A model generated the notes under the pieces. It was not told the DNA's origin and ran no database searches. It was given only the letters and a program-made list of their open reading frames with translations. The position numbers were made by a program, and so were the translations under genes. Positions 1-57,785 of a stretch of 57,785 nucleotides of DNA are shown here, in pieces (within the stretch, counting starts at the first letter, position 1; each line of letters begins with the position of its first letter). Source of the DNA: an uncultured Verrucomicrobiales bacterium (GTDB taxonomy: Bacteria; Verrucomicrobiota; Verrucomicrobiia; Verrucomicrobiales; DEV007); NCBI GenBank assembly GCA_937922595.1, contig CALAIY010000098.1, forward strand, positions 1 to 57,785, in the 5' to 3' direction.

Positions 1-1
1 C

Positions 2-790
2 GCCGACATCCCCCACCCCATCCGCCACTACAGCAACGGCAGCTACCACCACACCACCGACCACCTCGCCCCCGAAGCCCCCCTCGAAATCCGCATCGAA
101 GGCAAGCCCTTCTCCATCACCATGCGCACCCCCGGCCACGACCGCGAACTCGCCGCCGGATTCCTCCTCAGCGAAGGCATCATCAAAAAACGCTCCGACA
201 TCTTCGAACTCTCCCAATGCCCCAGCGCCACCAGCGAAAGCTCCGCCATCGACATCCTCCTCACCGATTCCAAATCCTTCGATCCCCAGAAGCTCCGCCG
301 CCACACCCTCACCAGCTCCTCCTGCGGCCTCTGCGGCAAAGAAGCCATCGCCTCCCTCCTCCAAGACTTCCCCCCCATCACCCCCGTCCCCCCGCCCGAT
401 CCCGCACTCATCCTCAGCCTCCCTGAGAAAATGCGCGCCGCGCAAGACACCTTCACCAAGACCGGAGGCATCCACGCCTGCGCCCTCTTCACCCCCACCG
501 GCGAACTCATCGCCCTCCGCGAAGACATCGGCCGCCACAACGCCCTCGATAAAATCCTCGGACACGCCCTCCTCTCAAAACACCTCCATCCACCGCTCCG
601 CGAAACCATCCTCCTCCTCAGCGGACGCGTCTCCTTCGAAATGGTGCAAAAAGCCCACGCCGGCGGAATCCCCACCATCGCCGCCATCTCCGCCCCCAGC
701 GATCTCGCCATCGCCACCGCCCACGCCGCCGGCCAAAACCTCTTCGGCTTCGTCCGAAAAGTCACATTTAATTTTTACGAAAATTTATAG
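2..790 (+). CDS. fdhD: Formate dehydrogenase accessory sulfurtransferase FdhD (5' truncated)
   Basis: FdhD transfers sulfur from IscS-type desulfurase to the molybdenum cofactor of formate dehydrogenase in the cytoplasm. The reading frame is open from base 2, so the start lies outside the window; about 262 residues are visible. An ATG at 122 is internal, because the family block PLEIR..G.P before it and TMRTPGHDRELAAGFLLSEGI across it are continuous. The CGLCG cysteine motif (bases 323-335) holds the essential persulfide cysteines, and the GRHNALDK and GRVSFEMVQKA blocks follow. A strong terminator lies downstream. The moaA-moaC-mog operon at 14.9-16.8 kb fits the same molybdoenzyme theme. 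No formate dehydrogenase structural gene is in the window. Confidence 0.95.
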   Translation, partial: ADIPHPIRHYSNGSYHHTTDHLAPEAPLEIRIEGKPFSITMRTPGHDRELAAGFLLSEGIIKKRSDIFELSQCPSATSESSAIDILLTDSKSFDPQKLRRHTLTSSSCGLCGKEAIASLLQDFPPITPVPPPDPALILSLPEKMRAAQDTFTKTGGIHACALFTPTGELIALREDIGRHNALDKILGHALLSKHLHPPLRETILLLSGRVSFEMVQKAHAGGIPTIAAISAPSDLAIATAHAAGQNLFGFVRKVTFNFYENL

Positions 791-828
791 TTAAAAAGAA
801 TTAGACCAAGCGAGAATCAGCGACGTTA

Positions 829-905
829 ATGTCAGCGGCAGCCGCAACACTGCCAACCAGCTCCGGGAGTCATCCCGCTCTCTCCTCCCTACTGGGAGGC
901 TCCCG
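829..905 (+). ncRNA. Candidate structured RNA or structured 3' UTR after fdhD
   Basis: Between fdhD and its terminator the plus strand can fold into two further hairpins: GGCAG (near 838) with CTGCC (near 851), and CGGAG-type arms CGGGAG 864-869 with CTCCCG 900-905 enclosing CCTCCC 884-889 and GGGAGG 894-899. With the terminator at 913-950 this makes three helices in a row over about 120 nt. I do not recognise a known riboswitch or sRNA family, and the downstream gene is on the other strand. A small RNA or a processed fdhD 3' UTR are both possible. Confidence 0.3.
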
Positions 906-912
906 TGTAGCA

Positions 913-950
913 CCCCCGCCTCAGTTCGCTGAGGCGGGGGATCTTTTTTT
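913..950 (+). terminator. Rho-independent terminator of fdhD
   Basis: A perfect 12-bp stem (913-924 with 929-940) is closed by a TTCG tetraloop and followed by a T7 run ending at 950. Only the plus strand has the T tract. The tract touches the stop codon of the convergent SMUG1 gene. Confidence 0.93.
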
Positions 951-1671
951 ACCCCCAGATCCCCTGCTCCAGCAGCTGCTTCTCAGCCGCCGCCCCCCAC
1001 CCTCGATTCGCCGCAGGACTCGCCGGGCTCGGATGCAGCACCGTCCCCATCTGCAAGCCGAGATCCCCCACCACCTTCTCCAGCCGCTTCGTCGCGTACG
1101 CACCCACCCCCACCACCCACTCCGGCTCCAGCGCCTCCACCACCCCACGTAAATGCGCCTCACACGCCGCATCTACCGGCTCCATCTCCGCCCTCGGCAG
1201 CTTATCCGGCGTCCGATTCCGCCCCGTCTCCTCCATCCACACCAGCGGGCAATAATTCGCCACAAAATGCCCCGCAAAAAAATCATCCGCCACCGGATAC
1301 TTCTCGGAAAACAGCCCCCACAGCCTCCGCCCGCTCACCTCCGAGCGCGTACAGGCAAACCCCGTCACCGGCCGCTTCGGATGCTCCCCCACCGGCCTCT
1401 CCACCGCCACATCAATCCCCATCCAATCCCGCACCGCCGGAATCTCCCCAAAAGGCACCCCCGTCTGCGCCATCCCATAAGGCCCCGGATTCATCCCCAG
1501 CATCACCACACGCTTCCTCCCCTTTCCAAACCTCTCAAGATAAGCCCGATGGCTTTCCCACGCATACTCTAGAGGATTATACACATGCGTCACCGGCTCC
1601 GAAAAGCACAACCCAGCAAGCTCCGCCTTCAGCCCCTCAGCCAACTCAATCAATCGTCTACTCATCCCCAT
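949..1671 (-). CDS. SMUG1-type uracil-DNA glycosylase
   Basis: The protein (240 residues) should excise uracil and oxidised pyrimidines from DNA in base-excision repair. It has both SMUG1 hallmarks: the active-site segment GMNPGPYGMAQTGVPFGE (about residues 58-75), with the Asn that positions the attacking water, and the DNA-intercalating loop HPSPASPAANRGW near residue 215. Family-1 Ung has a different motif pair (GQDPYH and HPSP). Length fits vertebrate and Geobacter-type SMUG1. A second ATG two codons in (1665) is an alternative start. The gene stands alone, convergent to fdhD. Confidence 0.9.
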   Translation of the reverse strand: MGMSRRLIELAEGLKAELAGLCFSEPVTHVYNPLEYAWESHRAYLERFGKGRKRVVMLGMNPGPYGMAQTGVPFGEIPAVRDWMGIDVAVERPVGEHPKRPVTGFACTRSEVSGRRLWGLFSEKYPVADDFFAGHFVANYCPLVWMEETGRNRTPDKLPRAEMEPVDAACEAHLRGVVEALEPEWVVGVGAYATKRLEKVVGDLGLQMGTVLHPSPASPAANRGWGAAAEKQLLEQGIWG

Positions 1672-1811
1672 CCCTCCCCCTTCAGACCTCCGATATCAAC
1701 CACAGCCGACTCGAAACCATCCACTCTCCCACGATTTTCGAGATAGGCCCCGGGGCTTTCCCACCCATACTCTACAAGCACACCCCATCAATCTCATCCC
1801 TACCGCTCAGC

Positions 1812-2564
1812 CTGAAAACTCACACTCTCCACTGGTCCGCCATCTCCGACATTGGCAAATCGCGCGCGCAGAATGAAGACGCCGTCACCTGCATTCCCAC
1901 CGGCCCAGACGAAACCGAACTTGTCATCGCCGTATCCGATGGCGTCGGCGGAGCCAATGCCGGGGAAGTCGCCAGCGCACTCGCCATAGCCACCATCGCC
2001 CAAGCCGTAAGCGAAGCCGATCCTGATGCCGATCGCGCAGGCATCCTGGAAGATTCCCTCCACCAAGCCCACACCGATATCCTCGCAGATGTAGAAATCC
2101 ACCCCGAGCGCAACGGAATGGCCTGCACCCTCAGCACCGCCTGGATCCAAGGAACAACCGCCCACTTCGCCCACATCGGCGACAGCCGCATCTACCTTCA
2201 CCGCCGCGGCGAGCTCACCCAGCTCAGCCACGATCACACCCAGCCCGGCCACCTCCTCCGCTCCGGAGCCATCACCGAATTCGAAGCCCGCAATCACCCC
2301 CTGCGCAATCTCCTCGCCCAAGCCATCGGCTCCGGCCTCCCCACACCACTCCCCCAATTAGGCAGCATCACCCTCGCCATAGGAGACACCCTCCTACTCT
2401 GCTCCGATGGCCTCACCTCAGGCCTCTGGGACAAAGAACTCTGCACCATCCTCGCCCCCACCACCGCGACCACACTCCCCCTCATCCAGGAAAAACTCCT
2501 CCGAAATTCCCTCACCGCCTGCGGCAAAGACAACGTCACCCTCGCCCTCGTCCACATCACATGA
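1812..2564 (+). CDS. PP2C-family serine/threonine phosphatase, non-ATG start
   Basis: A metal-dependent protein phosphatase of the PP2C/Stp type. The frame gives about 250 residues with all core motifs: SDIGKSRAQNEDA near residue 10, SDGVGGANAGE with the metal-binding Asp, GDSRIY, LLLCSDGL and KDNVTLA. The first ATG (2118) lies about 100 residues into the fold, so the true start is upstream and not ATG. CTG at 1812 places the first motif exactly where expected; ATC/ATA codons further up cannot be excluded. No clear Shine-Dalgarno is visible. It overlaps the next gene by ATGA. No partner kinase is adjacent; the nearest is at 41.0-43.7 kb. Confidence 0.88.
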   Translation: MKTHTLHWSAISDIGKSRAQNEDAVTCIPTGPDETELVIAVSDGVGGANAGEVASALAIATIAQAVSEADPDADRAGILEDSLHQAHTDILADVEIHPERNGMACTLSTAWIQGTTAHFAHIGDSRIYLHRRGELTQLSHDHTQPGHLLRSGAITEFEARNHPLRNLLAQAIGSGLPTPLPQLGSITLAIGDTLLLCSDGLTSGLWDKELCTILAPTTATTLPLIQEKLLRNSLTACGKDNVTLALVHIT

Positions 2565-3562
2565 AAACCCTCCTCACTTTCATCACGCTGCTCACCGGTT
2601 TCACCACCCTCAACGCACAGGACACTCAGAATCTCGCCACCATCGGGCAAATCATCCGGCACGATCCCACCCTCGATTCCCTCATCGCTCCCGACACCAA
2701 AATCGAAGTCTGCGCCGGCGGCTTCACCTGGTGCGAAGGCCCCGCCTGGCACCCAGAAGGATTTCTCGTATTTTCCGAAATCCCCAGCAATACCGCCCTC
2801 CGCTGGGCCCCAGGAAAAGGCATCAGCACCTATCTTCACCCCTCCGGCTACACCGGCCTCAAAGGCTACGGAAAAGAATCCGGCTCCAATGGCCTCCTCT
2901 TCACCAAAGAAGGCCACCTCATCTCCTGCGAACACGGAGACCGCCGCCTCTCCCTCCTCATCCCCGGCTCCGGAAAACGCACCCTCGCCGATCACTACCA
3001 AGGCAACCGCTTCAACAGCCCAAACGACCTCACCCGCGCAAAAGACGGCACCCTCTATTTCACCGATCCCCCCTACGGCCTCCCCAAAGGAGCCCAAGAC
3101 CCATCCCGCGAACTCGATTTCTGCGGCGTCTACCGCCTCGACCCCGATGGCACCGTGACTCTCCTCACCAAAGAATTCACCCGCCCCAATGGAATCACCC
3201 TCTCCCCAGACGAAACGCACCTCTACGTCGCCCAATCGGACTCCAAAGCCCCCATCATCAAACGCTTCCACATCGAAGATGATAAGACCCTCACCCACGG
3301 CGAAATCTTCTACGACACCTCCAAAACCGCCGGCAAACTCAAAGGCCTCCCCGATGGATTAAAATGCGACCAACATGGAAACCTATTCGCCACCGCCCCC
3401 GGCGGAGTTCTCGTATTAGATCCGAACGGTAAGTTACTAGGCGAAATCCAAACAGGAGAAGCCGTATCGAACGTAGCCTTCGGAGGCAAAGACGGAAGCG
3501 AACTCTATCTCACCTCCGACATGTATCTTTGTAGGGTAAAGACACTTACGGCTGGGAAATAG
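2561..3562 (+). CDS. Secreted SMP-30/gluconolactonase-family protein
   Basis: A 333-residue protein with an N-terminal signal peptide (about residues 1-20, cleavage after LNA). It is a six-bladed propeller of the SMP-30/gluconolaconase/LRE family, which hydrolyses sugar lactones with a divalent metal. Supporting motifs are WCEGPAW and PEGFLVFSEIP (metal Glu region), FNSPNDL, FTDPPYGLP, RPNGITLSPD and KGLPDGLKCD, the last two holding the conserved Asn and Asp ligands. It is translationally coupled to the PP2C gene by a 4-base overlap. Periplasmic sugar-lactone turnover is inferred; the substrate cannot be read from sequence. Confidence 0.88.
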   Translation: MKTLLTFITLLTGFTTLNAQDTQNLATIGQIIRHDPTLDSLIAPDTKIEVCAGGFTWCEGPAWHPEGFLVFSEIPSNTALRWAPGKGISTYLHPSGYTGLKGYGKESGSNGLLFTKEGHLISCEHGDRRLSLLIPGSGKRTLADHYQGNRFNSPNDLTRAKDGTLYFTDPPYGLPKGAQDPSRELDFCGVYRLDPDGTVTLLTKEFTRPNGITLSPDETHLYVAQSDSKAPIIKRFHIEDDKTLTHGEIFYDTSKTAGKLKGLPDGLKCDQHGNLFATAPGGVLVLDPNGKLLGEIQTGEAVSNVAFGGKDGSELYLTSDMYLCRVKTLTAGK

Positions 3563-3589
3563 GCCTCCCCACGCGCAAACCCGCATGAG

Positions 3590-3855
3590 CCAGATAGGTT
3601 TATCGCTCTGGTTGGGCCAGTTTTTCGTGGCTTGGGATCTCCAGAATTTCACCCATTACTGGATGGTAAATGCTGAATTCCTTGGAAAGCAAAAGAGATG
3701 GATGTGATCCGGCATGATCACGTAGCGAACCACTCCCCAAGTCGTGGCGTTTTGCCAGGCGGTTACGATGGTGCCGGGAGCCGCTTATCCGCGCAGATGG
3801 TGGCGGAGCGGTTTCCGGATTCGTAGACCGGTTGTTTTGCGGAAGATTTTTCGAG
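3590..3855 (-). pseudogene. Decayed Y1 (REP-associated, IS200/IS605-like) transposase
   Basis: This otherwise gene-free 297-bp gap between the SMP-30 gene and dnaN contains a broken transposase on the minus strand. Conceptual translation gives AWQNATTWGVVRYVIMPDHIHLF, which carries the catalytic HIH of the Y1_Tnp fold (near 3690-3720). It runs into a stop, and then the C-terminal signature KFWRSQATKNWP..PIW appears in a shifted frame (3595-3650). A further in-frame stop lies upstream near 3785. The element is inactive. Related transposases occur at 56.6-57.8 kb. Confidence 0.75.
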
Positions 3856-3859
3856 CAAA

Positions 3860-4957
3860 CTAGCTACTCACACGCATCGGCATGATGACGTAGAGGAAGC
3901 TGGAGTTGTTCTTGATCACTCCGGGGCTCATCTCGTCGATGAGATCGATGTGAATCTCGTCCGAGTCTAGGTTCCGTAGAGGAGCCATGAGGAACTCGGG
4001 ATTGAAAGCGATGGTGAGCTGAGGCCCTTTGTAATTTACTGGGAGGGACTCGTTGGCTTCACCCACATCTGGGCTGTTCGCAGTGATATCGATGTTGTCT
4101 TCAGCAAAAACGAGTTTTACCGAATTGCTCTTCTCATTGGTGAGGAGAGCCACACGACCGACGATCTTCTGAAGCGTCTCGCGATCAACCGTGATGCGCT
4201 GTTTCGCTTCGCCGGGGATGACTTGGCGGAAATTCGGGTAGTTGCCTTCGATGAGCTTCGAGATGAGGAAGCTGCGGTCGAGATCGAAGGCGATCTGGCT
4301 TTCACCGATGCGGATGGTGACATCACCTTCGCCAGCGAGGAGGCGACCGAGCTCATTCACGGCTTTCGTCGGGATGATGACTTCAATTTCGCTGCTCTCG
4401 GGGAATTCGAGTTCATGATCCATCATCGCGAGGCGGCGGCCGTCGGTGGCGACGAGCGTCATCGCCTGGCCTTTGAAGGAGCAGAAAATGCCATTGAGGA
4501 CGTAGCGGGTCTCATCCGTAGAGATCGCGTAGGATGTCTTTTTCAGGCCATCGCGGAGCACGCTCTTGGGAACGGTGAATTCTTTGGCGTCTTCGAAATC
4601 AGGAAGCGGAGGAAACTCCTCATCACTGAGGCCGAGGATTTTGAAGAAACTGGGGCCTGCGGTGATGGAGGCGGTATTATCTCCATCAATGGAAACGTCG
4701 ATCTCAGAAGTGGGGAGTTCCTTAATGATGCTTGCGAGGCGGCGAACCGGGAGTGTGCTGGCTCCACCTTTTTCGACCTCAGCATCCACGGTGACGGTGA
4801 CGCCCACATCGAGGTCGGTCGTCGTGAGCCGGAGGATGCCGTCTTCTGCTTCGAGAAGGACGTTGGAAAGGATCGGGAGCGTCGTGCGGGCAGCGACAAC
4901 GTTTTGCACCTGGGCGAGGCCGGCGAGGAAGTTTTCCTTACTGATTCGGAACTTCAT
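3860..4957 (-). CDS. dnaN: DNA polymerase III beta subunit (sliding clamp)
   Basis: A 365-residue clamp with three repeats of the beta-clamp fold. The N-terminal MKFRISKENFLAGLAQVQ and the C-terminal VIMPMRV are diagnostic. The dimeric ring tethers Pol III to DNA. It lies directly downstream of dnaA, the classical dnaA-dnaN order, separated by 133 bases that contain two inverted repeats. ATG start is clear. Confidence 0.97.
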   Translation of the reverse strand: MKFRISKENFLAGLAQVQNVVAARTTLPILSNVLLEAEDGILRLTTTDLDVGVTVTVDAEVEKGGASTLPVRRLASIIKELPTSEIDVSIDGDNTASITAGPSFFKILGLSDEEFPPLPDFEDAKEFTVPKSVLRDGLKKTSYAISTDETRYVLNGIFCSFKGQAMTLVATDGRRLAMMDHELEFPESSEIEVIIPTKAVNELGRLLAGEGDVTIRIGESQIAFDLDRSFLISKLIEGNYPNFRQVIPGEAKQRITVDRETLQKIVGRVALLTNEKSNSVKLVFAEDNIDITANSPDVGEANESLPVNYKGPQLTIAFNPEFLMAPLRNLDSDEIHIDLIDEMSPGVIKNNSSFLYVIMPMRVSS

Positions 4958-4973
4958 AAAATTGGGGGTCGGT

Positions 4974-5005
4974 AGGTCGGGGGTACGGCGTCAAACGTCC
5001 GACCT
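4974..5005. repeat. Inverted repeat ahead of dnaN
   Basis: Arms AGGTCGG (4974-4980) and CCGACCT (4999-5005) lie within 50 bases upstream of the dnaN ATG on the minus strand. It could form a hairpin in the dnaN leader or be an operator. No T tract follows. Confidence 0.45.
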
Positions 5006-5033
5006 GACGAGGTGGAACGCGGATCGCGTAAAA

Positions 5034-5072
5034 TCGTTGCTAGAAAACCGAGATTCGGCGGGATAGCAACGA
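5034..5072. repeat. Perfect nested hairpin between dnaA and dnaN
   Basis: Nine-base arms TCGTTGCTA (5034-5042) and TAGCAACGA (5064-5072) enclose a second perfect stem, CCGA 5048-5051 with TCGG 5055-5058. It begins 18 bases after the dnaA stop codon (transcribed on the minus strand). It may attenuate or process the dnaA-dnaN transcript. It lacks a clean U tract. Confidence 0.55.
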
Positions 5073-5090
5073 ATTTCGCGTCCGCCCCGC

Positions 5091-6611
5091 TTACGCTCCT
5101 TCACCCATACGAAGCTTTTCTTCGAGGTTGCTGATCGCGCGCTTGAGTGCGGGGTCCGCCTTCATCTCCTTCTCAATCTTTTTACAAGCGTGCATCACGG
5201 TGCCGTGATCGCGTCCACCAAAGGCCTCACCGATCTCGGCGTAAGAGGCAGAAGTGAGGCAGCGGGCGAGATACATCGCAATCTGCCGGGGAAACGCAAT
5301 GGCCTTGGGGCGGCGCTTGCTCGTCATATCCGCGACGCGAATATCGTGAGCTTCAGCGGTGATTTTCTGGATGCGATCGATCGTGACGGTAGCGGATTGC
5401 TGCGCATCAAGCAGGTCATCGAGTAAATCCGTAGCCTCCTCGATGGTGACAATCCCATCATTAAGCGATGCAGAGGAAGCGACACGGATGAGCGCACCCT
5501 CAAGGCGCCGGACGTTGTGCCGGATATTTTCGGCAATGAAGTGGAGAATTTCAGGCTGAATCACCACGCGTTGCTCGATCATCTTCTTCTGGAGGATCGC
5601 GATACGCGTCTCGATTTCGGGCGGCTGAACGGATGCCGTAAGCCCCCACTCGAAGCGAGAAACGAGGCGCTTCTCCAAACGTGGAATTTCGCTAGGCGGC
5701 TTATCACTAGAGAGCACGATCTGGCGGCTACCATCGGCAAGGGCATTGAAGGTATGGAAAAACTCTTCCTGGGTGCGTTCTTTGCCGGCGATGAACTGGA
5801 CGTCGTCGATCAAGAGCACATCCGCCTTACGATAGCGCTTCCGCAGAGCCGAGATTGAATTCTCGCGAACGGCCTCGATGAAGGCATTCGTAAATTCTTC
5901 GCCAGTAATATAGAGGACTTTGAGCTTCGGCTTGGTCTCAAGTATCTGCCGCCCAATAGCGTGCATGAGGTGGGTCTTGCCGAGGCCGGATCCACCGCAA
6001 AGGAAAAGCGGATTGTAGCTGCACCCAGGCTTTTCTGCAACTTGAGCGGCAGCAGCAGCGGCAAACTGATTGCTCGCACCGACCACATAATTCGTGAAAC
6101 TCCGGCTCGGGCTAATACCCGAATTGCGCATTTTGGTCTCGAGCGCCTTCTGAGAAATCGGCTCAGGCGGAGCCTTCACCACAGGCGCTTTCCTCCGCCC
6201 AATGACATCAGCCGCAGGTTGAGTCGCCTTCGCTGCAATGCGCTGGGATCTGGAGTCGCCGGAAAAAGGCGCATCGATTGGCGCAGGAGCCTCCCGCTCC
6301 TTGCCTATGATGCGAAACTCAATCTTCGGATCCGTCCCGAGGGTCTCCCCCATCACAGCGCCTGCTGCGAGGCGAAGTGTTTTCAGGAAGTTCGACTCGA
6401 TGAAAAACTGGTGAATTGAATTCGGAATTCCGATGACGAGCAGGCCTTCACCTTGCTCCACCAACGACGTCCCGGAAAACCAGCGTCGGTAAGCATCCCC
6501 ACTTACGTGGCGTTCTACTTGGGAAAGCACCCCAGCCCAAGCGGGATCGCTGGGGAGGCTATTTTGAGATTCATTGCGGGGTTCATCGGAATTTTGTTCA
6601 GGGTTATTCAC
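5091..6611 (-). CDS. dnaA: Chromosomal replication initiator DnaA
   Basis: DnaA binds DnaA boxes and melts oriC. Domain I (SDPAWAGVLSQVERHVS...WFSG) is near the N terminus. A variable linker follows to about residue 165. The AAA+ domain has Walker A GGSGLGKT (about 206-213) and Walker B VLLIDDVQF. The C-terminal helix-turn-helix ends with GGRDHGTVMHAC, the DnaA-box recognition signature. I chose GTG at 6611 (506 residues), because the upstream TTG at 6680 would add a hydrophobic tail foreign to DnaA. A TTATTCAC DnaA-box-like sequence overlaps this GTG. Neither start has a convincing ribosome binding site. Confidence 0.95.
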   Translation of the reverse strand: MNNPEQNSDEPRNESQNSLPSDPAWAGVLSQVERHVSGDAYRRWFSGTSLVEQGEGLLVIGIPNSIHQFFIESNFLKTLRLAAGAVMGETLGTDPKIEFRIIGKEREAPAPIDAPFSGDSRSQRIAAKATQPAADVIGRRKAPVVKAPPEPISQKALETKMRNSGISPSRSFTNYVVGASNQFAAAAAAQVAEKPGCSYNPLFLCGGSGLGKTHLMHAIGRQILETKPKLKVLYITGEEFTNAFIEAVRENSISALRKRYRKADVLLIDDVQFIAGKERTQEEFFHTFNALADGSRQIVLSSDKPPSEIPRLEKRLVSRFEWGLTASVQPPEIETRIAILQKKMIEQRVVIQPEILHFIAENIRHNVRRLEGALIRVASSASLNDGIVTIEEATDLLDDLLDAQQSATVTIDRIQKITAEAHDIRVADMTSKRRPKAIAFPRQIAMYLARCLTSASYAEIGEAFGGRDHGTVMHACKKIEKEMKADPALKRAISNLEEKLRMGEGA

Positions 6612-7264
6612 CAGGAGGAGCCAGTTGGGGGAGGAATGGAGGAGGAGACAGAAAAAGTAGGACTTACCGACGGTAATCAAGCCTTTGAGGCAGGCATCGC
6701 GGGGCAGTGGATGAAATCAGTAAGTTACTCAGAATGTGTTATTTATAAAATATGACCAATGTACACAGCTCACGCTGGGACGGTTTTGGGCAGTTGCTTC
6801 AAATTCGGAGGCGATAACGCCCTCCGATGCGTAAAATGCGATTAGTTATGGGCAGTTTTCCCCAAGTTATTCACAATCGAAATCTGTAGTGAATTTTCTA
6901 AAATCAAATCCGGCAGAACCGAATCGATCAGGCACTCTTGGGGGGAGGATCGCATGTTTTGAGACTAGATTCGCGGCGCAAAATGCTCAAGAGCTTTCTC
7001 AAAAAAGATTCTCACTATTTAAAAATTCTTAACTAATGTCCTGGAAACTTTTATTATTTCCATAACTAGAATACTGAATCAATTTAAAATAATGAAAATC
7101 CTCAAAAAAACGAATGCTTACAATAAATCGTGTCAGGGCGAACTCGCCAACCTATTAATTGTAAACGCTTTACATAAAAATAGTGAATTTACTTCATTTT
7201 TTTAGCGCATGTAAATACCACGCAATCACCTAGTGGTGAGATAGTTACACACTAAAAAATGGTG
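6612..7264. other. Candidate replication origin (oriC), AT-rich intergenic region
   Basis: This 650-base stretch next to dnaA has no credible gene. It contains TTATTCACA (6867-6875), a DnaA-box variant, a second TTATTCACC at the dnaA start (6604-6612) and two GGGCAGTT copies (near 6789 and 6850). A long AT-rich segment (about 6990-7240) could serve as the unwinding element. Perfect TTATCCACA boxes are absent, so the assignment rests mainly on position and composition. Confidence 0.5.
7160..7174. promoter_or_regulatory. LacI-like palindrome in the oriC candidate
   Basis: TGTAAACGCTTTACA is a perfect 6-bp inverted repeat around CGC and resembles LacI/GalR-family or cre-type operators. It lies behind the symporter gene and about 550 bases upstream of dnaA, so its target is unclear. 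Confidence 0.3.
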
Positions 7265-8851
7265 TCACCGAAGTTTCTTCGTGACAAAACCGACGCCTAA
7301 AGTGAGCGCAGTCGTGAGAGGCCAGAGCCAAACATAAGACAACGATGCGGAGAGAACCCCGGCATCAGAAAGAGTATAAGTGGGCAGTGAGCCAAGGAAG
7401 GAATTAAGCGCTTCATTGCCTTTAAAAAAGACCCAGAGATCCATTCGCCAGAATGCGGCGAGGGTGAACGAAGCGAGCGCTCCCGCCACGAGTCCCTTGT
7501 AAGAAAAGTGGGTCGGGCCGGCGATAGAGGCAACAAAGAAGGCGAGCAGTGGACCGGCAGTATAAGTCGTCATTCCAAACGCGAGAGGCAGAAGTGGAAT
7601 CTCGTCTTTGAGCTCGGCCATGGCCAGGGTGAAAAGGGTGAGCACAATCCCCCAAGCGATGACGAGAAGGCGGGAGTTTCGCATGAGGCGGGCATTTTGC
7701 TCGTCGGTGCGCTCGGCTGAGGGGTCGGTAAAAAGACTGAGGGTCGTCTGGCTAAGCGCGGCGAGGATCGAATCGAGACTTGAGATCGCTGCCGCAAAGA
7801 CGCCCGCGAGGATCAGGCCACTCAGCCCGGCGGGGAGCACGGTGACAATCCAGATGGGAAAGACACGGTCGCCATCAGCGGGGACTCCGTTTTCATTGAA
7901 GGCGAGGGCATCGGCGATCGCTCCCTCAGGTGGATTCGCCTGATAGTAGACCCAAAGTGCGGCGCCGACCATCAGCATGAGCAGCGTGATGAACTGGCCG
8001 CTGCAGCTCCAGAGCAGCGCTTTTTGCGCGTCCTTGGCATTCTTGCAGCAAAACATGCGCTGGGCGTTGAGCTGATCCACACCGAACGCAGTGAGATTGA
8101 GGAAAGGGACGGCGATAAGCGCTACCCAGAAGGTGAATTGCAGCTCGGCACCGAAACCAAGAGTGAAGTCGAAGGTCTGCGTTTTCCCGGCGGCGCTGGC
8201 CGTTTCCCAGAACTCGCCAATGCCTCCCGGGACGTGGCCGATCGCCCAAAAGAGTGCGAAGAGACCTCCGAAGAGAAAGAGGCCAAACTGCATGACATCA
8301 GTCCAGATGACGGTCTGCATCCCGCCCATCAGGGTCCAGCCTACGGCAAAAACGCCAATCACCAGAATGCACTGCCAGAGATCCAGCGGCGTCACGATCA
8401 TGAGTGGCAAGGCCGCGACAAGGACGCGCACGCTTTGACCAAGGATACTCCCCACGGTGAAGAAGCCCGTGGCGAGCCGCTTCATCGGTGCACCGAAGCG
8501 TGATTCCATGTAGTCGTAGGGCGAGAAAATATCGCGCTCGTAGAAGAGAGGCACGAATTTGTAAGCTACAATTGCACGGCCGATGATCGTCCCAACCCCC
8601 CAGATCATGTAGGTGAAATTGCCATTGAGGGCGAAGAGGGTGGCAGGGACACCAATGAATGTGACGCCGCTAATCTCGGTAGCGATCACCGATCCGGAGA
8701 CAGCCTGCCAGGGCAGCCTGCGCCCACCGAGGAAGAAGTCTTTGATCGAGGATTGCTTGCCCCGCAGCATGTGGCCGACGACGGTGGTGAGAATCAGGTA
8801 GCCAAAGAGCACGATCCAATCGATCGGCTTGAAGTATTCGTGGATCGCCAT
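7265..8851 (-). CDS. Sodium:solute symporter (SSS/SGLT family)
   Basis: A 528-residue inner-membrane transporter with about 13-14 hydrophobic helices. SSS markers are FFLGGRRLPWQAVSGSVIATEISGVTF near residues 39-66, GGMQTVIWTDVMQFGLFL, and the Na+-site region AGVFAAAISSLDSILAALSQ. Bacterial homologues import sugars, sialic acid or related solutes with Na+; specificity is not readable here. It is divergent from the small gene at 8890, only 38 bases away, so the promoters overlap. Confidence 0.93.
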   Translation of the reverse strand: MAIHEYFKPIDWIVLFGYLILTTVVGHMLRGKQSSIKDFFLGGRRLPWQAVSGSVIATEISGVTFIGVPATLFALNGNFTYMIWGVGTIIGRAIVAYKFVPLFYERDIFSPYDYMESRFGAPMKRLATGFFTVGSILGQSVRVLVAALPLMIVTPLDLWQCILVIGVFAVGWTLMGGMQTVIWTDVMQFGLFLFGGLFALFWAIGHVPGGIGEFWETASAAGKTQTFDFTLGFGAELQFTFWVALIAVPFLNLTAFGVDQLNAQRMFCCKNAKDAQKALLWSCSGQFITLLMLMVGAALWVYYQANPPEGAIADALAFNENGVPADGDRVFPIWIVTVLPAGLSGLILAGVFAAAISSLDSILAALSQTTLSLFTDPSAERTDEQNARLMRNSRLLVIAWGIVLTLFTLAMAELKDEIPLLPLAFGMTTYTAGPLLAFFVASIAGPTHFSYKGLVAGALASFTLAAFWRMDLWVFFKGNEALNSFLGSLPTYTLSDAGVLSASLSYVWLWPLTTALTLGVGFVTKKLR

Positions 8852-8889
8852 AATTAAGATATCTGAACAATCCTAGCGCAACTTCCCCC

Positions 8890-9132
8890 ATGTCCGCCAG
8901 CCCAGACTACAAAACTCTTGTCTCCCTTCTCGAAGAGCGCCTTTCCACGATTGCGGATACCGCCTGGCGGGACCGCGATCCAGAGGGGCAGCTCGCTGCG
9001 CTCGGCGATGTATCGACGCGGATCGATGCGTGGAAGATCGAATACGGCGGGGTGGTTTCCCCGCAAATGGCGCACTTTTTAGATGGCGCGAGCTATGGAA
9101 AAGCGCTCGCAGTGGCCAAAGCGGCCATCTGA
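8890..9132 (+). CDS. Small conserved-looking hypothetical protein (80 aa)
   Basis: An 80-residue soluble, acidic, helical protein with no signal peptide or membrane segment. I do not recognise the family. Good coding character (C-ending codons, clean ATG, no competing frame) and the tight spacing to the divergent symporter support it being real. Function unknown. Confidence 0.65.
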   Translation: MSASPDYKTLVSLLEERLSTIADTAWRDRDPEGQLAALGDVSTRIDAWKIEYGGVVSPQMAHFLDGASYGKALAVAKAAI

Positions 9133-9152
9133 GATTGTGTCCCTGCGAGCCT

Positions 9153-9647
9153 CTACTGAGACCAGCTTTGGATCTCGGGATTGATCTCAGCGGCGGTAGA
9201 GGAGAGTTCGCCTGCAAGGTGGCCGTGGCGAACGGTGAGGTAGAGGAGGATCTCTTCGCATTTATCGGTGTCGTTCCCTACCCCGGCGAAGGCTCCGCGC
9301 ATGAGCGGCTTGAGTTGGCCGGGATTGGTGGAGAGCGCCTGATCGAGCTCGGGCAGGGCTTCCATATCGCCTACGGAGAAGCTTTCGCGCATGGATGATT
9401 CTGGATCGCCAGAGAGCTTCTTGGGAGCGGGCGGTTCCGCTGCCGAATAAGAAGGTGGGGTCGTCTCCACCGTCTGGGCGTTCGCCTTTAGCTCGGGAGT
9501 TTCGATGTCGCTTCCTGCCGCTGTCGAAGTGGGAGTGGTGTCCGCTTGGAGATCGGCGGTTTCATCAGCGAGTTCCTCGGAAGTGGTCGAGCAGGCTCCG
9601 CAAGCGAAGGCCAGGGCGACAGCGGTAAAAATAGGAAAACGCTTCAT
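9153..9647 (-). CDS. Putative lipoprotein, unknown function
   Basis: A 164-residue protein with a lipoprotein signal: basic start, hydrophobic core and a lipobox ending in GAC-S, with Cys near residue 19. A Thr/Ser/Pro-rich linker (about 25-85) leads to a short C-terminal domain with one further Cys (DKCEEIL). It is probably anchored to the inner or outer membrane. No family recognised. It lies 40 bases downstream of fabF on the same strand. Confidence 0.75.
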   Translation of the reverse strand: MKRFPIFTAVALAFACGACSTTSEELADETADLQADTTPTSTAAGSDIETPELKANAQTVETTPPSYSAAEPPAPKKLSGDPESSMRESFSVGDMEALPELDQALSTNPGQLKPLMRGAFAGVGNDTDKCEEILLYLTVRHGHLAGELSSTAAEINPEIQSWSQ

Positions 9648-9687
9648 ATATCTTGAGTGTGTGCCCTGCCCTGCCTCGGCGCTAGCG

Positions 9688-10938
9688 CTAATCAGTGAAG
9701 CGCTTCACCGCGACACTGGCATTGTGCCCTCCGAAGCCGAAGGAATTGCTCACTGCGACGTCCACTTTCGTCTCGCGTGCGACGTTTGGCACATAATCGA
9801 GATCGCATTCGGGATCCTGGTCTTCGAGGTTGATCGTCGGTGGGATGATTCCATCACGAATCGCGAGAACACAGGCCGCGAGCTCGACGCCTCCGGCGGC
9901 ACCAAGAAGGTGGCCAGTCATCGATTTTGTAGAACTCACAATGAGCCCATCCTTGGCATGGCTGCCGAAAGTGCGCTTGATCGCCTTAGTCTCGCAGATG
10001 TCGCCCATCGGAGTCGAGGTGCCGTGAGCATTTACATACTGCACATCCTCAGGATTGAGCGAGGCGTGCTTCAGCGCCATGTCCATACAGCGCGAGGCTC
10101 CTTCACCTTCGGGAAGTGGGCTGGAGAGGTGGTAAGCATCTGCAGAAATGCCGTAGCCTACGAGTTCGCAATAAATACGCGCTCCACGCTTTTTCGCGCT
10201 CTCAAGCTCTTCAAGCACGACGACTCCCGCACCTTCGCCCATCACAAAGCCATCACGCCCGGAATCAAACGGGCGCGAAGCGCGCTCGGGCTCATCATTG
10301 CGGGTGCTAAGCGCCTTCATATTCGAAAAGCCAGCAAGGCCCATCGCGAGGATCGATGCCTCGGCTCCACCCGCGACCATCGCATCGGCATCGCCAAATT
10401 TCATAATCCGCCACGCCTCACCAATATTGTGATTCGAAGTCGCACAGGCGGTGACGATTGCCATATTCGGCCCGGTAAGCCCCAATTCCATCGAAGCGAT
10501 GCCGCTCCCGATATTGCTAATCATCATCGGAATGGTGAAGGGACTCACGCGGCGAACTCCTTTATTCATCAGCGCCTCATGCTGCTGCTGGTGCGTGGCC
10601 AAGCCCCCGATGCCACTTCCCACCATCACACCAAAACGCTCAGGCGCATAATCTTCCGGGGAAACGCCCGAATCCTCGTAAGCCATTTTCGCGCCAGCAA
10701 CGGCCAGCTGTGCATAGCGGTCTGTGCGCCGCGAATCCTTGGGATTCTTAAAATACTTCTCAGGCTCAAACCCCTTTACCTCACCCGCAATTTTTGCCGC
10801 GTAGGGCTCTGGATCGATGTGTGTGATCGGTCCGATTCCGCTCTTTCCAGCACAGACCCCCGACCAAAATTCTTCGTTCCCGGTGCCTACTGGCGAGATC
10901 ACTCCCATTCCGGTGATCACAATTCTGCGTTCGTTCAT
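9688..10938 (-). CDS. fabF: 3-oxoacyl-ACP synthase II (FabF)
   Basis: A condensing enzyme of type II fatty acid synthesis: it adds malonyl-ACP units to acyl-ACP. The 416 residues carry the full KAS II signature. The nucleophile is Cys165 in TACATSNHN; the catalytic histidines are in NAHGTSTPMGD and GHLLGAAG, and the glycine-rich end is NSFGFGGHN. Unlike many genomes, no acpP is adjacent; the upstream neighbour is a small zinc-ribbon protein. Confidence 0.97.
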   Translation of the reverse strand: MNERRIVITGMGVISPVGTGNEEFWSGVCAGKSGIGPITHIDPEPYAAKIAGEVKGFEPEKYFKNPKDSRRTDRYAQLAVAGAKMAYEDSGVSPEDYAPERFGVMVGSGIGGLATHQQQHEALMNKGVRRVSPFTIPMMISNIGSGIASMELGLTGPNMAIVTACATSNHNIGEAWRIMKFGDADAMVAGGAEASILAMGLAGFSNMKALSTRNDEPERASRPFDSGRDGFVMGEGAGVVVLEELESAKKRGARIYCELVGYGISADAYHLSSPLPEGEGASRCMDMALKHASLNPEDVQYVNAHGTSTPMGDICETKAIKRTFGSHAKDGLIVSSTKSMTGHLLGAAGGVELAACVLAIRDGIIPPTINLEDQDPECDLDYVPNVARETKVDVAVSNSFGFGGHNASVAVKRFTD

Positions 10939-10968
10939 CCTGTCTCCTAGCGTGCAGGATTTTTGGTG

Positions 10969-11208
10969 TCAAATAACGCTGGGGGAATCCCGCTCATTCG
11001 CTGCGTCACAACGTGGGCAATGAATGATCTCCTTCTCCGATTTCTCCTCAAACCTCTCGCCACAAATTCGGCAGAGAAACTCATTTTCTCGTGCCCGACG
11101 CTGCTGCCGTGATCGACGTATTTCCACCCCGACCCACGCAATAACCACCGCCGCAAGCGCCCCAGCAACGTAGATTAAGATCAAAGTAGTAAGCGAAGCG
11201 TGAAACAT
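10969..11208 (-). CDS. Small membrane-anchored zinc-ribbon protein
   Basis: A 79-residue protein with one N-terminal transmembrane helix (about residues 5-28), a basic stretch RRSRQQRRAR, and a cytoplasmic zinc ribbon with CRIC and CPRC pairs about 20 residues apart. The architecture is clear, but I recognise no named family. It precedes fabF on the same strand by 30 bases and may be co-transcribed. Confidence 0.72.
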   Translation of the reverse strand: MFHASLTTLILIYVAGALAAVVIAWVGVEIRRSRQQRRARENEFLCRICGERFEEKSEKEIIHCPRCDAANERDSPSVI

Positions 11209-11227
11209 CCCGCCGCCATCATCACAT

Positions 11228-11277
11228 AAAAAAACGGGCGGTGCCAGACGCCATCTCTGGCTCCGGCGACCGCCCGT
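11228..11277 (-). terminator. Rho-independent terminator of the LysR gene
   Basis: Nine-base arms 11234-11242 and 11269-11277, with an inner six-base stem GCCAGA/TCTGGC (11243-11248, 11256-11261). On the minus strand the stem is followed by a T7 run (11234-11228). Confidence 0.92.
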
Positions 11278-11307
11278 AAAGGTTATCGCTTTTTTTGAAA
11301 AATGAGA

Positions 11308-12189
11308 TTAAACAAGTTTGGGAAGCACTTCGAGAAATTCACGAAGTGCAGGAGAAGTGGCACGCGTGCGCTTTTTCACGACTCCGATTGGGCGGATCGC
11401 ATCCACTCCCGTGATATCGATGCTCACGAGAATACCTGTCTTCACTTCATGAGTAACAGCCGATTCCGGGACAACGGCAACCGCACCTTCTACGATCACG
11501 GCACGCTTCACCGTCTCTACATCATCGAAGGTAAGCACAGTATCCACCGTCGTTCCCGATTCACGGAAAAGCTTATCAATCCCCTTTCGGGTAGGCACAT
11601 CCTGGGAGAAGCCAATGAACTTACTACCGCCAATGTCGCTAAGCTTCATACGCTTGCGACTTGCAATATCCGCATCAGGAGTCGCGATAATCACGAGCTT
11701 TTCGCTCCCGATCTCTTCTACGACCACGCCGCGGCGGGCTTTAGGAAAACCGACAATGCCTACATCAGCACGGCCATCTTCTACTTCAGAGTAGACATCA
11801 TCTGCACTGTGGTAAGACACTTCGAGCTGAACTTCAGGGAAGCTTTCGCGGAAGCTTTCCGTCAATGCGGGAAGCTGATGGAGGCCAACACTATGAATCG
11901 TCGCGACCTTGAGCTTTCCGGATACAACATTGTTGAGCGCACTGATGCTCTCACCAATTCCGGCAAAAATGTCCATCATCTCACGAGCCGCAGCGTCAAA
12001 AACCTGACCCTCTGGAGTAACAGAGAAATTTTTCTTACCACGCTCGAAAAATATCACCTTATAGCGGTTCTCGAGGGCGCGAATTTGTTGGCTCACGGCA
12101 CTTTGGGTGACGTTATTGCGTTGGGCCGCAAGTGAGAAACTCGCGGTATCGACGAGGTCTGAAAAGACCTTTAGGGATTCAATTTGCAT
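11308..12189 (-). CDS. LysR-family transcriptional regulator
   Basis: A 293-residue LTTR. The winged helix-turn-helix occupies residues 1-60 (FSLAAQRNNVTQSAVSQQIRALE), followed by a linker helix and the periplasmic-binding-like effector domain starting near GKLKVATIHS. It lacks the paired redox cysteines of OxyR, unlike the regulator at 43.8 kb. It diverges from the YggS gene, and a perfect 22-bp palindrome sits between them. Target genes cannot be assigned. Confidence 0.92.
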   Translation of the reverse strand: MQIESLKVFSDLVDTASFSLAAQRNNVTQSAVSQQIRALENRYKVIFFERGKKNFSVTPEGQVFDAAAREMMDIFAGIGESISALNNVVSGKLKVATIHSVGLHQLPALTESFRESFPEVQLEVSYHSADDVYSEVEDGRADVGIVGFPKARRGVVVEEIGSEKLVIIATPDADIASRKRMKLSDIGGSKFIGFSQDVPTRKGIDKLFRESGTTVDTVLTFDDVETVKRAVIVEGAVAVVPESAVTHEVKTGILVSIDITGVDAIRPIGVVKKRTRATSPALREFLEVLPKLV

Positions 12190-12242
12190 ATATTTTGTAG
12201 GGGGGGATTTGTTTTAATAGCCAGATATTTCAGGCGCGTTCA

Positions 12243-12264
12243 GATTTTTTTTCGAAAAAAAATC
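12243..12264. repeat. Perfect 22-bp palindrome GA-T8-CG-A8-TC
   Basis: A fully symmetric palindrome in the divergent LysR/yggS promoter region. It could be a regulator site or a curved, easily cruciform-forming element. The LysR T-N11-A consensus is not obvious in it. Confidence 0.6.
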
Positions 12265-12307
12265 AAATGAGACGCAGATCTCACCGGATTTTTTAAATAC
12301 GATCATT

Positions 12308-13015
12308 ATGAAAATAATGGATTACTTCATGATTATAACAAATATTCTCAAGATTCGCAAGAAAATCTTAATCGCGCAAAATCGCGGCTCAAGATCGCAC
12401 AAAAACGTTGAACTACTAGCCGTTTCCAAGACGCGCCCGTTCACGTCCATTCAGAAGGCTATGGAGGCAGGCCAAATATCATTTGCCGAAAACCGCGTTC
12501 CCGAAGCCATCGAAAAAGCCGCGGCACTTCCCGCCGCGATCGATTGGCATTTCATCGGCCACCTCCAAAAAAACAAAATCCGAAAAATCCTCCCCGTCTG
12601 CGGCACTCTTCACAGCATCGATACGCTCGAACTTGCGCAACAGATAAACCGCATCGCCGGCGAAGAAGATCTGTTTCCCAAAATCTACCTCGAAGTAAAT
12701 ATTGCGGAAGACGATGCTAAATTTGGATTCTCAGCCGAAGGGATCCGCCGCGATTTTGATGCCCTCCTAGCACTCGACCGGCTCAAAATTCTCGGGCTGA
12801 TGACGATCCCCAAATTTACGGCAAACCCGGAAGATTCGCGAAAGCATTTCGCAGCACTTCGCGAGCTCGGGCAATCACTCAGCGCACAATTTAGTACCCC
12901 GCTCGATGGCCTCTCCATGGGAATGAGCAACGATTACGAGATCGCAATCGAAGAGGGAGCCACCGTCATTCGCGTGGGCTCCGAAATCTTCGGACCAAGA
13001 GAGCAAGCTAAGTGA
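12308..13015 (+). CDS. YggS/PLPBP-family pyridoxal-phosphate homeostasis protein
   Basis: A 235-residue single-domain PLP-barrel protein (YggS, human PLPBP), which manages PLP supply and amino/keto-acid balance but has no known enzymatic turnover. It has the PLP lysine in LLAVSKTRP, FIGHLQKNKIRKI, VNIAEDDAKFGF, GLMTIPK and SMGMSNDYEIAIEEGATVIRVGSEIFG. ATG 12308 gives a slightly long N terminus; an ATG at 12329 is an alternative. Confidence 0.92.
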   Translation: MKIMDYFMIITNILKIRKKILIAQNRGSRSHKNVELLAVSKTRPFTSIQKAMEAGQISFAENRVPEAIEKAAALPAAIDWHFIGHLQKNKIRKILPVCGTLHSIDTLELAQQINRIAGEEDLFPKIYLEVNIAEDDAKFGFSAEGIRRDFDALLALDRLKILGLMTIPKFTANPEDSRKHFAALRELGQSLSAQFSTPLDGLSMGMSNDYEIAIEEGATVIRVGSEIFGPREQAK

Positions 13016-13021
13016 GAGTCG

Positions 13022-14293
13022 CTACGCTCCCAAAATTTCCTTCCGCAGATATGGGATCAGCGCCTCGGGCACTTTCATCGTTCCATCCGCCTGCTGGTAT
13101 GTCTCAAGAAGCGCCACGTAAAGACGCGGCAACGCGGTGCCTGAGCCGTTCAGCGTGTGGCAGAAGCGGTTTTTCTTCTCCTCCTTGAAGCGCAGGTTCA
13201 TCCGGCGCGCCTGGTAATCACCGAAGCTTGAGCAGCTAGAAACCTCAAGGTAGGCGCCATGGCCTGGAGCCCACACTTCGATATCATACGTCTTCGCCGA
13301 GCTGAATCCGATATCGCCGGTGCAAAGCTCGATCACGCGGTAGTGGAGACCAAGAAGCTGAAGCGCTTTTTCTGCGTGGCCCGTGAGCTTTTCAAGGAAC
13401 TCCATTGAATCATCCGGGTGCGTTGCCGCCACCAGCTCCACTTTATCGAACTGGTGCATACGAATCATCCCCTTGCTCTCACGACCAGCCGAGCCCGCCT
13501 CACGGCGAAAACACGCTGTATGCGCCGTCATCTTCACTGGTAAATCCGCTACTGGGATGATCGACTCACGGAGCAAATTTGTCACCGGCACCTCAGCTGT
13601 TGGAGCCAGGAATACGGCATTGTCCTCCAAGCCATACATATCATCCTCAAATTTTGGAAGCTGGCCTGTCCCAACCATGCAATCTCGCGAAATCAGCAGC
13701 GGAGGATTCACCTCCGAGTAGCCGTGTTGCTCGGTCTGGAGATCGAGGAGAAATTGAATCAGCGCCCGCTGGAGCTTCGCCCCATCGCCGTGGAAAACGA
13801 TAAAACCGCTCCCCGAAATCTTCGCGCCGTCCTCAAAGGAAAAGAGTTTCATCTCGTCGCCCAGCGCCACGTGGTCCTTTAGCTCGAAATCATACGTCGG
13901 CTTATCCCCCCACACCCGAATCTCAGGATTTGCATCTTCGTCTGCGCCCACCGGGCACTCCGCATGTGGGACATTCGGAATCTGAAGGAGGAGATCACGC
14001 TGCTTTTTATCAGCAGCATCCGCCTCCTTGCCGATCTCACTGATGCGATCGCCAATCCCGCGCACCTCAGTCTCCGTCTTACCCGTATCCTCACCCCGGC
14101 TGCGCAAAGCACCGATCTCTTTGGACATCCGCTTGCGATCCGCCTGAAGCATCTGCTTCTCGGTCTCCAGCTCACGGCGCTTCACATCCACTTCAAGCAC
14201 CTGGTCGATGAGCATATAAGCATCACCGCCACGAGTCTTGAGGCGTTCTTTTATCGATTCGGGATCGTCGCGGAGAAGTCGTATATCGAGCAT
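13022..14293 (-). CDS. serS: Seryl-tRNA synthetase
   Basis: A class II aminoacyl-tRNA synthetase, 423 residues. The N-terminal long coiled-coil arm that grips the tRNA-Ser variable loop covers about residues 30-110. Motif 2 is FRREAGSAGRESKGMIRMHQF, and motif 3 lies in LNGSGTALPRLYVALLETYQ. Convergent with yggS, 6 bases apart. Confidence 0.97.
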   Translation of the reverse strand: MLDIRLLRDDPESIKERLKTRGGDAYMLIDQVLEVDVKRRELETEKQMLQADRKRMSKEIGALRSRGEDTGKTETEVRGIGDRISEIGKEADAADKKQRDLLLQIPNVPHAECPVGADEDANPEIRVWGDKPTYDFELKDHVALGDEMKLFSFEDGAKISGSGFIVFHGDGAKLQRALIQFLLDLQTEQHGYSEVNPPLLISRDCMVGTGQLPKFEDDMYGLEDNAVFLAPTAEVPVTNLLRESIIPVADLPVKMTAHTACFRREAGSAGRESKGMIRMHQFDKVELVAATHPDDSMEFLEKLTGHAEKALQLLGLHYRVIELCTGDIGFSSAKTYDIEVWAPGHGAYLEVSSCSSFGDYQARRMNLRFKEEKKNRFCHTLNGSGTALPRLYVALLETYQQADGTMKVPEALIPYLRKEILGA

Positions 14294-14354
14294 GGGAAAA
14301 CTGGTTTTTCGGGAAAGGCGCGAAGCCTATCGCCCCATTTCCCATCCGCAAGCC

Positions 14355-14834
14355 CTACCGCGAAGTCTCCCAGCGCTTCACTTTGCCCCTGCGGAATTCC
14401 ACATTCGCGGACTCTTCTGGCACCTGCACGTAATCGGGTCCGAAATCGTAGTAGCCGTAGCCGCCGCCCGGGCAGTAGGAACGCGAGCGGTAGCCGCCAC
14501 CACGTCCGTAGCCGAAGCCGATGCGGCTCCGATAGGTGGGCACGTTCACGTAGCTGTAGTAGCGCCAGATCTCGGAATCTTTGCCTGCGCCGCCGATTTC
14601 CGAGAGCCGATGCGGCGGCCCCCAGCTGAAAAAGACGCCGTCCTTGCTCATTCCTTCCACAATCGCGCCCTTCTCGGCGAGTACCTTCTCCTTTGCAGGA
14701 AGCGTCGTCCACGTCTCCGGGTGTTTTGCAATTCGGCGCTCAAGGGCTGTTGCGCAGCTGGAGAGAGCAGTGGCGACAAGGAGTGGCAGCGCTGCGCGTA
14801 AAGCGGTTTTCCAGGAAATTGAGGCCATGTTCAT
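14355..14834 (-). CDS. Putative lipoprotein with BamE-like segment
   Basis: A 159-residue protein with signal peptide and lipobox ALSSC (Cys near residue 27). The middle part, EGMSKDGVFFSWGPPHRLSEIG...EIWRYY, resembles the SmpA/BamE-type fold in which a short helix precedes a W-G-x-P turn. A Gly/Tyr/Arg-rich tract follows. Probably an outer-membrane lipoprotein; the BamE relation is only a motif impression. A second in-frame ATG is at 14828. It diverges from moaA. Confidence 0.72.
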   Translation of the reverse strand: MNMASISWKTALRAALPLLVATALSSCATALERRIAKHPETWTTLPAKEKVLAEKGAIVEGMSKDGVFFSWGPPHRLSEIGGAGKDSEIWRYYSYVNVPTYRSRIGFGYGRGGGYRSRSYCPGGGYGYYDFGPDYVQVPEESANVEFRRGKVKRWETSR

Positions 14835-14886
14835 ATTGCACCACTACCCCGCTGGAATCCTCCTGCAAGCTGGCCATACTGGGCAC

Positions 14887-15888
14887 GTGGAAGACCGCTT
14901 TGGGCACAGAATCTCATATCTCCGCGTATCCGTAACGGATCGTTGTAACGAACGTTGCCTCTACTGCATACCTCAAGAGCTGCAAGAGTGGCTCCCGCGC
15001 ACCAGCGTGCTCAGCTACGAAGAGATCCTTCGCACCATCAGTGTGGGCACCCGGCTAGGGATCCACAAAGTGCGTGTCACCGGCGGCGAGCCCCTCACTC
15101 GGCGCGACATCACTGGCTTCTTCCGCGAACTCGGCCAAATGCCCGGAATTGATGACATCGGCGTCTCGACCAATGGCACCCTCCTCTCAAAGCTCGAAAA
15201 CGGCGTCACCATGGCCGAGCACCTCGTGAAAGCGGGCGTCCGCACCGCAAATGTCTCCCTCGATACCCTCGACCCCGAAGCCTACGCCCACGCCACCGGT
15301 CGCGATTATCTCCCTCGCGTTTTTGAAGGACTCGCGGCGGCCAAAGAAGCTGGCTTCCAATCGATCAAGCTCAATGCGGTGCTTCAGAAAGGTACCAGCG
15401 AGGGGCAACTCGCGCCCCTTCTCGATTTCGCCCACGAGCACGGCCACCTCCTCCGCTTTATAGAGCTCATGCCGGTGAGCACCAAAGACGTCCTCTCCGA
15501 GGATAACTTCCTCCCCACTAATACCGCCCGCCGCCTCCTCGAATCCCACTACGACGGCGAACTCGTTGCTCGCCCGGATTTCAAAACCAATGGCCCAGCA
15601 AGTTACTACCAAGTGCCCGGCCGCGAACAACTCGTGGGCTTCATCGGAGCGATGACGAATCTCCACTTCTGTGAGAGCTGCAATAAGCTCCGTCTTACCT
15701 GCGATGGAAAACTCCGCCCCTGTCTCGGAAGTTATCTAGAATTCGATCTCCTCACTCCCCTTCGAGATGGAGCCACCGATGATGAACTCGCCGCCCTCTT
15801 CCAAGACGTCGTCGATAAAAAACCCAAAGATCACGACTTCCGCGATAACTACCAGCCGAACCGCAAAATGGTCGCCATAGGAGGATGA
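14887..15888 (+). CDS. moaA: GTP 3',8-cyclase MoaA
   Basis: A radical SAM enzyme catalysing the first step of molybdenum cofactor synthesis with MoaC (GTP to cyclic pyranopterin phosphate). The first cluster ligands are Cys20, 24 and 27 in TDRCNERCLYC. The second cluster has C-x2-C-x13-C (CESC...RPC) near residue 270, and the protein ends in the conserved Gly-Gly. I chose GTG 14887 because VEDRFGHRISYLRVSVTDRC aligns with family N termini and it avoids overlapping the divergent lipoprotein start. ATG 14827 is the alternative. Stop overlaps moaC by ATGA. Confidence 0.94.
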   Translation: MEDRFGHRISYLRVSVTDRCNERCLYCIPQELQEWLPRTSVLSYEEILRTISVGTRLGIHKVRVTGGEPLTRRDITGFFRELGQMPGIDDIGVSTNGTLLSKLENGVTMAEHLVKAGVRTANVSLDTLDPEAYAHATGRDYLPRVFEGLAAAKEAGFQSIKLNAVLQKGTSEGQLAPLLDFAHEHGHLLRFIELMPVSTKDVLSEDNFLPTNTARRLLESHYDGELVARPDFKTNGPASYYQVPGREQLVGFIGAMTNLHFCESCNKLRLTCDGKLRPCLGSYLEFDLLTPLRDGATDDELAALFQDVVDKKPKDHDFRDNYQPNRKMVAIGG

Positions 15889-16337
15889 AGCTCACCCATA
15901 CCGATTCATCCGGCTCCGCCACTATGGTAGACGTCGGAGACAAACCGCCGATGACCCGCGAGGCGATCGCCACCAGCTTCATCGCCCTCGCCCCAGCCAC
16001 CCTGAAGCTCATTCAGGAAAACGGCCTCAAGAAAGGCGACGTCCTCGCCGTAGCCCGCATCGCCGGCATCCAAGCCGCCAAGCAAACACAGCACCTCATC
16101 CCGCTCTGCCACCAGATCCCACTTACCAAAGCGGGCGTCGAATTCACATTTGAAGATACCGGAATTCGCATCACCGCCGTCGCGAAATGCATCGCCAAGA
16201 CTGGTGTAGAAATGGAAGCCCTTACTGCAGCGAATCTCGCCGCACTTACTATCTACGACATGTGCAAAGCCGTCGATAAAGAGATGATCATCTCCGATCT
16301 GAAGTTAGTTTCCAAAACCAAGAAAGAAGTGAAATGA
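15885..16337 (+). CDS. moaC: Cyclic pyranopterin monophosphate synthase MoaC
   Basis: A 150-residue enzyme converting 3',8-cyclo-GTP to cyclic pyranopterin phosphate. The motifs KKGDVLAVARIAGIQAAKQT, LIPLCHQIPL, TGVEMEALTAANLAALTIYDMCKAVDK are typical, including the active-site lysine region near its end. Four-base overlaps with moaA and mog indicate a translationally coupled operon. Confidence 0.96.
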   Translation: MKLTHTDSSGSATMVDVGDKPPMTREAIATSFIALAPATLKLIQENGLKKGDVLAVARIAGIQAAKQTQHLIPLCHQIPLTKAGVEFTFEDTGIRITAVAKCIAKTGVEMEALTAANLAALTIYDMCKAVDKEMIISDLKLVSKTKKEVK

Positions 16338-16813
16338 CCACCGTCGGAATCATCACCATCTCAGACCGCGCTTCCGCCGGTGAATACGAAGACCTGGGAG
16401 GGCCCGCCGTCCGCGAAGCGTGCACCGGCTACGGCTGGGAAACACTGGCCGAAGCAACGGTCCCCGATGATCTCCAGAAAATCCAAGATACAATAAACGC
16501 CTTCGAAGCCCGTGGTATCGGATTAATCCTCACAACAGGTGGCACCGGCATCGCCGAGCGCGACGTCACCCCCGAAGCGATCCGCGGTATCATGCGTCTT
16601 GAGATCCCCGGCTTCGGCGAAGTCATGCGCGCAAGATCAATGGAGATCACGGCCAACGCGCTAATCTCACGAAGCCTCGGTGCATTGGTTGGACGCTCGC
16701 TGGTGATTGCCTTGCCGGGGAAACCTACCGGTGCGGTGGAATGCTTGGGGTTTGTTCACGGTGCCGTGGAGCATTCCGTGAAATTGGCGCAGCGGGTGCC
16801 TACTTCGTGCTAG
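16334..16813 (+). CDS. MogA/MoaB-family molybdopterin adenylyltransferase
   Basis: A 159-residue MoCF-domain protein that activates molybdopterin by adenylation before metal insertion. Motifs: GIITISDRASAGEYEDLGGP at the start, LTTGGTGIAERDVTPEA (nucleotide-binding Asp) in the middle, and ALPGKPTGAVECL near the end. MogA and MoaB are hard to separate by sequence alone. MoaD, MoaE and MoeA are not in the window. Its stop overlaps the stop of the convergent vapC. Confidence 0.93.
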   Translation: MTTVGIITISDRASAGEYEDLGGPAVREACTGYGWETLAEATVPDDLQKIQDTINAFEARGIGLILTTGGTGIAERDVTPEAIRGIMRLEIPGFGEVMRARSMEITANALISRSLGALVGRSLVIALPGKPTGAVECLGFVHGAVEHSVKLAQRVPTSC

Positions 16814-17241
16814 ATCACGCAAAGATTAACTTGCTTCGCAAGGGTATTCTGGCGCTGATCAAAGCTTAGAAAATCTTCAATCTGTAGACTCAAACACAGC
16901 CCTATGTGGACGACGTCCAAGCTACGACATTCCACGTTCCTAGCCTCCTTCGCCGCGAGTTCAGTGCTTTCACTCCACACATCATTCCAATCAATCACAG
17001 GTGTCTTAAAGATGGATGATCCAGAACGTTGCTTCCGAACATCGGCATAGACAGCATCGGCCTGCTCTCGATCAGTCGCACCGCGCCTCACCCTTGATTC
17101 GAGAGCAGTCGTAAATTCGAGTTCATGCCAGCGCGTCCACACCAATGACACAGATATATTTTTTGCGCGCTCAAATGCCTCCTCGGAATTTGAATCTAGA
17201 ATGTAGAGGCTGAGCAAGAAGCTCGTATCGCAATAAATCAT
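16810..17241 (-). CDS. VapC-type PIN-domain toxin
   Basis: A 143-residue PIN ribonuclease. The acidic metal-binding residues are Asp5 (MIYCDTSF), Glu40 or Glu42 (WHELEF), Asp109 (SLDVVHIG) and Asp128 (FLSFD). ATG 17241 is preferred: it directly follows the antitoxin stop (TAA-G-ATG), whereas the upstream ATG at 17262 would lie inside it. With the antitoxin it forms a type II toxin-antitoxin module. Confidence 0.88.
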   Translation of the reverse strand: MIYCDTSFLLSLYILDSNSEEAFERAKNISVSLVWTRWHELEFTTALESRVRRGATDREQADAVYADVRKQRSGSSIFKTPVIDWNDVWSESTELAAKEARNVECRSLDVVHIGLCLSLQIEDFLSFDQRQNTLAKQVNLCVI

Positions 17242-17242
17242 C

Positions 17243-17491
17243 TTACCGGTCGCTCGCATCACGGAGGCGTATGACCTCGTTGGCTAAATCGGTGGGCTTA
17301 TCAGTTCCAAGTGAAGCCTGGATCGCGCGGAAGTCCGGCATGACAACCATCTCGGGTTCTGGTTCATCGTATGGCACGAGCTTGATTACCCTTTTTCCAC
17401 GTCGCGTGATGACCACTTCTTCACCTGCCTCGACTTCCAGGACCAGGCGGCTCAAATGGTGCTGGGCTTCTCGGAGCGTGCTTACCTTCAT
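17243..17491 (-). CDS. Phd/YefM-type antitoxin
   Basis: An 82-residue antitoxin beginning MKVSTLREAQHHLSRLV with EEVVITRRGKRVIKLVPY, the characteristic Phd/YefM DNA-binding N-terminal domain. The C-terminal tail should wrap the VapC toxin. An earlier in-frame GTG/ATG would start at 17554, but the ATG at 17491 matches the family. Probably autoregulated with vapC. Confidence 0.87.
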   Translation of the reverse strand: MKVSTLREAQHHLSRLVLEVEAGEEVVITRRGKRVIKLVPYDEPEPEMVVMPDFRAIQASLGTDKPTDLANEVIRLRDASDR

Positions 17492-17534
17492 TGTTTCACA
17501 ATATGTTACACATTTCATTCGGTAGCAACTCCAC

Positions 17535-17572
17535 AAAAAAGCCCCCGCCCGCAAACGCGGACGGGGGCTTTT
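17535..17572 (-). terminator. Terminator of tkt
   Basis: Twelve-base GC stem 17541-17552 with 17557-17568 (one mismatch), AAAC loop, and a T6 run on the minus strand (17540-17535). Four T on the plus strand make weak bidirectionality possible. Confidence 0.92.
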
Positions 17573-17582
17573 CGTGATTCGA

Positions 17583-19556
17583 TTACGCGAGGCCTTTTAC
17601 GGTCTTCACGACGTTTGCAGCAGTCATGCCGAGTTCTTCCATTACCAGGTTGCCTGGTGCGGAGATACCGAAGCGGTCGATGCCGATGACGGTGCTGGCA
17701 TACTTATACCAGAGACCGGAGACACCGGCTTCGATGGCGACGCGCTTGGTGCACTCCGCAGGGAGAACCTCCGCTTTGTAGCTATCGGACTGGCGGTCGA
17801 AGCGCTCCATGCAGGGGACGGAGACGACGCGGGTGCCGGCGCCGAGTTCCTTAGCTGCGTCGACTGCGTGCTGAAGCTCTGAGCCGGTAGCAAGCAAGAT
17901 TGTCTCAAGTGTAGCGGTCTCTTTTACGAGCGTGTATGCTCCGCGGAAGACGCCTTCGCGACGCTCTTTGGCGGTGCAGCTATTCTGCGCGGGCATTCCC
18001 TGGCGGCTGAGTGCGAGGAGCGTAGGACCTTCGGTGCGCTGAGCAGCTGCGGCGAAGGCTCCGGCGGTTTCCTCGGCATCGCCGGGGCGGATCACATCGA
18101 GACCTGGGATGACGCGGAGGCCGGAAACGGTTTCCACCGGCTGGTGGGTCGGTCCGTCTTCTCCGACGCCTACGGAATCGTGGGTGAAGATATAGACGAC
18201 TGGAAGTCCCGAGAGCGCGGCGAGGCGGATCGAGGGGCGAAGGTAATCAGCGAAGACGAGGAAGGTCGCATTCGATGGGCGGAAGAGGCCATCATAGGCG
18301 ATACCATTGCTGATCGCGCCCATGGCGTGCTCGCGAATTCCGTACCAGATGTTTTTACCTGCGTAGTTATCGGAGCCCCAGTCGCCACCGTTTTTGATGT
18401 AGTTCTTCGTGGAGCCGTAGAGGTCTGCGGAGCCGGTGATGAAGTGAGGGATCTGCTCGGCGATGCTCTGGATCACCTCACCGCCAGCGGCGCGGGTGGC
18501 AGGAGCGGCGTCTTCAGGGAAGGTCGGGATTGTATCGATAAGGTCGCTCGGGACGACGCCGGCGATGCCATTGGCAAGCTCTTCGGCGAGCTTGGGATTG
18601 GCGGCTTTCCATGCATCGAACTTCGTCTGCCACTCGCCATAAGCGGAGAGAAGCGCAGCTTTTTTCTCAGCGAAGAAGGAGCGGACTTCGTCCGAAACGG
18701 TGAATGTCTCAGCGGGGAGGCCGAGGTGCGTGTGAGCTTCTGCTTGAAACTTAGCGCCACCTTCGCCGTGGGCAGCAGCTTTACCGGCGACCTCGGGGAT
18801 TCCGCGACCGATCTCGGTCTTAGCGATGATGAGCTTTGGCTTGCCGTTATCATCCGATTTGGCTTTGGCCATTGCGGAGGCTACGGCGTCCATGTCGTGC
18901 CCATCGATCTGGACGACATCGAAACCGTATGCTTCGTAGCGGGCGGCGACGTCTTCGGACTGAGTGCGATCCGCCATGGCGTCGAGGGTGACGTCGTTTG
19001 AATCGTAGATGAGGATGAGGTTATCGAGCTTATTGTGTCCGGCGAAGGAGCTGGCTTCGGAGGCGATACCTTCCTGCATGCAGCCATCACCAAAGATAGC
19101 GATGGTGTGCGAATCAAAGATGGTGTGATCGGCAGTATTGAATTTCGCTCCAGCGATTTTCTGGCTCATGGCGAATCCCACGGCGTTGCCAATTCCCTGC
19201 CCGAGTGGACCGGTGGTGGATTCTACGCCGGGAGTTTCAAAGTTTTCCGGGTGTCCGGGGGTGCCAGATTCGTGCTGACGGAAGTTTTTCAGCTGATCCA
19301 TCGTGAGCTGATATCCGCTGAGGTGAAGCCAGGTGTAGATAAACATCGAGCCGTGGCCGGCGGAGAGGACGAAGCGATCACGATTGATCCACTTCGGGGC
19401 TTCAGGATTGTAGCTGAGGGCTTCGCCCCAAAGGACGGCACCAATATCGGCGCAGCCGAGAGGGAGACCGAGGTGGCCGGAGGAGCAGGCATGTACCGCG
19501 TCGATCGCGATCCCACGAGCCTGATTGGCAGCGTTTTGGAGGGTATTTTTGTTCAT
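17583..19556 (-). CDS. tkt: Transketolase
   Basis: A TPP-dependent enzyme of 657 residues moving two-carbon units between sugar phosphates in the pentose phosphate pathway. It has the N-terminal [16 protein letters not shown], the TPP motif GDGCMQEG...[13 protein letters not shown], the pyrimidine-domain catalytic Glu in [12 protein letters not shown], and [16 protein letters not shown]. rpe, the neighbouring step of the same pathway, is at 25.4 kb. Confidence 0.97.
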
Positions 19557-19667
19557 CGTAATAAAAGGGAAATTTTGGAAAATTGTCGCTCAATCGCGAC
19601 TGTTTTGTTACCGTTTGGCGGGAGGAGGGTCAAGGAGCGGTTCCATAGGGGGGGCTGGGGGCTGATT

Positions 19668-21578
19668 TCACTTTCCCTCCGCCGCGACACGCACAGCCTC
19701 CAGCATTTCCCAGCGTTCGTAGAGCGCCTGGATCGCCGTGCGTTTTTGCTCAAGATCATCACCGAGTGCGGAAAGGCGTGCGGCGTTTTCGATAATGAAT
19801 TGCTGATCGCTGAGCTGCGCTTCAAGCGCATCGGCCTCGGCTTCAGCGGCGAGAATGATCTCCTCCATCCCGGCAAGCTCGGTGGTTTCCTTATAGGTGA
19901 GCTTGCGGACTCGCTCAGCTTTGGCGGCGGGAGGCGTCGATTTTTTCGAGGACGGTTTCGCCGCTGCCGCGGAAACTGCCCGGTTCCGCTCGGCGCGCTT
20001 TTGGATGTAGTATGAATAATTCCCCTCCTGCACGAAAACGCGGCCATCGCCCTCAAAGGAAACGATTCGGTCGCACACGCGATCAAGGAAATAGCGGTCG
20101 TGTGAGACCACCACGGTGCTGCCGGTGAAATTCACCACGGCCTCTTCGAGGACGCGCAGAGTCTGGAGATCAAGGTCGTTGGTCGGCTCGTCGAGCACGA
20201 GGAAGTTTCCGCCGCGGCGGAGGATCTTGGCGAGAAGGACGCGGTTTTTTTCGCCGCCGGAAAGGTGCTCGATGCGGTCGTTGATTCGATCATCTGTAAA
20301 AAGGAAGCGCTTCAGGTAACTGCGCACAGAGAGCCGCTCAGCTCCGAACTGCACGTATTCCTGTTTTCCTGCCACTTCATCGATTACACTTTTCTCAGGA
20401 TCCAGCTGGACGCGGCTCTGATCCACGTAATTGAACTCGGTGCGTTTCCCGATCGTCACGCTCCCTGCGTCGGGCTTGTGATCGCCCATGATCGTGCGCA
20501 GGAGCGTCGTTTTCCCCATGCCATTACGCCCAAGCACGCCGGTGCACTGCCCTGCCTCGAAGGTAAGATCGAGACCATAAAAAAGCGGCTTCCCTGCAAT
20601 ACTACCCGTCACTTCTTCGAGATCTACGACGACGTTCCCGAGCTGTGGAGCAGGCGGGATGATGAGATTCATATCGAGTTCCTTCTCGGGAGCTGCGATA
20701 TTTTTTACTGCGTAGAAGTTATCAATCCTTGAGCGTTGCTTCGTGCCGCGCGCCTTCACCCCGGCGCGCACCCATTCAATCTCCCTTTTCAAGAAACGCT
20801 GCCGCTTGCCCTCCACGGCTTCGGCCTGTTCCTGCCGCGCCGCCTTCGCCACGAGGTAATCCGAATAATTTCCGTCGTGCGAGTAGCAACGACCTCCAGA
20901 AATTTCGACGATTCGGGTAGCAATGTGATCCAAGAAATAGCGGTCGTGCGTCACCACGAGACACGCGCTAGATGAAGCGGCAAGATAAGTCTCAAGCCAA
21001 TTAATCGATTCTGCATCGAGGTGGTTCGTAGGCTCATCAAGCACAAGAAGATCCGGTGAAGAGACAAGCGCTCGAGCCAAGGCGACACGGCGCTTTTCCC
21101 CACCAGAAAGCTGAGCCACCGAGCGCGCCGCAGGAGGCGTGCCGAGCGCACGCATCACGGTATCTATCCGAGCATCAAGATTCCACCCATCCACCTGCTC
21201 GATCTGATGCCCGAGATCATCCAGCGCCTCCGGCGAAACTGATGAGTCATTCTCGTAGGTATCCATCAACGCGATGATCGATGCCGCCCCGGCACGAACA
21301 TTCGCAAGCACATCCGCAGTTTCATCCAGCTCAAACGTCTGCGGGAGGTATCCCACCACAAGCTTCTGCCGATAAGCAAGCTCTCCCGAATCCGGCACTT
21401 CTTCTCGCGCCACCATCTTGAGGAAACTCGATTTCCCGCACCCATTGCGTCCCACAAGCCCCACTTTTTCGCCAGGATTCACCGCGAGCGTCGCGCCATC
21501 GAGGATCACTTGGTTTCCGAAAGAGAGGGTGAGTTGCGAAGCGGAGAAAAGCGCGCTGGTTGCGGAGGTGTCGGCCAT
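19668..21578 (-). CDS. ABC-F family ATPase, Uup type
   Basis: A soluble tandem ATPase (636 residues) of the ABC-F class, which acts on ribosomes. The first NBD has Walker A GLVGRNGCGKSS and signature LSGGEKRRVALA; the second has GVLGRNGMGKTT and LSGGEKNRVLLA. The C-terminal segment RKLTYKETTELAGMEEII followed by a coiled coil is the Uup-type extension, known to bind DNA/ribosome in E. coli Uup. No membrane segment. 111 bases upstream of tkt. Confidence 0.93.
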   Translation of the reverse strand: MADTSATSALFSASQLTLSFGNQVILDGATLAVNPGEKVGLVGRNGCGKSSFLKMVAREEVPDSGELAYRQKLVVGYLPQTFELDETADVLANVRAGAASIIALMDTYENDSSVSPEALDDLGHQIEQVDGWNLDARIDTVMRALGTPPAARSVAQLSGGEKRRVALARALVSSPDLLVLDEPTNHLDAESINWLETYLAASSSACLVVTHDRYFLDHIATRIVEISGGRCYSHDGNYSDYLVAKAARQEQAEAVEGKRQRFLKREIEWVRAGVKARGTKQRSRIDNFYAVKNIAAPEKELDMNLIIPPAPQLGNVVVDLEEVTGSIAGKPLFYGLDLTFEAGQCTGVLGRNGMGKTTLLRTIMGDHKPDAGSVTIGKRTEFNYVDQSRVQLDPEKSVIDEVAGKQEYVQFGAERLSVRSYLKRFLFTDDRINDRIEHLSGGEKNRVLLAKILRRGGNFLVLDEPTNDLDLQTLRVLEEAVVNFTGSTVVVSHDRYFLDRVCDRIVSFEGDGRVFVQEGNYSYYIQKRAERNRAVSAAAAKPSSKKSTPPAAKAERVRKLTYKETTELAGMEEIILAAEAEADALEAQLSDQQFIIENAARLSALGDDLEQKRTAIQALYERWEMLEAVRVAAEGK

Positions 21579-21786
21579 AGTAAATTTAAGCGGGCGCGAA
21601 CCCTAGCGCTGATGACCACACCTGCACCCTCTGATAATGCAACCCATCACCATTACCGCGAGATCTCGGGCAAATCCGCTCCCTCCCTTTATTTAAAGGC
21701 AGAAAACCGCCCCCCTCAGAGTCGCATTACTGATTTGCGGTTGATAAAATTTGAATATTGAGTATAATTCCCATAAATCAGTTGTT

Positions 21787-22437
21787 ATGCCCTCCCCTTT
21801 GAGACTTTCCATGTGCGCACTTCGCACCACAGCCTTCACGGCTATGGCGCTCTTGGTTGCCCATTCGGAAGCAGCGACGTTATCGACCACCTTCGGTTCG
21901 AATAACGGACAAAGCGGCAACATGTTCGATATCCTGACCAACAGCCAGGAAATCACACTCAACCAAATCGGCCTCAATATCCCAGCCGGAGTCTCCAACG
22001 GCACCTACCGAGTCTATTTCAAGCTCGGCACCCATGTGGGATCGGAAAACAACTCCGCCGCCTGGACGCTCCTGGATACGTTCACCGGCGTCAGCTCCGC
22101 AGGGAACAACACCCCCACCTTCGTCGATATCACCGACGTCGTCGTGCCAGCGAATACACGCATCTCGCTCTACCCCACCATCACGACCCCCAACTTTCTC
22201 GGCCTTCGCTACACCAACGGCACGGGCGTGGGCAACACAGCCTCAGCCAATGCCGATCTCACCATTTTCGAAGGCACCGGAAATAGCTTCGCCTTCGGTA
22301 GAAACTTCCGTCCCCGAGTCTGGAATGGCACCCTCGATTACACCGTCACTCCCGCCGCAGTTCCCGAGCCTGCCCGAGCAGGTCTCGCGCTCCTCGGCAT
22401 CCTCACCGCCGGCACCATCCGCCGCCGCAAGAAATAG
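21787..22437 (+). CDS. PEP-CTERM (VPEP) sorting-domain protein
   Basis: A 216-residue secreted protein: signal peptide to about residue 34 (ATLS follows), a beta-rich domain, and a C-terminal VPEP motif, hydrophobic helix and RRRKK tail. This tripartite end is the PEP-CTERM signal, recognised by exosortase and linked to export of surface or EPS-associated proteins. No exosortase gene is in the window. ATG 21787 is preferred over 21751 because the signal peptide follows directly; 21811 is also possible. Confidence 0.9.
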   Translation: MPSPLRLSMCALRTTAFTAMALLVAHSEAATLSTTFGSNNGQSGNMFDILTNSQEITLNQIGLNIPAGVSNGTYRVYFKLGTHVGSENNSAAWTLLDTFTGVSSAGNNTPTFVDITDVVVPANTRISLYPTITTPNFLGLRYTNGTGVGNTASANADLTIFEGTGNSFAFGRNFRPRVWNGTLDYTVTPAAVPEPARAGLALLGILTAGTIRRRKK

Positions 22438-22462
22438 GCTTCGGGCTTAGTTTTTCTTTTTT

Positions 22463-22500
22463 AAAAACCGCCGCCCTGGAATCTCCAGTGCGGCGTTTTT
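22463..22500. terminator. Terminator after the PEP-CTERM gene
   Basis: Stem CGCCGC 22469-22474 with GCGGCG 22490-22495 and inner CTGGA/TCCAG, flanked by A5 upstream and T5 downstream, so it could act on both strands. Confidence 0.85.
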
Positions 22501-22575
22501 CGTCTTAAAATATCCAAGACGAGCAGGGAAAAATGAGTCGTGGCATTCCCGAATCAACTGTAGATCCATCATCAT

Positions 22576-23616
22576 ATGCTGAAGCCGATTATTATCACAC
22601 TTCTCGCTGCGCTCACCGCAAGCACCTATGCCAGCCAGCTCAAGCCAGGCGAGCCCTTCGATTACCCATCTCAAGCGTTCTATCCAGATCGCTGGATAGA
22701 GAAAGAGCTCACAGCGCCCCTCTACCCATGGGTCGGTGAAGAAATCACCCTCCTCACCCCTGGAGACAAGCTCGATCCCAAAGTCATCAGCACCTTCGTA
22801 GGCCACCTTGATCGCGGTTGGAATCTTTACCGCGAAATTGTAGGGAAAAGCCCAAGAAAAAACAAACTCTACGCAGACACCTCCACCATTGCCATCATGC
22901 CCGCAGCTGGCCTCACCTGCGGCTATGGCTGTGGATATGTCGGCTCCACCGGCATTGAAATGACTGATTTTGATCGCCACTATAAAAACGCCAAGGCTGA
23001 TTCCGACCGTGTGCCCCACGCCTATTTCTACGAAATGGGCCGTAATTACTTCGTCTTTGGCAACCGCCACTCCTGCTTCACCACCGGCTTTGCCGTCTTC
23101 ATGCGCTACGTCTGCATCGACTCGCTCGAAATCAAAGACATCGATCTTAATACCCGGAAGACCATCGATAAAGCCATCTCTCTCTTCGAGAAAAACGACA
23201 TGACCTTCCTCGACGGCATGACCAATTTCGGAACACACGGGGACAAGGGCAACCGCCTCAAAGACTCTAGAGGCAGACAAATCGACCCCAGCGACCAAAA
23301 CGTCCTCTACGCCTCCCTCATGCTCCAGCTTCGCAAAGAATTCGGAGGCGACGACTTCGTGAAGCGCTTCTACCACGAACTCCACGACGCCCCATCCATC
23401 AGACCCAAAGACACCGCCACCGCGCGCCAGCAATGCCTTTCCTTGCTCGTATGCGCATCCATTGCCGCAGAAAAGAATCTTACAAAACGCTTCACTGAAA
23501 ATTGGAAGCTCCAGCTCGATCAACCAATAATCGATGCCCTCAACAAAATCGATTGGAGAATGGCCACCGCCAAAAAAGCCTTCAAGACCCTGGCCAAAGC
23601 ATCCCCAAAAGCCTGA
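22576..23616 (+). CDS. Secreted protein resembling a degenerate metallopeptidase, unknown
   Basis: A 346-residue protein with signal peptide (cleavage near residue 19). The region HAYFYEMGRNYFVFGNRHSC followed by FTTGFAVFMRYVC looks like a zinc-peptidase helix in which the expected HExxH has become YEMGR. A Gly/Cys-rich segment (GLTCGYGCGYVGSTGIEM) precedes it. I infer a gluzincin-like fold that may have lost catalysis. No named family recognised with certainty. Confidence 0.75.
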   Translation: MLKPIIITLLAALTASTYASQLKPGEPFDYPSQAFYPDRWIEKELTAPLYPWVGEEITLLTPGDKLDPKVISTFVGHLDRGWNLYREIVGKSPRKNKLYADTSTIAIMPAAGLTCGYGCGYVGSTGIEMTDFDRHYKNAKADSDRVPHAYFYEMGRNYFVFGNRHSCFTTGFAVFMRYVCIDSLEIKDIDLNTRKTIDKAISLFEKNDMTFLDGMTNFGTHGDKGNRLKDSRGRQIDPSDQNVLYASLMLQLRKEFGGDDFVKRFYHELHDAPSIRPKDTATARQQCLSLLVCASIAAEKNLTKRFTENWKLQLDQPIIDALNKIDWRMATAKKAFKTLAKASPKA

Positions 23617-23652
23617 TCCACCTACGCGACCTCAAGCTAGATCTTCAAAAAA

Positions 23653-23728
23653 TGGTGGAGCGTAGCGGAATCGAACCGCTGACCTCTTCAATGCCATTGA
23701 AGCGCTCTACCAACTGAGCTAACGCCCC
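23653..23728 (-). tRNA. tRNA-Ala (anticodon GGC)
   Basis: A 76-base cloverleaf on the minus strand. The acceptor stem GGGGCGT pairs with ACGCTCC, with one G-U pair. D arm, anticodon stem CTTCA/TGAAG with loop ATGGCAT (anticodon GGC), T arm GCGGTTCGATTCCGC, and an encoded CCA end. Free-standing, not in an rRNA operon. Confidence 0.97.
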
Positions 23729-23816
23729 GAAAAAATCGAAATTCTTTAGCCTTCGCGGGCTGGGGACGGCCATAATAACCGGTTTCCTCCCCTTGCCAAC
23801 AGAAATTGTAAACTCC

Positions 23817-24959
23817 ATGAAACTCACCACACTCGCCCTACTCGGCCTCGCACTCCCCCACCTCGCCCTGGCCGAGATGAATGTCTCCAGCACCCCTTAC
23901 GGCTCAATCCCAGGAGCCGGGGACGTCACCCAATGGACACTTTCAAATGGCGAAAACACCACCATCAAGCTCATCGATTTCGGTGCCACCATCACCCACA
24001 TCGAGATCCCCGATAAAAACGGAATCCCGGGCGATATCGTACTCGGCTTCGATACCATCGAAGGCTACACCAGCGAGCAAAACCCCTACTTCGGCTGCAC
24101 CCTAGGCCGCTACGCAAATCGCATCGCTAACGCACAATTCTCCCTCGAAGGCCAGACCTACACCCTCGCCGCAAATAATGGCCAGCACTCCCTCCACGGC
24201 GGAATGCGTGGTTTCGATAAACACATCTGGCAAGGTCGCCCCCTGAAGACCGGCCAAGGCGTCGGCGTCATCTTCACCCGCACCAGCCCCGACGGCGAAG
24301 AAGGTTTCCCCGGGAATCTTGAAGCAAGCGTCACCTACACCCTCCAGGACGACCGCTCACTCCGCGTCGATTACACCGCCAAGACGGATAAACCGACCGT
24401 CATCAGCCTCAGCAATCACAGCTACTTCAACCTCGAAGGACACAATACCGAAGGCGAAATCGGAGCCGGCCCCGGCACAGTGCTCGATCACCTCCTCAGC
24501 ATCCAGGCCAAGAAACTCACCGCCACCGATCCCCAAGCCATCCCCACCGGCCAATTCATCGACACCTCCGGCACCCCCTTCGATTTCCGCATGTCCAAAT
24601 CGGTCGGCCGCGATATCCAAGCGAAGCATCCCCTGCTCACCCAAAGCTCCGGCTACGACCACAATTTCGTCCTCAGCGGCACCCCCGGCGTCCTCCGCGC
24701 TGTCGCGAAACTCCGCGCCCCCCAAAGCGGACGCACCCTCGAAGTAATGACCACCGAGCCCGGCCTCCAACTCTACACCGCAAACCACCTCTCCGGCGTA
24801 AAAGGCAAATACGGCTGCACCTACAACAAACGCGACGCCCTCTGCCTCGAAACACAAAAATTCCCCGATTCCCCAAACCGCCCCGAATTCCCCACCGCAA
24901 CGCTGAAACCGGGGAAAACCTGGCGGAGCACCACCGTCTTCAAATTCGGGGCGAAATAG
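23817..24959 (+). CDS. Secreted aldose 1-epimerase (galactose mutarotase)
   Basis: A 380-residue mutarotase interconverting alpha and beta anomers of aldoses, here exported: signal peptide to about residue 19 (LALA cleavage). Family motifs: GRYANRIANA, HSLHGGMRGFDKHIW, LSNHSYFNL (catalytic His), the galactose-binding region SSGYDHNFVL, and CLETQKFPDSPNRPEFP with the catalytic Glu. A longer start at 23793 lacks a signal-peptide context. Periplasmic location suggests extracellular polysaccharide use. Confidence 0.93.
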   Translation: MKLTTLALLGLALPHLALAEMNVSSTPYGSIPGAGDVTQWTLSNGENTTIKLIDFGATITHIEIPDKNGIPGDIVLGFDTIEGYTSEQNPYFGCTLGRYANRIANAQFSLEGQTYTLAANNGQHSLHGGMRGFDKHIWQGRPLKTGQGVGVIFTRTSPDGEEGFPGNLEASVTYTLQDDRSLRVDYTAKTDKPTVISLSNHSYFNLEGHNTEGEIGAGPGTVLDHLLSIQAKKLTATDPQAIPTGQFIDTSGTPFDFRMSKSVGRDIQAKHPLLTQSSGYDHNFVLSGTPGVLRAVAKLRAPQSGRTLEVMTTEPGLQLYTANHLSGVKGKYGCTYNKRDALCLETQKFPDSPNRPEFPTATLKPGKTWRSTTVFKFGAK

Positions 24960-24986
24960 CCTACCCCAGCCGTCACGCCCCACCCG

Positions 24987-25345
24987 CTAACGCCACCGCC
25001 GGAAAAGCCTGGATGCCCTCAGCAAGCGGATAGTGCCGCTCACCATTGTAAACGACGGCTGGAGCTGCCGCATCATGAACGCCCCGGAAAGGATATCGAG
25101 ATACTTCCGGATCGTCGGAGCACTCACATCCAAAGAACGTGCGAGCTCTGCCGCATTGAGGTTTTGCCCGTGATAAAACGCCAGCATCTTCCAAAAACTC
25201 CCCATCGCGTGCTCCCCGACTTCACCGAGCGAAAACCCGCCCAACTCCACCGTCGCGATCCGCCCTGCGAGCGACTCCGAAGACTGCCGTAGAAGCTCGC
25301 GCGAAGCGCTCCCGAGAATCAGAAATTTAGCCCCGTTCGGCGAGC
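24987..25345 (-). pseudogene. Remnant of DUF4143-type AAA ATPase
   Basis: The minus strand reads KFLILGSASRELLRQSSESLAGRI, then VELGGFSL, then AELARSLDVSAPTIRKYLDILSGAFMMRQL without interruption. This is the middle of the AAA_14/DUF4143 ATPase family, whose members have a helix-turn-helix-like segment. The Walker A part is missing upstream and the C terminus degenerates near 25010. Truncated at both ends, so non-functional. Confidence 0.75.
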
Positions 25346-25353
25346 CCCCAACA

Positions 25354-25378
25354 AAATTTGGTGACAGTCACTAAATTT
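25354..25378. repeat. 25-bp near-perfect palindrome beside the ATPase remnant
   Basis: AAATTTGGTGAC-A-GTCACTAAATTT: 12-base arms with a single G-T mismatch. On the minus strand it follows rpe by about 55 bases and is trailed by a short T tract (25356-25353), so it may terminate rpe. It also marks the upstream edge of the truncated ATPase. Confidence 0.6.
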
Positions 25379-25431
25379 GTAAATCGAGAGCACAACTTTC
25401 AATTTGCACGCCCCTCACTCTCAACAATTCA

Positions 25432-26103
25432 CTACGCGCTCCGCAATGCGGAAACGGCAGCAGCCATGTCCGGCGCTTTGAAGGCGCTGGTGCCCGCTAC
25501 GAGGACGTTGGCTCCGTTTGCGGTGGCGGTTTTGGCGGTTTCGGCGCCGATGCCGCCGTCTACCTCGATGTGGTAGTGGTAGCCGTGTTTTTCGCGAGCG
25601 GCTTTGGCGGCGGCTACTTTGGGCATGGTCTCTTCCATGAAGGATTGGCCACCGAAGCCAGGGACTACGGTCATCACAAGAAGGAGATCAATCTGATCGA
25701 GGTAGGGCTCGACGTCCGCGAATGGAGTGGCGGGGTTTAGGGCGAGCCCTGCTTTGCAGCCTGCGGCGCGGATGCGCTTAAGTGTATCTGCCACATCGTG
25801 CTCAGCCTCTACGTGCACGGTAATATTATCCGATCCCGCTCCGATGAACCGATCGAGGAAATGATCGGGGCGAGAGATCATGAGATGGACGTCCAGGAAG
25901 ACGTCGTTGGTCTCATGAATGGTCTGAACGAAGGCGGGGCCGAAAGAGATATTGTCCACAAAGTGGCCGTCCATGACGTCCAGGTGCATCCAATCGGAGC
26001 CAGCGGTGATGGCGCGGCTGATCTCCTCATTGAGGCGAGACCAATCAGCGGCGAGCACGGAGGGAGCAATGATGCGAGCGGTCGGGTCGTCGTATTTAGG
26101 CAT
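25432..26103 (-). CDS. rpe: Ribulose-phosphate 3-epimerase
   Basis: A TIM-barrel enzyme (223 residues) interconverting ribulose 5-phosphate and xylulose 5-phosphate. Motifs: IAPSVLAADWSRL, HLDVMDGHFVDNISFGP (metal His and Asp), HLMI, VVPGFGGQSF, and EVDGGIGAETA. ATG 26103 is chosen; the TTG at 26136 would add an unusual tail. Divergent from tadA. Confidence 0.96.
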   Translation of the reverse strand: MPKYDDPTARIIAPSVLAADWSRLNEEISRAITAGSDWMHLDVMDGHFVDNISFGPAFVQTIHETNDVFLDVHLMISRPDHFLDRFIGAGSDNITVHVEAEHDVADTLKRIRAAGCKAGLALNPATPFADVEPYLDQIDLLLVMTVVPGFGGQSFMEETMPKVAAAKAAREKHGYHYHIEVDGGIGAETAKTATANGANVLVAGTSAFKAPDMAAAVSALRSA

Positions 26104-26155
26104 GGGGGACGATAGCGAAGTTGTGCGAGGCGGCAATGCTGGCTAGGGAGAGGCG

Positions 26156-26644
26156 ATGGATTTTCCTCCCGAGATAGACTTGCATAGTGACCCATTTTTT
26201 ATGAGCCAGGCATTGCGCCAGGCACAAACGGCCTATCTCGCAGGCGAGGTGCCCATCGGCGCCATCATCGTGCAAGAGGGGCAGATCATCGCCCGCGCAG
26301 CAAACCAGGTGGAAACGCTCAAGGACGCCACCGCGCATGCCGAAATGCTGGCGCTCACTCAAGCCCAGAGCGTGGTGGGTGATTGGAGGCTTACTGATTG
26401 TGATCTCTATGTGACGAAGGAGCCGTGCCCGATGTGTGCGGGGGCTCTCGTTCACACTCGCGTGCGCCGCGTAATTTTCGGCTGCCCGTCTCCAAAAGAT
26501 GGTGCCTGCGGCGGCTTCATTAATCTGCTGGACCAACCGACCTTGAACCACGCGGCCGAGATCGTATCTGGAATCATGGCCGAGGAATCGGCCATGCTGC
26601 TACGGACGTTTTTCCAAGAGGCGCGCGCAGGGAAGAAGCAATAA
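26156..26644 (+). CDS. tadA: tRNA-specific adenosine deaminase TadA
   Basis: Deaminates A34 to inosine in tRNA-Arg(ACG). The 162 residues contain the zinc site His61-Ala-Glu63 and PCPMC (Cys91, Cys94), and a C-terminal RRVIFGCPSPKDGACGG block. An AGGGAGAGG ribosome-binding site lies just ahead of ATG 26156. Confidence 0.95.
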   Translation: MDFPPEIDLHSDPFFMSQALRQAQTAYLAGEVPIGAIIVQEGQIIARAANQVETLKDATAHAEMLALTQAQSVVGDWRLTDCDLYVTKEPCPMCAGALVHTRVRRVIFGCPSPKDGACGGFINLLDQPTLNHAAEIVSGIMAEESAMLLRTFFQEARAGKKQ

Positions 26645-26765
26645 AAAAAGTGCGTGCCCGGCACCGAGGCACCGGACACGCGTTTTTACGGTCTTTCAGA
26701 CCGGGTCGCGTTTTATCACGACACTCCCCGCAAGTAAGAGGTTTCAGATAAACTCAAACCTCTTA
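26645..26765. other. Intergenic hairpins after tadA
   Basis: About 210 bases separate tadA from the exonuclease gene and hold no gene. Visible structures are an imperfect GC hairpin with T5 (about 26650-26686) that could terminate tadA, CGGTCT/AGACCG (26690-26704), and a perfect 10-base inverted repeat TAAGAGGTTT/AAACCTCTTA (26735-26744, 26756-26765) with no T tract. Confidence 0.5.
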
Positions 26766-26853
26766 CAAAACTGCGAAACAACAGAACGACTAACAGCACG
26801 AAACGTTGAATCTCCTGCTATGATTTACGAAAAACCGCTCGTAAACAAGCTTT

Positions 26854-27408
26854 TTACGCCTCCGGGAGCGCCCAATTCACAGAAATTTGCTGTTCGCGGC
26901 CTCCACGATCCATAAGTTTCACAAAACCATTCTGTGCACCATATTCATGCACGCATTTCGTAACTTTCACATCGAAGCAACAGTAGCGGGCAATTTTCGA
27001 AATTTCACCGGATTGCCACCAGCGAATCGCATCAAGACCATCAGCACTTTTCCCGGTGCCAAGAGTGGCTGAGGCCACGTCTTCGAGCTTGGGTCGGTAG
27101 CCGAGTTCTTGCTCGATATCCACCATGAGATCGAGGCTTACTGCCTGGGATTCAATGTCCCAGGCCGTGTAGCCTTGGAGCACAGCATAATCGAAATTGA
27201 TGTGATTGTAGCCGATGACGAGATCCGCACGCACGATCTGATCGATGAGGGCATCGATTCCAGCTTCGTCGTAAATGATGTATTTGCCTTCGGCAGAGCT
27301 GTAAGTGACGCCTACGGAGACGCCCATTTTGTCTTTATTACCCCAGCCACCGACGTCGTTGGCGGTGCGTTGGGTCTCGAGGTCGAAGTAGACGAAGTCT
27401 TGCGGCAT
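26854..27408 (-). CDS. DEDD-type 3'-5' exonuclease domain protein
   Basis: A 184-residue RNase H-like protein. Exo I motif YFDLET (Asp and Glu near residues 8 and 10), Exo II GYNHINFDYAVL, and Exo III RYCCFDVKVT with Tyr four residues before Asp, so DEDDy class. Homologues of this short type (YprB-like) act on nucleic acid ends; the substrate is unknown. Last gene of a minus-strand run with the RDD protein and the LolC/E-type permease. Confidence 0.82.
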   Translation of the reverse strand: MPQDFVYFDLETQRTANDVGGWGNKDKMGVSVGVTYSSAEGKYIIYDEAGIDALIDQIVRADLVIGYNHINFDYAVLQGYTAWDIESQAVSLDLMVDIEQELGYRPKLEDVASATLGTGKSADGLDAIRWWQSGEISKIARYCCFDVKVTKCVHEYGAQNGFVKLMDRGGREQQISVNWALPEA

Positions 27409-27417
27409 GGGGAAAGG

Positions 27418-28323
27418 CTACTGATTCTTGGGATCTGCAGGGGCGGATTTGGCGGCGTCCTTCATTTCATATTCTTTCACGCCAGCCTGAATTTGATCCC
27501 ACATTAAGTACGCAGAAAAGGCGGTGGCAATGACTGGAATGATAATCAGTAGGGACATCCGCGCCTGGGACACGGGCTTACCGCGAACGATAGTTTTGGC
27601 ACGCTCATCCCAAAGGGTGTTGCCAATCTGCTTCATGCGCACTTGCGATACGACGAGCGAGAGAAGGGTGAGCAACGGCAGTCCAAAGCCCCAGCCAAAC
27701 ACGAAAAGAAGGAGCGCGCGGATAAGGCTTTTACCATTGGTGGTGCGCTTGCCTTCTTCGTCAGTGATCCAAAGACCCGCGATGGCCTTCCCTGGAGTGG
27801 TGCCAAAGGTGGTGATGAGCGCAGCTTCAACGAGAAACCACGAGAGGGTAGTGAGCACCTGAAAGGCCACAATGGCGCTCTCGGAGAGCGCTTCACCGGG
27901 AGCGAAGCCCGCTGCGACACCGAGTCCCATGATGATGATCCCAAAGATCACGGAATCCGTGATCCGTGCACCAAAGCGCACCCACACGCGACGCCCAAGA
28001 GCTTCAGGGGTGAAGAGAATCGATTCCTGCTGCGGGACGTCACCAGCTTCCGGGATCGCTGGAGGAAGGATTCCGCGCTCGGCAGCCTCGTCGATGGAGG
28101 AGGCGGGAGTTTCCGGCGCAGCCTGAGGATCAGACGCCTGGCTTTCAGTTTCTGGGATCGCGTCGCGGAGGGATTCGATCTCACTAAGCGGCTTCCAGGA
28201 ATCGAGACCTTTGTGCCAACCAGAGTCGGTGACCTGAAATTTTCCGGCGGCGATCATGTCGCGCAATTCGAAAATGCGGTGCGGCCCGGACTGCTCGCCC
28301 TGGTGAATGACAAATATTTCCAT
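27418..28323 (-). CDS. GYF_2 domain-RDD family membrane protein
   Basis: A 301-residue protein. The N-terminal GYF_2 domain (residues 1-55, IHQGEQSGPH..ELRDMIAAGKF..TDSGWHKG) is cytoplasmic and peptide-binding. An acidic linker follows, then an RDD domain with about four membrane helices starting at RFGARITDSVIFG, with GTTPGKAIAGLWI as RDD core. The RDD family may transport ions; function here is unknown. Seven bases from the LolC/E gene. Confidence 0.87.
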   Translation of the reverse strand: MEIFVIHQGEQSGPHRIFELRDMIAAGKFQVTDSGWHKGLDSWKPLSEIESLRDAIPETESQASDPQAAPETPASSIDEAAERGILPPAIPEAGDVPQQESILFTPEALGRRVWVRFGARITDSVIFGIIIMGLGVAAGFAPGEALSESAIVAFQVLTTLSWFLVEAALITTFGTTPGKAIAGLWITDEEGKRTTNGKSLIRALLLFVFGWGFGLPLLTLLSLVVSQVRMKQIGNTLWDERAKTIVRGKPVSQARMSLLIIIPVIATAFSAYLMWDQIQAGVKEYEMKDAAKSAPADPKNQ

Positions 28324-28329
28324 TAATGA

Positions 28330-29667
28330 CTAGAGGTTGCGAAGCGCTTTGGCGGGATCCACACGCGCTGCAAAAAGTGCAGGGATCAGAGCGGCAAGAG
28401 TGCAAAGAACGAAGGCTCCTACAGAGATGATGACGAGATCTTTCGGCAAAATCCGCGCCGGAATTTCGACGAGACCGTAGACGCCGGAATCGAAAATTTG
28501 GAAGTTGGTAAGCTTCTGGATGCCTTCACGGATGGTATTTCGCTGGTGGAGGATAAGACCGCCGAGACCCAAACCGCACATAATTCCAATGACACCGACG
28601 ACCATCCCCTGGGCGAGGAAAATCCAAGCGATCTGATTCACATGGCCACCAAGCGCGCCAATCACACCGATGTCCTGCCGCTTCTGCACGGTGACGGTGA
28701 TCATGGTGACCATGATGGAAAAGCCAGCAACGAAGAGAATGATGAATAGAACGAAATACATCATCGTGCGCTCCATGGCCACGGCATTGAACCATTGCTG
28801 GTGCCGCTCCATCCAAGTGGTGACACGCCATTCCGGCGGGGTGACTTTGATCATCCCCTCTACGTATTCACCAGCACGGTAGGCGTTTTCAGTGACGACG
28901 CCGATGCCATTCACCGATTCTTCGAGGCCCGCGATGTGTTGCGCATGGTGCAGGGGCAGGATGATGATTTCACCGTATTGTAGGCTACTGAAGATCGCAC
29001 CGATCTCGAGTTCGAGCGGGAGCACGGCTTCATCGCTGACGACTTCCATCGCTTTCCGCGCCGCTTCTTCATCCCCGCGCTCACGCGCTTCCTGCGATTT
29101 CTGAGCAGCTTTCACAAGATCCCGCAGGCTTCGTGGCGAGACGACGGTGATCTTATTTCCGATGGAGAGGCCGAAATTATTCGCGATGGCGGAGCCGATC
29201 ACAATTTTATCGCCACTGAGATCTACGGTGCCTTTCGGATTTAGCTTATTGAGTTGCTCAAGACGCCAGGTGTCGTCGGCCCGAAATCCGATGGCCGCGG
29301 CAGAAGTCGGCTCGCCTCCAATCTGGAGAAACGCAGGAGTACTCACATAAGGCGAGACGGCAGTGACGCTTTCGAGCCCCTCAAGGCGCTCCGCGAGATC
29401 CTCCCACCCATTTCCGGTAGGAAAACCATCTTCATCAAGAAAACCGCTAAATTGAGTTTCGAGCGTCACGTGAGGCTCGAAGCCAAGCACAGTATCTTTA
29501 ATCCGTTTCTCAAAGCCCGCCATCACCGCAATCACCACCATGAGCACGGTGACGCCAAGACACACACCGATCACCGAGAGCAACGTCATGATCGAGACAA
29601 ACGTACGTTTCGGCTGGAGATAGCGAAGAGCGATGAAGAAGCTGAAGGGCATCGGGAGAAACCGCAT
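28330..29667 (-). CDS. LolC/LolE-type lipoprotein-releasing ABC permease
   Basis: A 445-residue inner-membrane permease: one N-terminal helix (FVSIMTLLSVIGVCLGVTVLMVV), a large periplasmic MacB_PCD domain, and three C-terminal helices with the FtsX domain (IVTMITVTVQKRQDIGVIGALG). In E. coli it extracts lipoproteins for LolA with the ATPase LolD. No lolD is in the window. The sequence contains a charged insert (EARERGDEEAARKAME) not usual in LolC. ATG 29652 is an alternative start. Confidence 0.9.
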   Translation of the reverse strand: MRFLPMPFSFFIALRYLQPKRTFVSIMTLLSVIGVCLGVTVLMVVIAVMAGFEKRIKDTVLGFEPHVTLETQFSGFLDEDGFPTGNGWEDLAERLEGLESVTAVSPYVSTPAFLQIGGEPTSAAAIGFRADDTWRLEQLNKLNPKGTVDLSGDKIVIGSAIANNFGLSIGNKITVVSPRSLRDLVKAAQKSQEARERGDEEAARKAMEVVSDEAVLPLELEIGAIFSSLQYGEIIILPLHHAQHIAGLEESVNGIGVVTENAYRAGEYVEGMIKVTPPEWRVTTWMERHQQWFNAVAMERTMMYFVLFIILFVAGFSIMVTMITVTVQKRQDIGVIGALGGHVNQIAWIFLAQGMVVGVIGIMCGLGLGGLILHQRNTIREGIQKLTNFQIFDSGVYGLVEIPARILPKDLVIISVGAFVLCTLAALIPALFAARVDPAKALRNL

Positions 29668-29766
29668 TTTCTGGCGGCGGCGGCCATCCTAGCGCGCAGG
29701 TCCCCGACACGCCAGGACGATCCGCACCCTTGCCGGATTCAACTTCGACGCCTATAAAATCCCAAG

Positions 29767-30210
29767 ATGCCCACTGCCTGCCACGCCCTCATCGAAGAAT
29801 TTGTCGATCTGCTCGATACCCCCGCGCCTTTCGCGCGCTTCCGCGCCGGATTCGGCCTCGTTTTTAACGTCTGGAAACGCCGCGCCCAAATGCACGAAGA
29901 CGATGGCCTCGACGTCTCCGGGTTTCACCCGAAGCTCATCGCAAACGGCCAAAACGGCGAAGCTCTCCGCCACCTCCGCCTCCACTCAGGCTGCATACTA
30001 CTCGGCCCCTTCGGCTGGCCAATGTCCATCGGCATGGATCTCATCGATCAACTCCAAGCCCGCTCCGGCCGCCCAGAATCCATCACCGAATGCCGCGATA
30101 ATATTGCCGGCCGAGAAACTGGCCACCACCTCATCTCCGCATTTGCCGGCGAAATCAGCCGCGACGTCCTCCGCCAACTCCTCTACGCCGAACTCGGCGA
30201 CCCGAGCTAA
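29767..30210 (+). CDS. Hypothetical protein coupled to queC
   Basis: A 147-residue soluble protein, no signal or membrane segment. I do not recognise the family. Its stop overlaps the queC start (TAATG), and the three-gene run with queE points to co-translation. It could relate to queuosine metabolism, but nothing in the residues proves this. Confidence 0.72.
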   Translation: MPTACHALIEEFVDLLDTPAPFARFRAGFGLVFNVWKRRAQMHEDDGLDVSGFHPKLIANGQNGEALRHLRLHSGCILLGPFGWPMSIGMDLIDQLQARSGRPESITECRDNIAGRETGHHLISAFAGEISRDVLRQLLYAELGDPS

Positions 30211-30881
30211 TGCCCGCCGATACCGCAGCAACCGTCGTCTTAGTCAGCGGCGGCATGGATTCCGTCGTCGCCCTCCACCACGCCGCCGCCACCGGCACCG
30301 TCCTCGCAGGGGTCAGCTTCGACTACGGCTCAAAGCACAACCACCGCGAAATCCCCTTCGCCAAAGCCCACTGCGCAGATCTCGGCCTCCGGCACGAAAC
30401 CGTCTCCCTCGGTTTCATGGATCAGCTCTTCACCTCCGATCTCCTCAAATCCGGCGGCGAAATCCCCGACGGCCACTACGAAGAGCTCTCCATGAAGCAG
30501 ACGGTCGTTCCGTTCCGAAATGGCATCATGCTCGCCATCGCCGCCGGCTTCGCCGAAAGCGCTGGAGCCACCTCTCTCACCATCGCCGCCCACTCCGGCG
30601 ACCACGCAATCTACCCCGATTGCCGCGAACCCTTCATGGCCGCCATGGCCTCCGCCATCACCGAAGGCACCTACGAAAAAATCGCCCTTCTCCGCCCCTT
30701 CATCGATCAGCGCAAAGAAGACATCGCCGCCCGCGGAGCCGAGCTCGGCATCGATTTCAGCAAGACCTACTCCTGCTACAAAGGCGGAGAGCTTCACTGC
30801 GGCACATGTGGCACCTGCACCGAGCGCAAAGAAGCCTTCTCACTCGCCCGCCTCGTGGACCCCACCACCTACGCATGCTGA
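30210..30881 (+). CDS. queC: 7-cyano-7-deazaguanine synthase QueC
   Basis: Converts 7-carboxy-7-deazaguanine to preQ0 with ATP and ammonia. The 223 residues carry the PP-loop SGGMDS (13-18) and a C-terminal zinc site, C-x9-C-x2-C-x2-C (SCYKGG.., CGTCGTC). Overlaps the upstream unknown gene and queE. Confidence 0.96.
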   Translation: MPADTAATVVLVSGGMDSVVALHHAAATGTVLAGVSFDYGSKHNHREIPFAKAHCADLGLRHETVSLGFMDQLFTSDLLKSGGEIPDGHYEELSMKQTVVPFRNGIMLAIAAGFAESAGATSLTIAAHSGDHAIYPDCREPFMAAMASAITEGTYEKIALLRPFIDQRKEDIAARGAELGIDFSKTYSCYKGGELHCGTCGTCTERKEAFSLARLVDPTTYAC

Positions 30882-31555
30882 TCTCCGAAATCTTCTACTC
30901 CGTCCAAGGTGAAGGCACGCTCACCGGAGTCCCCTCCGTTTTCGTACGCACGTCAGGGTGCAATCTCCGCTGCCGCTGGTGCGACACCCCCTACGCCTCC
31001 TGGAAGCCTGAAGGCAAAACACTCTCCCCCGCCGAGATCCTCAGCACCGTACGCTCCCACTCCCCAGCTCGCCACGTCGTCCTCACCGGCGGCGAACCCA
31101 TGATCGCCCCCGAGCTCCCAGAATTGTGCGCCCTCCTCCGCACCGAAGGCTTCCACATCACCATCGAGACCGCAGGCACCATCGCCCCCTCCGGCATCGC
31201 CTGCGACCTCGCCTCCATCAGCCCAAAGCTCGCAAATTCCACACCACACGAAGGCGAAATCGACGCCACCTGGATCGCCCGCCACGAAGCCACCCGCTAC
31301 CAGCCAGAGATTATCGCATCCTGGCTCACCCACTACGAGACGCAGCTCAAATTCGTCGTCTCCAGCGAAAGCGACCTCACCGAAATTACCGCCCTCGCCC
31401 TCCCCGCAGACCGGATTTTACTCATGCCCGAAGGCACCACCCCACAAGCCCTCGCCGCCAAGACCACCTTCGTCGTCGAAGCCTGCAAGCGCCTCGGCTA
31501 CCGCTACTGCCCACGCGTCCACATCGATCTCTTCGGCAATACCCGCGGCACCTAG
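30875..31555 (+). CDS. queE: 7-carboxy-7-deazaguanine synthase QueE
   Basis: A radical SAM enzyme of the queuosine pathway that acts one step before QueC. 226 residues; SAM cluster Cys29, Cys33, Cys36 in SGCNLRCRWCDTPYA, followed by TGGEPM. ATG 30875 overlaps the end of queC. Ends 4 bases into the convergent sigma-factor gene. QueD and QueF are elsewhere. Confidence 0.95.
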   Translation: MLISEIFYSVQGEGTLTGVPSVFVRTSGCNLRCRWCDTPYASWKPEGKTLSPAEILSTVRSHSPARHVVLTGGEPMIAPELPELCALLRTEGFHITIETAGTIAPSGIACDLASISPKLANSTPHEGEIDATWIARHEATRYQPEIIASWLTHYETQLKFVVSSESDLTEITALALPADRILLMPEGTTPQALAAKTTFVVEACKRLGYRYCPRVHIDLFGNTRGT

Positions 31556-32184
31556 AGCGCGTCACTCTCCCGCGCCATCACCTCCATCTCCCACTTCCCC
31601 GCATCGATGGAATGCACCTTCTCCCGCAGCCGCGTCATCACGCGATGCTTCGCTACCCCCACCGCATTCTTCGACATCCCGAGATCCTCACCCACCGCCT
31701 CAGCACTCCGATGCTCAAGCGCAGTCCCCACAAACGCGTCCCAAATCCGCTCCGCAAACTCCCCCTTTATCTTCTCCAGAGCCCAGCCCATCAGCTGATT
31801 CTGATAATCCTTCTCCCAACGTTTCGCCTCCTCCTCCCGCGGCTCAGATTCCAGCGACTCAAGCACCTCCGTATCCGACACCGTATCCGGGCGCCTCGAT
31901 TTTTTCCGAAAATACGTACTGATCGCATTCCGCACCGCCGTAAACAACCATCCCTTAAATTTCCCCTTCTCCGGATCGTATTCGAAATTCACCATCGCCA
32001 GCGACACCGAGCGCATCACATCCTGCACAATATCCGAAGCATCGGCATGAGCCAAATCACGCTTCTTACAATAATTGTAAAGAAGCGGCGTGTAAATCTC
32101 CACGAATTCCTCCCAAGACCCCTGATCCTCGCGATCACGCAGCCGTAGCAGCAAAGTCTCGCGAGTCAGAATCTCAGTGTGCAT
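31552..32184 (-). CDS. ECF-type RNA polymerase sigma factor
   Basis: A 210-residue extracytoplasmic-function sigma factor. Region 2 covers about residues 20-95, with ADASDIVQDVMRSVSLAM and FKGWLFTAVRNAISTYFRK. Region 4 lies near 155-195, with AVGEDLGMSKNAVGVAKHRVMTRLREKV as the -35-binding helix-turn-helix. It fits the ECF type common in PVC bacteria. No anti-sigma gene is adjacent. It diverges from the SGNH/heme protein gene. GTG 32208 is an alternative, longer start. Confidence 0.88.
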   Translation of the reverse strand: MHTEILTRETLLLRLRDREDQGSWEEFVEIYTPLLYNYCKKRDLAHADASDIVQDVMRSVSLAMVNFEYDPEKGKFKGWLFTAVRNAISTYFRKKSRRPDTVSDTEVLESLESEPREEEAKRWEKDYQNQLMGWALEKIKGEFAERIWDAFVGTALEHRSAEAVGEDLGMSKNAVGVAKHRVMTRLREKVHSIDAGKWEMEVMARESDAL

Positions 32185-32308
32185 TCCACAAGATAAGAGA
32201 GACTCCACCGGATATCACCTAAATATACGCGCCTCTCCCCACCCGCTATCACATGAAATATTGTTTGGGTGCATCACGTTTTGACGACAAGATTCCTTCC
32301 CCTTTTCA

Positions 32309-35300
32309 ATGAAAAAACTCCTCTTCTTCACCGCTTCGGTTCTCATCGCAGCCGCGTATCACACCTCTGCCACCGACCTCCCCGGTCCGAAAATCCAGAC
32401 CACTATCACCTCGATCGAAGAGCAGCGGGAAGAAAAAAAACGCCCCTCCTACCAACAGCCGAAAAACCTCTCCAGCTCCGAAGCGCCCACCACCACGCTT
32501 CCCCTCAAACCCACCAAAGGCGAAAAAATCGTCTTTTTAGGCAATAGCCTCGCCGAACGCATGGAGCACTTTGGCCACTTTGAAAGCGCGCTCCACGGCA
32601 CCTTCCCCCAGGCCGAAATCACCTTCCGCAATATGGGCAAGCCTGGCCATACCCCCGCCTTTCGCCCAGAAGCAGGCACTAAAAACCCCTGGGCTTTCCC
32701 CGACGCTAAAAAATTCCGCCCCGACATCCGCAGACACCTCGGCAAAGGCCACTACCCAAGCGCCGATGAATGGCTCACCATCCTCGAAGCCGATACCATC
32801 ATCGCCTTCTTCGGATTCAACGAATCCTTCGACGGCCCCGACATGGCCGATAACTTCAAGGCCGAACTCGCCGCCTTCACCGACCACACCCTCAGCCAAG
32901 GCTACAACGGCCAAACCGCCCCCTCCCTCGTCCTCGCCACTCCCATCGCCGTCGAAGAACGCAAAGACTTCGCACTCCCCGATGCCGCCGCACGCAATGC
33001 CATCCTCGCCAAATACGCCGACGCCGTAAAGCAGGTCGCCGCTGAAAAAAATGTCGGCTTCATCGATCTCTTCACCCCCACCAAAGATCTCTTCGAGAAA
33101 TCAACCGAAGCCCCCCTCACCATCAATGGCATCCACCTCGGCAACGAAGGCTACAAAGCCCTCGCAGGCATCCTCATCAAAGATCTCTTCGCCAAAGACC
33201 TTCCATCCAAAGCAACGCCCCTCCTCGAAGAAGCCATCGTCGAGAAATCTTGGTTCTGGCGCAACGACTACCGCATGCTCAATGGCGTCCACGCCTACGG
33301 CCAGCGCTGGGCTCCCTACGGAAACTTCAACTACCCCGAAGAAATCGAAAAAATTCGCCAAATGACCGTCCTCCGCGACGAAAACATTTGGAAAGTCGCC
33401 CAAGGAAAATCCACCTCCCTCTCCGTCAACGACGCCTCCACCCGCCCACTCACACCAGTCACCACCAACTACGTACCCTCCGAAAAAAACGGCACCCCAG
33501 ACTTCCTCATGGAGGAAGAAGCCCTGAAAAAATTCGATCTCCCCGAAGGCTATAAAATTTCCGTCTTCGCCACCGAGCAAGAATTCCCCAACCTCGGAAA
33601 CCCCGCCCAAATCCGCTTCGATAACAAAGGCCGCGTCTGGGTCTCCACCGTCCCAAGCTACCCCCACTACAAACCCGGCAGCGAAATGCCGAACGACAAA
33701 CTCCTCATCTACGAAGACACCGATGGCGACGGACGTGCCGATAAAGAAACCGTCTTCGCCGATAAGCTCCACGTCCCCATCGGATTCGAAATCGCCCCCG
33801 AAGGCGTCTACATCTCCGAAGAGCCCTACCTCACCATCCACAAAGACACCGATGGCGATGACCGAGCAGACACCAAAGACTACCTCCTAGATGGCTTCGA
33901 CTCCCACGACACCCACCACGCCATCTCAGCCTTCGATCAAGACAACGGCGGAGCAATCTTCATGTGCGAAGGCCGCTTCCTCCACTCCCAAATAGAGACC
34001 CCATGGGGTCCCCAACGCATGACCGATGGCGGCGTCTGGCGCTTCGATCCCCACTCCTGGAAAGTCGAGCGTGTCATGCAAATGGACGTCTCCAATCCCT
34101 GGGGCGTCGCTCACGATGAATTCGGCCAGACCTTCCTCAATGACGCCTCCGGTGGAGATCAACTATGGATGGCCGCCTACTCCGTAAAATTGCCTCACAG
34201 CGATGAAATACGTAAAGTCGAAAAATTCAATTACGAGCACAACATCCGCCCCAGCTCCGGCAACGAATTCCTCCACTCCCGCGCCTTCCCCGATGAAGTC
34301 CAAGGCGATTACCTCTACGCCAACACCATTGGCTTCCTCGGCATCAAACAATTCGATACCGTAGAAGACGGCACCGCAATCAGAGGCAAGCACCGCCAAG
34401 ACATGATCCAATCCTCCGATGGAAACTTCCGCCCCTGCGACCTCCGCATGGCTCCCGATGGAAGCATCTACTTCGTCGATTGGCACAATACCCTCATCGG
34501 CCACATGCAACACAGCGCCCGCGACCCACTGCGCAATTCCGTCTACGGCCGAATCTACAAAATCACCTACGAAGGCCGTGATCTCGTAGAGCCCCCCAAA
34601 GTCGCCGGAGCAGATCTAGATACCCTCTTTGAAAACTTCAAACTCCCCGAGCTCAGCGCCCGCAAGCGAAGCCACAAAGAGCTCCGCGGCCGCGACGCCA
34701 AAGAAGTCATCACAAAAGCTCACGCCTTCGCCAAAGCCAACTCCGAAGCCCCCCGCCTCACCCTCGAATCCCTCTGGGCCACCTGGGGCCAGCAACAACC
34801 TTCGGTAAAACTCATCGAGCAATGTCTCGCCACCACCGATCACCGCGTCCGCGCCGGAGCCACCCGCGTCATCCGCCACTGCCTCCACCTCCTCGATCCC
34901 GCAGACATCGAGCGCTTCCTCATGAAAGCCGCCGCAGATGCCCACGGCCGCGTCCGTCTCGAAGCACTCTCCGCCTCCACCTGGCTCAGCGAAACCCATC
35001 CTGAGACCGGAGCCAAAATCCTCCTCACCGTCGCATCACAAGAAACTGATAAATGGATTCGCAACGCCCTCAACGTCTCCATGCGTCTCATGAAGCCAGC
35101 CGTAATCGCCACCATTGAAGCTGGCACCATAAAGAAAGAAGACGTCAAAGACTACGATCAACTCCTCGCCATGAAGCTCCCCGGCGCACCTAAGCGGAAA
35201 AACTACATGACCGACTCCGTCAAAAAAGCCCGGAAGAAAGACCGCAGCTTCAAATCCCAATACAAGCTCGGCCTCCAGGTCTTCCACGAAGAAGGCTCCT

Positions 35301-35707
35301 GCGCCACCTGCCACATGGAAACCGGCCAAGGCCTCGCAAGTATCTATCCACCCATCGCAAACAGCCCCTGGGTCACCGACGACAAAGAGCGCCTCATCAA
35401 GCTATCCCTCCACGGCATCTACGGAGACATCACCGTAAACGGCGTCGATTACCTCACCGCAAAAGGCGTCCCACCAATGACCGCCGTAGGCGCAATGTTC
35501 AGCGATGGCGAAATGGCAGCCGTCCTCACCTACGTCCGCAACAGCTGGGGCAACGAAGCCGATCCCATCACAGCCGAAGAAATAAAGAAAATCCGAGCCG
35601 CCACCAAAGACCGTAAAATCTTCTACACACCCGAAGAACTCATCAAAGAGCACCCCTTCCCCGAAGGCATCAAATCGATCCCCACCGCAGCAAAATCAGA
35701 AAGCTAA
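32309..35707 (+). CDS. SGNH-hydrolase/dehydrogenase-propeller/cytochrome c fusion (PVC-type CxxCH protein)
   Basis: A 1132-residue secreted protein. Signal peptide 1-21; SGNH hydrolase-like domain about 70-290 (GNS near residue 78 replaces GDS, NGIHLGNEGY near 272); PVC-type dehydrogenase propeller about 420-775 (SDGNFRPCDLRMAPDGSIYF); helical HEAT-like repeats about 790-950; and a c-type heme domain with CATCH at about 997-1001. Family members are thought to act on polysaccharide or alcohol-type substrates with periplasmic electron transfer; the substrate is unknown. Confidence 0.92.
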   Translation: MKKLLFFTASVLIAAAYHTSATDLPGPKIQTTITSIEEQREEKKRPSYQQPKNLSSSEAPTTTLPLKPTKGEKIVFLGNSLAERMEHFGHFESALHGTFPQAEITFRNMGKPGHTPAFRPEAGTKNPWAFPDAKKFRPDIRRHLGKGHYPSADEWLTILEADTIIAFFGFNESFDGPDMADNFKAELAAFTDHTLSQGYNGQTAPSLVLATPIAVEERKDFALPDAAARNAILAKYADAVKQVAAEKNVGFIDLFTPTKDLFEKSTEAPLTINGIHLGNEGYKALAGILIKDLFAKDLPSKATPLLEEAIVEKSWFWRNDYRMLNGVHAYGQRWAPYGNFNYPEEIEKIRQMTVLRDENIWKVAQGKSTSLSVNDASTRPLTPVTTNYVPSEKNGTPDFLMEEEALKKFDLPEGYKISVFATEQEFPNLGNPAQIRFDNKGRVWVSTVPSYPHYKPGSEMPNDKLLIYEDTDGDGRADKETVFADKLHVPIGFEIAPEGVYISEEPYLTIHKDTDGDDRADTKDYLLDGFDSHDTHHAISAFDQDNGGAIFMCEGRFLHSQIETPWGPQRMTDGGVWRFDPHSWKVERVMQMDVSNPWGVAHDEFGQTFLNDASGGDQLWMAAYSVKLPHSDEIRKVEKFNYEHNIRPSSGNEFLHSRAFPDEVQGDYLYANTIGFLGIKQFDTVEDGTAIRGKHRQDMIQSSDGNFRPCDLRMAPDGSIYFVDWHNTLIGHMQHSARDPLRNSVYGRIYKITYEGRDLVEPPKVAGADLDTLFENFKLPELSARKRSHKELRGRDAKEVITKAHAFAKANSEAPRLTLESLWATWGQQQPSVKLIEQCLATTDHRVRAGATRVIRHCLHLLDPADIERFLMKAAADAHGRVRLEALSASTWLSETHPETGAKILLTVASQETDKWIRNALNVSMRLMKPAVIATIEAGTIKKEDVKDYDQLLAMKLPGAPKRKNYMTDSVKKARKKDRSFKSQYKLGLQVFHEEGSCATCHMETGQGLASIYPPIANSPWVTDDKERLIKLSLHGIYGDITVNGVDYLTAKGVPPMTAVGAMFSDGEMAAVLTYVRNSWGNEADPITAEEIKKIRAATKDRKIFYTPEELIKEHPFPEGIKSIPTAAKSES

Positions 35708-35727
35708 TTTTGCCGCTAGGCAAACAC

Positions 35728-35764
35728 GAAAAACCCCGGATTCCTCCTCAGGAACCGGGGTTTT
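35728..35764. terminator. Bidirectional terminator between convergent genes
   Basis: Perfect stem 35728-35738 with 35754-35764 (A5CCCCGG/CCGGGGT5) and an inner TTCC/GGAA. T5 on either strand serves the heme protein and the choice-of-anchor D gene. Confidence 0.93.
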
Positions 35765-35782
35765 TCTTTTACTCCGGGAAAC

Positions 35783-37996
35783 CTACTCTTCCTCTAGACG
35801 GTAGTAACGGGCTGAGCCGCCGCCTTGGCCGATAACATCGCTGAGGCGGATCGAGCCTTCTTTAAGCCCGGTCTGGCCGGGAAGAGCAGTCCAATTTTTT
35901 AGGTCGGTGCTGGTAGTAATGCGATAGGTAGCTTCGCCGGCGGGGTCGATGGTAAAGACAAGGTCATCACCTTCTTGCTCAACCCCAATCTTGGGATCTC
36001 CGGCGGTAGAGCTACCAGTAACGACTCCTGAAATCGCGAAGGTGTAGGAGGGCGTGTCCGCATCATTCGTGATGATACGGACGGTGGCGCGTTTATTTCC
36101 AGGCGCGCTATCGGAATCAAGCCGAATGGAAAAGTTAGCCGTTCCATTAATTCCTACCGTTGAGGGCGGCGAGGAGGTGACGGTGAAGCCGGAGCCGGTA
36201 AGTTCGATACCACTTCTAATGGTAAGAACTTCCTGTGGGCTGTTGTTCCGAATCTGGAAAGTGCGGACTATCGCAGGCTGGCCGGAACCAGTTTCGCCGA
36301 AGGCCGTGCCATCCTGGGAGCGAGGACTAGCATCTCCGCTTTCGATCGAGCGTCCATCAAGGCCAAAGACAACAATCTCCGCAGTGCTGGCTGGATCGGT
36401 GCCGATTCCACTCACCCCGAAGCTAAAGGTCTGCGTATCGCCAGATGTATTGGTGACGATATTGAAAGCAGCATTATTATTTCCCACAACCTCGGGATCA
36501 AAGATGATACGAAACTCATCCTCTTCCCCTGGAGCAATTTCGGGAACGATGCCATTGGTCGCGAGTTCCGCAAAATCAAAGGATCCTGATTGCGGCCCAA
36601 CGAAGCCAGTACCGTTGGATGCGTTCCGGATATTGAGTGCTTTATTGCCAGTATTGCGGATGACAAAGGTGCGGGAGTTTGCCCCGCCATTGACTGGGAC
36701 GGGATCGAAGAGCGTCTGGTTTTCAGCACTGGGAATTGCTTGACCATCGAATATCTGCTGATCGAGATTTTCCCCACCGTAGACTTCGATAACAGGCCCG
36801 CTGCCGGTGCCAGCGACACGATAGGTATAGGGGTTTTCCTGATCAGGATCATTACTATTAATCGTGATCGTGCTGGTGCGGCGACCAGCATTCTGCGGGG
36901 TGAAGGTAATAGTGAATTCTTCACGGAGATTTCCTCCACCAGCGATACTGCTGATTGAGCTAGTTACGGAAAATTCTGGGTTCGAGCTAGTGATACTGGA
37001 AACGGTGAGAGTATCATTACCTTCATTTTCGATACGATAGCGGCGGGTGTCGGGAGTGTTAATATCGACGTCACCGAAGTCGGTAGCATTGAAATTTTCC
37101 GTGCCGGTGCCGCCATCGGGAATTTCATCGAAGCTGCCATTGCCTCGGCCATCAACCTGAATATTCGGGGTACCCGTGGCAACGGCACGGATGGCAAAGC
37201 TGTAGACGTCGCGTCCGGCGCGCTGATCGTCGGTAGTGATATTTACAGTGGCATTGAAGGTACCGGCGGTGTCGGGGCTGAAGGTGATGGTGAAATTATC
37301 GGAACCACCATTAGAGACGTTATTTACCGAAGAGATACTGAAGGGTGAACCTGCGGGGCTGATCGAGCCATTTCCAAGATTGAGGGTGTCGGTGCCTCCG
37401 ATGTTCCGCGTCTGGAAGGTACGGGTGATGGTATCGGAGCCGTCGGCATTAATAGAGGCTCCGAAGTCCGTGTTGTCAGCAGTGGTAGGAGTGGTGTCTC
37501 CATCGTTGATTGTATTGCCGAAACCCGTTCCGCCGCGAACGGACATATTTGAGCCGGTGCCGGTGGCGCTAAGTGCGTAATTGAACTGAGCGTCGCTAGG
37601 ATCATTGCTGTTTATCCGGACAAACGGGGTGACGCCTCCGAATTCGGTAGGTGTGTAGCGGACGCGGAATTCATCCCGAGCGCCGGGGGCGAGCGAAGTC
37701 ACGAGGCTCACGAACTGAAATTGAGAGCCACCGACACGAGATGTGCTCGCGATGATGAGCGTCTGATCGCCAGTATTCGTCATGCGAAAGCGCTCTTCGC
37801 GGAAAGTGCCCAGAGCGACATTGCCAAAAATTGTAGCATCGCGCGCAGCGGGAGATTCCCCATTTGTAAGCGTAGCCCATGGATCCACCGGATTCGCATC
37901 ACGACGGGATTCGATCCGAATTTGTGGGGCAGCAATGGTGGTGCCTAGCGTAAGAATGCTGGCAAGGAAGGCGAGAGAGCGACTTTTGAGATGCAT
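35783..37996 (-). CDS. Secreted choice-of-anchor D domain protein
   Basis: A 737-residue secreted protein (signal peptide about 1-23). It has about five Ig-like ASH/choice-of-anchor D repeats, recognisable by the FGDVDINTPDTRRYRIENEGNDTL type, F.I.S..... and D.A.F.FT..P. The last about 70 residues form a separate module, YRITTSTDLKNW..LPGQTGL to ARYYRL, shared with two other secreted proteins here. Probably surface or matrix. An 11-bp hairpin abuts its start codon. Confidence 0.88.
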   Translation of the reverse strand: MHLKSRSLAFLASILTLGTTIAAPQIRIESRRDANPVDPWATLTNGESPAARDATIFGNVALGTFREERFRMTNTGDQTLIIASTSRVGGSQFQFVSLVTSLAPGARDEFRVRYTPTEFGGVTPFVRINSNDPSDAQFNYALSATGTGSNMSVRGGTGFGNTINDGDTTPTTADNTDFGASINADGSDTITRTFQTRNIGGTDTLNLGNGSISPAGSPFSISSVNNVSNGGSDNFTITFSPDTAGTFNATVNITTDDQRAGRDVYSFAIRAVATGTPNIQVDGRGNGSFDEIPDGGTGTENFNATDFGDVDINTPDTRRYRIENEGNDTLTVSSITSSNPEFSVTSSISSIAGGGNLREEFTITFTPQNAGRRTSTITINSNDPDQENPYTYRVAGTGSGPVIEVYGGENLDQQIFDGQAIPSAENQTLFDPVPVNGGANSRTFVIRNTGNKALNIRNASNGTGFVGPQSGSFDFAELATNGIVPEIAPGEEDEFRIIFDPEVVGNNNAAFNIVTNTSGDTQTFSFGVSGIGTDPASTAEIVVFGLDGRSIESGDASPRSQDGTAFGETGSGQPAIVRTFQIRNNSPQEVLTIRSGIELTGSGFTVTSSPPSTVGINGTANFSIRLDSDSAPGNKRATVRIITNDADTPSYTFAISGVVTGSSTAGDPKIGVEQEGDDLVFTIDPAGEATYRITTSTDLKNWTALPGQTGLKEGSIRLSDVIGQGGGSARYYRLEEE

Positions 37997-37999
37997 GGT

Positions 38000-38030
38000 A
38001 GGGAGTGAATTGATTATCTATTCACTCCCT
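38000..38030. promoter_or_regulatory. Perfect hairpin immediately upstream of the choice-of-anchor D start
   Basis: Arms AGGGAGTGAAT (38000-38010) and ATTCACTCCCT (38020-38030) with a 9-nt loop. On the minus strand it ends three bases before the ATG, so it overlaps where ribosomes bind. An AGGGAG purine-rich tract, which could serve as Shine-Dalgarno, is tied up in its far arm. Confidence 0.6.
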
Positions 38031-38084
38031 TCTAGTCACCCTAGCGGGCGAGATTTCGGCGTTTCTCAGAAAATGTGACTTTTC

Positions 38085-40919
38085 TCATGGAGTAGAATTA
38101 CGCTCGATACGGTAAAAGAGTGCTCCTTGAGCGAACGGACGCAAGGGGATGAAGGCACTCCCTTTCCGTAGAGTGTCGGGAAGCTGCCAGGTCACGAGAT
38201 CCGTAGAAAAGGTGAGATGATCATCAATCCCAAGTGGGGCGCTGAGTTCGAGCAACGGCGTAGAGAAAAGACGGCGAATATTAATAATGGACGGAAGCCC
38301 TGCGTCTAACTCAAAAGCTCCAGTATCACTAGTGGTGCCGAGCACAGCGATATTACGAGGATAACCACGTTGGTCGTATGCGGGAAAACGAGATTCAATT
38401 CTAAAGTCCAAAGAATCCACTAGATCACTGTCGGCAATGAGGGCATGGGTGCGGCTACGCCCACCGTTGTCAGAAAGCGGTGCGAGGGTCACATTAACAT
38501 TAGTGCGATCGGCTGGCGCATCGAACCCTTGGGAACTTACCATGGAAGTAACGTTTCCACCAATAGATACAAACTGCTGCGAGAGGCTACTCGCATCAAT
38601 GCCTTCTAGGATTAGGCAACGAAATCCAACGAACCGAGAACCTTCACCAAGTAGAATTGCGGAAGCTCCTGAGGTATCTGATGAATTTTCCGCGAAGGTG
38701 CAAAAATCAACAAGAAGGACAGTGCCCGATCCGGATGTGAGGGCGGCACCAGAGGCAGCAGAGCGGTTTCCTGAAAAGGTGCAGTTTGAGAGAAGTAGCT
38801 GCTCGCCAAGAGCGGCGACGGCATTGAAATTCCCGGTGATGAGAGAATAGGCAATAGCCGCATTTCCACTTTCCTGAAGCAATGCCCCGCCTTGGCCTGA
38901 GCCTCCACTGAGTTCGAGCCCGAAGAGACTCAAGTGCGCCTCTGCAGTGGCACGAAAGAGCCGGATCGTGCCGTCCCCAGATAGAGTGACCCCAGGATTA
39001 GTGCCTGTAGCGTCGATCACGAGCGTTTTGTCGATCGGTATCTCAGAGGCGAGTTCGATCGTTGCTCCCCCAAGCGTTTCGGCAAATTGGATCGTTGCCC
39101 CAGGTGGCGCGGTGGCGATCGTTTCGCGCAGCGAGCCCACGCCGCGATCCGCTGTGTTAGTTACAAAAAGGGGCGGTGAAGTCTCGAAGGCACCAATGTC
39201 AATTTGAGCTCCGGCGATACGTGGAGCGCCGCGTCCATCGGTGCGCAGAGGTAGAGGAAGGCCGGGCTGGCCACCGGCAATGGCTGGGCTACCGGCGAGT
39301 GGTGGGTGAATCGGAGTACCGCGTGAAGAATCAACACTGGCAAAGACGAGAGGCCCTAAATTAGCCACGCAATAGGGTAAGTCGGAAGAGAGAGGTTCGG
39401 AAAAACCGGCGTCGTCAGTAATATTATAGCCAAGCGAAACATTACTGGAGGAAAGACTCGAAAGATTGCCGGACGTTTGGTTGCCCTGAAAAATCGTATG
39501 GGTCACTACAGCACCAATGGCAGCGAGACCCGCAACGCCATCGAAACTGGAATTACCGGCGAACGTGCAGTGACTTACGGACACACTTGCACCAACCGCA
39601 AAAACACCCCCTCCTCCTAAGCCCGCGACGTTGCCAGAAAAAGTGCAGCCGATGAGTTCGAGAGTGCTACCAACTGCTGCACGAAGCCCCCCACCGAGAC
39701 CGCCAGCAAGATTGCGTCCAAAAGTACTATTGTAGACGACAGCTGTAGCACCATCCTCCAACGAGAGTCCCCCTGCACTGCCGGTGCGGTTAAGATTTGC
39801 CGAAAGATAGCAAGCTTCCAGGGTAGCCGCGCCAGAAACGACAAGTCCCGTGCCACGCGTATCCTCTACATCCACGAAATGCAGTGCACAATCGGCTCCC
39901 GCAGTAATGGAAATGCCTGCGCCGAGACAATCTTCGAGGATCACACAAGAAAGTGCTCCTGTCGCGTTAGCGATGATCCCCGCCGTAGCGCCAAGACCAT
40001 CGATAGTGACGGGACCGACCAGTGAAAGCGGGCGAGCAATTGTAAGAGGTGCTTCCTGTGTCAGAGCTAGGATTTCCCCAGAAAGTTCGGGTGCGAGACG
40101 GATCGCAGATCCTGCCGGGGCATCCCGGAGCGCCTCGCGGAGTGACATTTCAGCTCCCACCGGATTATCTTCCTGGTCTTCTAGCGTGGTCACTTCCACG
40201 ACCGGCGGACGAAAATGAACGGCACGAGCGAATGCCATAGGAGAAGTATTTGCCCCACAGTCCCCCCCTATCGGCGCGGCAAGCCCTCCACCAGTGCTTG
40301 ATTGCTGAATCCCAGTGGTTCCAGAAAAACCACCAGTGCCTCCCGGCGCGGTGGCAACCGATTGGATGAGAATATCGAAGCTATCAGCGAGGATCGCTTG
40401 AAAGCTAAACGATTCTGAACTCTCAGCCACCACGATCCCACTCCAAGTGAAGACGTGTCCACCACCCGGAATATCAGTGCGACCTAGATCCTGAAGATAT
40501 TCGTAATGCACGCTGCCTCCAGGAGCAAAATCGAGATCGCCATGCATCGCATAAATTCTTGGGGCGTCGGCACCACTATCAGGCACCTGAGGAAGTGGGC
40601 AATCGGGCGTCGCGTCGCTGACCGCCAAAGGATCCGTGGTGAGATAGCCAAATTTCGACACGTAGAGCGTCGGATATACTTCGCCGTAAAAGACAAATGG
40701 TCGGGCGAGTGTCACCTCCTCAAAGACAACACTCGAATCATCAGCAGAGAGTAATTCAGTCGCACGCAGCCCCGGCTCAATCTGCAAAAATTCTGGTCCA
40801 TCTACCTCTTCTGAATCAATCCAAGTGTAGCCGAAAGCATCAGGCCCGTCAGTTGCGGCACATACTAGGGAGTGGAAAAGCAAGACAGACGCGCCGAGTA
40901 GAGTAAATATTCTTATCAT
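38085..40919 (-). CDS. Secreted beta-helix protein with kinase-like sensor module
   Basis: About 944 residues from ATG 40919 (ATG 40970 gives 961); signal peptide about 1-21. Residues 22-240 form a module GPDxFGYTW ... FxFYG ... DCPLP..PD.G.D.PR ... GGGHVFxW ... DILIQ ... HFRPP. This module also forms the extracellular part of the kinase upstream. A right-handed beta-helix/choice-of-anchor Q region (repeated CTFSGN, GGAL, AIAYS) fills residues 250-880. The end resembles the STDLxxW..FYR module. Probably cell-surface or matrix. Confidence 0.88.
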   Translation of the reverse strand: MIRIFTLLGASVLLFHSLVCAATDGPDAFGYTWIDSEEVDGPEFLQIEPGLRATELLSADDSSVVFEEVTLARPFVFYGEVYPTLYVSKFGYLTTDPLAVSDATPDCPLPQVPDSGADAPRIYAMHGDLDFAPGGSVHYEYLQDLGRTDIPGGGHVFTWSGIVVAESSESFSFQAILADSFDILIQSVATAPGGTGGFSGTTGIQQSSTGGGLAAPIGGDCGANTSPMAFARAVHFRPPVVEVTTLEDQEDNPVGAEMSLREALRDAPAGSAIRLAPELSGEILALTQEAPLTIARPLSLVGPVTIDGLGATAGIIANATGALSCVILEDCLGAGISITAGADCALHFVDVEDTRGTGLVVSGAATLEACYLSANLNRTGSAGGLSLEDGATAVVYNSTFGRNLAGGLGGGLRAAVGSTLELIGCTFSGNVAGLGGGGVFAVGASVSVSHCTFAGNSSFDGVAGLAAIGAVVTHTIFQGNQTSGNLSSLSSSNVSLGYNITDDAGFSEPLSSDLPYCVANLGPLVFASVDSSRGTPIHPPLAGSPAIAGGQPGLPLPLRTDGRGAPRIAGAQIDIGAFETSPPLFVTNTADRGVGSLRETIATAPPGATIQFAETLGGATIELASEIPIDKTLVIDATGTNPGVTLSGDGTIRLFRATAEAHLSLFGLELSGGSGQGGALLQESGNAAIAYSLITGNFNAVAALGEQLLLSNCTFSGNRSAASGAALTSGSGTVLLVDFCTFAENSSDTSGASAILLGEGSRFVGFRCLILEGIDASSLSQQFVSIGGNVTSMVSSQGFDAPADRTNVNVTLAPLSDNGGRSRTHALIADSDLVDSLDFRIESRFPAYDQRGYPRNIAVLGTTSDTGAFELDAGLPSIINIRRLFSTPLLELSAPLGIDDHLTFSTDLVTWQLPDTLRKGSAFIPLRPFAQGALFYRIERNSTP

Positions 40920-41001
40920 TGTAAAAGAAGTGGTGAAGCTTTTCGCAAAGAGATTAGAGGCCTTTGTCATACCCTACAAATCCCAAATGCCAAGAGGACA
41001 A

Positions 41002-43722
41002 CTAATCACTGGGAAGCGGCGGCACTGGAAATTCAGAAATTGACAAGACCTGCCCCCCTTCACCACCAATCACAACATTGCTTCCCTCTCCCATAAAGCG
41101 ATTTTCTCTAAGAACCCAATAGATATGCTCTATTGATTCGGTGAGCAGGATACCTTTCGAGAGCGCCAACGGGCAATCCGTTAAATCGAAATGGAGTGCT
41201 GTGTCACCTATCGCTCGCTCAACTAGATAAGGAGCCGTAACTCGCGTCTTCTTCATTCCTAAGCTAACCACACTTCCCGGCGGTAACTTTTCGCCAAGCG
41301 AAAGAATCCGCGAAGCCTCCACCGTGCTCTCTCTCATTCGAATCCCTGGACGCACAGACTCTTCTCCTTCCCCACGAACAACCCGAATGAAATCGCCCCC
41401 ACCAAGAAAGATCCTCGTCCGCTTCATATCTAGCGAAGCATTTCCACTATAAGTTAAGGCACGGTGCGAAGGCGTAGCAGGCTCGCCCCCAGCAATAAGA
41501 AATTTTGAATCACGAAGGCGGAGGTGACTGCCATGCTGCACAAGAATCCCTCCCCGCTGCCCTTCTGGATGCAGCAGGAAACCGATCTGCGAAATGCTCA
41601 AGTCACTCGCCGTCGTGATCGCCGGGATATCCGGGGAAACAGCTTCGATATAAGCACTACGAGTGCCCTGAGTTGGGGTGAGCGTGAGAGGTTTCCCCGC
41701 AGGAATCTCAATTCCTTCCAAGCAATGCGGCTCGCCATCAGGAAGCCCAATGTGCCCACCCGGCGGGGCATGAGCAATAGCCGCCGCAAGGTCGGAAAAC
41801 GGCATCTTGGTGCCATTAACCTCAAAGATACGTGTCGCCCCAACAACAGCAGTCGACGGAGGAGCCACCGGCGGTCGGAAGTGCGTTGCGTGGACGAACT
41901 TAAACGGCACGTAGCCCCCACAGATCGTACTAAGAGCAGATCCCGAGCCCGATTCCTGAATACCCGCGCTTGCGCGAAAACCGGTGACCCCCGTCGAAGA
42001 TCCGACCTGAATTAAGATATCTCCAGTATCGAAAAGCACCGCAATCAGCGAAATGGTCTCGCCCCGCCCACCAGGAACCGAAAGATTTTCCCAATGAAAC
42101 ACATGACCTCCACCCAGAATCGTAGAGTGATAGACTTCATCAAGCCGAATGTAGCAAACCCGCGTCTCCTCGGTGAACTCGTAATTCCCTTGGTAGCATG
42201 AAACACGGGGGACATCGGAGCCCAAATCCGGTATTACAGGGAGCGGGCAATCACCGGTGTAGTCCGTGCCATTGTCATCACTCCCCATAGCTAGATAACA
42301 ATACTTAGACATCACGACAGCGTCGTAAATTTGCCCGTAGAAAGGAAAGGGAGGATCCAACGCGATCTCTTGAGCGACCTCTCCATTTTCAAGTAATTTC
42401 GCGTTCTTAGCATCGAGGGAGAATCCTTGGTAGCGCGGACCACCAGGATCCAGCGCGTCCCTCCATGTATAGCCAAAATCATCCGGCCCCTGGTCTACGG
42501 CTTTTCTCGCCGCCACCATCTCAGCCATTGGCGAAAGCGACGTCCTTTTATAAATCGCCACTAAAGCAATCACAAGACTTACCACCGATAGAACACCGGC
42601 CATCACCACCCACGGCAGCTTACTCCGTCGCCTCGGCGGAAGTATTTTTGCCACGAGAGCCTGATTAAGCTCCTCCGCACTTGGAAACCGCTTCGCTGGA
42701 TCCTTCGCGAGCAATCGCGTGAAAATATGCGCAAGCCAAGGCTCTAAGTCCGGATTTAGATCCCTTGGATCGCGAGGCTCCGCCACCGCCACATTCTGGA
42801 GCACCGCCGTACTCGTATTCCCAGGAAAAGCCTGCTTCCCAGTCGCACAATGATAGAGAACGGATCCAAGGGAAAAAAGATCGCTTCGCCCATCAAGTAA
42901 GTGGCCTGCCGCCTGCTCAGGGGACATATAATGAGGGGTGCCCGAGATCATCCCCGCATAGGTAAGCGAGGGATCCCCCGCGCTACGAGCGATACCGAAA
43001 TCACATACCCAGAGTTTTTCACCGTCGCGGCTTAGGAGGATATTCGCAGGCTTAATATCGCGGTGCACAATCCCCACCCCATGAGCCGCACCAAGCGCGG
43101 AAGCTGTCTTGCTCGCAATACTAGTAAGCTCCGCCGTAGAAAATTTCTGCCCCGAATCGATTGCGTCCTGTAATGTCCCACCTGCCACATAACGCATCGC
43201 GAAATACGGCACCGCTTCCGCGTGCACGCTATAAATTGGCAAAATATTTTCATGCTCTAGCTTCGCCGCCGCCTGCGCTTCGCGAAGAAAACGCTCCCGC
43301 GCCGTCGCGTTCGTCGCCAAGGCCGGTGAGAGCACCTTGAGCGCAACAGCCCGTGCCAATTCCGTATCCTGCGCCTTAAGGACAATCCCCATTCCACCCA
43401 TAGCCACCACCTTTTCGACCTCATAACTTCCCAGTATTCCGAGTATTCCCTCCCCGCCCGGCGTCACTACCTCCCGCCACGAATCTTCGTGTAACCTTGG
43501 CCTCCCTCCTGATGCCCCCCTCTTGATTTTTGCGATCAGCTTCTTCACCGTCGGAGCCACATCCTCCGAAAGAATTTCGCTATCGAGCGATTCATCCAAT
43601 GGAGGTTTCGCTTCAAAATAACGCTCAATCGCCTCCGCTTCCTCGCGCCCCAGCTCGCCCGCCAACCACAAATCGACCCTTTCCATGTCGGGCTCATATT
43701 CTGGTGGGGTCTCTTCGGGCAT
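41002..43722 (-). CDS. Transmembrane Ser/Thr protein kinase with extracellular sensor and beta-helix
   Basis: 906 residues. Kinase domain about 100-350: VVAMGGMGIV glycine loop, Lys129, HRDIKPAN (Asp222), DFG (241-243), SPEQ. Single transmembrane helix 371-391. Extracellular residues 411-640 match the module at the start of the next gene's product (GPDDFGYTW, FPFYG, DCPLP, GGGHVFHW, DILIQ, HFRPPV), followed by a beta-helix of about 250 residues. An N-terminal segment DLWLAGELGREEAEAI is typical of PVC kinases. 31-82 bases separate it from the secreted gene, suggesting an operon. Confidence 0.92.
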   Translation of the reverse strand: MPEETPPEYEPDMERVDLWLAGELGREEAEAIERYFEAKPPLDESLDSEILSEDVAPTVKKLIAKIKRGASGGRPRLHEDSWREVVTPGGEGILGILGSYEVEKVVAMGGMGIVLKAQDTELARAVALKVLSPALATNATARERFLREAQAAAKLEHENILPIYSVHAEAVPYFAMRYVAGGTLQDAIDSGQKFSTAELTSIASKTASALGAAHGVGIVHRDIKPANILLSRDGEKLWVCDFGIARSAGDPSLTYAGMISGTPHYMSPEQAAGHLLDGRSDLFSLGSVLYHCATGKQAFPGNTSTAVLQNVAVAEPRDPRDLNPDLEPWLAHIFTRLLAKDPAKRFPSAEELNQALVAKILPPRRRSKLPWVVMAGVLSVVSLVIALVAIYKRTSLSPMAEMVAARKAVDQGPDDFGYTWRDALDPGGPRYQGFSLDAKNAKLLENGEVAQEIALDPPFPFYGQIYDAVVMSKYCYLAMGSDDNGTDYTGDCPLPVIPDLGSDVPRVSCYQGNYEFTEETRVCYIRLDEVYHSTILGGGHVFHWENLSVPGGRGETISLIAVLFDTGDILIQVGSSTGVTGFRASAGIQESGSGSALSTICGGYVPFKFVHATHFRPPVAPPSTAVVGATRIFEVNGTKMPFSDLAAAIAHAPPGGHIGLPDGEPHCLEGIEIPAGKPLTLTPTQGTRSAYIEAVSPDIPAITTASDLSISQIGFLLHPEGQRGGILVQHGSHLRLRDSKFLIAGGEPATPSHRALTYSGNASLDMKRTRIFLGGGDFIRVVRGEGEESVRPGIRMRESTVEASRILSLGEKLPPGSVVSLGMKKTRVTAPYLVERAIGDTALHFDLTDCPLALSKGILLTESIEHIYWVLRENRFMGEGSNVVIGGEGGQVLSISEFPVPPLPSD

Positions 43723-43774
43723 ACAGGCGGTTTACCAGGTTTTACCATACTGCCCCGAAAACATTACCGAATTT

Positions 43775-44665
43775 CTACCCCGAAGTTCGAGACCCCCTGC
43801 AAAACTCTAAAAACCTCTTTCCCGCATGCGACAGAGCCTTCCCGCGCCGCTTCATCACCTTAATCGATCGGCGCGGCTCCGGATCCAGCGACACAATCAC
43901 CACCTTTTTCGCCCGCGCCTCATCCAGTGCACTGTGCGGCACCACCGCGATCCCCTGCCCACCTGCCACGAATGCCAAGAGCGTCGCAAGCTGCTCACAT
44001 TCCACCCCCGTCTCATCGGTTCCCGTAGGGCACACCTCCACCGTCTGATCCCGCAAGCAGTGGCCTGCACGCAAATGCATCACCTCTTCCGGCGGCACAT
44101 CCGCCAGTGCTACCGCCTTACTCCCCGCAAGCGCATGACCCTCCGGCACAGCAAGATAGAGCGCCTCATCATAGAGATCTTCTAAATGCACCGACCTTCC
44201 GGCACCCGCCGCCTTCGTCACGTCGCTCACAATCGCCAGCTCAATATCTTCTGAAGAAACCGCCTGCACCAGCTCCGCCGTTTCCGCCTCTCGGATCTGA
44301 AACCCCACATCCGGGTGCTCCGCACGAAATTTCATCAAGAGCCCCGGAAGAAAATACGGCCCCACAGTAGGAATCACCCCCAAGCGCACCGCTCCCGAAA
44401 GCGGTCTCCCCTTCTCAGCGAATTCCTCCAGAATCCCATCCGCCTCTTCCACCACACTTGCCGCCCGATCTCGAAGGTTACGCCCCGCGTGAGTCAGCTC
44501 CACGCCCCCCGGCTTCCGGAGGAAAAGCGGCTCTCCAAGCTCCGATTCAAGATTCTGAATTTGCTGGCTCAGCGACGGTTGCGAAATATGACAGCGCTCT
44601 GCGGCACGAGTGAAATTACCCATCTGGGCGACTGCTAGAAAATAGCGAAGTTGGCGAATTTCCAT
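43775..44665 (-). CDS. oxyR: OxyR-type hydrogen-peroxide-sensing LysR regulator
   Basis: A 296-residue LTTR. The redox pair Cys203 and Cys212 in GHCLRDQTVEVC matches the E. coli Cys199/Cys208 motif with the same 8-residue spacing, so a disulfide switch is expected. The N-terminal helix-turn-helix is AAERCHISQPSLSQQIQNLE. Start is ATG 44665; the longer reading is not supported. It diverges from a DUF481 gene and an OxyR half-site lies between them. Confidence 0.93.
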   Translation of the reverse strand: MEIRQLRYFLAVAQMGNFTRAAERCHISQPSLSQQIQNLESELGEPLFLRKPGGVELTHAGRNLRDRAASVVEEADGILEEFAEKGRPLSGAVRLGVIPTVGPYFLPGLLMKFRAEHPDVGFQIREAETAELVQAVSSEDIELAIVSDVTKAAGAGRSVHLEDLYDEALYLAVPEGHALAGSKAVALADVPPEEVMHLRAGHCLRDQTVEVCPTGTDETGVECEQLATLLAFVAGGQGIAVVPHSALDEARAKKVVIVSLDPEPRRSIKVMKRRGKALSHAGKRFLEFCRGSRTSG

Positions 44666-44713
44666 GGATCTATTGAGAGGAATTGAGCCTATCACCCCAC
44701 AACTCCTCCAGCA

Positions 44714-44728
44714 ATAGGCAAAACCTAT
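44714..44728. promoter_or_regulatory. Probable OxyR-binding half-site
   Basis: ATAGGCAAAACCTAT fits the OxyR pattern ATAG-N7-CTAT exactly. It lies in the 185-base interval between oxyR and the DUF481 gene, about 50 bases from the oxyR start. A second, poorer site is not evident. Confidence 0.6.
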
Positions 44729-44850
44729 CACGCCCGATACGCAAGCCCCACACAGATTACAAACACCCAAAGAATAAGACTTGACCCACCTACCAAAAAC
44801 ACCACATCCTCACCGTCCACAAAATATCCAACTTCTTTATACACAACATC

Positions 44851-46332
44851 ATGAAATCCCCCGCACTCATGGTCGCCACCGCTCTCACCAGCGCAACGAC
44901 AGTCTTCGCCGGTTCCTCGACTTCCGACGCAGCCCCTCCAATCCCCCTCACCATCGAGCAACCCATCTCCCTCTGGGAAGTGACCGCAGCCGCAGGCCTC
45001 GGCCTCACCTCGGGAAATAGCGATACCCTCGCAGCTTCCGCCCAGATCCTCGCCACCTATGTCACCGACAAACGCGAGTTTTACACCGGAGCCGATTACT
45101 TCTACAGCGAGACCAACGGCGAAGAGACCACGAGCAACTACCGCGCCTTCGCTGATTACAACCGCCTCCTCTCCGAGCGCTTCTACCTCGGCCTCGCCAC
45201 CGAATACTTCGTAGACGACCAGGCCGGGATCGACTACCGCGCCTCCGCCGTCCCCCTCCTAGGCTACTACCTCATCAAAAACGACACCGCTAAGCTCGCC
45301 CTCGAAGCAGGCTTCGGCTACCTCTGGGAAGACCAAGGCACAAAAAACGAATACACCACCGTCCGCGCCGCCCAGCGCTTCGAGCTCGCACTCAGCGACC
45401 GCGTTTCCCTCTGGGAAAAAGTAATCTACTCTGCCGAAGCCGGTGATTTTGATAATTACACCCTCAGCGCAGAAGTAGGCATCAGCACCCGCCTCTCCGA
45501 TAGCTGGGCACTCCGCACCGTCGCCCGCAATAGCTACGACGCCACACCCGCCGCTGGAGCCAAGGAAAACGATCTTTCCATCCTCAGCGGCCTCTCCTAC
45601 ACCCTCGGAGGCATCAAAACCGCCGCCGCCCCCAGCGGTCGCCCAAGCCTCTTCCCCGGAGCCCCCGGCCCCGCCGGTGATCCCGCATCTGGCTGGACCC
45701 GCAGCGCCGCCTTCGGCCTCGCCCTCACCGATGGCAATTCCGATACCCTCCTCTACACCGCAGATATCCTCGCCGATTACCGAAGCGATGAATTCGAGCT
45801 CTTCCTCGGCCTCTCCGGCGCCTACGGAGAAAACGACGGCGTGACCAATACCGAGAAAGTCGCCACTTCCGCTCAATTCAACAAGCTCCTCACGGAAACC
45901 CTCTTCCTCGGAATCCAAGCCCCCTTCCTCTACGACGCCGTAGCCGACGTCGATTACCGCGTCGTCCCAGCCCTCACGCTTGGAACCTACCTCATCAAAA
46001 ACGACACCGCCTCCCTCAGCTTCGAAGCCGGTCCCGCCTACACCTTTGAAAAAGTAAGTGGCGTCGCAGACGAATACTTCTCCCTCGTAGCCGCCGAGAA
46101 ATTCGCCCTCGCGCTCAACGACACCGTCACCTTCAGCCAAAACGCCGGAATTAATTACGACCCCTCCAATTCCGATAATTATATCCTCACCGGCGGAGCC
46201 GCCATCACCGTAGGAATCACCGACCACCTCGCCCTCAAAACCGGCATCAGCGTCACCTACGACAACACCCCTGCAGCCGGCCTCAAGAAAGAGGACGTCC
46301 TCCTCAGCAGCTCCATCGCCCTGAAGTTCTAA
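44851..46332 (+). CDS. Double-DUF481 outer-membrane beta-barrel protein
   Basis: A 493-residue protein with signal peptide (about 1-20, TVFAGS). It holds two homologous DUF481 domains in tandem, about 40-258 and 285-493. Each starts with xxGLxLTxGNSDTL, has a YYLIKNDTA/TYLIKNDTA segment and ends with NTPAAG..KEND/KKED. Members of DUF481 (YdiY) are membrane-associated beta-barrels of unknown role. Divergent to oxyR. Confidence 0.88.
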   Translation: MKSPALMVATALTSATTVFAGSSTSDAAPPIPLTIEQPISLWEVTAAAGLGLTSGNSDTLAASAQILATYVTDKREFYTGADYFYSETNGEETTSNYRAFADYNRLLSERFYLGLATEYFVDDQAGIDYRASAVPLLGYYLIKNDTAKLALEAGFGYLWEDQGTKNEYTTVRAAQRFELALSDRVSLWEKVIYSAEAGDFDNYTLSAEVGISTRLSDSWALRTVARNSYDATPAAGAKENDLSILSGLSYTLGGIKTAAAPSGRPSLFPGAPGPAGDPASGWTRSAAFGLALTDGNSDTLLYTADILADYRSDEFELFLGLSGAYGENDGVTNTEKVATSAQFNKLLTETLFLGIQAPFLYDAVADVDYRVVPALTLGTYLIKNDTASLSFEAGPAYTFEKVSGVADEYFSLVAAEKFALALNDTVTFSQNAGINYDPSNSDNYILTGGAAITVGITDHLALKTGISVTYDNTPAAGLKKEDVLLSSSIALKF

Positions 46333-46360
46333 AATCACCAAGACCCACTTACACACAGAA

Positions 46361-46397
46361 ACGCCGACCCGGGTTCCCCCAGGTCGGCGTTTTTTTT
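46361..46397 (+). terminator. Terminator of the DUF481 gene
   Basis: Stem ACGCCGACC 46361-46369 with GGTCGGCGT 46382-46390 and a T8 run to 46397. Confidence 0.93.
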
Positions 46398-46424
46398 GTT
46401 AAGAGTCTTTGTAAACCCTTCCCC

Positions 46425-47507
46425 CTACTCCACCGGGGATAATACGAAGGGATATCTGCGATTCGCATTCCACTCACCCACATAGATATTTCCCGCATCA
46501 TCCACGCAAAGATCGTGGCCATGAACGAAAACCTTTTCCGTCTGATGATAGGGAGCATCGGAAGTCCCGCCCAATGAGGCGATCACCTCTTTCGTCTTCC
46601 GATCCAGCACCATGACAAAGCCGGAGCCATGCCCCTTTCTCCCGGTGCCATCCTTCTTCGACCAGCAGACCGCCGTGTACATCTTATCCCCCTTGATACA
46701 AAGCTGCCCTGCGTAAGCACCCGGCAGCTCTATCGTCTTCTCCGGAAGGTGTTTCCCCATCAGGGTAAATGCTTTGATCTTCGTCTCATCACGTGAAGAC
46801 ACCCACACCACTGGATCTTCCCCCTCATTTATCTCGATAGAAATTCCGTGAGCATTCTTGAGTGTAGACTCATCTTTCGTCCGGCCTCCCCAGCGGCGAA
46901 TTAGCTCACCAGTAGGAGTCATCTCAAAAATCCGATCCGAAGCATATCCATCGACCACGAGAATCGTATTCTGTGGAGTCACCGCGACGTCACACGGCAT
47001 AAATTGCTTAGCTCCCGGTTTTCCAATTCCCATCTCAAATGGAGTGGGAAACTTCGTCACCACCGTACCATCCTTTTTCACAATAGAAATCCGTCCATTG
47101 CTAGGATGTGACTTCCAGCCCTCCGCCTCGAAGTGCCAGCCACAGTCCACATGAATGAGATGCTCCTCACCATCCAGCATAATCACATCGATTCCGTGCC
47201 CACCGACGAGCCCTTCACCAAAACTTCTCACAAAAGTGCCATCTTTCTGAAACACCAAAAACGCGTTTTTTGGATGATCCGTCACCAAATAAAGCAGCCC
47301 ATCCGCCCCCTCGATCATCGCGTGTGAATTGATCACCGGAGCCTGCTCCGGCGTCACCTTCGCCCAATTTGCATTCAATTTGTAACGATGATCACCAGAA
47401 CCAAGCACTGAGCCATCGATATGCTCAAATTTTTTCGAAGGCGGCCCACTCGAATCGTGGGCTGCTGCGGTGATGACGGAACAGAGAAGAAAAGCAAGAA
47501 TTCGCAT
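46425..47507 (-). CDS. Secreted NHL-type six-bladed beta-propeller
   Basis: A 360-residue protein; signal peptide about 1-16 (TAAAHD). The sequence shows NHL-like blades (GDGLLYLVTDHP.., FVRSFGEGLVGGHGI, DVAVTPQNTILVVDGYASDRIFEM, GRTKDESTLKNAHGI, DLCVDDAGNIYVGEWNANR). Similar propellers act in secreted lyases, hydrolases or as binding modules. ATG 47507 is chosen; the longer frame continues into the promoter region of the carbonic anhydrase gene. Confidence 0.85.
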   Translation of the reverse strand: MRILAFLLCSVITAAAHDSSGPPSKKFEHIDGSVLGSGDHRYKLNANWAKVTPEQAPVINSHAMIEGADGLLYLVTDHPKNAFLVFQKDGTFVRSFGEGLVGGHGIDVIMLDGEEHLIHVDCGWHFEAEGWKSHPSNGRISIVKKDGTVVTKFPTPFEMGIGKPGAKQFMPCDVAVTPQNTILVVDGYASDRIFEMTPTGELIRRWGGRTKDESTLKNAHGISIEINEGEDPVVWVSSRDETKIKAFTLMGKHLPEKTIELPGAYAGQLCIKGDKMYTAVCWSKKDGTGRKGHGSGFVMVLDRKTKEVIASLGGTSDAPYHQTEKVFVHGHDLCVDDAGNIYVGEWNANRRYPFVLSPVE

Positions 47508-47672
47508 AGCAACGCACAATGGGAGACTGAAAAAAAAGCGCAAGAAGGAGCGCACAAAAAACATGCCATCCTTGTCGTATTTTCCTGAAATCTCTTTTGT
47601 CTTCGACGACGTATTAACGCACGCGAGCCGATCCAGAGTTCGCAATACCACCTGAAAATCAGACCCACCACC

Positions 47673-48371
47673 ATGAAAACAACACTCATTCTCGCCGCCA
47701 GCCTCGCCTGCTCCGCTCCCCTCTTTGCCAAAGATGCCAAGCAAATGCCCGTGACTGCGGAAGAGCAGAAAGCCATGTCACCCGACGCCGTAATCGCCGA
47801 CCTGATGGCCGGAAACAAACGTTACGTCGCCGGCAAACTCACCGATCTAAACATCAAGGAAAACATCAAGGCCACCGCCAAAAGCCAGTTTCCGAAAGCC
47901 GTCATCCTCTCCTGCCTCGATTCACGCGTCCCCGTAGAAAACGTCTTCGACCAAGGCATTGGCGATATTTTCGTCGGTCGTGTCGCCGGAAACGTCGAAA
48001 ACGTCGATATGCTCGGCTCCTTCGAATTCGCAACAAAGCTTGCCGGATCGAAAGTCGTCATGGTCCTCGGCCACACCGCATGCGGTGCCGTAAAAGGAGC
48101 CTGCGACCACGCCAAACTCGGCAACCTCACAGCACTCCTCGATAGCATCCAGCCCGCCGTGAAAGCAGTCGAAAGCCAGTACCCCGAAGATCAGCGCAAT
48201 TCCAAAAACATCGAATACGTAAACAAAGTCGTCGTTGAAAACGTGAAAATGACAGTAGCCGATATCCGCAAGGGCAGCGAAGTCCTCGCCGAAATGGAAA
48301 AAGCCGGTGAAATCAAAATCATCGGAGCCCTCTACGACCTCGCCACCGGTGAAGTCACCATGGTGAAGTAA
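47673..48371 (+). CDS. Secreted beta-class carbonic anhydrase
   Basis: A 232-residue beta-CA with signal peptide (cleavage near residue 19). Zinc ligands and the Asp-Arg dyad are Cys81, Asp83, Arg85 in LSCLDSRVPVE, with His134 and Cys137 in GHTACGAVKG. It interconverts CO2 and bicarbonate, here most likely in the periplasm. A terminator follows. Alternative: an authentic cytoplasmic enzyme with a hydrophobic start, less likely. Confidence 0.93.
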   Translation: MKTTLILAASLACSAPLFAKDAKQMPVTAEEQKAMSPDAVIADLMAGNKRYVAGKLTDLNIKENIKATAKSQFPKAVILSCLDSRVPVENVFDQGIGDIFVGRVAGNVENVDMLGSFEFATKLAGSKVVMVLGHTACGAVKGACDHAKLGNLTALLDSIQPAVKAVESQYPEDQRNSKNIEYVNKVVVENVKMTVADIRKGSEVLAEMEKAGEIKIIGALYDLATGEVTMVK

Positions 48372-48391
48372 TCGACCACGCCTCTCTAATA

Positions 48392-48426
48392 AGCCCGCCC
48401 GGCCACCATGCCGCGTGGGCTTTTTT
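48392..48426 (+). terminator. Terminator of the carbonic anhydrase gene
   Basis: Stem AGCCCGC 48392-48398 with GTGGGCT 48415-48421 (one G-T), an inner CGGC/GCCG, and T6. Confidence 0.82.
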
Positions 48427-48544
48427 ATGCACTCACCGCCCCTCAAAAAAAGCAATCAATTCTCTCCATAAAGCGCTATAATCTCGCTATATCCCTTTAC
48501 TCAATGGGCTTCCTCGCCGCACCCGGAAGACCAGCCTTCTCCAA

Positions 48545-49471
48545 ATGCTCATAAAAACGGTGCTTCCAATCCTCCTGTGGCCGCTTTTCGCGTCAGCAGG
48601 CACCATCGTCCTTGAGCCGATGAAGGACACGACGTTGTACGAAGATGTGGCAGGCCCACTCGGAAATGGAGCCGGGGACTTCCTCTTTGTAGGACGTACG
48701 CGCCAGCCTCCACCAATTGGCACCACCGGCTCACAGGGGCAATTGCGGCGCACCCTACTGCAATTTGCCGTAGAAAACGCGATCCCCGCTGGAGCCATCG
48801 TAGTTTCAGCGAAGCTGGAGCTCACCGTATCAAAAGTACCAAGCCTAATGCCCGCGACCCAAGTTTCGATCCACCGGCTACTCGATGAATGGGGCGAAGG
48901 GACTTCGAATGCCAGCGCTGGAGAAGGAGCCGGTATTTTCCCATCCGCGATGGATGCAACCTGGAGTGAACGTTTTTTCAATGAAACGCCAGCCCGAGAA
49001 TGGGTCGCACAAGGCGGAGATTTTGTCCCCGCAGCAAGCGCGTTGGCAACCGTCACAGGACAAGACATCCGCTACTCCTGGGAAAGCCTCTCACTTACCC
49101 AGGATGTATCGCAATGGATCTCAGGCGCAGTGCCCAACCACGGCTGGATGGTCATCGGCGATGAATCCGTAATCCTCACCGCAAAACGCTTCAATTCTCG
49201 CGAAAACCCCAATGTAGCCACGAGGCCAAACCTCACCCTCAGCTACCTATTCCCCACCGAAGTTACAGGCTCTTTACCAATGAGTAATGGCTCCGTCGCC
49301 GTTAGCTTCACCACAGCGTTGGGGCAAAATTACACGATCGAATCAAGCACAACGCTCTCGGAATGGGATACCATGCCACCTGTAGCAGGTGATGGATCGG
49401 AAATAACAGCGATTGTCCCCGCTCCAGCAGGCGAACGCCGTCTTTTCATACGAATCAAGACGTCAGACTGA
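48545..49471 (+). CDS. Secreted DNRLRE domain protein with STDLxxW-type C-terminal module
   Basis: A 308-residue protein; signal peptide about 1-18. The DNRLRE/CBM96-like domain (DTTLYEDVAGPLGNGAGDFLFVGRT..., RRTLLQF.V) is followed by SMAL-type beta-rich segments and a C-terminal module with YTIESSTTLSEWDTM and RLFIRIK. DNRLRE domains are non-catalytic and common in surface and polysaccharide-linked proteins. It is not obviously co-transcribed with the next operon (92-base gap). Confidence 0.86.
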   Translation: MLIKTVLPILLWPLFASAGTIVLEPMKDTTLYEDVAGPLGNGAGDFLFVGRTRQPPPIGTTGSQGQLRRTLLQFAVENAIPAGAIVVSAKLELTVSKVPSLMPATQVSIHRLLDEWGEGTSNASAGEGAGIFPSAMDATWSERFFNETPAREWVAQGGDFVPAASALATVTGQDIRYSWESLSLTQDVSQWISGAVPNHGWMVIGDESVILTAKRFNSRENPNVATRPNLTLSYLFPTEVTGSLPMSNGSVAVSFTTALGQNYTIESSTTLSEWDTMPPVAGDGSEITAIVPAPAGERRLFIRIKTSD

Positions 49472-49563
49472 AGAGAGGTGGAAAACCCCGTCTGCGTGGA
49501 CGATGTTCCACATGATAGATGCCCTCGTGTGCGTCGTAAAAGAGATCACCGCATCGCTAAGAA

Positions 49564-52002
49564 ATGATTAAGCCATCCTCCATCTTCGCCGCACTTTTCG
49601 TAGCGGCCTTACCAGCATCAGCTGAGGTCACATTCAACGCGGATATCCGCCCGATCCTGTCTAAGAAATGTGTCCAGTGCCACGGCCCAGATGCCGAGCA
49701 TCGGAAAGCCGATCTCCGGCTCGACATCGCCGATACCGACGAAGGAGCCCACCGGGTGAAAGACGATGTCTACATCCTAAAGCCAGGCGACCTCGAAAAC
49801 AGCGAACTCTGGTATCGCATCATCACCGATGATGAAGACGACGTCATGCCGCCGCCGGATTCACACGTCAAAGGCATCACCCCAGAAGAAAAAGCCCTCA
49901 TTGAAGAGTGGATCCTCACCGGAGCCCAATACGAAGATTTCTGGGCTTTCGTCCCACCAAGCGAGCCCAGCATTCCCGAAGTCTCCGAAAAGCAGTGGAG
50001 CGATGAACCCATCGATCAATTTGTCCTCGCCAAATTAGAATCGAAAGAACGTCTTCCCTCCCCAAAGGCAGACAAGCGCACCCTCATTCGTCGCGCCACA
50101 CTCGATCTTACAGGCCTGCCCCCGACACTCGATGAAATAGACGCCTTCCTCAAAGACACCTCAAAAGACGCCTACACAAAGCTCGTAGACCGCCTTCTGG
50201 CAAAACCCCAATACGGCGAGCACATGACCAAATACTGGCTCGACCTCGTCCGCTTCGGCGACACAAACGGGATGCACCACGACCACTACCGCGAGGCCAG
50301 CCCTTACCGCGATTGGGTCATTCGTTCATTCAATGACAATCTTGGTTACGACGACTTTCTCACCTACCAAGTGGCGGGCGACCTCTATGAAAACCCAACC
50401 ACCGATCAGCTAGTAGCCTCCGGCTTCAACCGCCTCCACCTCATCATCGACGCTGGCACAGCACTCCCTGAAGAAAGCTTCGCTAAAAACGTAATCGATC
50501 GCGTCTCCTCTGTCGGCACCGCGTTCATGGGTCTTACACTCCAATGCGCCGTCTGCCACGATCATAAATTTGATCCCATCACGCAGAAAGATTTTTTCCA
50601 AATCTACGCGTTTTTCAACAACCTCGATGCAGAGCCTGAGACCACCGGAAAGCGCAGCGGCCCAGATTTCCGTCGTGGCCTTCAAAAGCCCTTCCTTGAA
50701 TTCCCCACCCCCGAGCAAGAAGAAACCCGCCTTCTCCTCAAAGCGGATGTCATAGCCGCAAGCGCACAACTTCGTGCAGCAAAAGCACTTCAACAAGCAT
50801 CGGATGACGCAAACAAATCGGATAAAAAAATTAAGACACTCGCCGCCAGCCTAAAAAAGGCAGAAGAGACTCTCGAAAAGCATATCATCACGATTCCCGG
50901 AACACTCATCAGTAAAGAGCGCGATGAAGTCCGCCCCACTCACATCCACATCCGCGGAAATTACGATCAGCTCGGCGACATCGTAGAACGCGATAGCCCA
51001 CACTTCCTCCCCCCAATGCCAAAAAAGGAAGGAGCCCAAAACCGCATGGATTTCGCCAAGTGGCTCATCGATCCAGGGAATCCACTCACAGCGCGCGTCG
51101 CAGTGAATCGTCTCTGGCAGCAATTTTTCGGAGTAGGTCTCGTAAAGACCTCTGAAGACTTTGGCGCTCAAGGCGAATGGCCAAGCCACCCGAAGTTACT
51201 CGATCACCTCGCTTACAACTTCATGGAATCCGGTTGGGACATCAAAGATACCGTCCGCACCATCGTTCTCACCGAAGCTTATCAGCAATCATCCAAAGCC
51301 AAGCCTCAGCAATTCCGAGATGATCCAGACAATCGCCTCCTTGCCCGTGGATCCCGCTTCCGCCTCGATTCCGAAGTCGTCCGCGATCAGATTCTAGCCC
51401 TCAGCGGCAACTTAAATCTCGAGCTCTACGGCAAAAGCGTAAAGCCCCCCCAGCCCGATGGACTCTGGGAGACAGTCACCATGCCTCACACCTTCCCCAG
51501 ATCCTATAAGACCAGCTCTGGAGACGATATCTATCGCCGCAGCCTTTACACTTTCTGGAAACGCTCGATTCCCCTTCCACAAATGACGATCTTCGATGCA
51601 CCCTCCCGCGAAGCCTGTATTGCGCGCCGCGAGCGCACCAACACGCCGCTCCAAGCACTCGTTCTCATGAACGAAGAACAATACTTCGATGCCGCCACTT
51701 ACTTCGCATCCGACCTACTTAAGCAAAACGACCTTCCCGAAAACAAAAAAATCGAACACGCTTACCAAAAGGTAACCTCACAAATCCCCGACGCAGACAC
51801 CACACTCCAGCTTCTAGGAGGCCTCGATACCTTCCGCGAGTTTTACAGCGAAGAACCAAAACTCGCTGCCGATATGATTTCAAAGAGCAGCAAACAAGAA
51901 GTCCGCGAAATCAAAGAGCCAGGGAAACAGGCCGAATTCGCCGCGTGGACGATGCTCGCCCACTCCCTACTAAACCTCGATACAACCAAAACCCGAGAGT
52001 AA
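49564..52002 (+). CDS. Planctomycete-type cytochrome c/DUF1549/DUF1553 protein
   Basis: An 812-residue secreted protein (signal peptide about 1-19). PSCyt1 domain with CVQCH at about residues 36-40; DUF1549 about 145-360 with a second CxxCH in CAVCHDHKFDP; a short coiled coil near 400-440; and DUF1553 about 495-780. The pair with DUF1501 is a hallmark of PVC genomes and is thought to process polysaccharides via a heme protein. The role is not experimentally clear. Confidence 0.94.
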   Translation: MIKPSSIFAALFVAALPASAEVTFNADIRPILSKKCVQCHGPDAEHRKADLRLDIADTDEGAHRVKDDVYILKPGDLENSELWYRIITDDEDDVMPPPDSHVKGITPEEKALIEEWILTGAQYEDFWAFVPPSEPSIPEVSEKQWSDEPIDQFVLAKLESKERLPSPKADKRTLIRRATLDLTGLPPTLDEIDAFLKDTSKDAYTKLVDRLLAKPQYGEHMTKYWLDLVRFGDTNGMHHDHYREASPYRDWVIRSFNDNLGYDDFLTYQVAGDLYENPTTDQLVASGFNRLHLIIDAGTALPEESFAKNVIDRVSSVGTAFMGLTLQCAVCHDHKFDPITQKDFFQIYAFFNNLDAEPETTGKRSGPDFRRGLQKPFLEFPTPEQEETRLLLKADVIAASAQLRAAKALQQASDDANKSDKKIKTLAASLKKAEETLEKHIITIPGTLISKERDEVRPTHIHIRGNYDQLGDIVERDSPHFLPPMPKKEGAQNRMDFAKWLIDPGNPLTARVAVNRLWQQFFGVGLVKTSEDFGAQGEWPSHPKLLDHLAYNFMESGWDIKDTVRTIVLTEAYQQSSKAKPQQFRDDPDNRLLARGSRFRLDSEVVRDQILALSGNLNLELYGKSVKPPQPDGLWETVTMPHTFPRSYKTSSGDDIYRRSLYTFWKRSIPLPQMTIFDAPSREACIARRERTNTPLQALVLMNEEQYFDAATYFASDLLKQNDLPENKKIEHAYQKVTSQIPDADTTLQLLGGLDTFREFYSEEPKLAADMISKSSKQEVREIKEPGKQAEFAAWTMLAHSLLNLDTTKTRE

Positions 52003-52003
52003 G

Positions 52004-53470
52004 ATGAAGCTTCCCGAGACCGACCTCCTTCAAAGTTTTAACAACGCCCAACATCGGAGGCAATTCCTCAAGACCTCAGCAATGGGTCTTGGAGCATCCG
52101 TCATGGGCTCGCTCCTCGGCGGCACCACCCAGGCCACCGCCGGTATGGACACCGGCTTTGCCAATAAGACTGGCCCAAAAGCCAAGCGCGTGATCTTCCT
52201 CTTCATGGCCGGCGCTCCGAGCCAGATGGATCTATTTGATCATAAGCCCAAGCTTGGAAAGCTCTTCAATACTCCCCTCCCCGATAGTATCACCAACGGT
52301 CAACGTGTAACCACGATGACCAAAGGGAAAGAGAAACTCATCGCTCCTTCGATGTTCAAATTTTCCAAGCATGGAAAATCTGGCATGGAGATGAGTGAGC
52401 TGCTCCCTCACCTCGGCAAAGTTGCCGATGATATCTGCCTCATTCGCTCGACCCATACAGATTCCATCAACCACGATCCTGGGAAAACCCTTTTCTGCAC
52501 CGGCACCGAAATCCCCGGAAAAGCAAGCATGGGCTCCTGGCTCAGCTACGGGCTCGGCAAAATGAATCAGGACTTACCCGATTTTGTCGTGCTGAATTCA
52601 GCCTTCTGGAGCGGCGATAAATCAAACGTCCAAGCACTTCAAAGCAGGCTCTGGGGATCCGGATTTCTCCCCTCCATGCACCAAGGCGTCGCCTTCCAAC
52701 CTGCCGGAGACCCCGTCCTTTTCCTAAGTAATCCCGCCGGCGTCAGCCGCAAGGCGCGGCATAAGATGCTCGATCTCGTTTCTGGCCTAAACCAAAAACA
52801 CTTCACCGAAGTAGGCGACCCAGAAATCCAGACCACGATTGCGCAGCAAGAAATGGCCTTCCGTATGCAAATGTCCGTCCCTGAGCTTGCCGATTTATCC
52901 GACGAGCCAGATCACGTCTACGACCTCTACGGCCCCGAATCACGAAAAAGCGGCAGCTTCGCGCGAAACTGCCTAATCGCCCGGCGCATGGCCGAGCGCG
53001 ACGTCCGCTTCATCCAGCTATTCCACCGCGGGTGGGATCACCACGTAGGACTTCCAGGTAAAATCAGAGGCCAGGCTTACGATGTAGATCAAGCCTGCTC
53101 AGGGCTTATCCAAGATCTCAAGCAACGCGGCCTTCTTGAAGATACCCTCGTGGTATTCGCAGGCGAATTCGGCCGTACGACCTACTGCCAAGGCACCCTA
53201 AAACATGATCAATATGGCCGCGACCACCACCCAAGGTGCTTCACCACATGGATGGCAGGAGCCGGAGTAAAAGGCGGCCTTACCTACGGCGCTACGGACG
53301 AATTCTCCTACAACATCGCAGAAAACCCCGTCCACGTGCGCGACTTCAATGCCACGATCCTCAACCGCCTAGGAATCGATCACAACAAGCTCGTCTTCCC
53401 CTTCCTCGGTCTCGATCAGAAGCTCACCGGAGTAGATCCCGCATACGTCGTGAAGGACATCTTGACGTGA
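52004..53470 (+). CDS. DUF1501 (Tat-exported) protein
   Basis: A 488-residue protein starting with a Tat-like signal (RRQFLKTSAMG, about residues 18-50). The remainder belongs to DUF1501, an alkaline-phosphatase-superfamily-like fold (VIFLFMAGAPSQMDLFDHKP, HTDSINHDPG, VFAGEFGRTTYCQG, KHDQYGRDHHPRCFTTWMAG). One base separates it from the DUF1549/DUF1553 gene, so they form one operon. Confidence 0.94.
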   Translation: MKLPETDLLQSFNNAQHRRQFLKTSAMGLGASVMGSLLGGTTQATAGMDTGFANKTGPKAKRVIFLFMAGAPSQMDLFDHKPKLGKLFNTPLPDSITNGQRVTTMTKGKEKLIAPSMFKFSKHGKSGMEMSELLPHLGKVADDICLIRSTHTDSINHDPGKTLFCTGTEIPGKASMGSWLSYGLGKMNQDLPDFVVLNSAFWSGDKSNVQALQSRLWGSGFLPSMHQGVAFQPAGDPVLFLSNPAGVSRKARHKMLDLVSGLNQKHFTEVGDPEIQTTIAQQEMAFRMQMSVPELADLSDEPDHVYDLYGPESRKSGSFARNCLIARRMAERDVRFIQLFHRGWDHHVGLPGKIRGQAYDVDQACSGLIQDLKQRGLLEDTLVVFAGEFGRTTYCQGTLKHDQYGRDHHPRCFTTWMAGAGVKGGLTYGATDEFSYNIAENPVHVRDFNATILNRLGIDHNKLVFPFLGLDQKLTGVDPAYVVKDILT

Positions 53471-53535
53471 TTACCGAAAGATTAAACGCTCCCGCCCAGC
53501 GCGCTTTCTTTCGATCTGCCAACTAAAGAATTTCA

Positions 53536-54240
53536 CTAACGCCGTCGGGTACTTAGCAAGCCTACTCCAAGTAAACACAGCATTGCCGCACTTGGCTCGG
53601 GAACCACGTTAAATAGCTGCACTTCGCTGAAGTGTGTGATGAAATCATCTATGTCCACAATTCCATCCAAACTTTCAGCCGAACTGAATGTGATTAAATA
53701 ATTTCTGTAAGCCCTATCGTTTTCGAACGAGACAATTTGAGAATTTTCCTCGAGAAGCGCCGCGTTCCCTCCAGCATTTCGAGCCTCAAGTAGACTCAGA
53801 TCACCTGAAGCAATCATATCGAATCGTGACATAGGAATGGCTGCACCCACATCTGTTGGGAGGCTGTTATCCGTCCCGAAAAGACGAAAGGAAATTGGAT
53901 CGGTCGCAATCTGATTTTGCCCGGCCCAGACCTGGATTTGATTTGCAACCAGCGAACCCGTCTGTGCCGAAGGCCTTACGACCAATCCAATATCAATGGG
54001 CCCAGAATAGGTATAGGGCTGGCCGACGCCATCGATAGCATTTTCAGGCCCTTCCCCAGGTGTCCACCCCGTAAAACCAGGTTCAGCGACGACAAACTCA
54101 ATTACTGAAAAATCTATATTTTCAATTAACTGCCCCCCAATCACGAAATCTCCGGGTGCAAATATCGGTGAAATCACGCTTGCAGAACTCGCACCGAATG
54201 CGGCAATTCCGAAAATTCCGGCAATTAATATCGTCTTCAT
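53536..54240 (-). CDS. PEP-CTERM sorting-domain protein
   Basis: A 234-residue secreted protein: signal peptide about 1-21 (MKTILIAGIFG), a beta-rich region with FTGWTPGEGPENAIDGVGQPYTYSG resembling a galactose-binding or discoidin-like domain, and the C-terminal VPEPSAAMLCLLGVGLLSTRRR. ATG 54240 is chosen over 54285 because the signal peptide begins there. Exosortase substrate by inference. Confidence 0.88.
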   Translation of the reverse strand: MKTILIAGIFGIAAFGASSASVISPIFAPGDFVIGGQLIENIDFSVIEFVVAEPGFTGWTPGEGPENAIDGVGQPYTYSGPIDIGLVVRPSAQTGSLVANQIQVWAGQNQIATDPISFRLFGTDNSLPTDVGAAIPMSRFDMIASGDLSLLEARNAGGNAALLEENSQIVSFENDRAYRNYLITFSSAESLDGIVDIDDFITHFSEVQLFNVVPEPSAAMLCLLGVGLLSTRRR

Positions 54241-54410
54241 TATTTTGATGAGTGGGTTTGCTATTAGACCATAAGTATAGGTCAAGATGAGGGTAAAACG
54301 AAAACCCTTTTGCCAAAATTAGTAAAATATTAAAAAGTTTGGAACTCGCCACTGATTTAGACGTGCCTGGATCCATATTAAGCGCATTCGACATCAAGGT
54401 ATAGAGCTAC

Positions 54411-54453
54411 AAAAAAACGCCTCAGACGGAGGATCCCGTCTGAGGCGTTTTTT
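54411..54453. terminator. Bidirectional terminator of htpG
   Basis: Perfect 12-base stem 54418-54429 with 54436-54447, loop AGGATC, A7 upstream and T6 downstream. On the minus strand it follows htpG by 18 bases. Confidence 0.95.
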
Positions 54454-54465
54454 GGTAGATACGCT

Positions 54466-56328
54466 CTATTTCAGAGCTTCCTCTAACACCGCGTAGTTCC
54501 GATTTACGAGATCTTTGGGATCTTCGAGCATTCCAGCGGCCAGGAGCGCATTGTCTAGCATCTGAGCTGCGGCTACTTTAGCAAACTCTGGCTTGCTTTC
54601 GGAGGCGGTAGCGAGCGCTTTCACCAGAGGGTGACGAGCGTTGATCTCGAGCTCTACAGGATCTTCCGGAAGGTCTGCACCCTCTGGGTTCATCTGCTTC
54701 ATCATCTGACGCATTTGTGGGCTCATGGCTTGGCCGGTGGTGAGGGCAACTACGGGGCTCCCTACGAGACGCTTGCCGCCGCGCACTTCTTTTACCCGAG
54801 TTTCTCCAAATTGCTCTTTCATCCAGCCGCAGAGCTTTGTGAGAGCAGCTTCTTCCAGAGGCTCTTCCTGGCCTTCTGAGGCTTCAGTGTCATCGAGTTC
54901 CACATCGGCGCGATCCACGGCGACGAGTTTCTTGCCTTCGAATTCGAAGAGATTGCCAGCGACGTACTCATCGATTGGATCCGCGAAGTAGAGGACTTCG
55001 AGGCCACGAGCTTTGAAGCCTTCGAGGTAGGGACCGGCTTCGATAGCAGCGCGTGATGCTCCTACCTGGAAGTAGATGGTGTCTTGGCCATCTTTGGCGC
55101 GATCGAGGTAATCCTGGATGCCTACGGTTTTACCCGCATCGGTCATGGAGGACTCGTAGCGGAGTAACTTGGCGAGCTGATCCTTGTGGGTGTAATCGGA
55201 GACGACGCCCTCTTTGATGAAGCGGGAGAACTCGTTGTAGAACTTCGTGTAGGCTTCCTCGTCGTCCTTGGCGAGTTTTTCGAAGTGCTTGAGCATCCGC
55301 TTGGTAAGCACCTTGTTCAGCTTCTGGACGAGCGAGCTGTCCTGCATGCTCTCGCGCGAAATATTGAGCGGAAGATCCGCAGAATCGACAACGCCACGAA
55401 GGAAGCGGAGCCAATCGGGAAGGAGACCTTTGGCCGCATCATCAATGAGGACTTTACGGCAATACAGCGAGACACTGGGATCAGTCTGCCCCATGCCCCA
55501 GGGCTCCGGGTTTTTATCCGGGACGAAGAGAAGGGCGTGAATATCAAGCGGAGCGTCCACGGCGAAGTGGAGGTGCGTCATGGGGGCTCCACCGTGTCCG
55601 ATGAACTTGTAGAATTCTTCGTATTGCTCGGCGGTGATATCCTTTTTGTTTTTCAGCCAGATCGCCTCTTTCGTTTCGATCACTTCCTCATTGAGCTTCA
55701 CGGGGAAGGCGAGGAAATTGGACCAGTTACTGAGCACGCTCTTCACGCGAAATTCTTCAGCGAAGTCTTTATACTCCTCTTTCAGCTTGAGTACGATTTG
55801 GGTGCCACGCTTGAGATCACCCACTTCCTCGATGGTGTAACCGGTTTTCCCATCGCTCTTCCAGAGAAGATCCACACCGTCCTTCTTCCATGTGCGGGTG
55901 TAAACTTCTACTTCATCCGCGACCATGAAGGCGGAGTAGAAGCCGACGCCGAACTGGCCGATGACGTTTTCTTTGGCTTCGGCGTTTTCCTTGAGAGCCT
56001 TTACAAACGCCTTTGTTCCTGAGTGGGCGATGGTTCCAAGATTCTGGACGATCTCTTCACGGGTCATTCCGATACCGGTATCGGTAAAGGTGACGGTGCC
56101 GGCATCTTTATCTGTCGTGATCGTGACGCCGGGCTCGAGGTCGTCATCCTGAATGTCGTTTTCCGTCTGCCGGAGGTGGCGGAATTTTTCAAGTGCATCC
56201 GAAGCGTTAGAAACTAGCTCCCGAACAAAGATCTCTCGATCTGTGTATAGCGAGTGGATCACGATGTCCAGCAGCTGCTGGACCTCGGCTTGGAACGGCT
56301 GTTTTTCGGTGGTCGATTCGTTGCTCAT
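54466..56328 (-). CDS. htpG: Molecular chaperone HtpG (Hsp90)
   Basis: An ATP-dependent chaperone, 620 residues. GHKL ATPase N domain: ELVSNASDALEKFRHL (Glu and Asn for ATP/Mg2+), DTGIGMTREEIVQNLGTIAHSGT lid, GQFGVGFYSAFMVAD. Middle domain: SRESMQDSS with the catalytic Arg region; C-terminal dimerisation domain follows. Complete length for bacterial HtpG. No heat-shock operator was identified upstream. Confidence 0.97.
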   Translation of the reverse strand: MSNESTTEKQPFQAEVQQLLDIVIHSLYTDREIFVRELVSNASDALEKFRHLRQTENDIQDDDLEPGVTITTDKDAGTVTFTDTGIGMTREEIVQNLGTIAHSGTKAFVKALKENAEAKENVIGQFGVGFYSAFMVADEVEVYTRTWKKDGVDLLWKSDGKTGYTIEEVGDLKRGTQIVLKLKEEYKDFAEEFRVKSVLSNWSNFLAFPVKLNEEVIETKEAIWLKNKKDITAEQYEEFYKFIGHGGAPMTHLHFAVDAPLDIHALLFVPDKNPEPWGMGQTDPSVSLYCRKVLIDDAAKGLLPDWLRFLRGVVDSADLPLNISRESMQDSSLVQKLNKVLTKRMLKHFEKLAKDDEEAYTKFYNEFSRFIKEGVVSDYTHKDQLAKLLRYESSMTDAGKTVGIQDYLDRAKDGQDTIYFQVGASRAAIEAGPYLEGFKARGLEVLYFADPIDEYVAGNLFEFEGKKLVAVDRADVELDDTEASEGQEEPLEEAALTKLCGWMKEQFGETRVKEVRGGKRLVGSPVVALTTGQAMSPQMRQMMKQMNPEGADLPEDPVELEINARHPLVKALATASESKPEFAKVAAAQMLDNALLAAGMLEDPKDLVNRNYAVLEEALK

Positions 56329-56650
56329 TTTTTGAAGGGTAAATTTTCGGGGAGGCGATCATAGCCCGAAGAGAGCCCTCCGCAAGAGCGCGAAGAATCC
56401 ATCAGCTTGAAAAAACGCCATTTTTGCGTAAGCCTCACCCCCAGGGGCACTTAAAGCAAAGATCGTAGCCTCGGTAGCTATGGACATCTACCAATCCCAC
56501 CCCCGATCAGCCACTCAAGCTCAACTCCCTCCGGCGCATCCCCACGAATCGCGCAAAGCGCGACGAAATTCTCGACACTTTGGAAGCCAGCGGCATTAGC
56601 CGTATTCCTAACAGACATGTATTCTGTAATCCTGCTTCACGCTCGTGTTT
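56329..56650. other. Gene-free region upstream of htpG with decayed reading frame
   Basis: No complete gene is visible in 322 bases. A minus-strand stretch around 56475-56603 stays open for about 43 codons before a stop, with stops upstream of it, suggesting a gene remnant. A palindrome TCGCGC-AAA-GCGCGA lies near 56548-56562. Promoter elements of htpG must lie in the first about 100 bases, but I could not fix them. Confidence 0.5.
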
Positions 56651-56863
56651 TCACAGAGCACATTTGCAACGAGCGCCTTTCTCCAGTCCCCCTTCTTTAG
56701 GCTGTCCAATTCGTCCTCCCTGAGTTCCAGCCATCTCCCCTAGCGTCTGCAACAACATCCGCCGGTCGTCGTCGTCATCCAATACAATCGCACCGCATCG
56801 GTTCCCGCGCGCCATCACATGATAAAGCGCATGAGGAAACTCAATTAGCGGCGGCCTAGACAT
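56651..56863 (-). pseudogene. N-terminal fragment of a Y1-type transposase
   Basis: The frame starts MSRPPLIEFPHALYHVMARGNR and continues DDDDDRRMLLQTLGEMAG, the conserved first 45 residues of REP-associated (IS200/IS605-like) Y1 transposases. The downstream part, including the catalytic HxH and Tyr, is absent, and the tail is unrelated. It is a remnant of a second element beside the copy at 56962-57785. Confidence 0.82.
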
Positions 56864-57462
56864 CCAGAAAAAGAGCGGGCAGACACACTATTACAAGAAT
56901 AATTGTTTGACCCATTTTTCTACCCCAGAGGCCAGACTCCCTCAAAACCTAAAAATCGGAATTACCCAATCCCCCTACTTCGAAGGCGGCTCAGGCTATA
57001 CCATTCTGCGGCCTTCCCTCCCGAGGAAACAGGCATCGGCTTAAAAGCACCCGCATCGAAGTGATCCCCCAGGGTTCTGCGCAAGAACTTCTCACTACCG
57101 AGTGCAACCCCTTCGCTGAACCAGCGCACCCGGTGCGCCACCAACGCCGATTCAGGCAGCTCCCCGCCGCTACTCACCACCTTCCGCACCGCCTCCAGCT
57201 TAAGCCCGTGCCTCTTCCTCCGTTTTGCCGGATCCGTATCCCCTTCGCGTTCCAGCCCCTTCTCAAAAAGCATCTCCCGATATGCCTCTCCACCGCTCGA
57301 TTCACGTCTCCCTGCCCTCTTTCCGGGCAACTCCCAATTATCAACCGGCCACCCGATCACCCGGCAGAGCCCCCGCCGCATCCGCTTGCTCCCCCCCGAG
57401 AGCCTCCGCATACCCGCACCACCGGTAGTCCTCCGGCTTCCTCACGAGCCCAGCCCTCACCG

Positions 57463-57532
57463 ATTGCCAGCGCGATAGCGCCATAGTTATGCGCAGCCAA
57501 TTTCGCAAAGCCAGCCGGAAACCGGCTGGATA
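57463..57532 (-). repeat. Mini-element copy 2 inside the transposase
   Basis: About 70 bases between the codons for LN and VRAGL, which are joined by one Pro in family members (LNPVRAGL). Minus-strand start TATCC, a perfect 8-bp hairpin CCAGCCGG-AAA-CCGGCTGG (plus 57511-57529), GGCTGCGCAT, and an end GCGCTATCGCGCTGGCAA. In frame, it adds about 23 residues and no stop. Confidence 0.7.
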
Positions 57533-57652
57533 ATTGAGATCAATGTAAGCTGCCATCGTCTGGAGACAGCTACCATTCTCAACCATCACACTCTTGAAGC
57601 GAGCCATCCACAGCGTCCCCTTCCTCGAATATTTCTTATTGAACCACCGGGA

Positions 57653-57719
57653 CTGCCCAGCGCGAAAGCGCTTCCCCGAATGCGGAGCCTTTTTAGCAGA
57701 GCCTGACAGAGGAAGGATA
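57653..57719 (-). repeat. Mini-element copy 1 inside the transposase
   Basis: About 67 bases inserted between KERF and SRWFNKK. Minus-strand start TATCC, GGCTCCGCAT in the middle, and an end GCGCTTTCGCGCTGGGCAG. The same start, middle and end as copy 2, with matching spacing (18 versus 17 bases between the middle and end blocks). It shifts the frame and introduces a stop. Confidence 0.7.
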
Positions 57720-57785
57720 AAACCGCTCCTTCAGCTCTTTCACGAAAAGACTCAGGTCGCAAAAACGTCGCTTATACCGCCCCAG

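Follow-up and report, generated by a model that had tools for sequence, protein, structure and literature searches.

Domain sharing between a membrane regulator and the exported proteins under its control has been described for the carbohydrate-sensing RsgI anti-sigma factors of Clostridium thermocellum, whose external binding domains are akin to the enzymes they control, as exemplified by the GH10 domain of RsgI6 and Xyn10D (PMC4711584). Signaling from a Ser/Thr protein kinase to a sigma factor has been reported for PknS/EcfK of Xanthomonas citri, in which the kinase acts on the sigma factor by phosphorylation, and for PknT-EcfP of Vibrio parahaemolyticus (PMC13147305). Little is known about the signals that bacterial Ser/Thr kinases and ECF sigma systems receive, above all in PVC bacteria, and a sensor that shares a domain with its own cargo would make its input guessable from the ligand of the exported protein.

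We analyzed a probable locus of this kind in a 57,785-nucleotide stretch of DNA from an uncultured Verrucomicrobiales bacterium, hereafter the window (Table 1). As in the ECF43/Hanks-type kinase systems, an ECF sigma factor gene accompanies that of a transmembrane Ser/Thr kinase bearing an outer domain, and the signal would cross the membrane to reach the sigma factor. The sigma and kinase genes co-occur, being adjacent in most relatives; in the window they lie on the same strand but about 8.8 kb apart. In contrast to ECF43, region 2.2 of the window sigma factor reads DASDIVQD in the alignment, with the acidic residues of DxxD kept and no QTTA-like replacement, and the system is therefore not an ECF43-type phospho-switch. 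It further differs by the anti-sigma-like N-terminus of the kinase, the NIDO-like and beta-helix composition of its ectodomain, and the presence of an exported beta-rich protein in the locus. With RsgI/sigma-I the locus shares a regulator that carries an external domain from a family also represented in a co-located exported protein. However, RsgI is a Gram-positive anti-sigma factor without a kinase, and sigma-I is not of the ECF type, whereas the N-terminal half of the window regulator is a protein kinase, its candidate partner is ECF-type, the RsgI N-terminal domain and sigma-I are absent, and the shared domain is NIDO-like.

Table 1. Features of the probable signaling locus (window coordinates; residue ranges in parentheses)
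Feature	Coordinates	Strand	Evidence or remark
ECF-type sigma factor, likely kinase partner	31552..32208	-	Identity to sigma factors of relatives
GDSL / DUF7133 / cytochrome c fusion gene	32309..35707	+	Between sigma gene and the rest
Choice-of-anchor D exported protein, 737 aa	35783..37996	-	Third gene
Exported partner, 961 aa: hydrophobic N-terminal signal segment, NIDO-like domain, beta-helix	38085..40970	-	
NIDO-like domain of exported partner (40-262)	40185..40853	-	BLASTP with kinase copy
Transmembrane Ser/Thr protein kinase, 906 aa	41002..43722	-	Pkinase 1.1e-41; HRDIKP, DFG, VALK intact
Right-handed beta-helix of kinase (about 630-906), inherited with the kinase family	41005..41835	-	Family comparison, AlphaFold2, structure match
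NIDO-like domain of kinase (410-624), paralogue of the neighbor's	41851..42495	-	BLASTP, tree, profile
Single transmembrane helix (about 372-390)	42553..42609	-	Hydropathy 2.9 at residue 372
Kinase domain (95-360)	42643..43440	-	Pkinase match
Kinase N-terminus (1-94), degenerate relative of the zf-HC2 anti-sigma-type domain	43441..43722	-	Alignment of 17 kinases

Architecture of the kinase and its exported neighbor

The part of the kinase outside the cytoplasm begins near residue 392, after the transmembrane helix. Because Verrucomicrobiota have an outer membrane, this ectodomain would be located in the periplasm and not at the cell surface, where the preliminary description of the locus had placed it. 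At the opposite end of the protein, basal members of the beta-helix kinase family start with a zf-HC2 anti-sigma-type zinc finger, which in the relatives exceeded the Pfam cut-off in two cases, fell just under it in a third, and was weak in a fourth. The HxxxCxxC zinc ligands are kept in the basal relatives and lost in the window kinase and its clade. A comparison with PHROGs returned nothing beyond the kinase.

The AlphaFold2 model of the kinase, based on 12 sequences, had a mean pLDDT of 66, with the shared domain well folded and the beta-helix moderately so. In structure comparison, kinase residues ~687-886 matched PL3 pectate lyase (Z 14.2, 2.6 A over 167 residues), and residues ~255-538 of the exported partner matched AlgE4 (Z 20.3). 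The earlier claim that a beta-helix follows the shared domain in both proteins thus holds for the fold but does not extend to close homology of the helices. Cross-matches between them were at noise level, with best domain scores below 5 bits. The kinase helix scored 2.3e-80 against the profile of its own kinase family, whereas the exported partner has two stretches above the cut-off for the choice-of-anchor Q beta-helix proteins (NF041518) and belongs to that family. The two helices have no shared inheritance.

The kinase gene and the exported partner gene, both on the minus strand, are arranged head to tail with a gap of 31 bp, a close same-strand packing that supports the preliminary description. 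All seven sequence blocks quoted in the preliminary description were found in both proteins in the same order, and BLASTP aligned kinase residues 408-624 with residues 38-262 of the exported protein at 86/228 identities (38%, E=1e-37). The kinase region assigned to this domain, formerly 411-640, was indeed shared and outside the cytoplasm, although its limits are now 410-624. Comparison by structure prediction, which had also been proposed, gave a nearly identical strand order for the two domains (AlphaFold2, pLDDT mostly 75-92). Most family members have two conserved cysteines, one in DCPLP and one close to the C-terminus of the domain, and both window copies retain them, and the family-conserved positions are retained in the kinase copy; the cysteine pair suits an oxidizing compartment.

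A whole-genome search detected just two copies of the domain, both at the window locus. When 12 family members were placed in a tree, the kinase and exported copies were sisters (support 100/99), with branch lengths of 1.44 and 0.55 changes per column, respectively. Together with the 38% identity, this pattern indicates that the domain was duplicated locally between the neighboring genes in the window lineage, in agreement with the paralogy noted earlier between the sensor and its neighbor. Duplication during assembly was excluded as the source of the second copy, because of the 38% amino acid identity and the long kinase branch.

The shared domain is best described by profile comparison as a distant nidogen-like (NIDO, PF06119) domain. 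Neither window protein reached the Pfam gathering score for NIDO, and 2 of 11 family members matched the model weakly (best E 0.0011). A related Verrucomicrobiota domain (L015) passes the Pfam NIDO cut-off with 30.4 versus 25 bits, and the family profile matched L015 aligned with a relative from L007 at 99.6% probability (E=7.6e-25, 190 columns), which links the window family to an accepted NIDO domain over the whole domain length. The window domains differ from NIDO in missing its model and in having their own conserved DCPLP, second cysteine, and family motifs. By sequence, no convincing solved relative of the NIDO-like domain was found. Foldseek with the kinase ectodomain gave nothing significant, and a second look was filled by beta-helices, so that these comparisons bear little on the NIDO-like fold. 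Elsewhere the domain occurs mostly in exported proteins of 1500-3100 aa, directly before a beta-helix. Versions without a beta-helix exist in G285:C20 (L102) and in the Phycisphaerales locus L055, so the domain is more than a helix cap; an obligatory capping role was rejected as a general rule.

In the nearest kinase relatives, from four genomes of the same family (G459, G033, G006, and G010), the kinase and transmembrane helix are followed by one or two helix units, with no NIDO-like domain. The window kinase is nested among these NIDO-free beta-helix kinases (support 98/97), and its helix is closest to the first helix unit of the relatives. The NIDO-like copy thus landed between the transmembrane helix and the beta-helix of a pre-existing kinase. 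No second kinase-NIDO fusion was found in 388 genomes of the phylum, 387 of the order, and 75 of the family, or in a contig scan of 84,980 species that used one peptide pattern and may therefore have missed cases. The single genome with the fusion has a fragmented assembly (174 contigs, 93% complete).

Recurrent neighborhoods of sigma factor, kinase, and exported protein

The sigma factor, which was absent from the preliminary description, matches Sigma70_r2 and ECF-type relatives and is 56-60% identical to the sigma factors adjoining the four closest kinase relatives. Nothing else of its kind occurs in the genome (next best 28%), and it is likely the partner of the window kinase. Between it and the pair of kinase and exported partner lie the choice-of-anchor D gene and the plus-strand gene 32309-35707. 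The latter, head to head with the sigma gene, combines a GDSL lipase-like domain, DUF7133 (PVC-type dehydrogenase), and cytochrome c, and is not thought to be part of the system. The choice-of-anchor D protein is 34% identical over 741 aa to its counterpart in Roseibacillus persicicus. BLASTP found no match for a C-terminal module that had seemed common to the first two exported proteins, and a scan for promoters and terminators gave background levels.

About 22 beta-helix kinases were identified in the 75 family genomes, most of them directly adjoining an ECF-type sigma gene; in G003:C60 (L101) and G034:C498 (L161), two such kinases stand in tandem beside one sigma gene. No papers on beta-helix kinases with ECF sigma factors in Verrucomicrobia were found in the literature searched.

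An exported NIDO-like gene adjoins a beta-helix kinase in three other genomes of two families. The gene pair, whose recurrence the preliminary description had named as a check, thus recurs, and far above chance. The order is sigma, exported protein, kinase in G010; two helix kinases followed by the exported gene, with a divergent sigma gene, in G003; and exported protein, sigma, kinase, all on one strand, in G282 (Verrucomicrobiota JB023). In G010 and G003, the pair depends on one gene whose halves were joined across two contig ends (profile columns 6-75 then 75-214, and 2-58 then 52-215, respectively). In R. persicicus, the sigma gene, helix kinase, and choice-of-anchor D gene come in this order, and a NIDO gene follows one gene further along. 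A kinase within 1 kb was present in 3 of the 13 NIDO-like loci outside the window, against 0.107 expected for all kinases (P=1.4e-4) and 0.005 for beta-helix kinases only (P about 1e-8), the P values serving as guides since the 1-kb distance was chosen after the loci were seen.

None of the other paired kinases has the NIDO-like domain. Since the kinase is without it in every other locus found, the pairing predates the domain duplication, and homotypic contact cannot be its general mechanism. The exported neighbors of other helix kinases are varied: a choice-of-anchor D-like giant in G669, similar to that type by its N-terminal sequence, a delta-60 propeller in G446, FG-GAP/NxxGxxAF proteins in G035, G029, and G023, and a PD40 protein in G033. 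Across loci, the constant parts are the sigma factor, the kinase, and the kinase beta-helix, and the exported partner varies. This variety agrees better with neighbors that are the output of the sigma/kinase locus, or its cargo, than with the dedicated ligand that had been proposed. A choice-of-anchor D type giant, an ECF sigma factor, and a beta-helix kinase form a compact locus in G669:C3 (L178) and G285:C20 (L177, L102).

Predicted function and alternative explanations

We favor, at a probability of roughly 0.5, an ECF sigma and kinase signaling locus with exported beta-rich cargo, in which cargo and sensor share a domain and likely the same ligand. Its architecture, family assignment, recurrent neighborhood, and domain duplication are established at the level of sequence, and its general reading as a signaling locus is quite probable; that the sensor and the exported protein bind a common ligand is a more tentative component, for which we put the odds somewhat below even. 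The kinase ectodomain would sense a ligand in the periplasm, and kinase activity, release by the N-terminal region, or both would then control the sigma factor, which in turn would drive expression of the exported protein or proteins. The copied NIDO-like domain most likely would give the sensor the binding specificity of the exported protein, such that the cell reads the availability of whatever its cargo binds, following the RsgI principle. Against this explanation, the sigma and kinase genes are not adjacent and are separated by an opposite-strand gene, the zinc ligands are lost, the fusion is seen in one genome, the enrichment is post hoc, and two of the pairs span contig ends.

The preliminary description had proposed that the exported protein, as ligand, scaffold, or decoy, binds the kinase through their related domains. 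Such homotypic binding, whether by the whole protein or by its NIDO-like domain, might for instance report back on cargo that is still unexported in the periplasm. It would agree with the local duplication that placed the domain in both proteins, with the 31-bp spacing of the genes, and with the recurrence of the pairing. We regard it as unlikely: the other paired kinases dispense with the domain, so that homotypic binding does not explain the recurrence, further kinases have unrelated exported neighbors, and paralogy alone implies no self-association. The earlier interpretation is thus upheld for the domain, its ancestry, and the recurrence of the pair, but not for surface location or for homotypic contact as the general basis of the pairing. 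Hardly more probable is that the domain was captured from next door by structural or neutral shuffling and serves as a spacer presenting the beta-helix, without contributing specifically to sensing. Relaxed constraint is suggested by the length of the kinase branch, the fusion was seen only once, and most secreted homologues carry the domain directly before a beta-helix, as the kinase does; yet the kinase copy keeps the conserved positions and both cysteines, and the domain also occurs free of a helix. Finally, generic exported proteins might stand beside the kinase by chance and without a functional link, given that these genomes abound in beta-rich exported proteins and that 9 of the 13 NIDO-like loci outside the window had no kinase neighbor on the DNA examined. 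With 0.1 expected, the recurrence in three genomes that belong to two families, together with the choice-of-anchor D type neighbor in two more genomes (R. persicicus and G669), makes such a coincidence very improbable.

Extending the favored explanation beyond the window, we tentatively suggest a widespread Verrucomicrobiota module of ECF sigma factor, beta-helix kinase, and exported beta-rich protein, which may be a kinase-based counterpart of RsgI that gains new input specificity by copying a binding domain of its cargo into the sensor, such that both would read one ligand. This wider module, which is present in the cultured and tractable R. persicicus KCTC 12988, ties the kinase family to families of "choice-of-anchor" exported proteins.

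Two further genes were observed in the window. A LysR-family regulator (43775-44770, minus strand) lies 52 bp upstream of the kinase gene on the same strand and has a cysteine pattern (HCLRDQ...VC) that recalls OxyR. The plus-strand gene 47673-48371 encodes a small protein that seems to carry a signal peptide and, by eye, looks like a beta-carbonic anhydrase.
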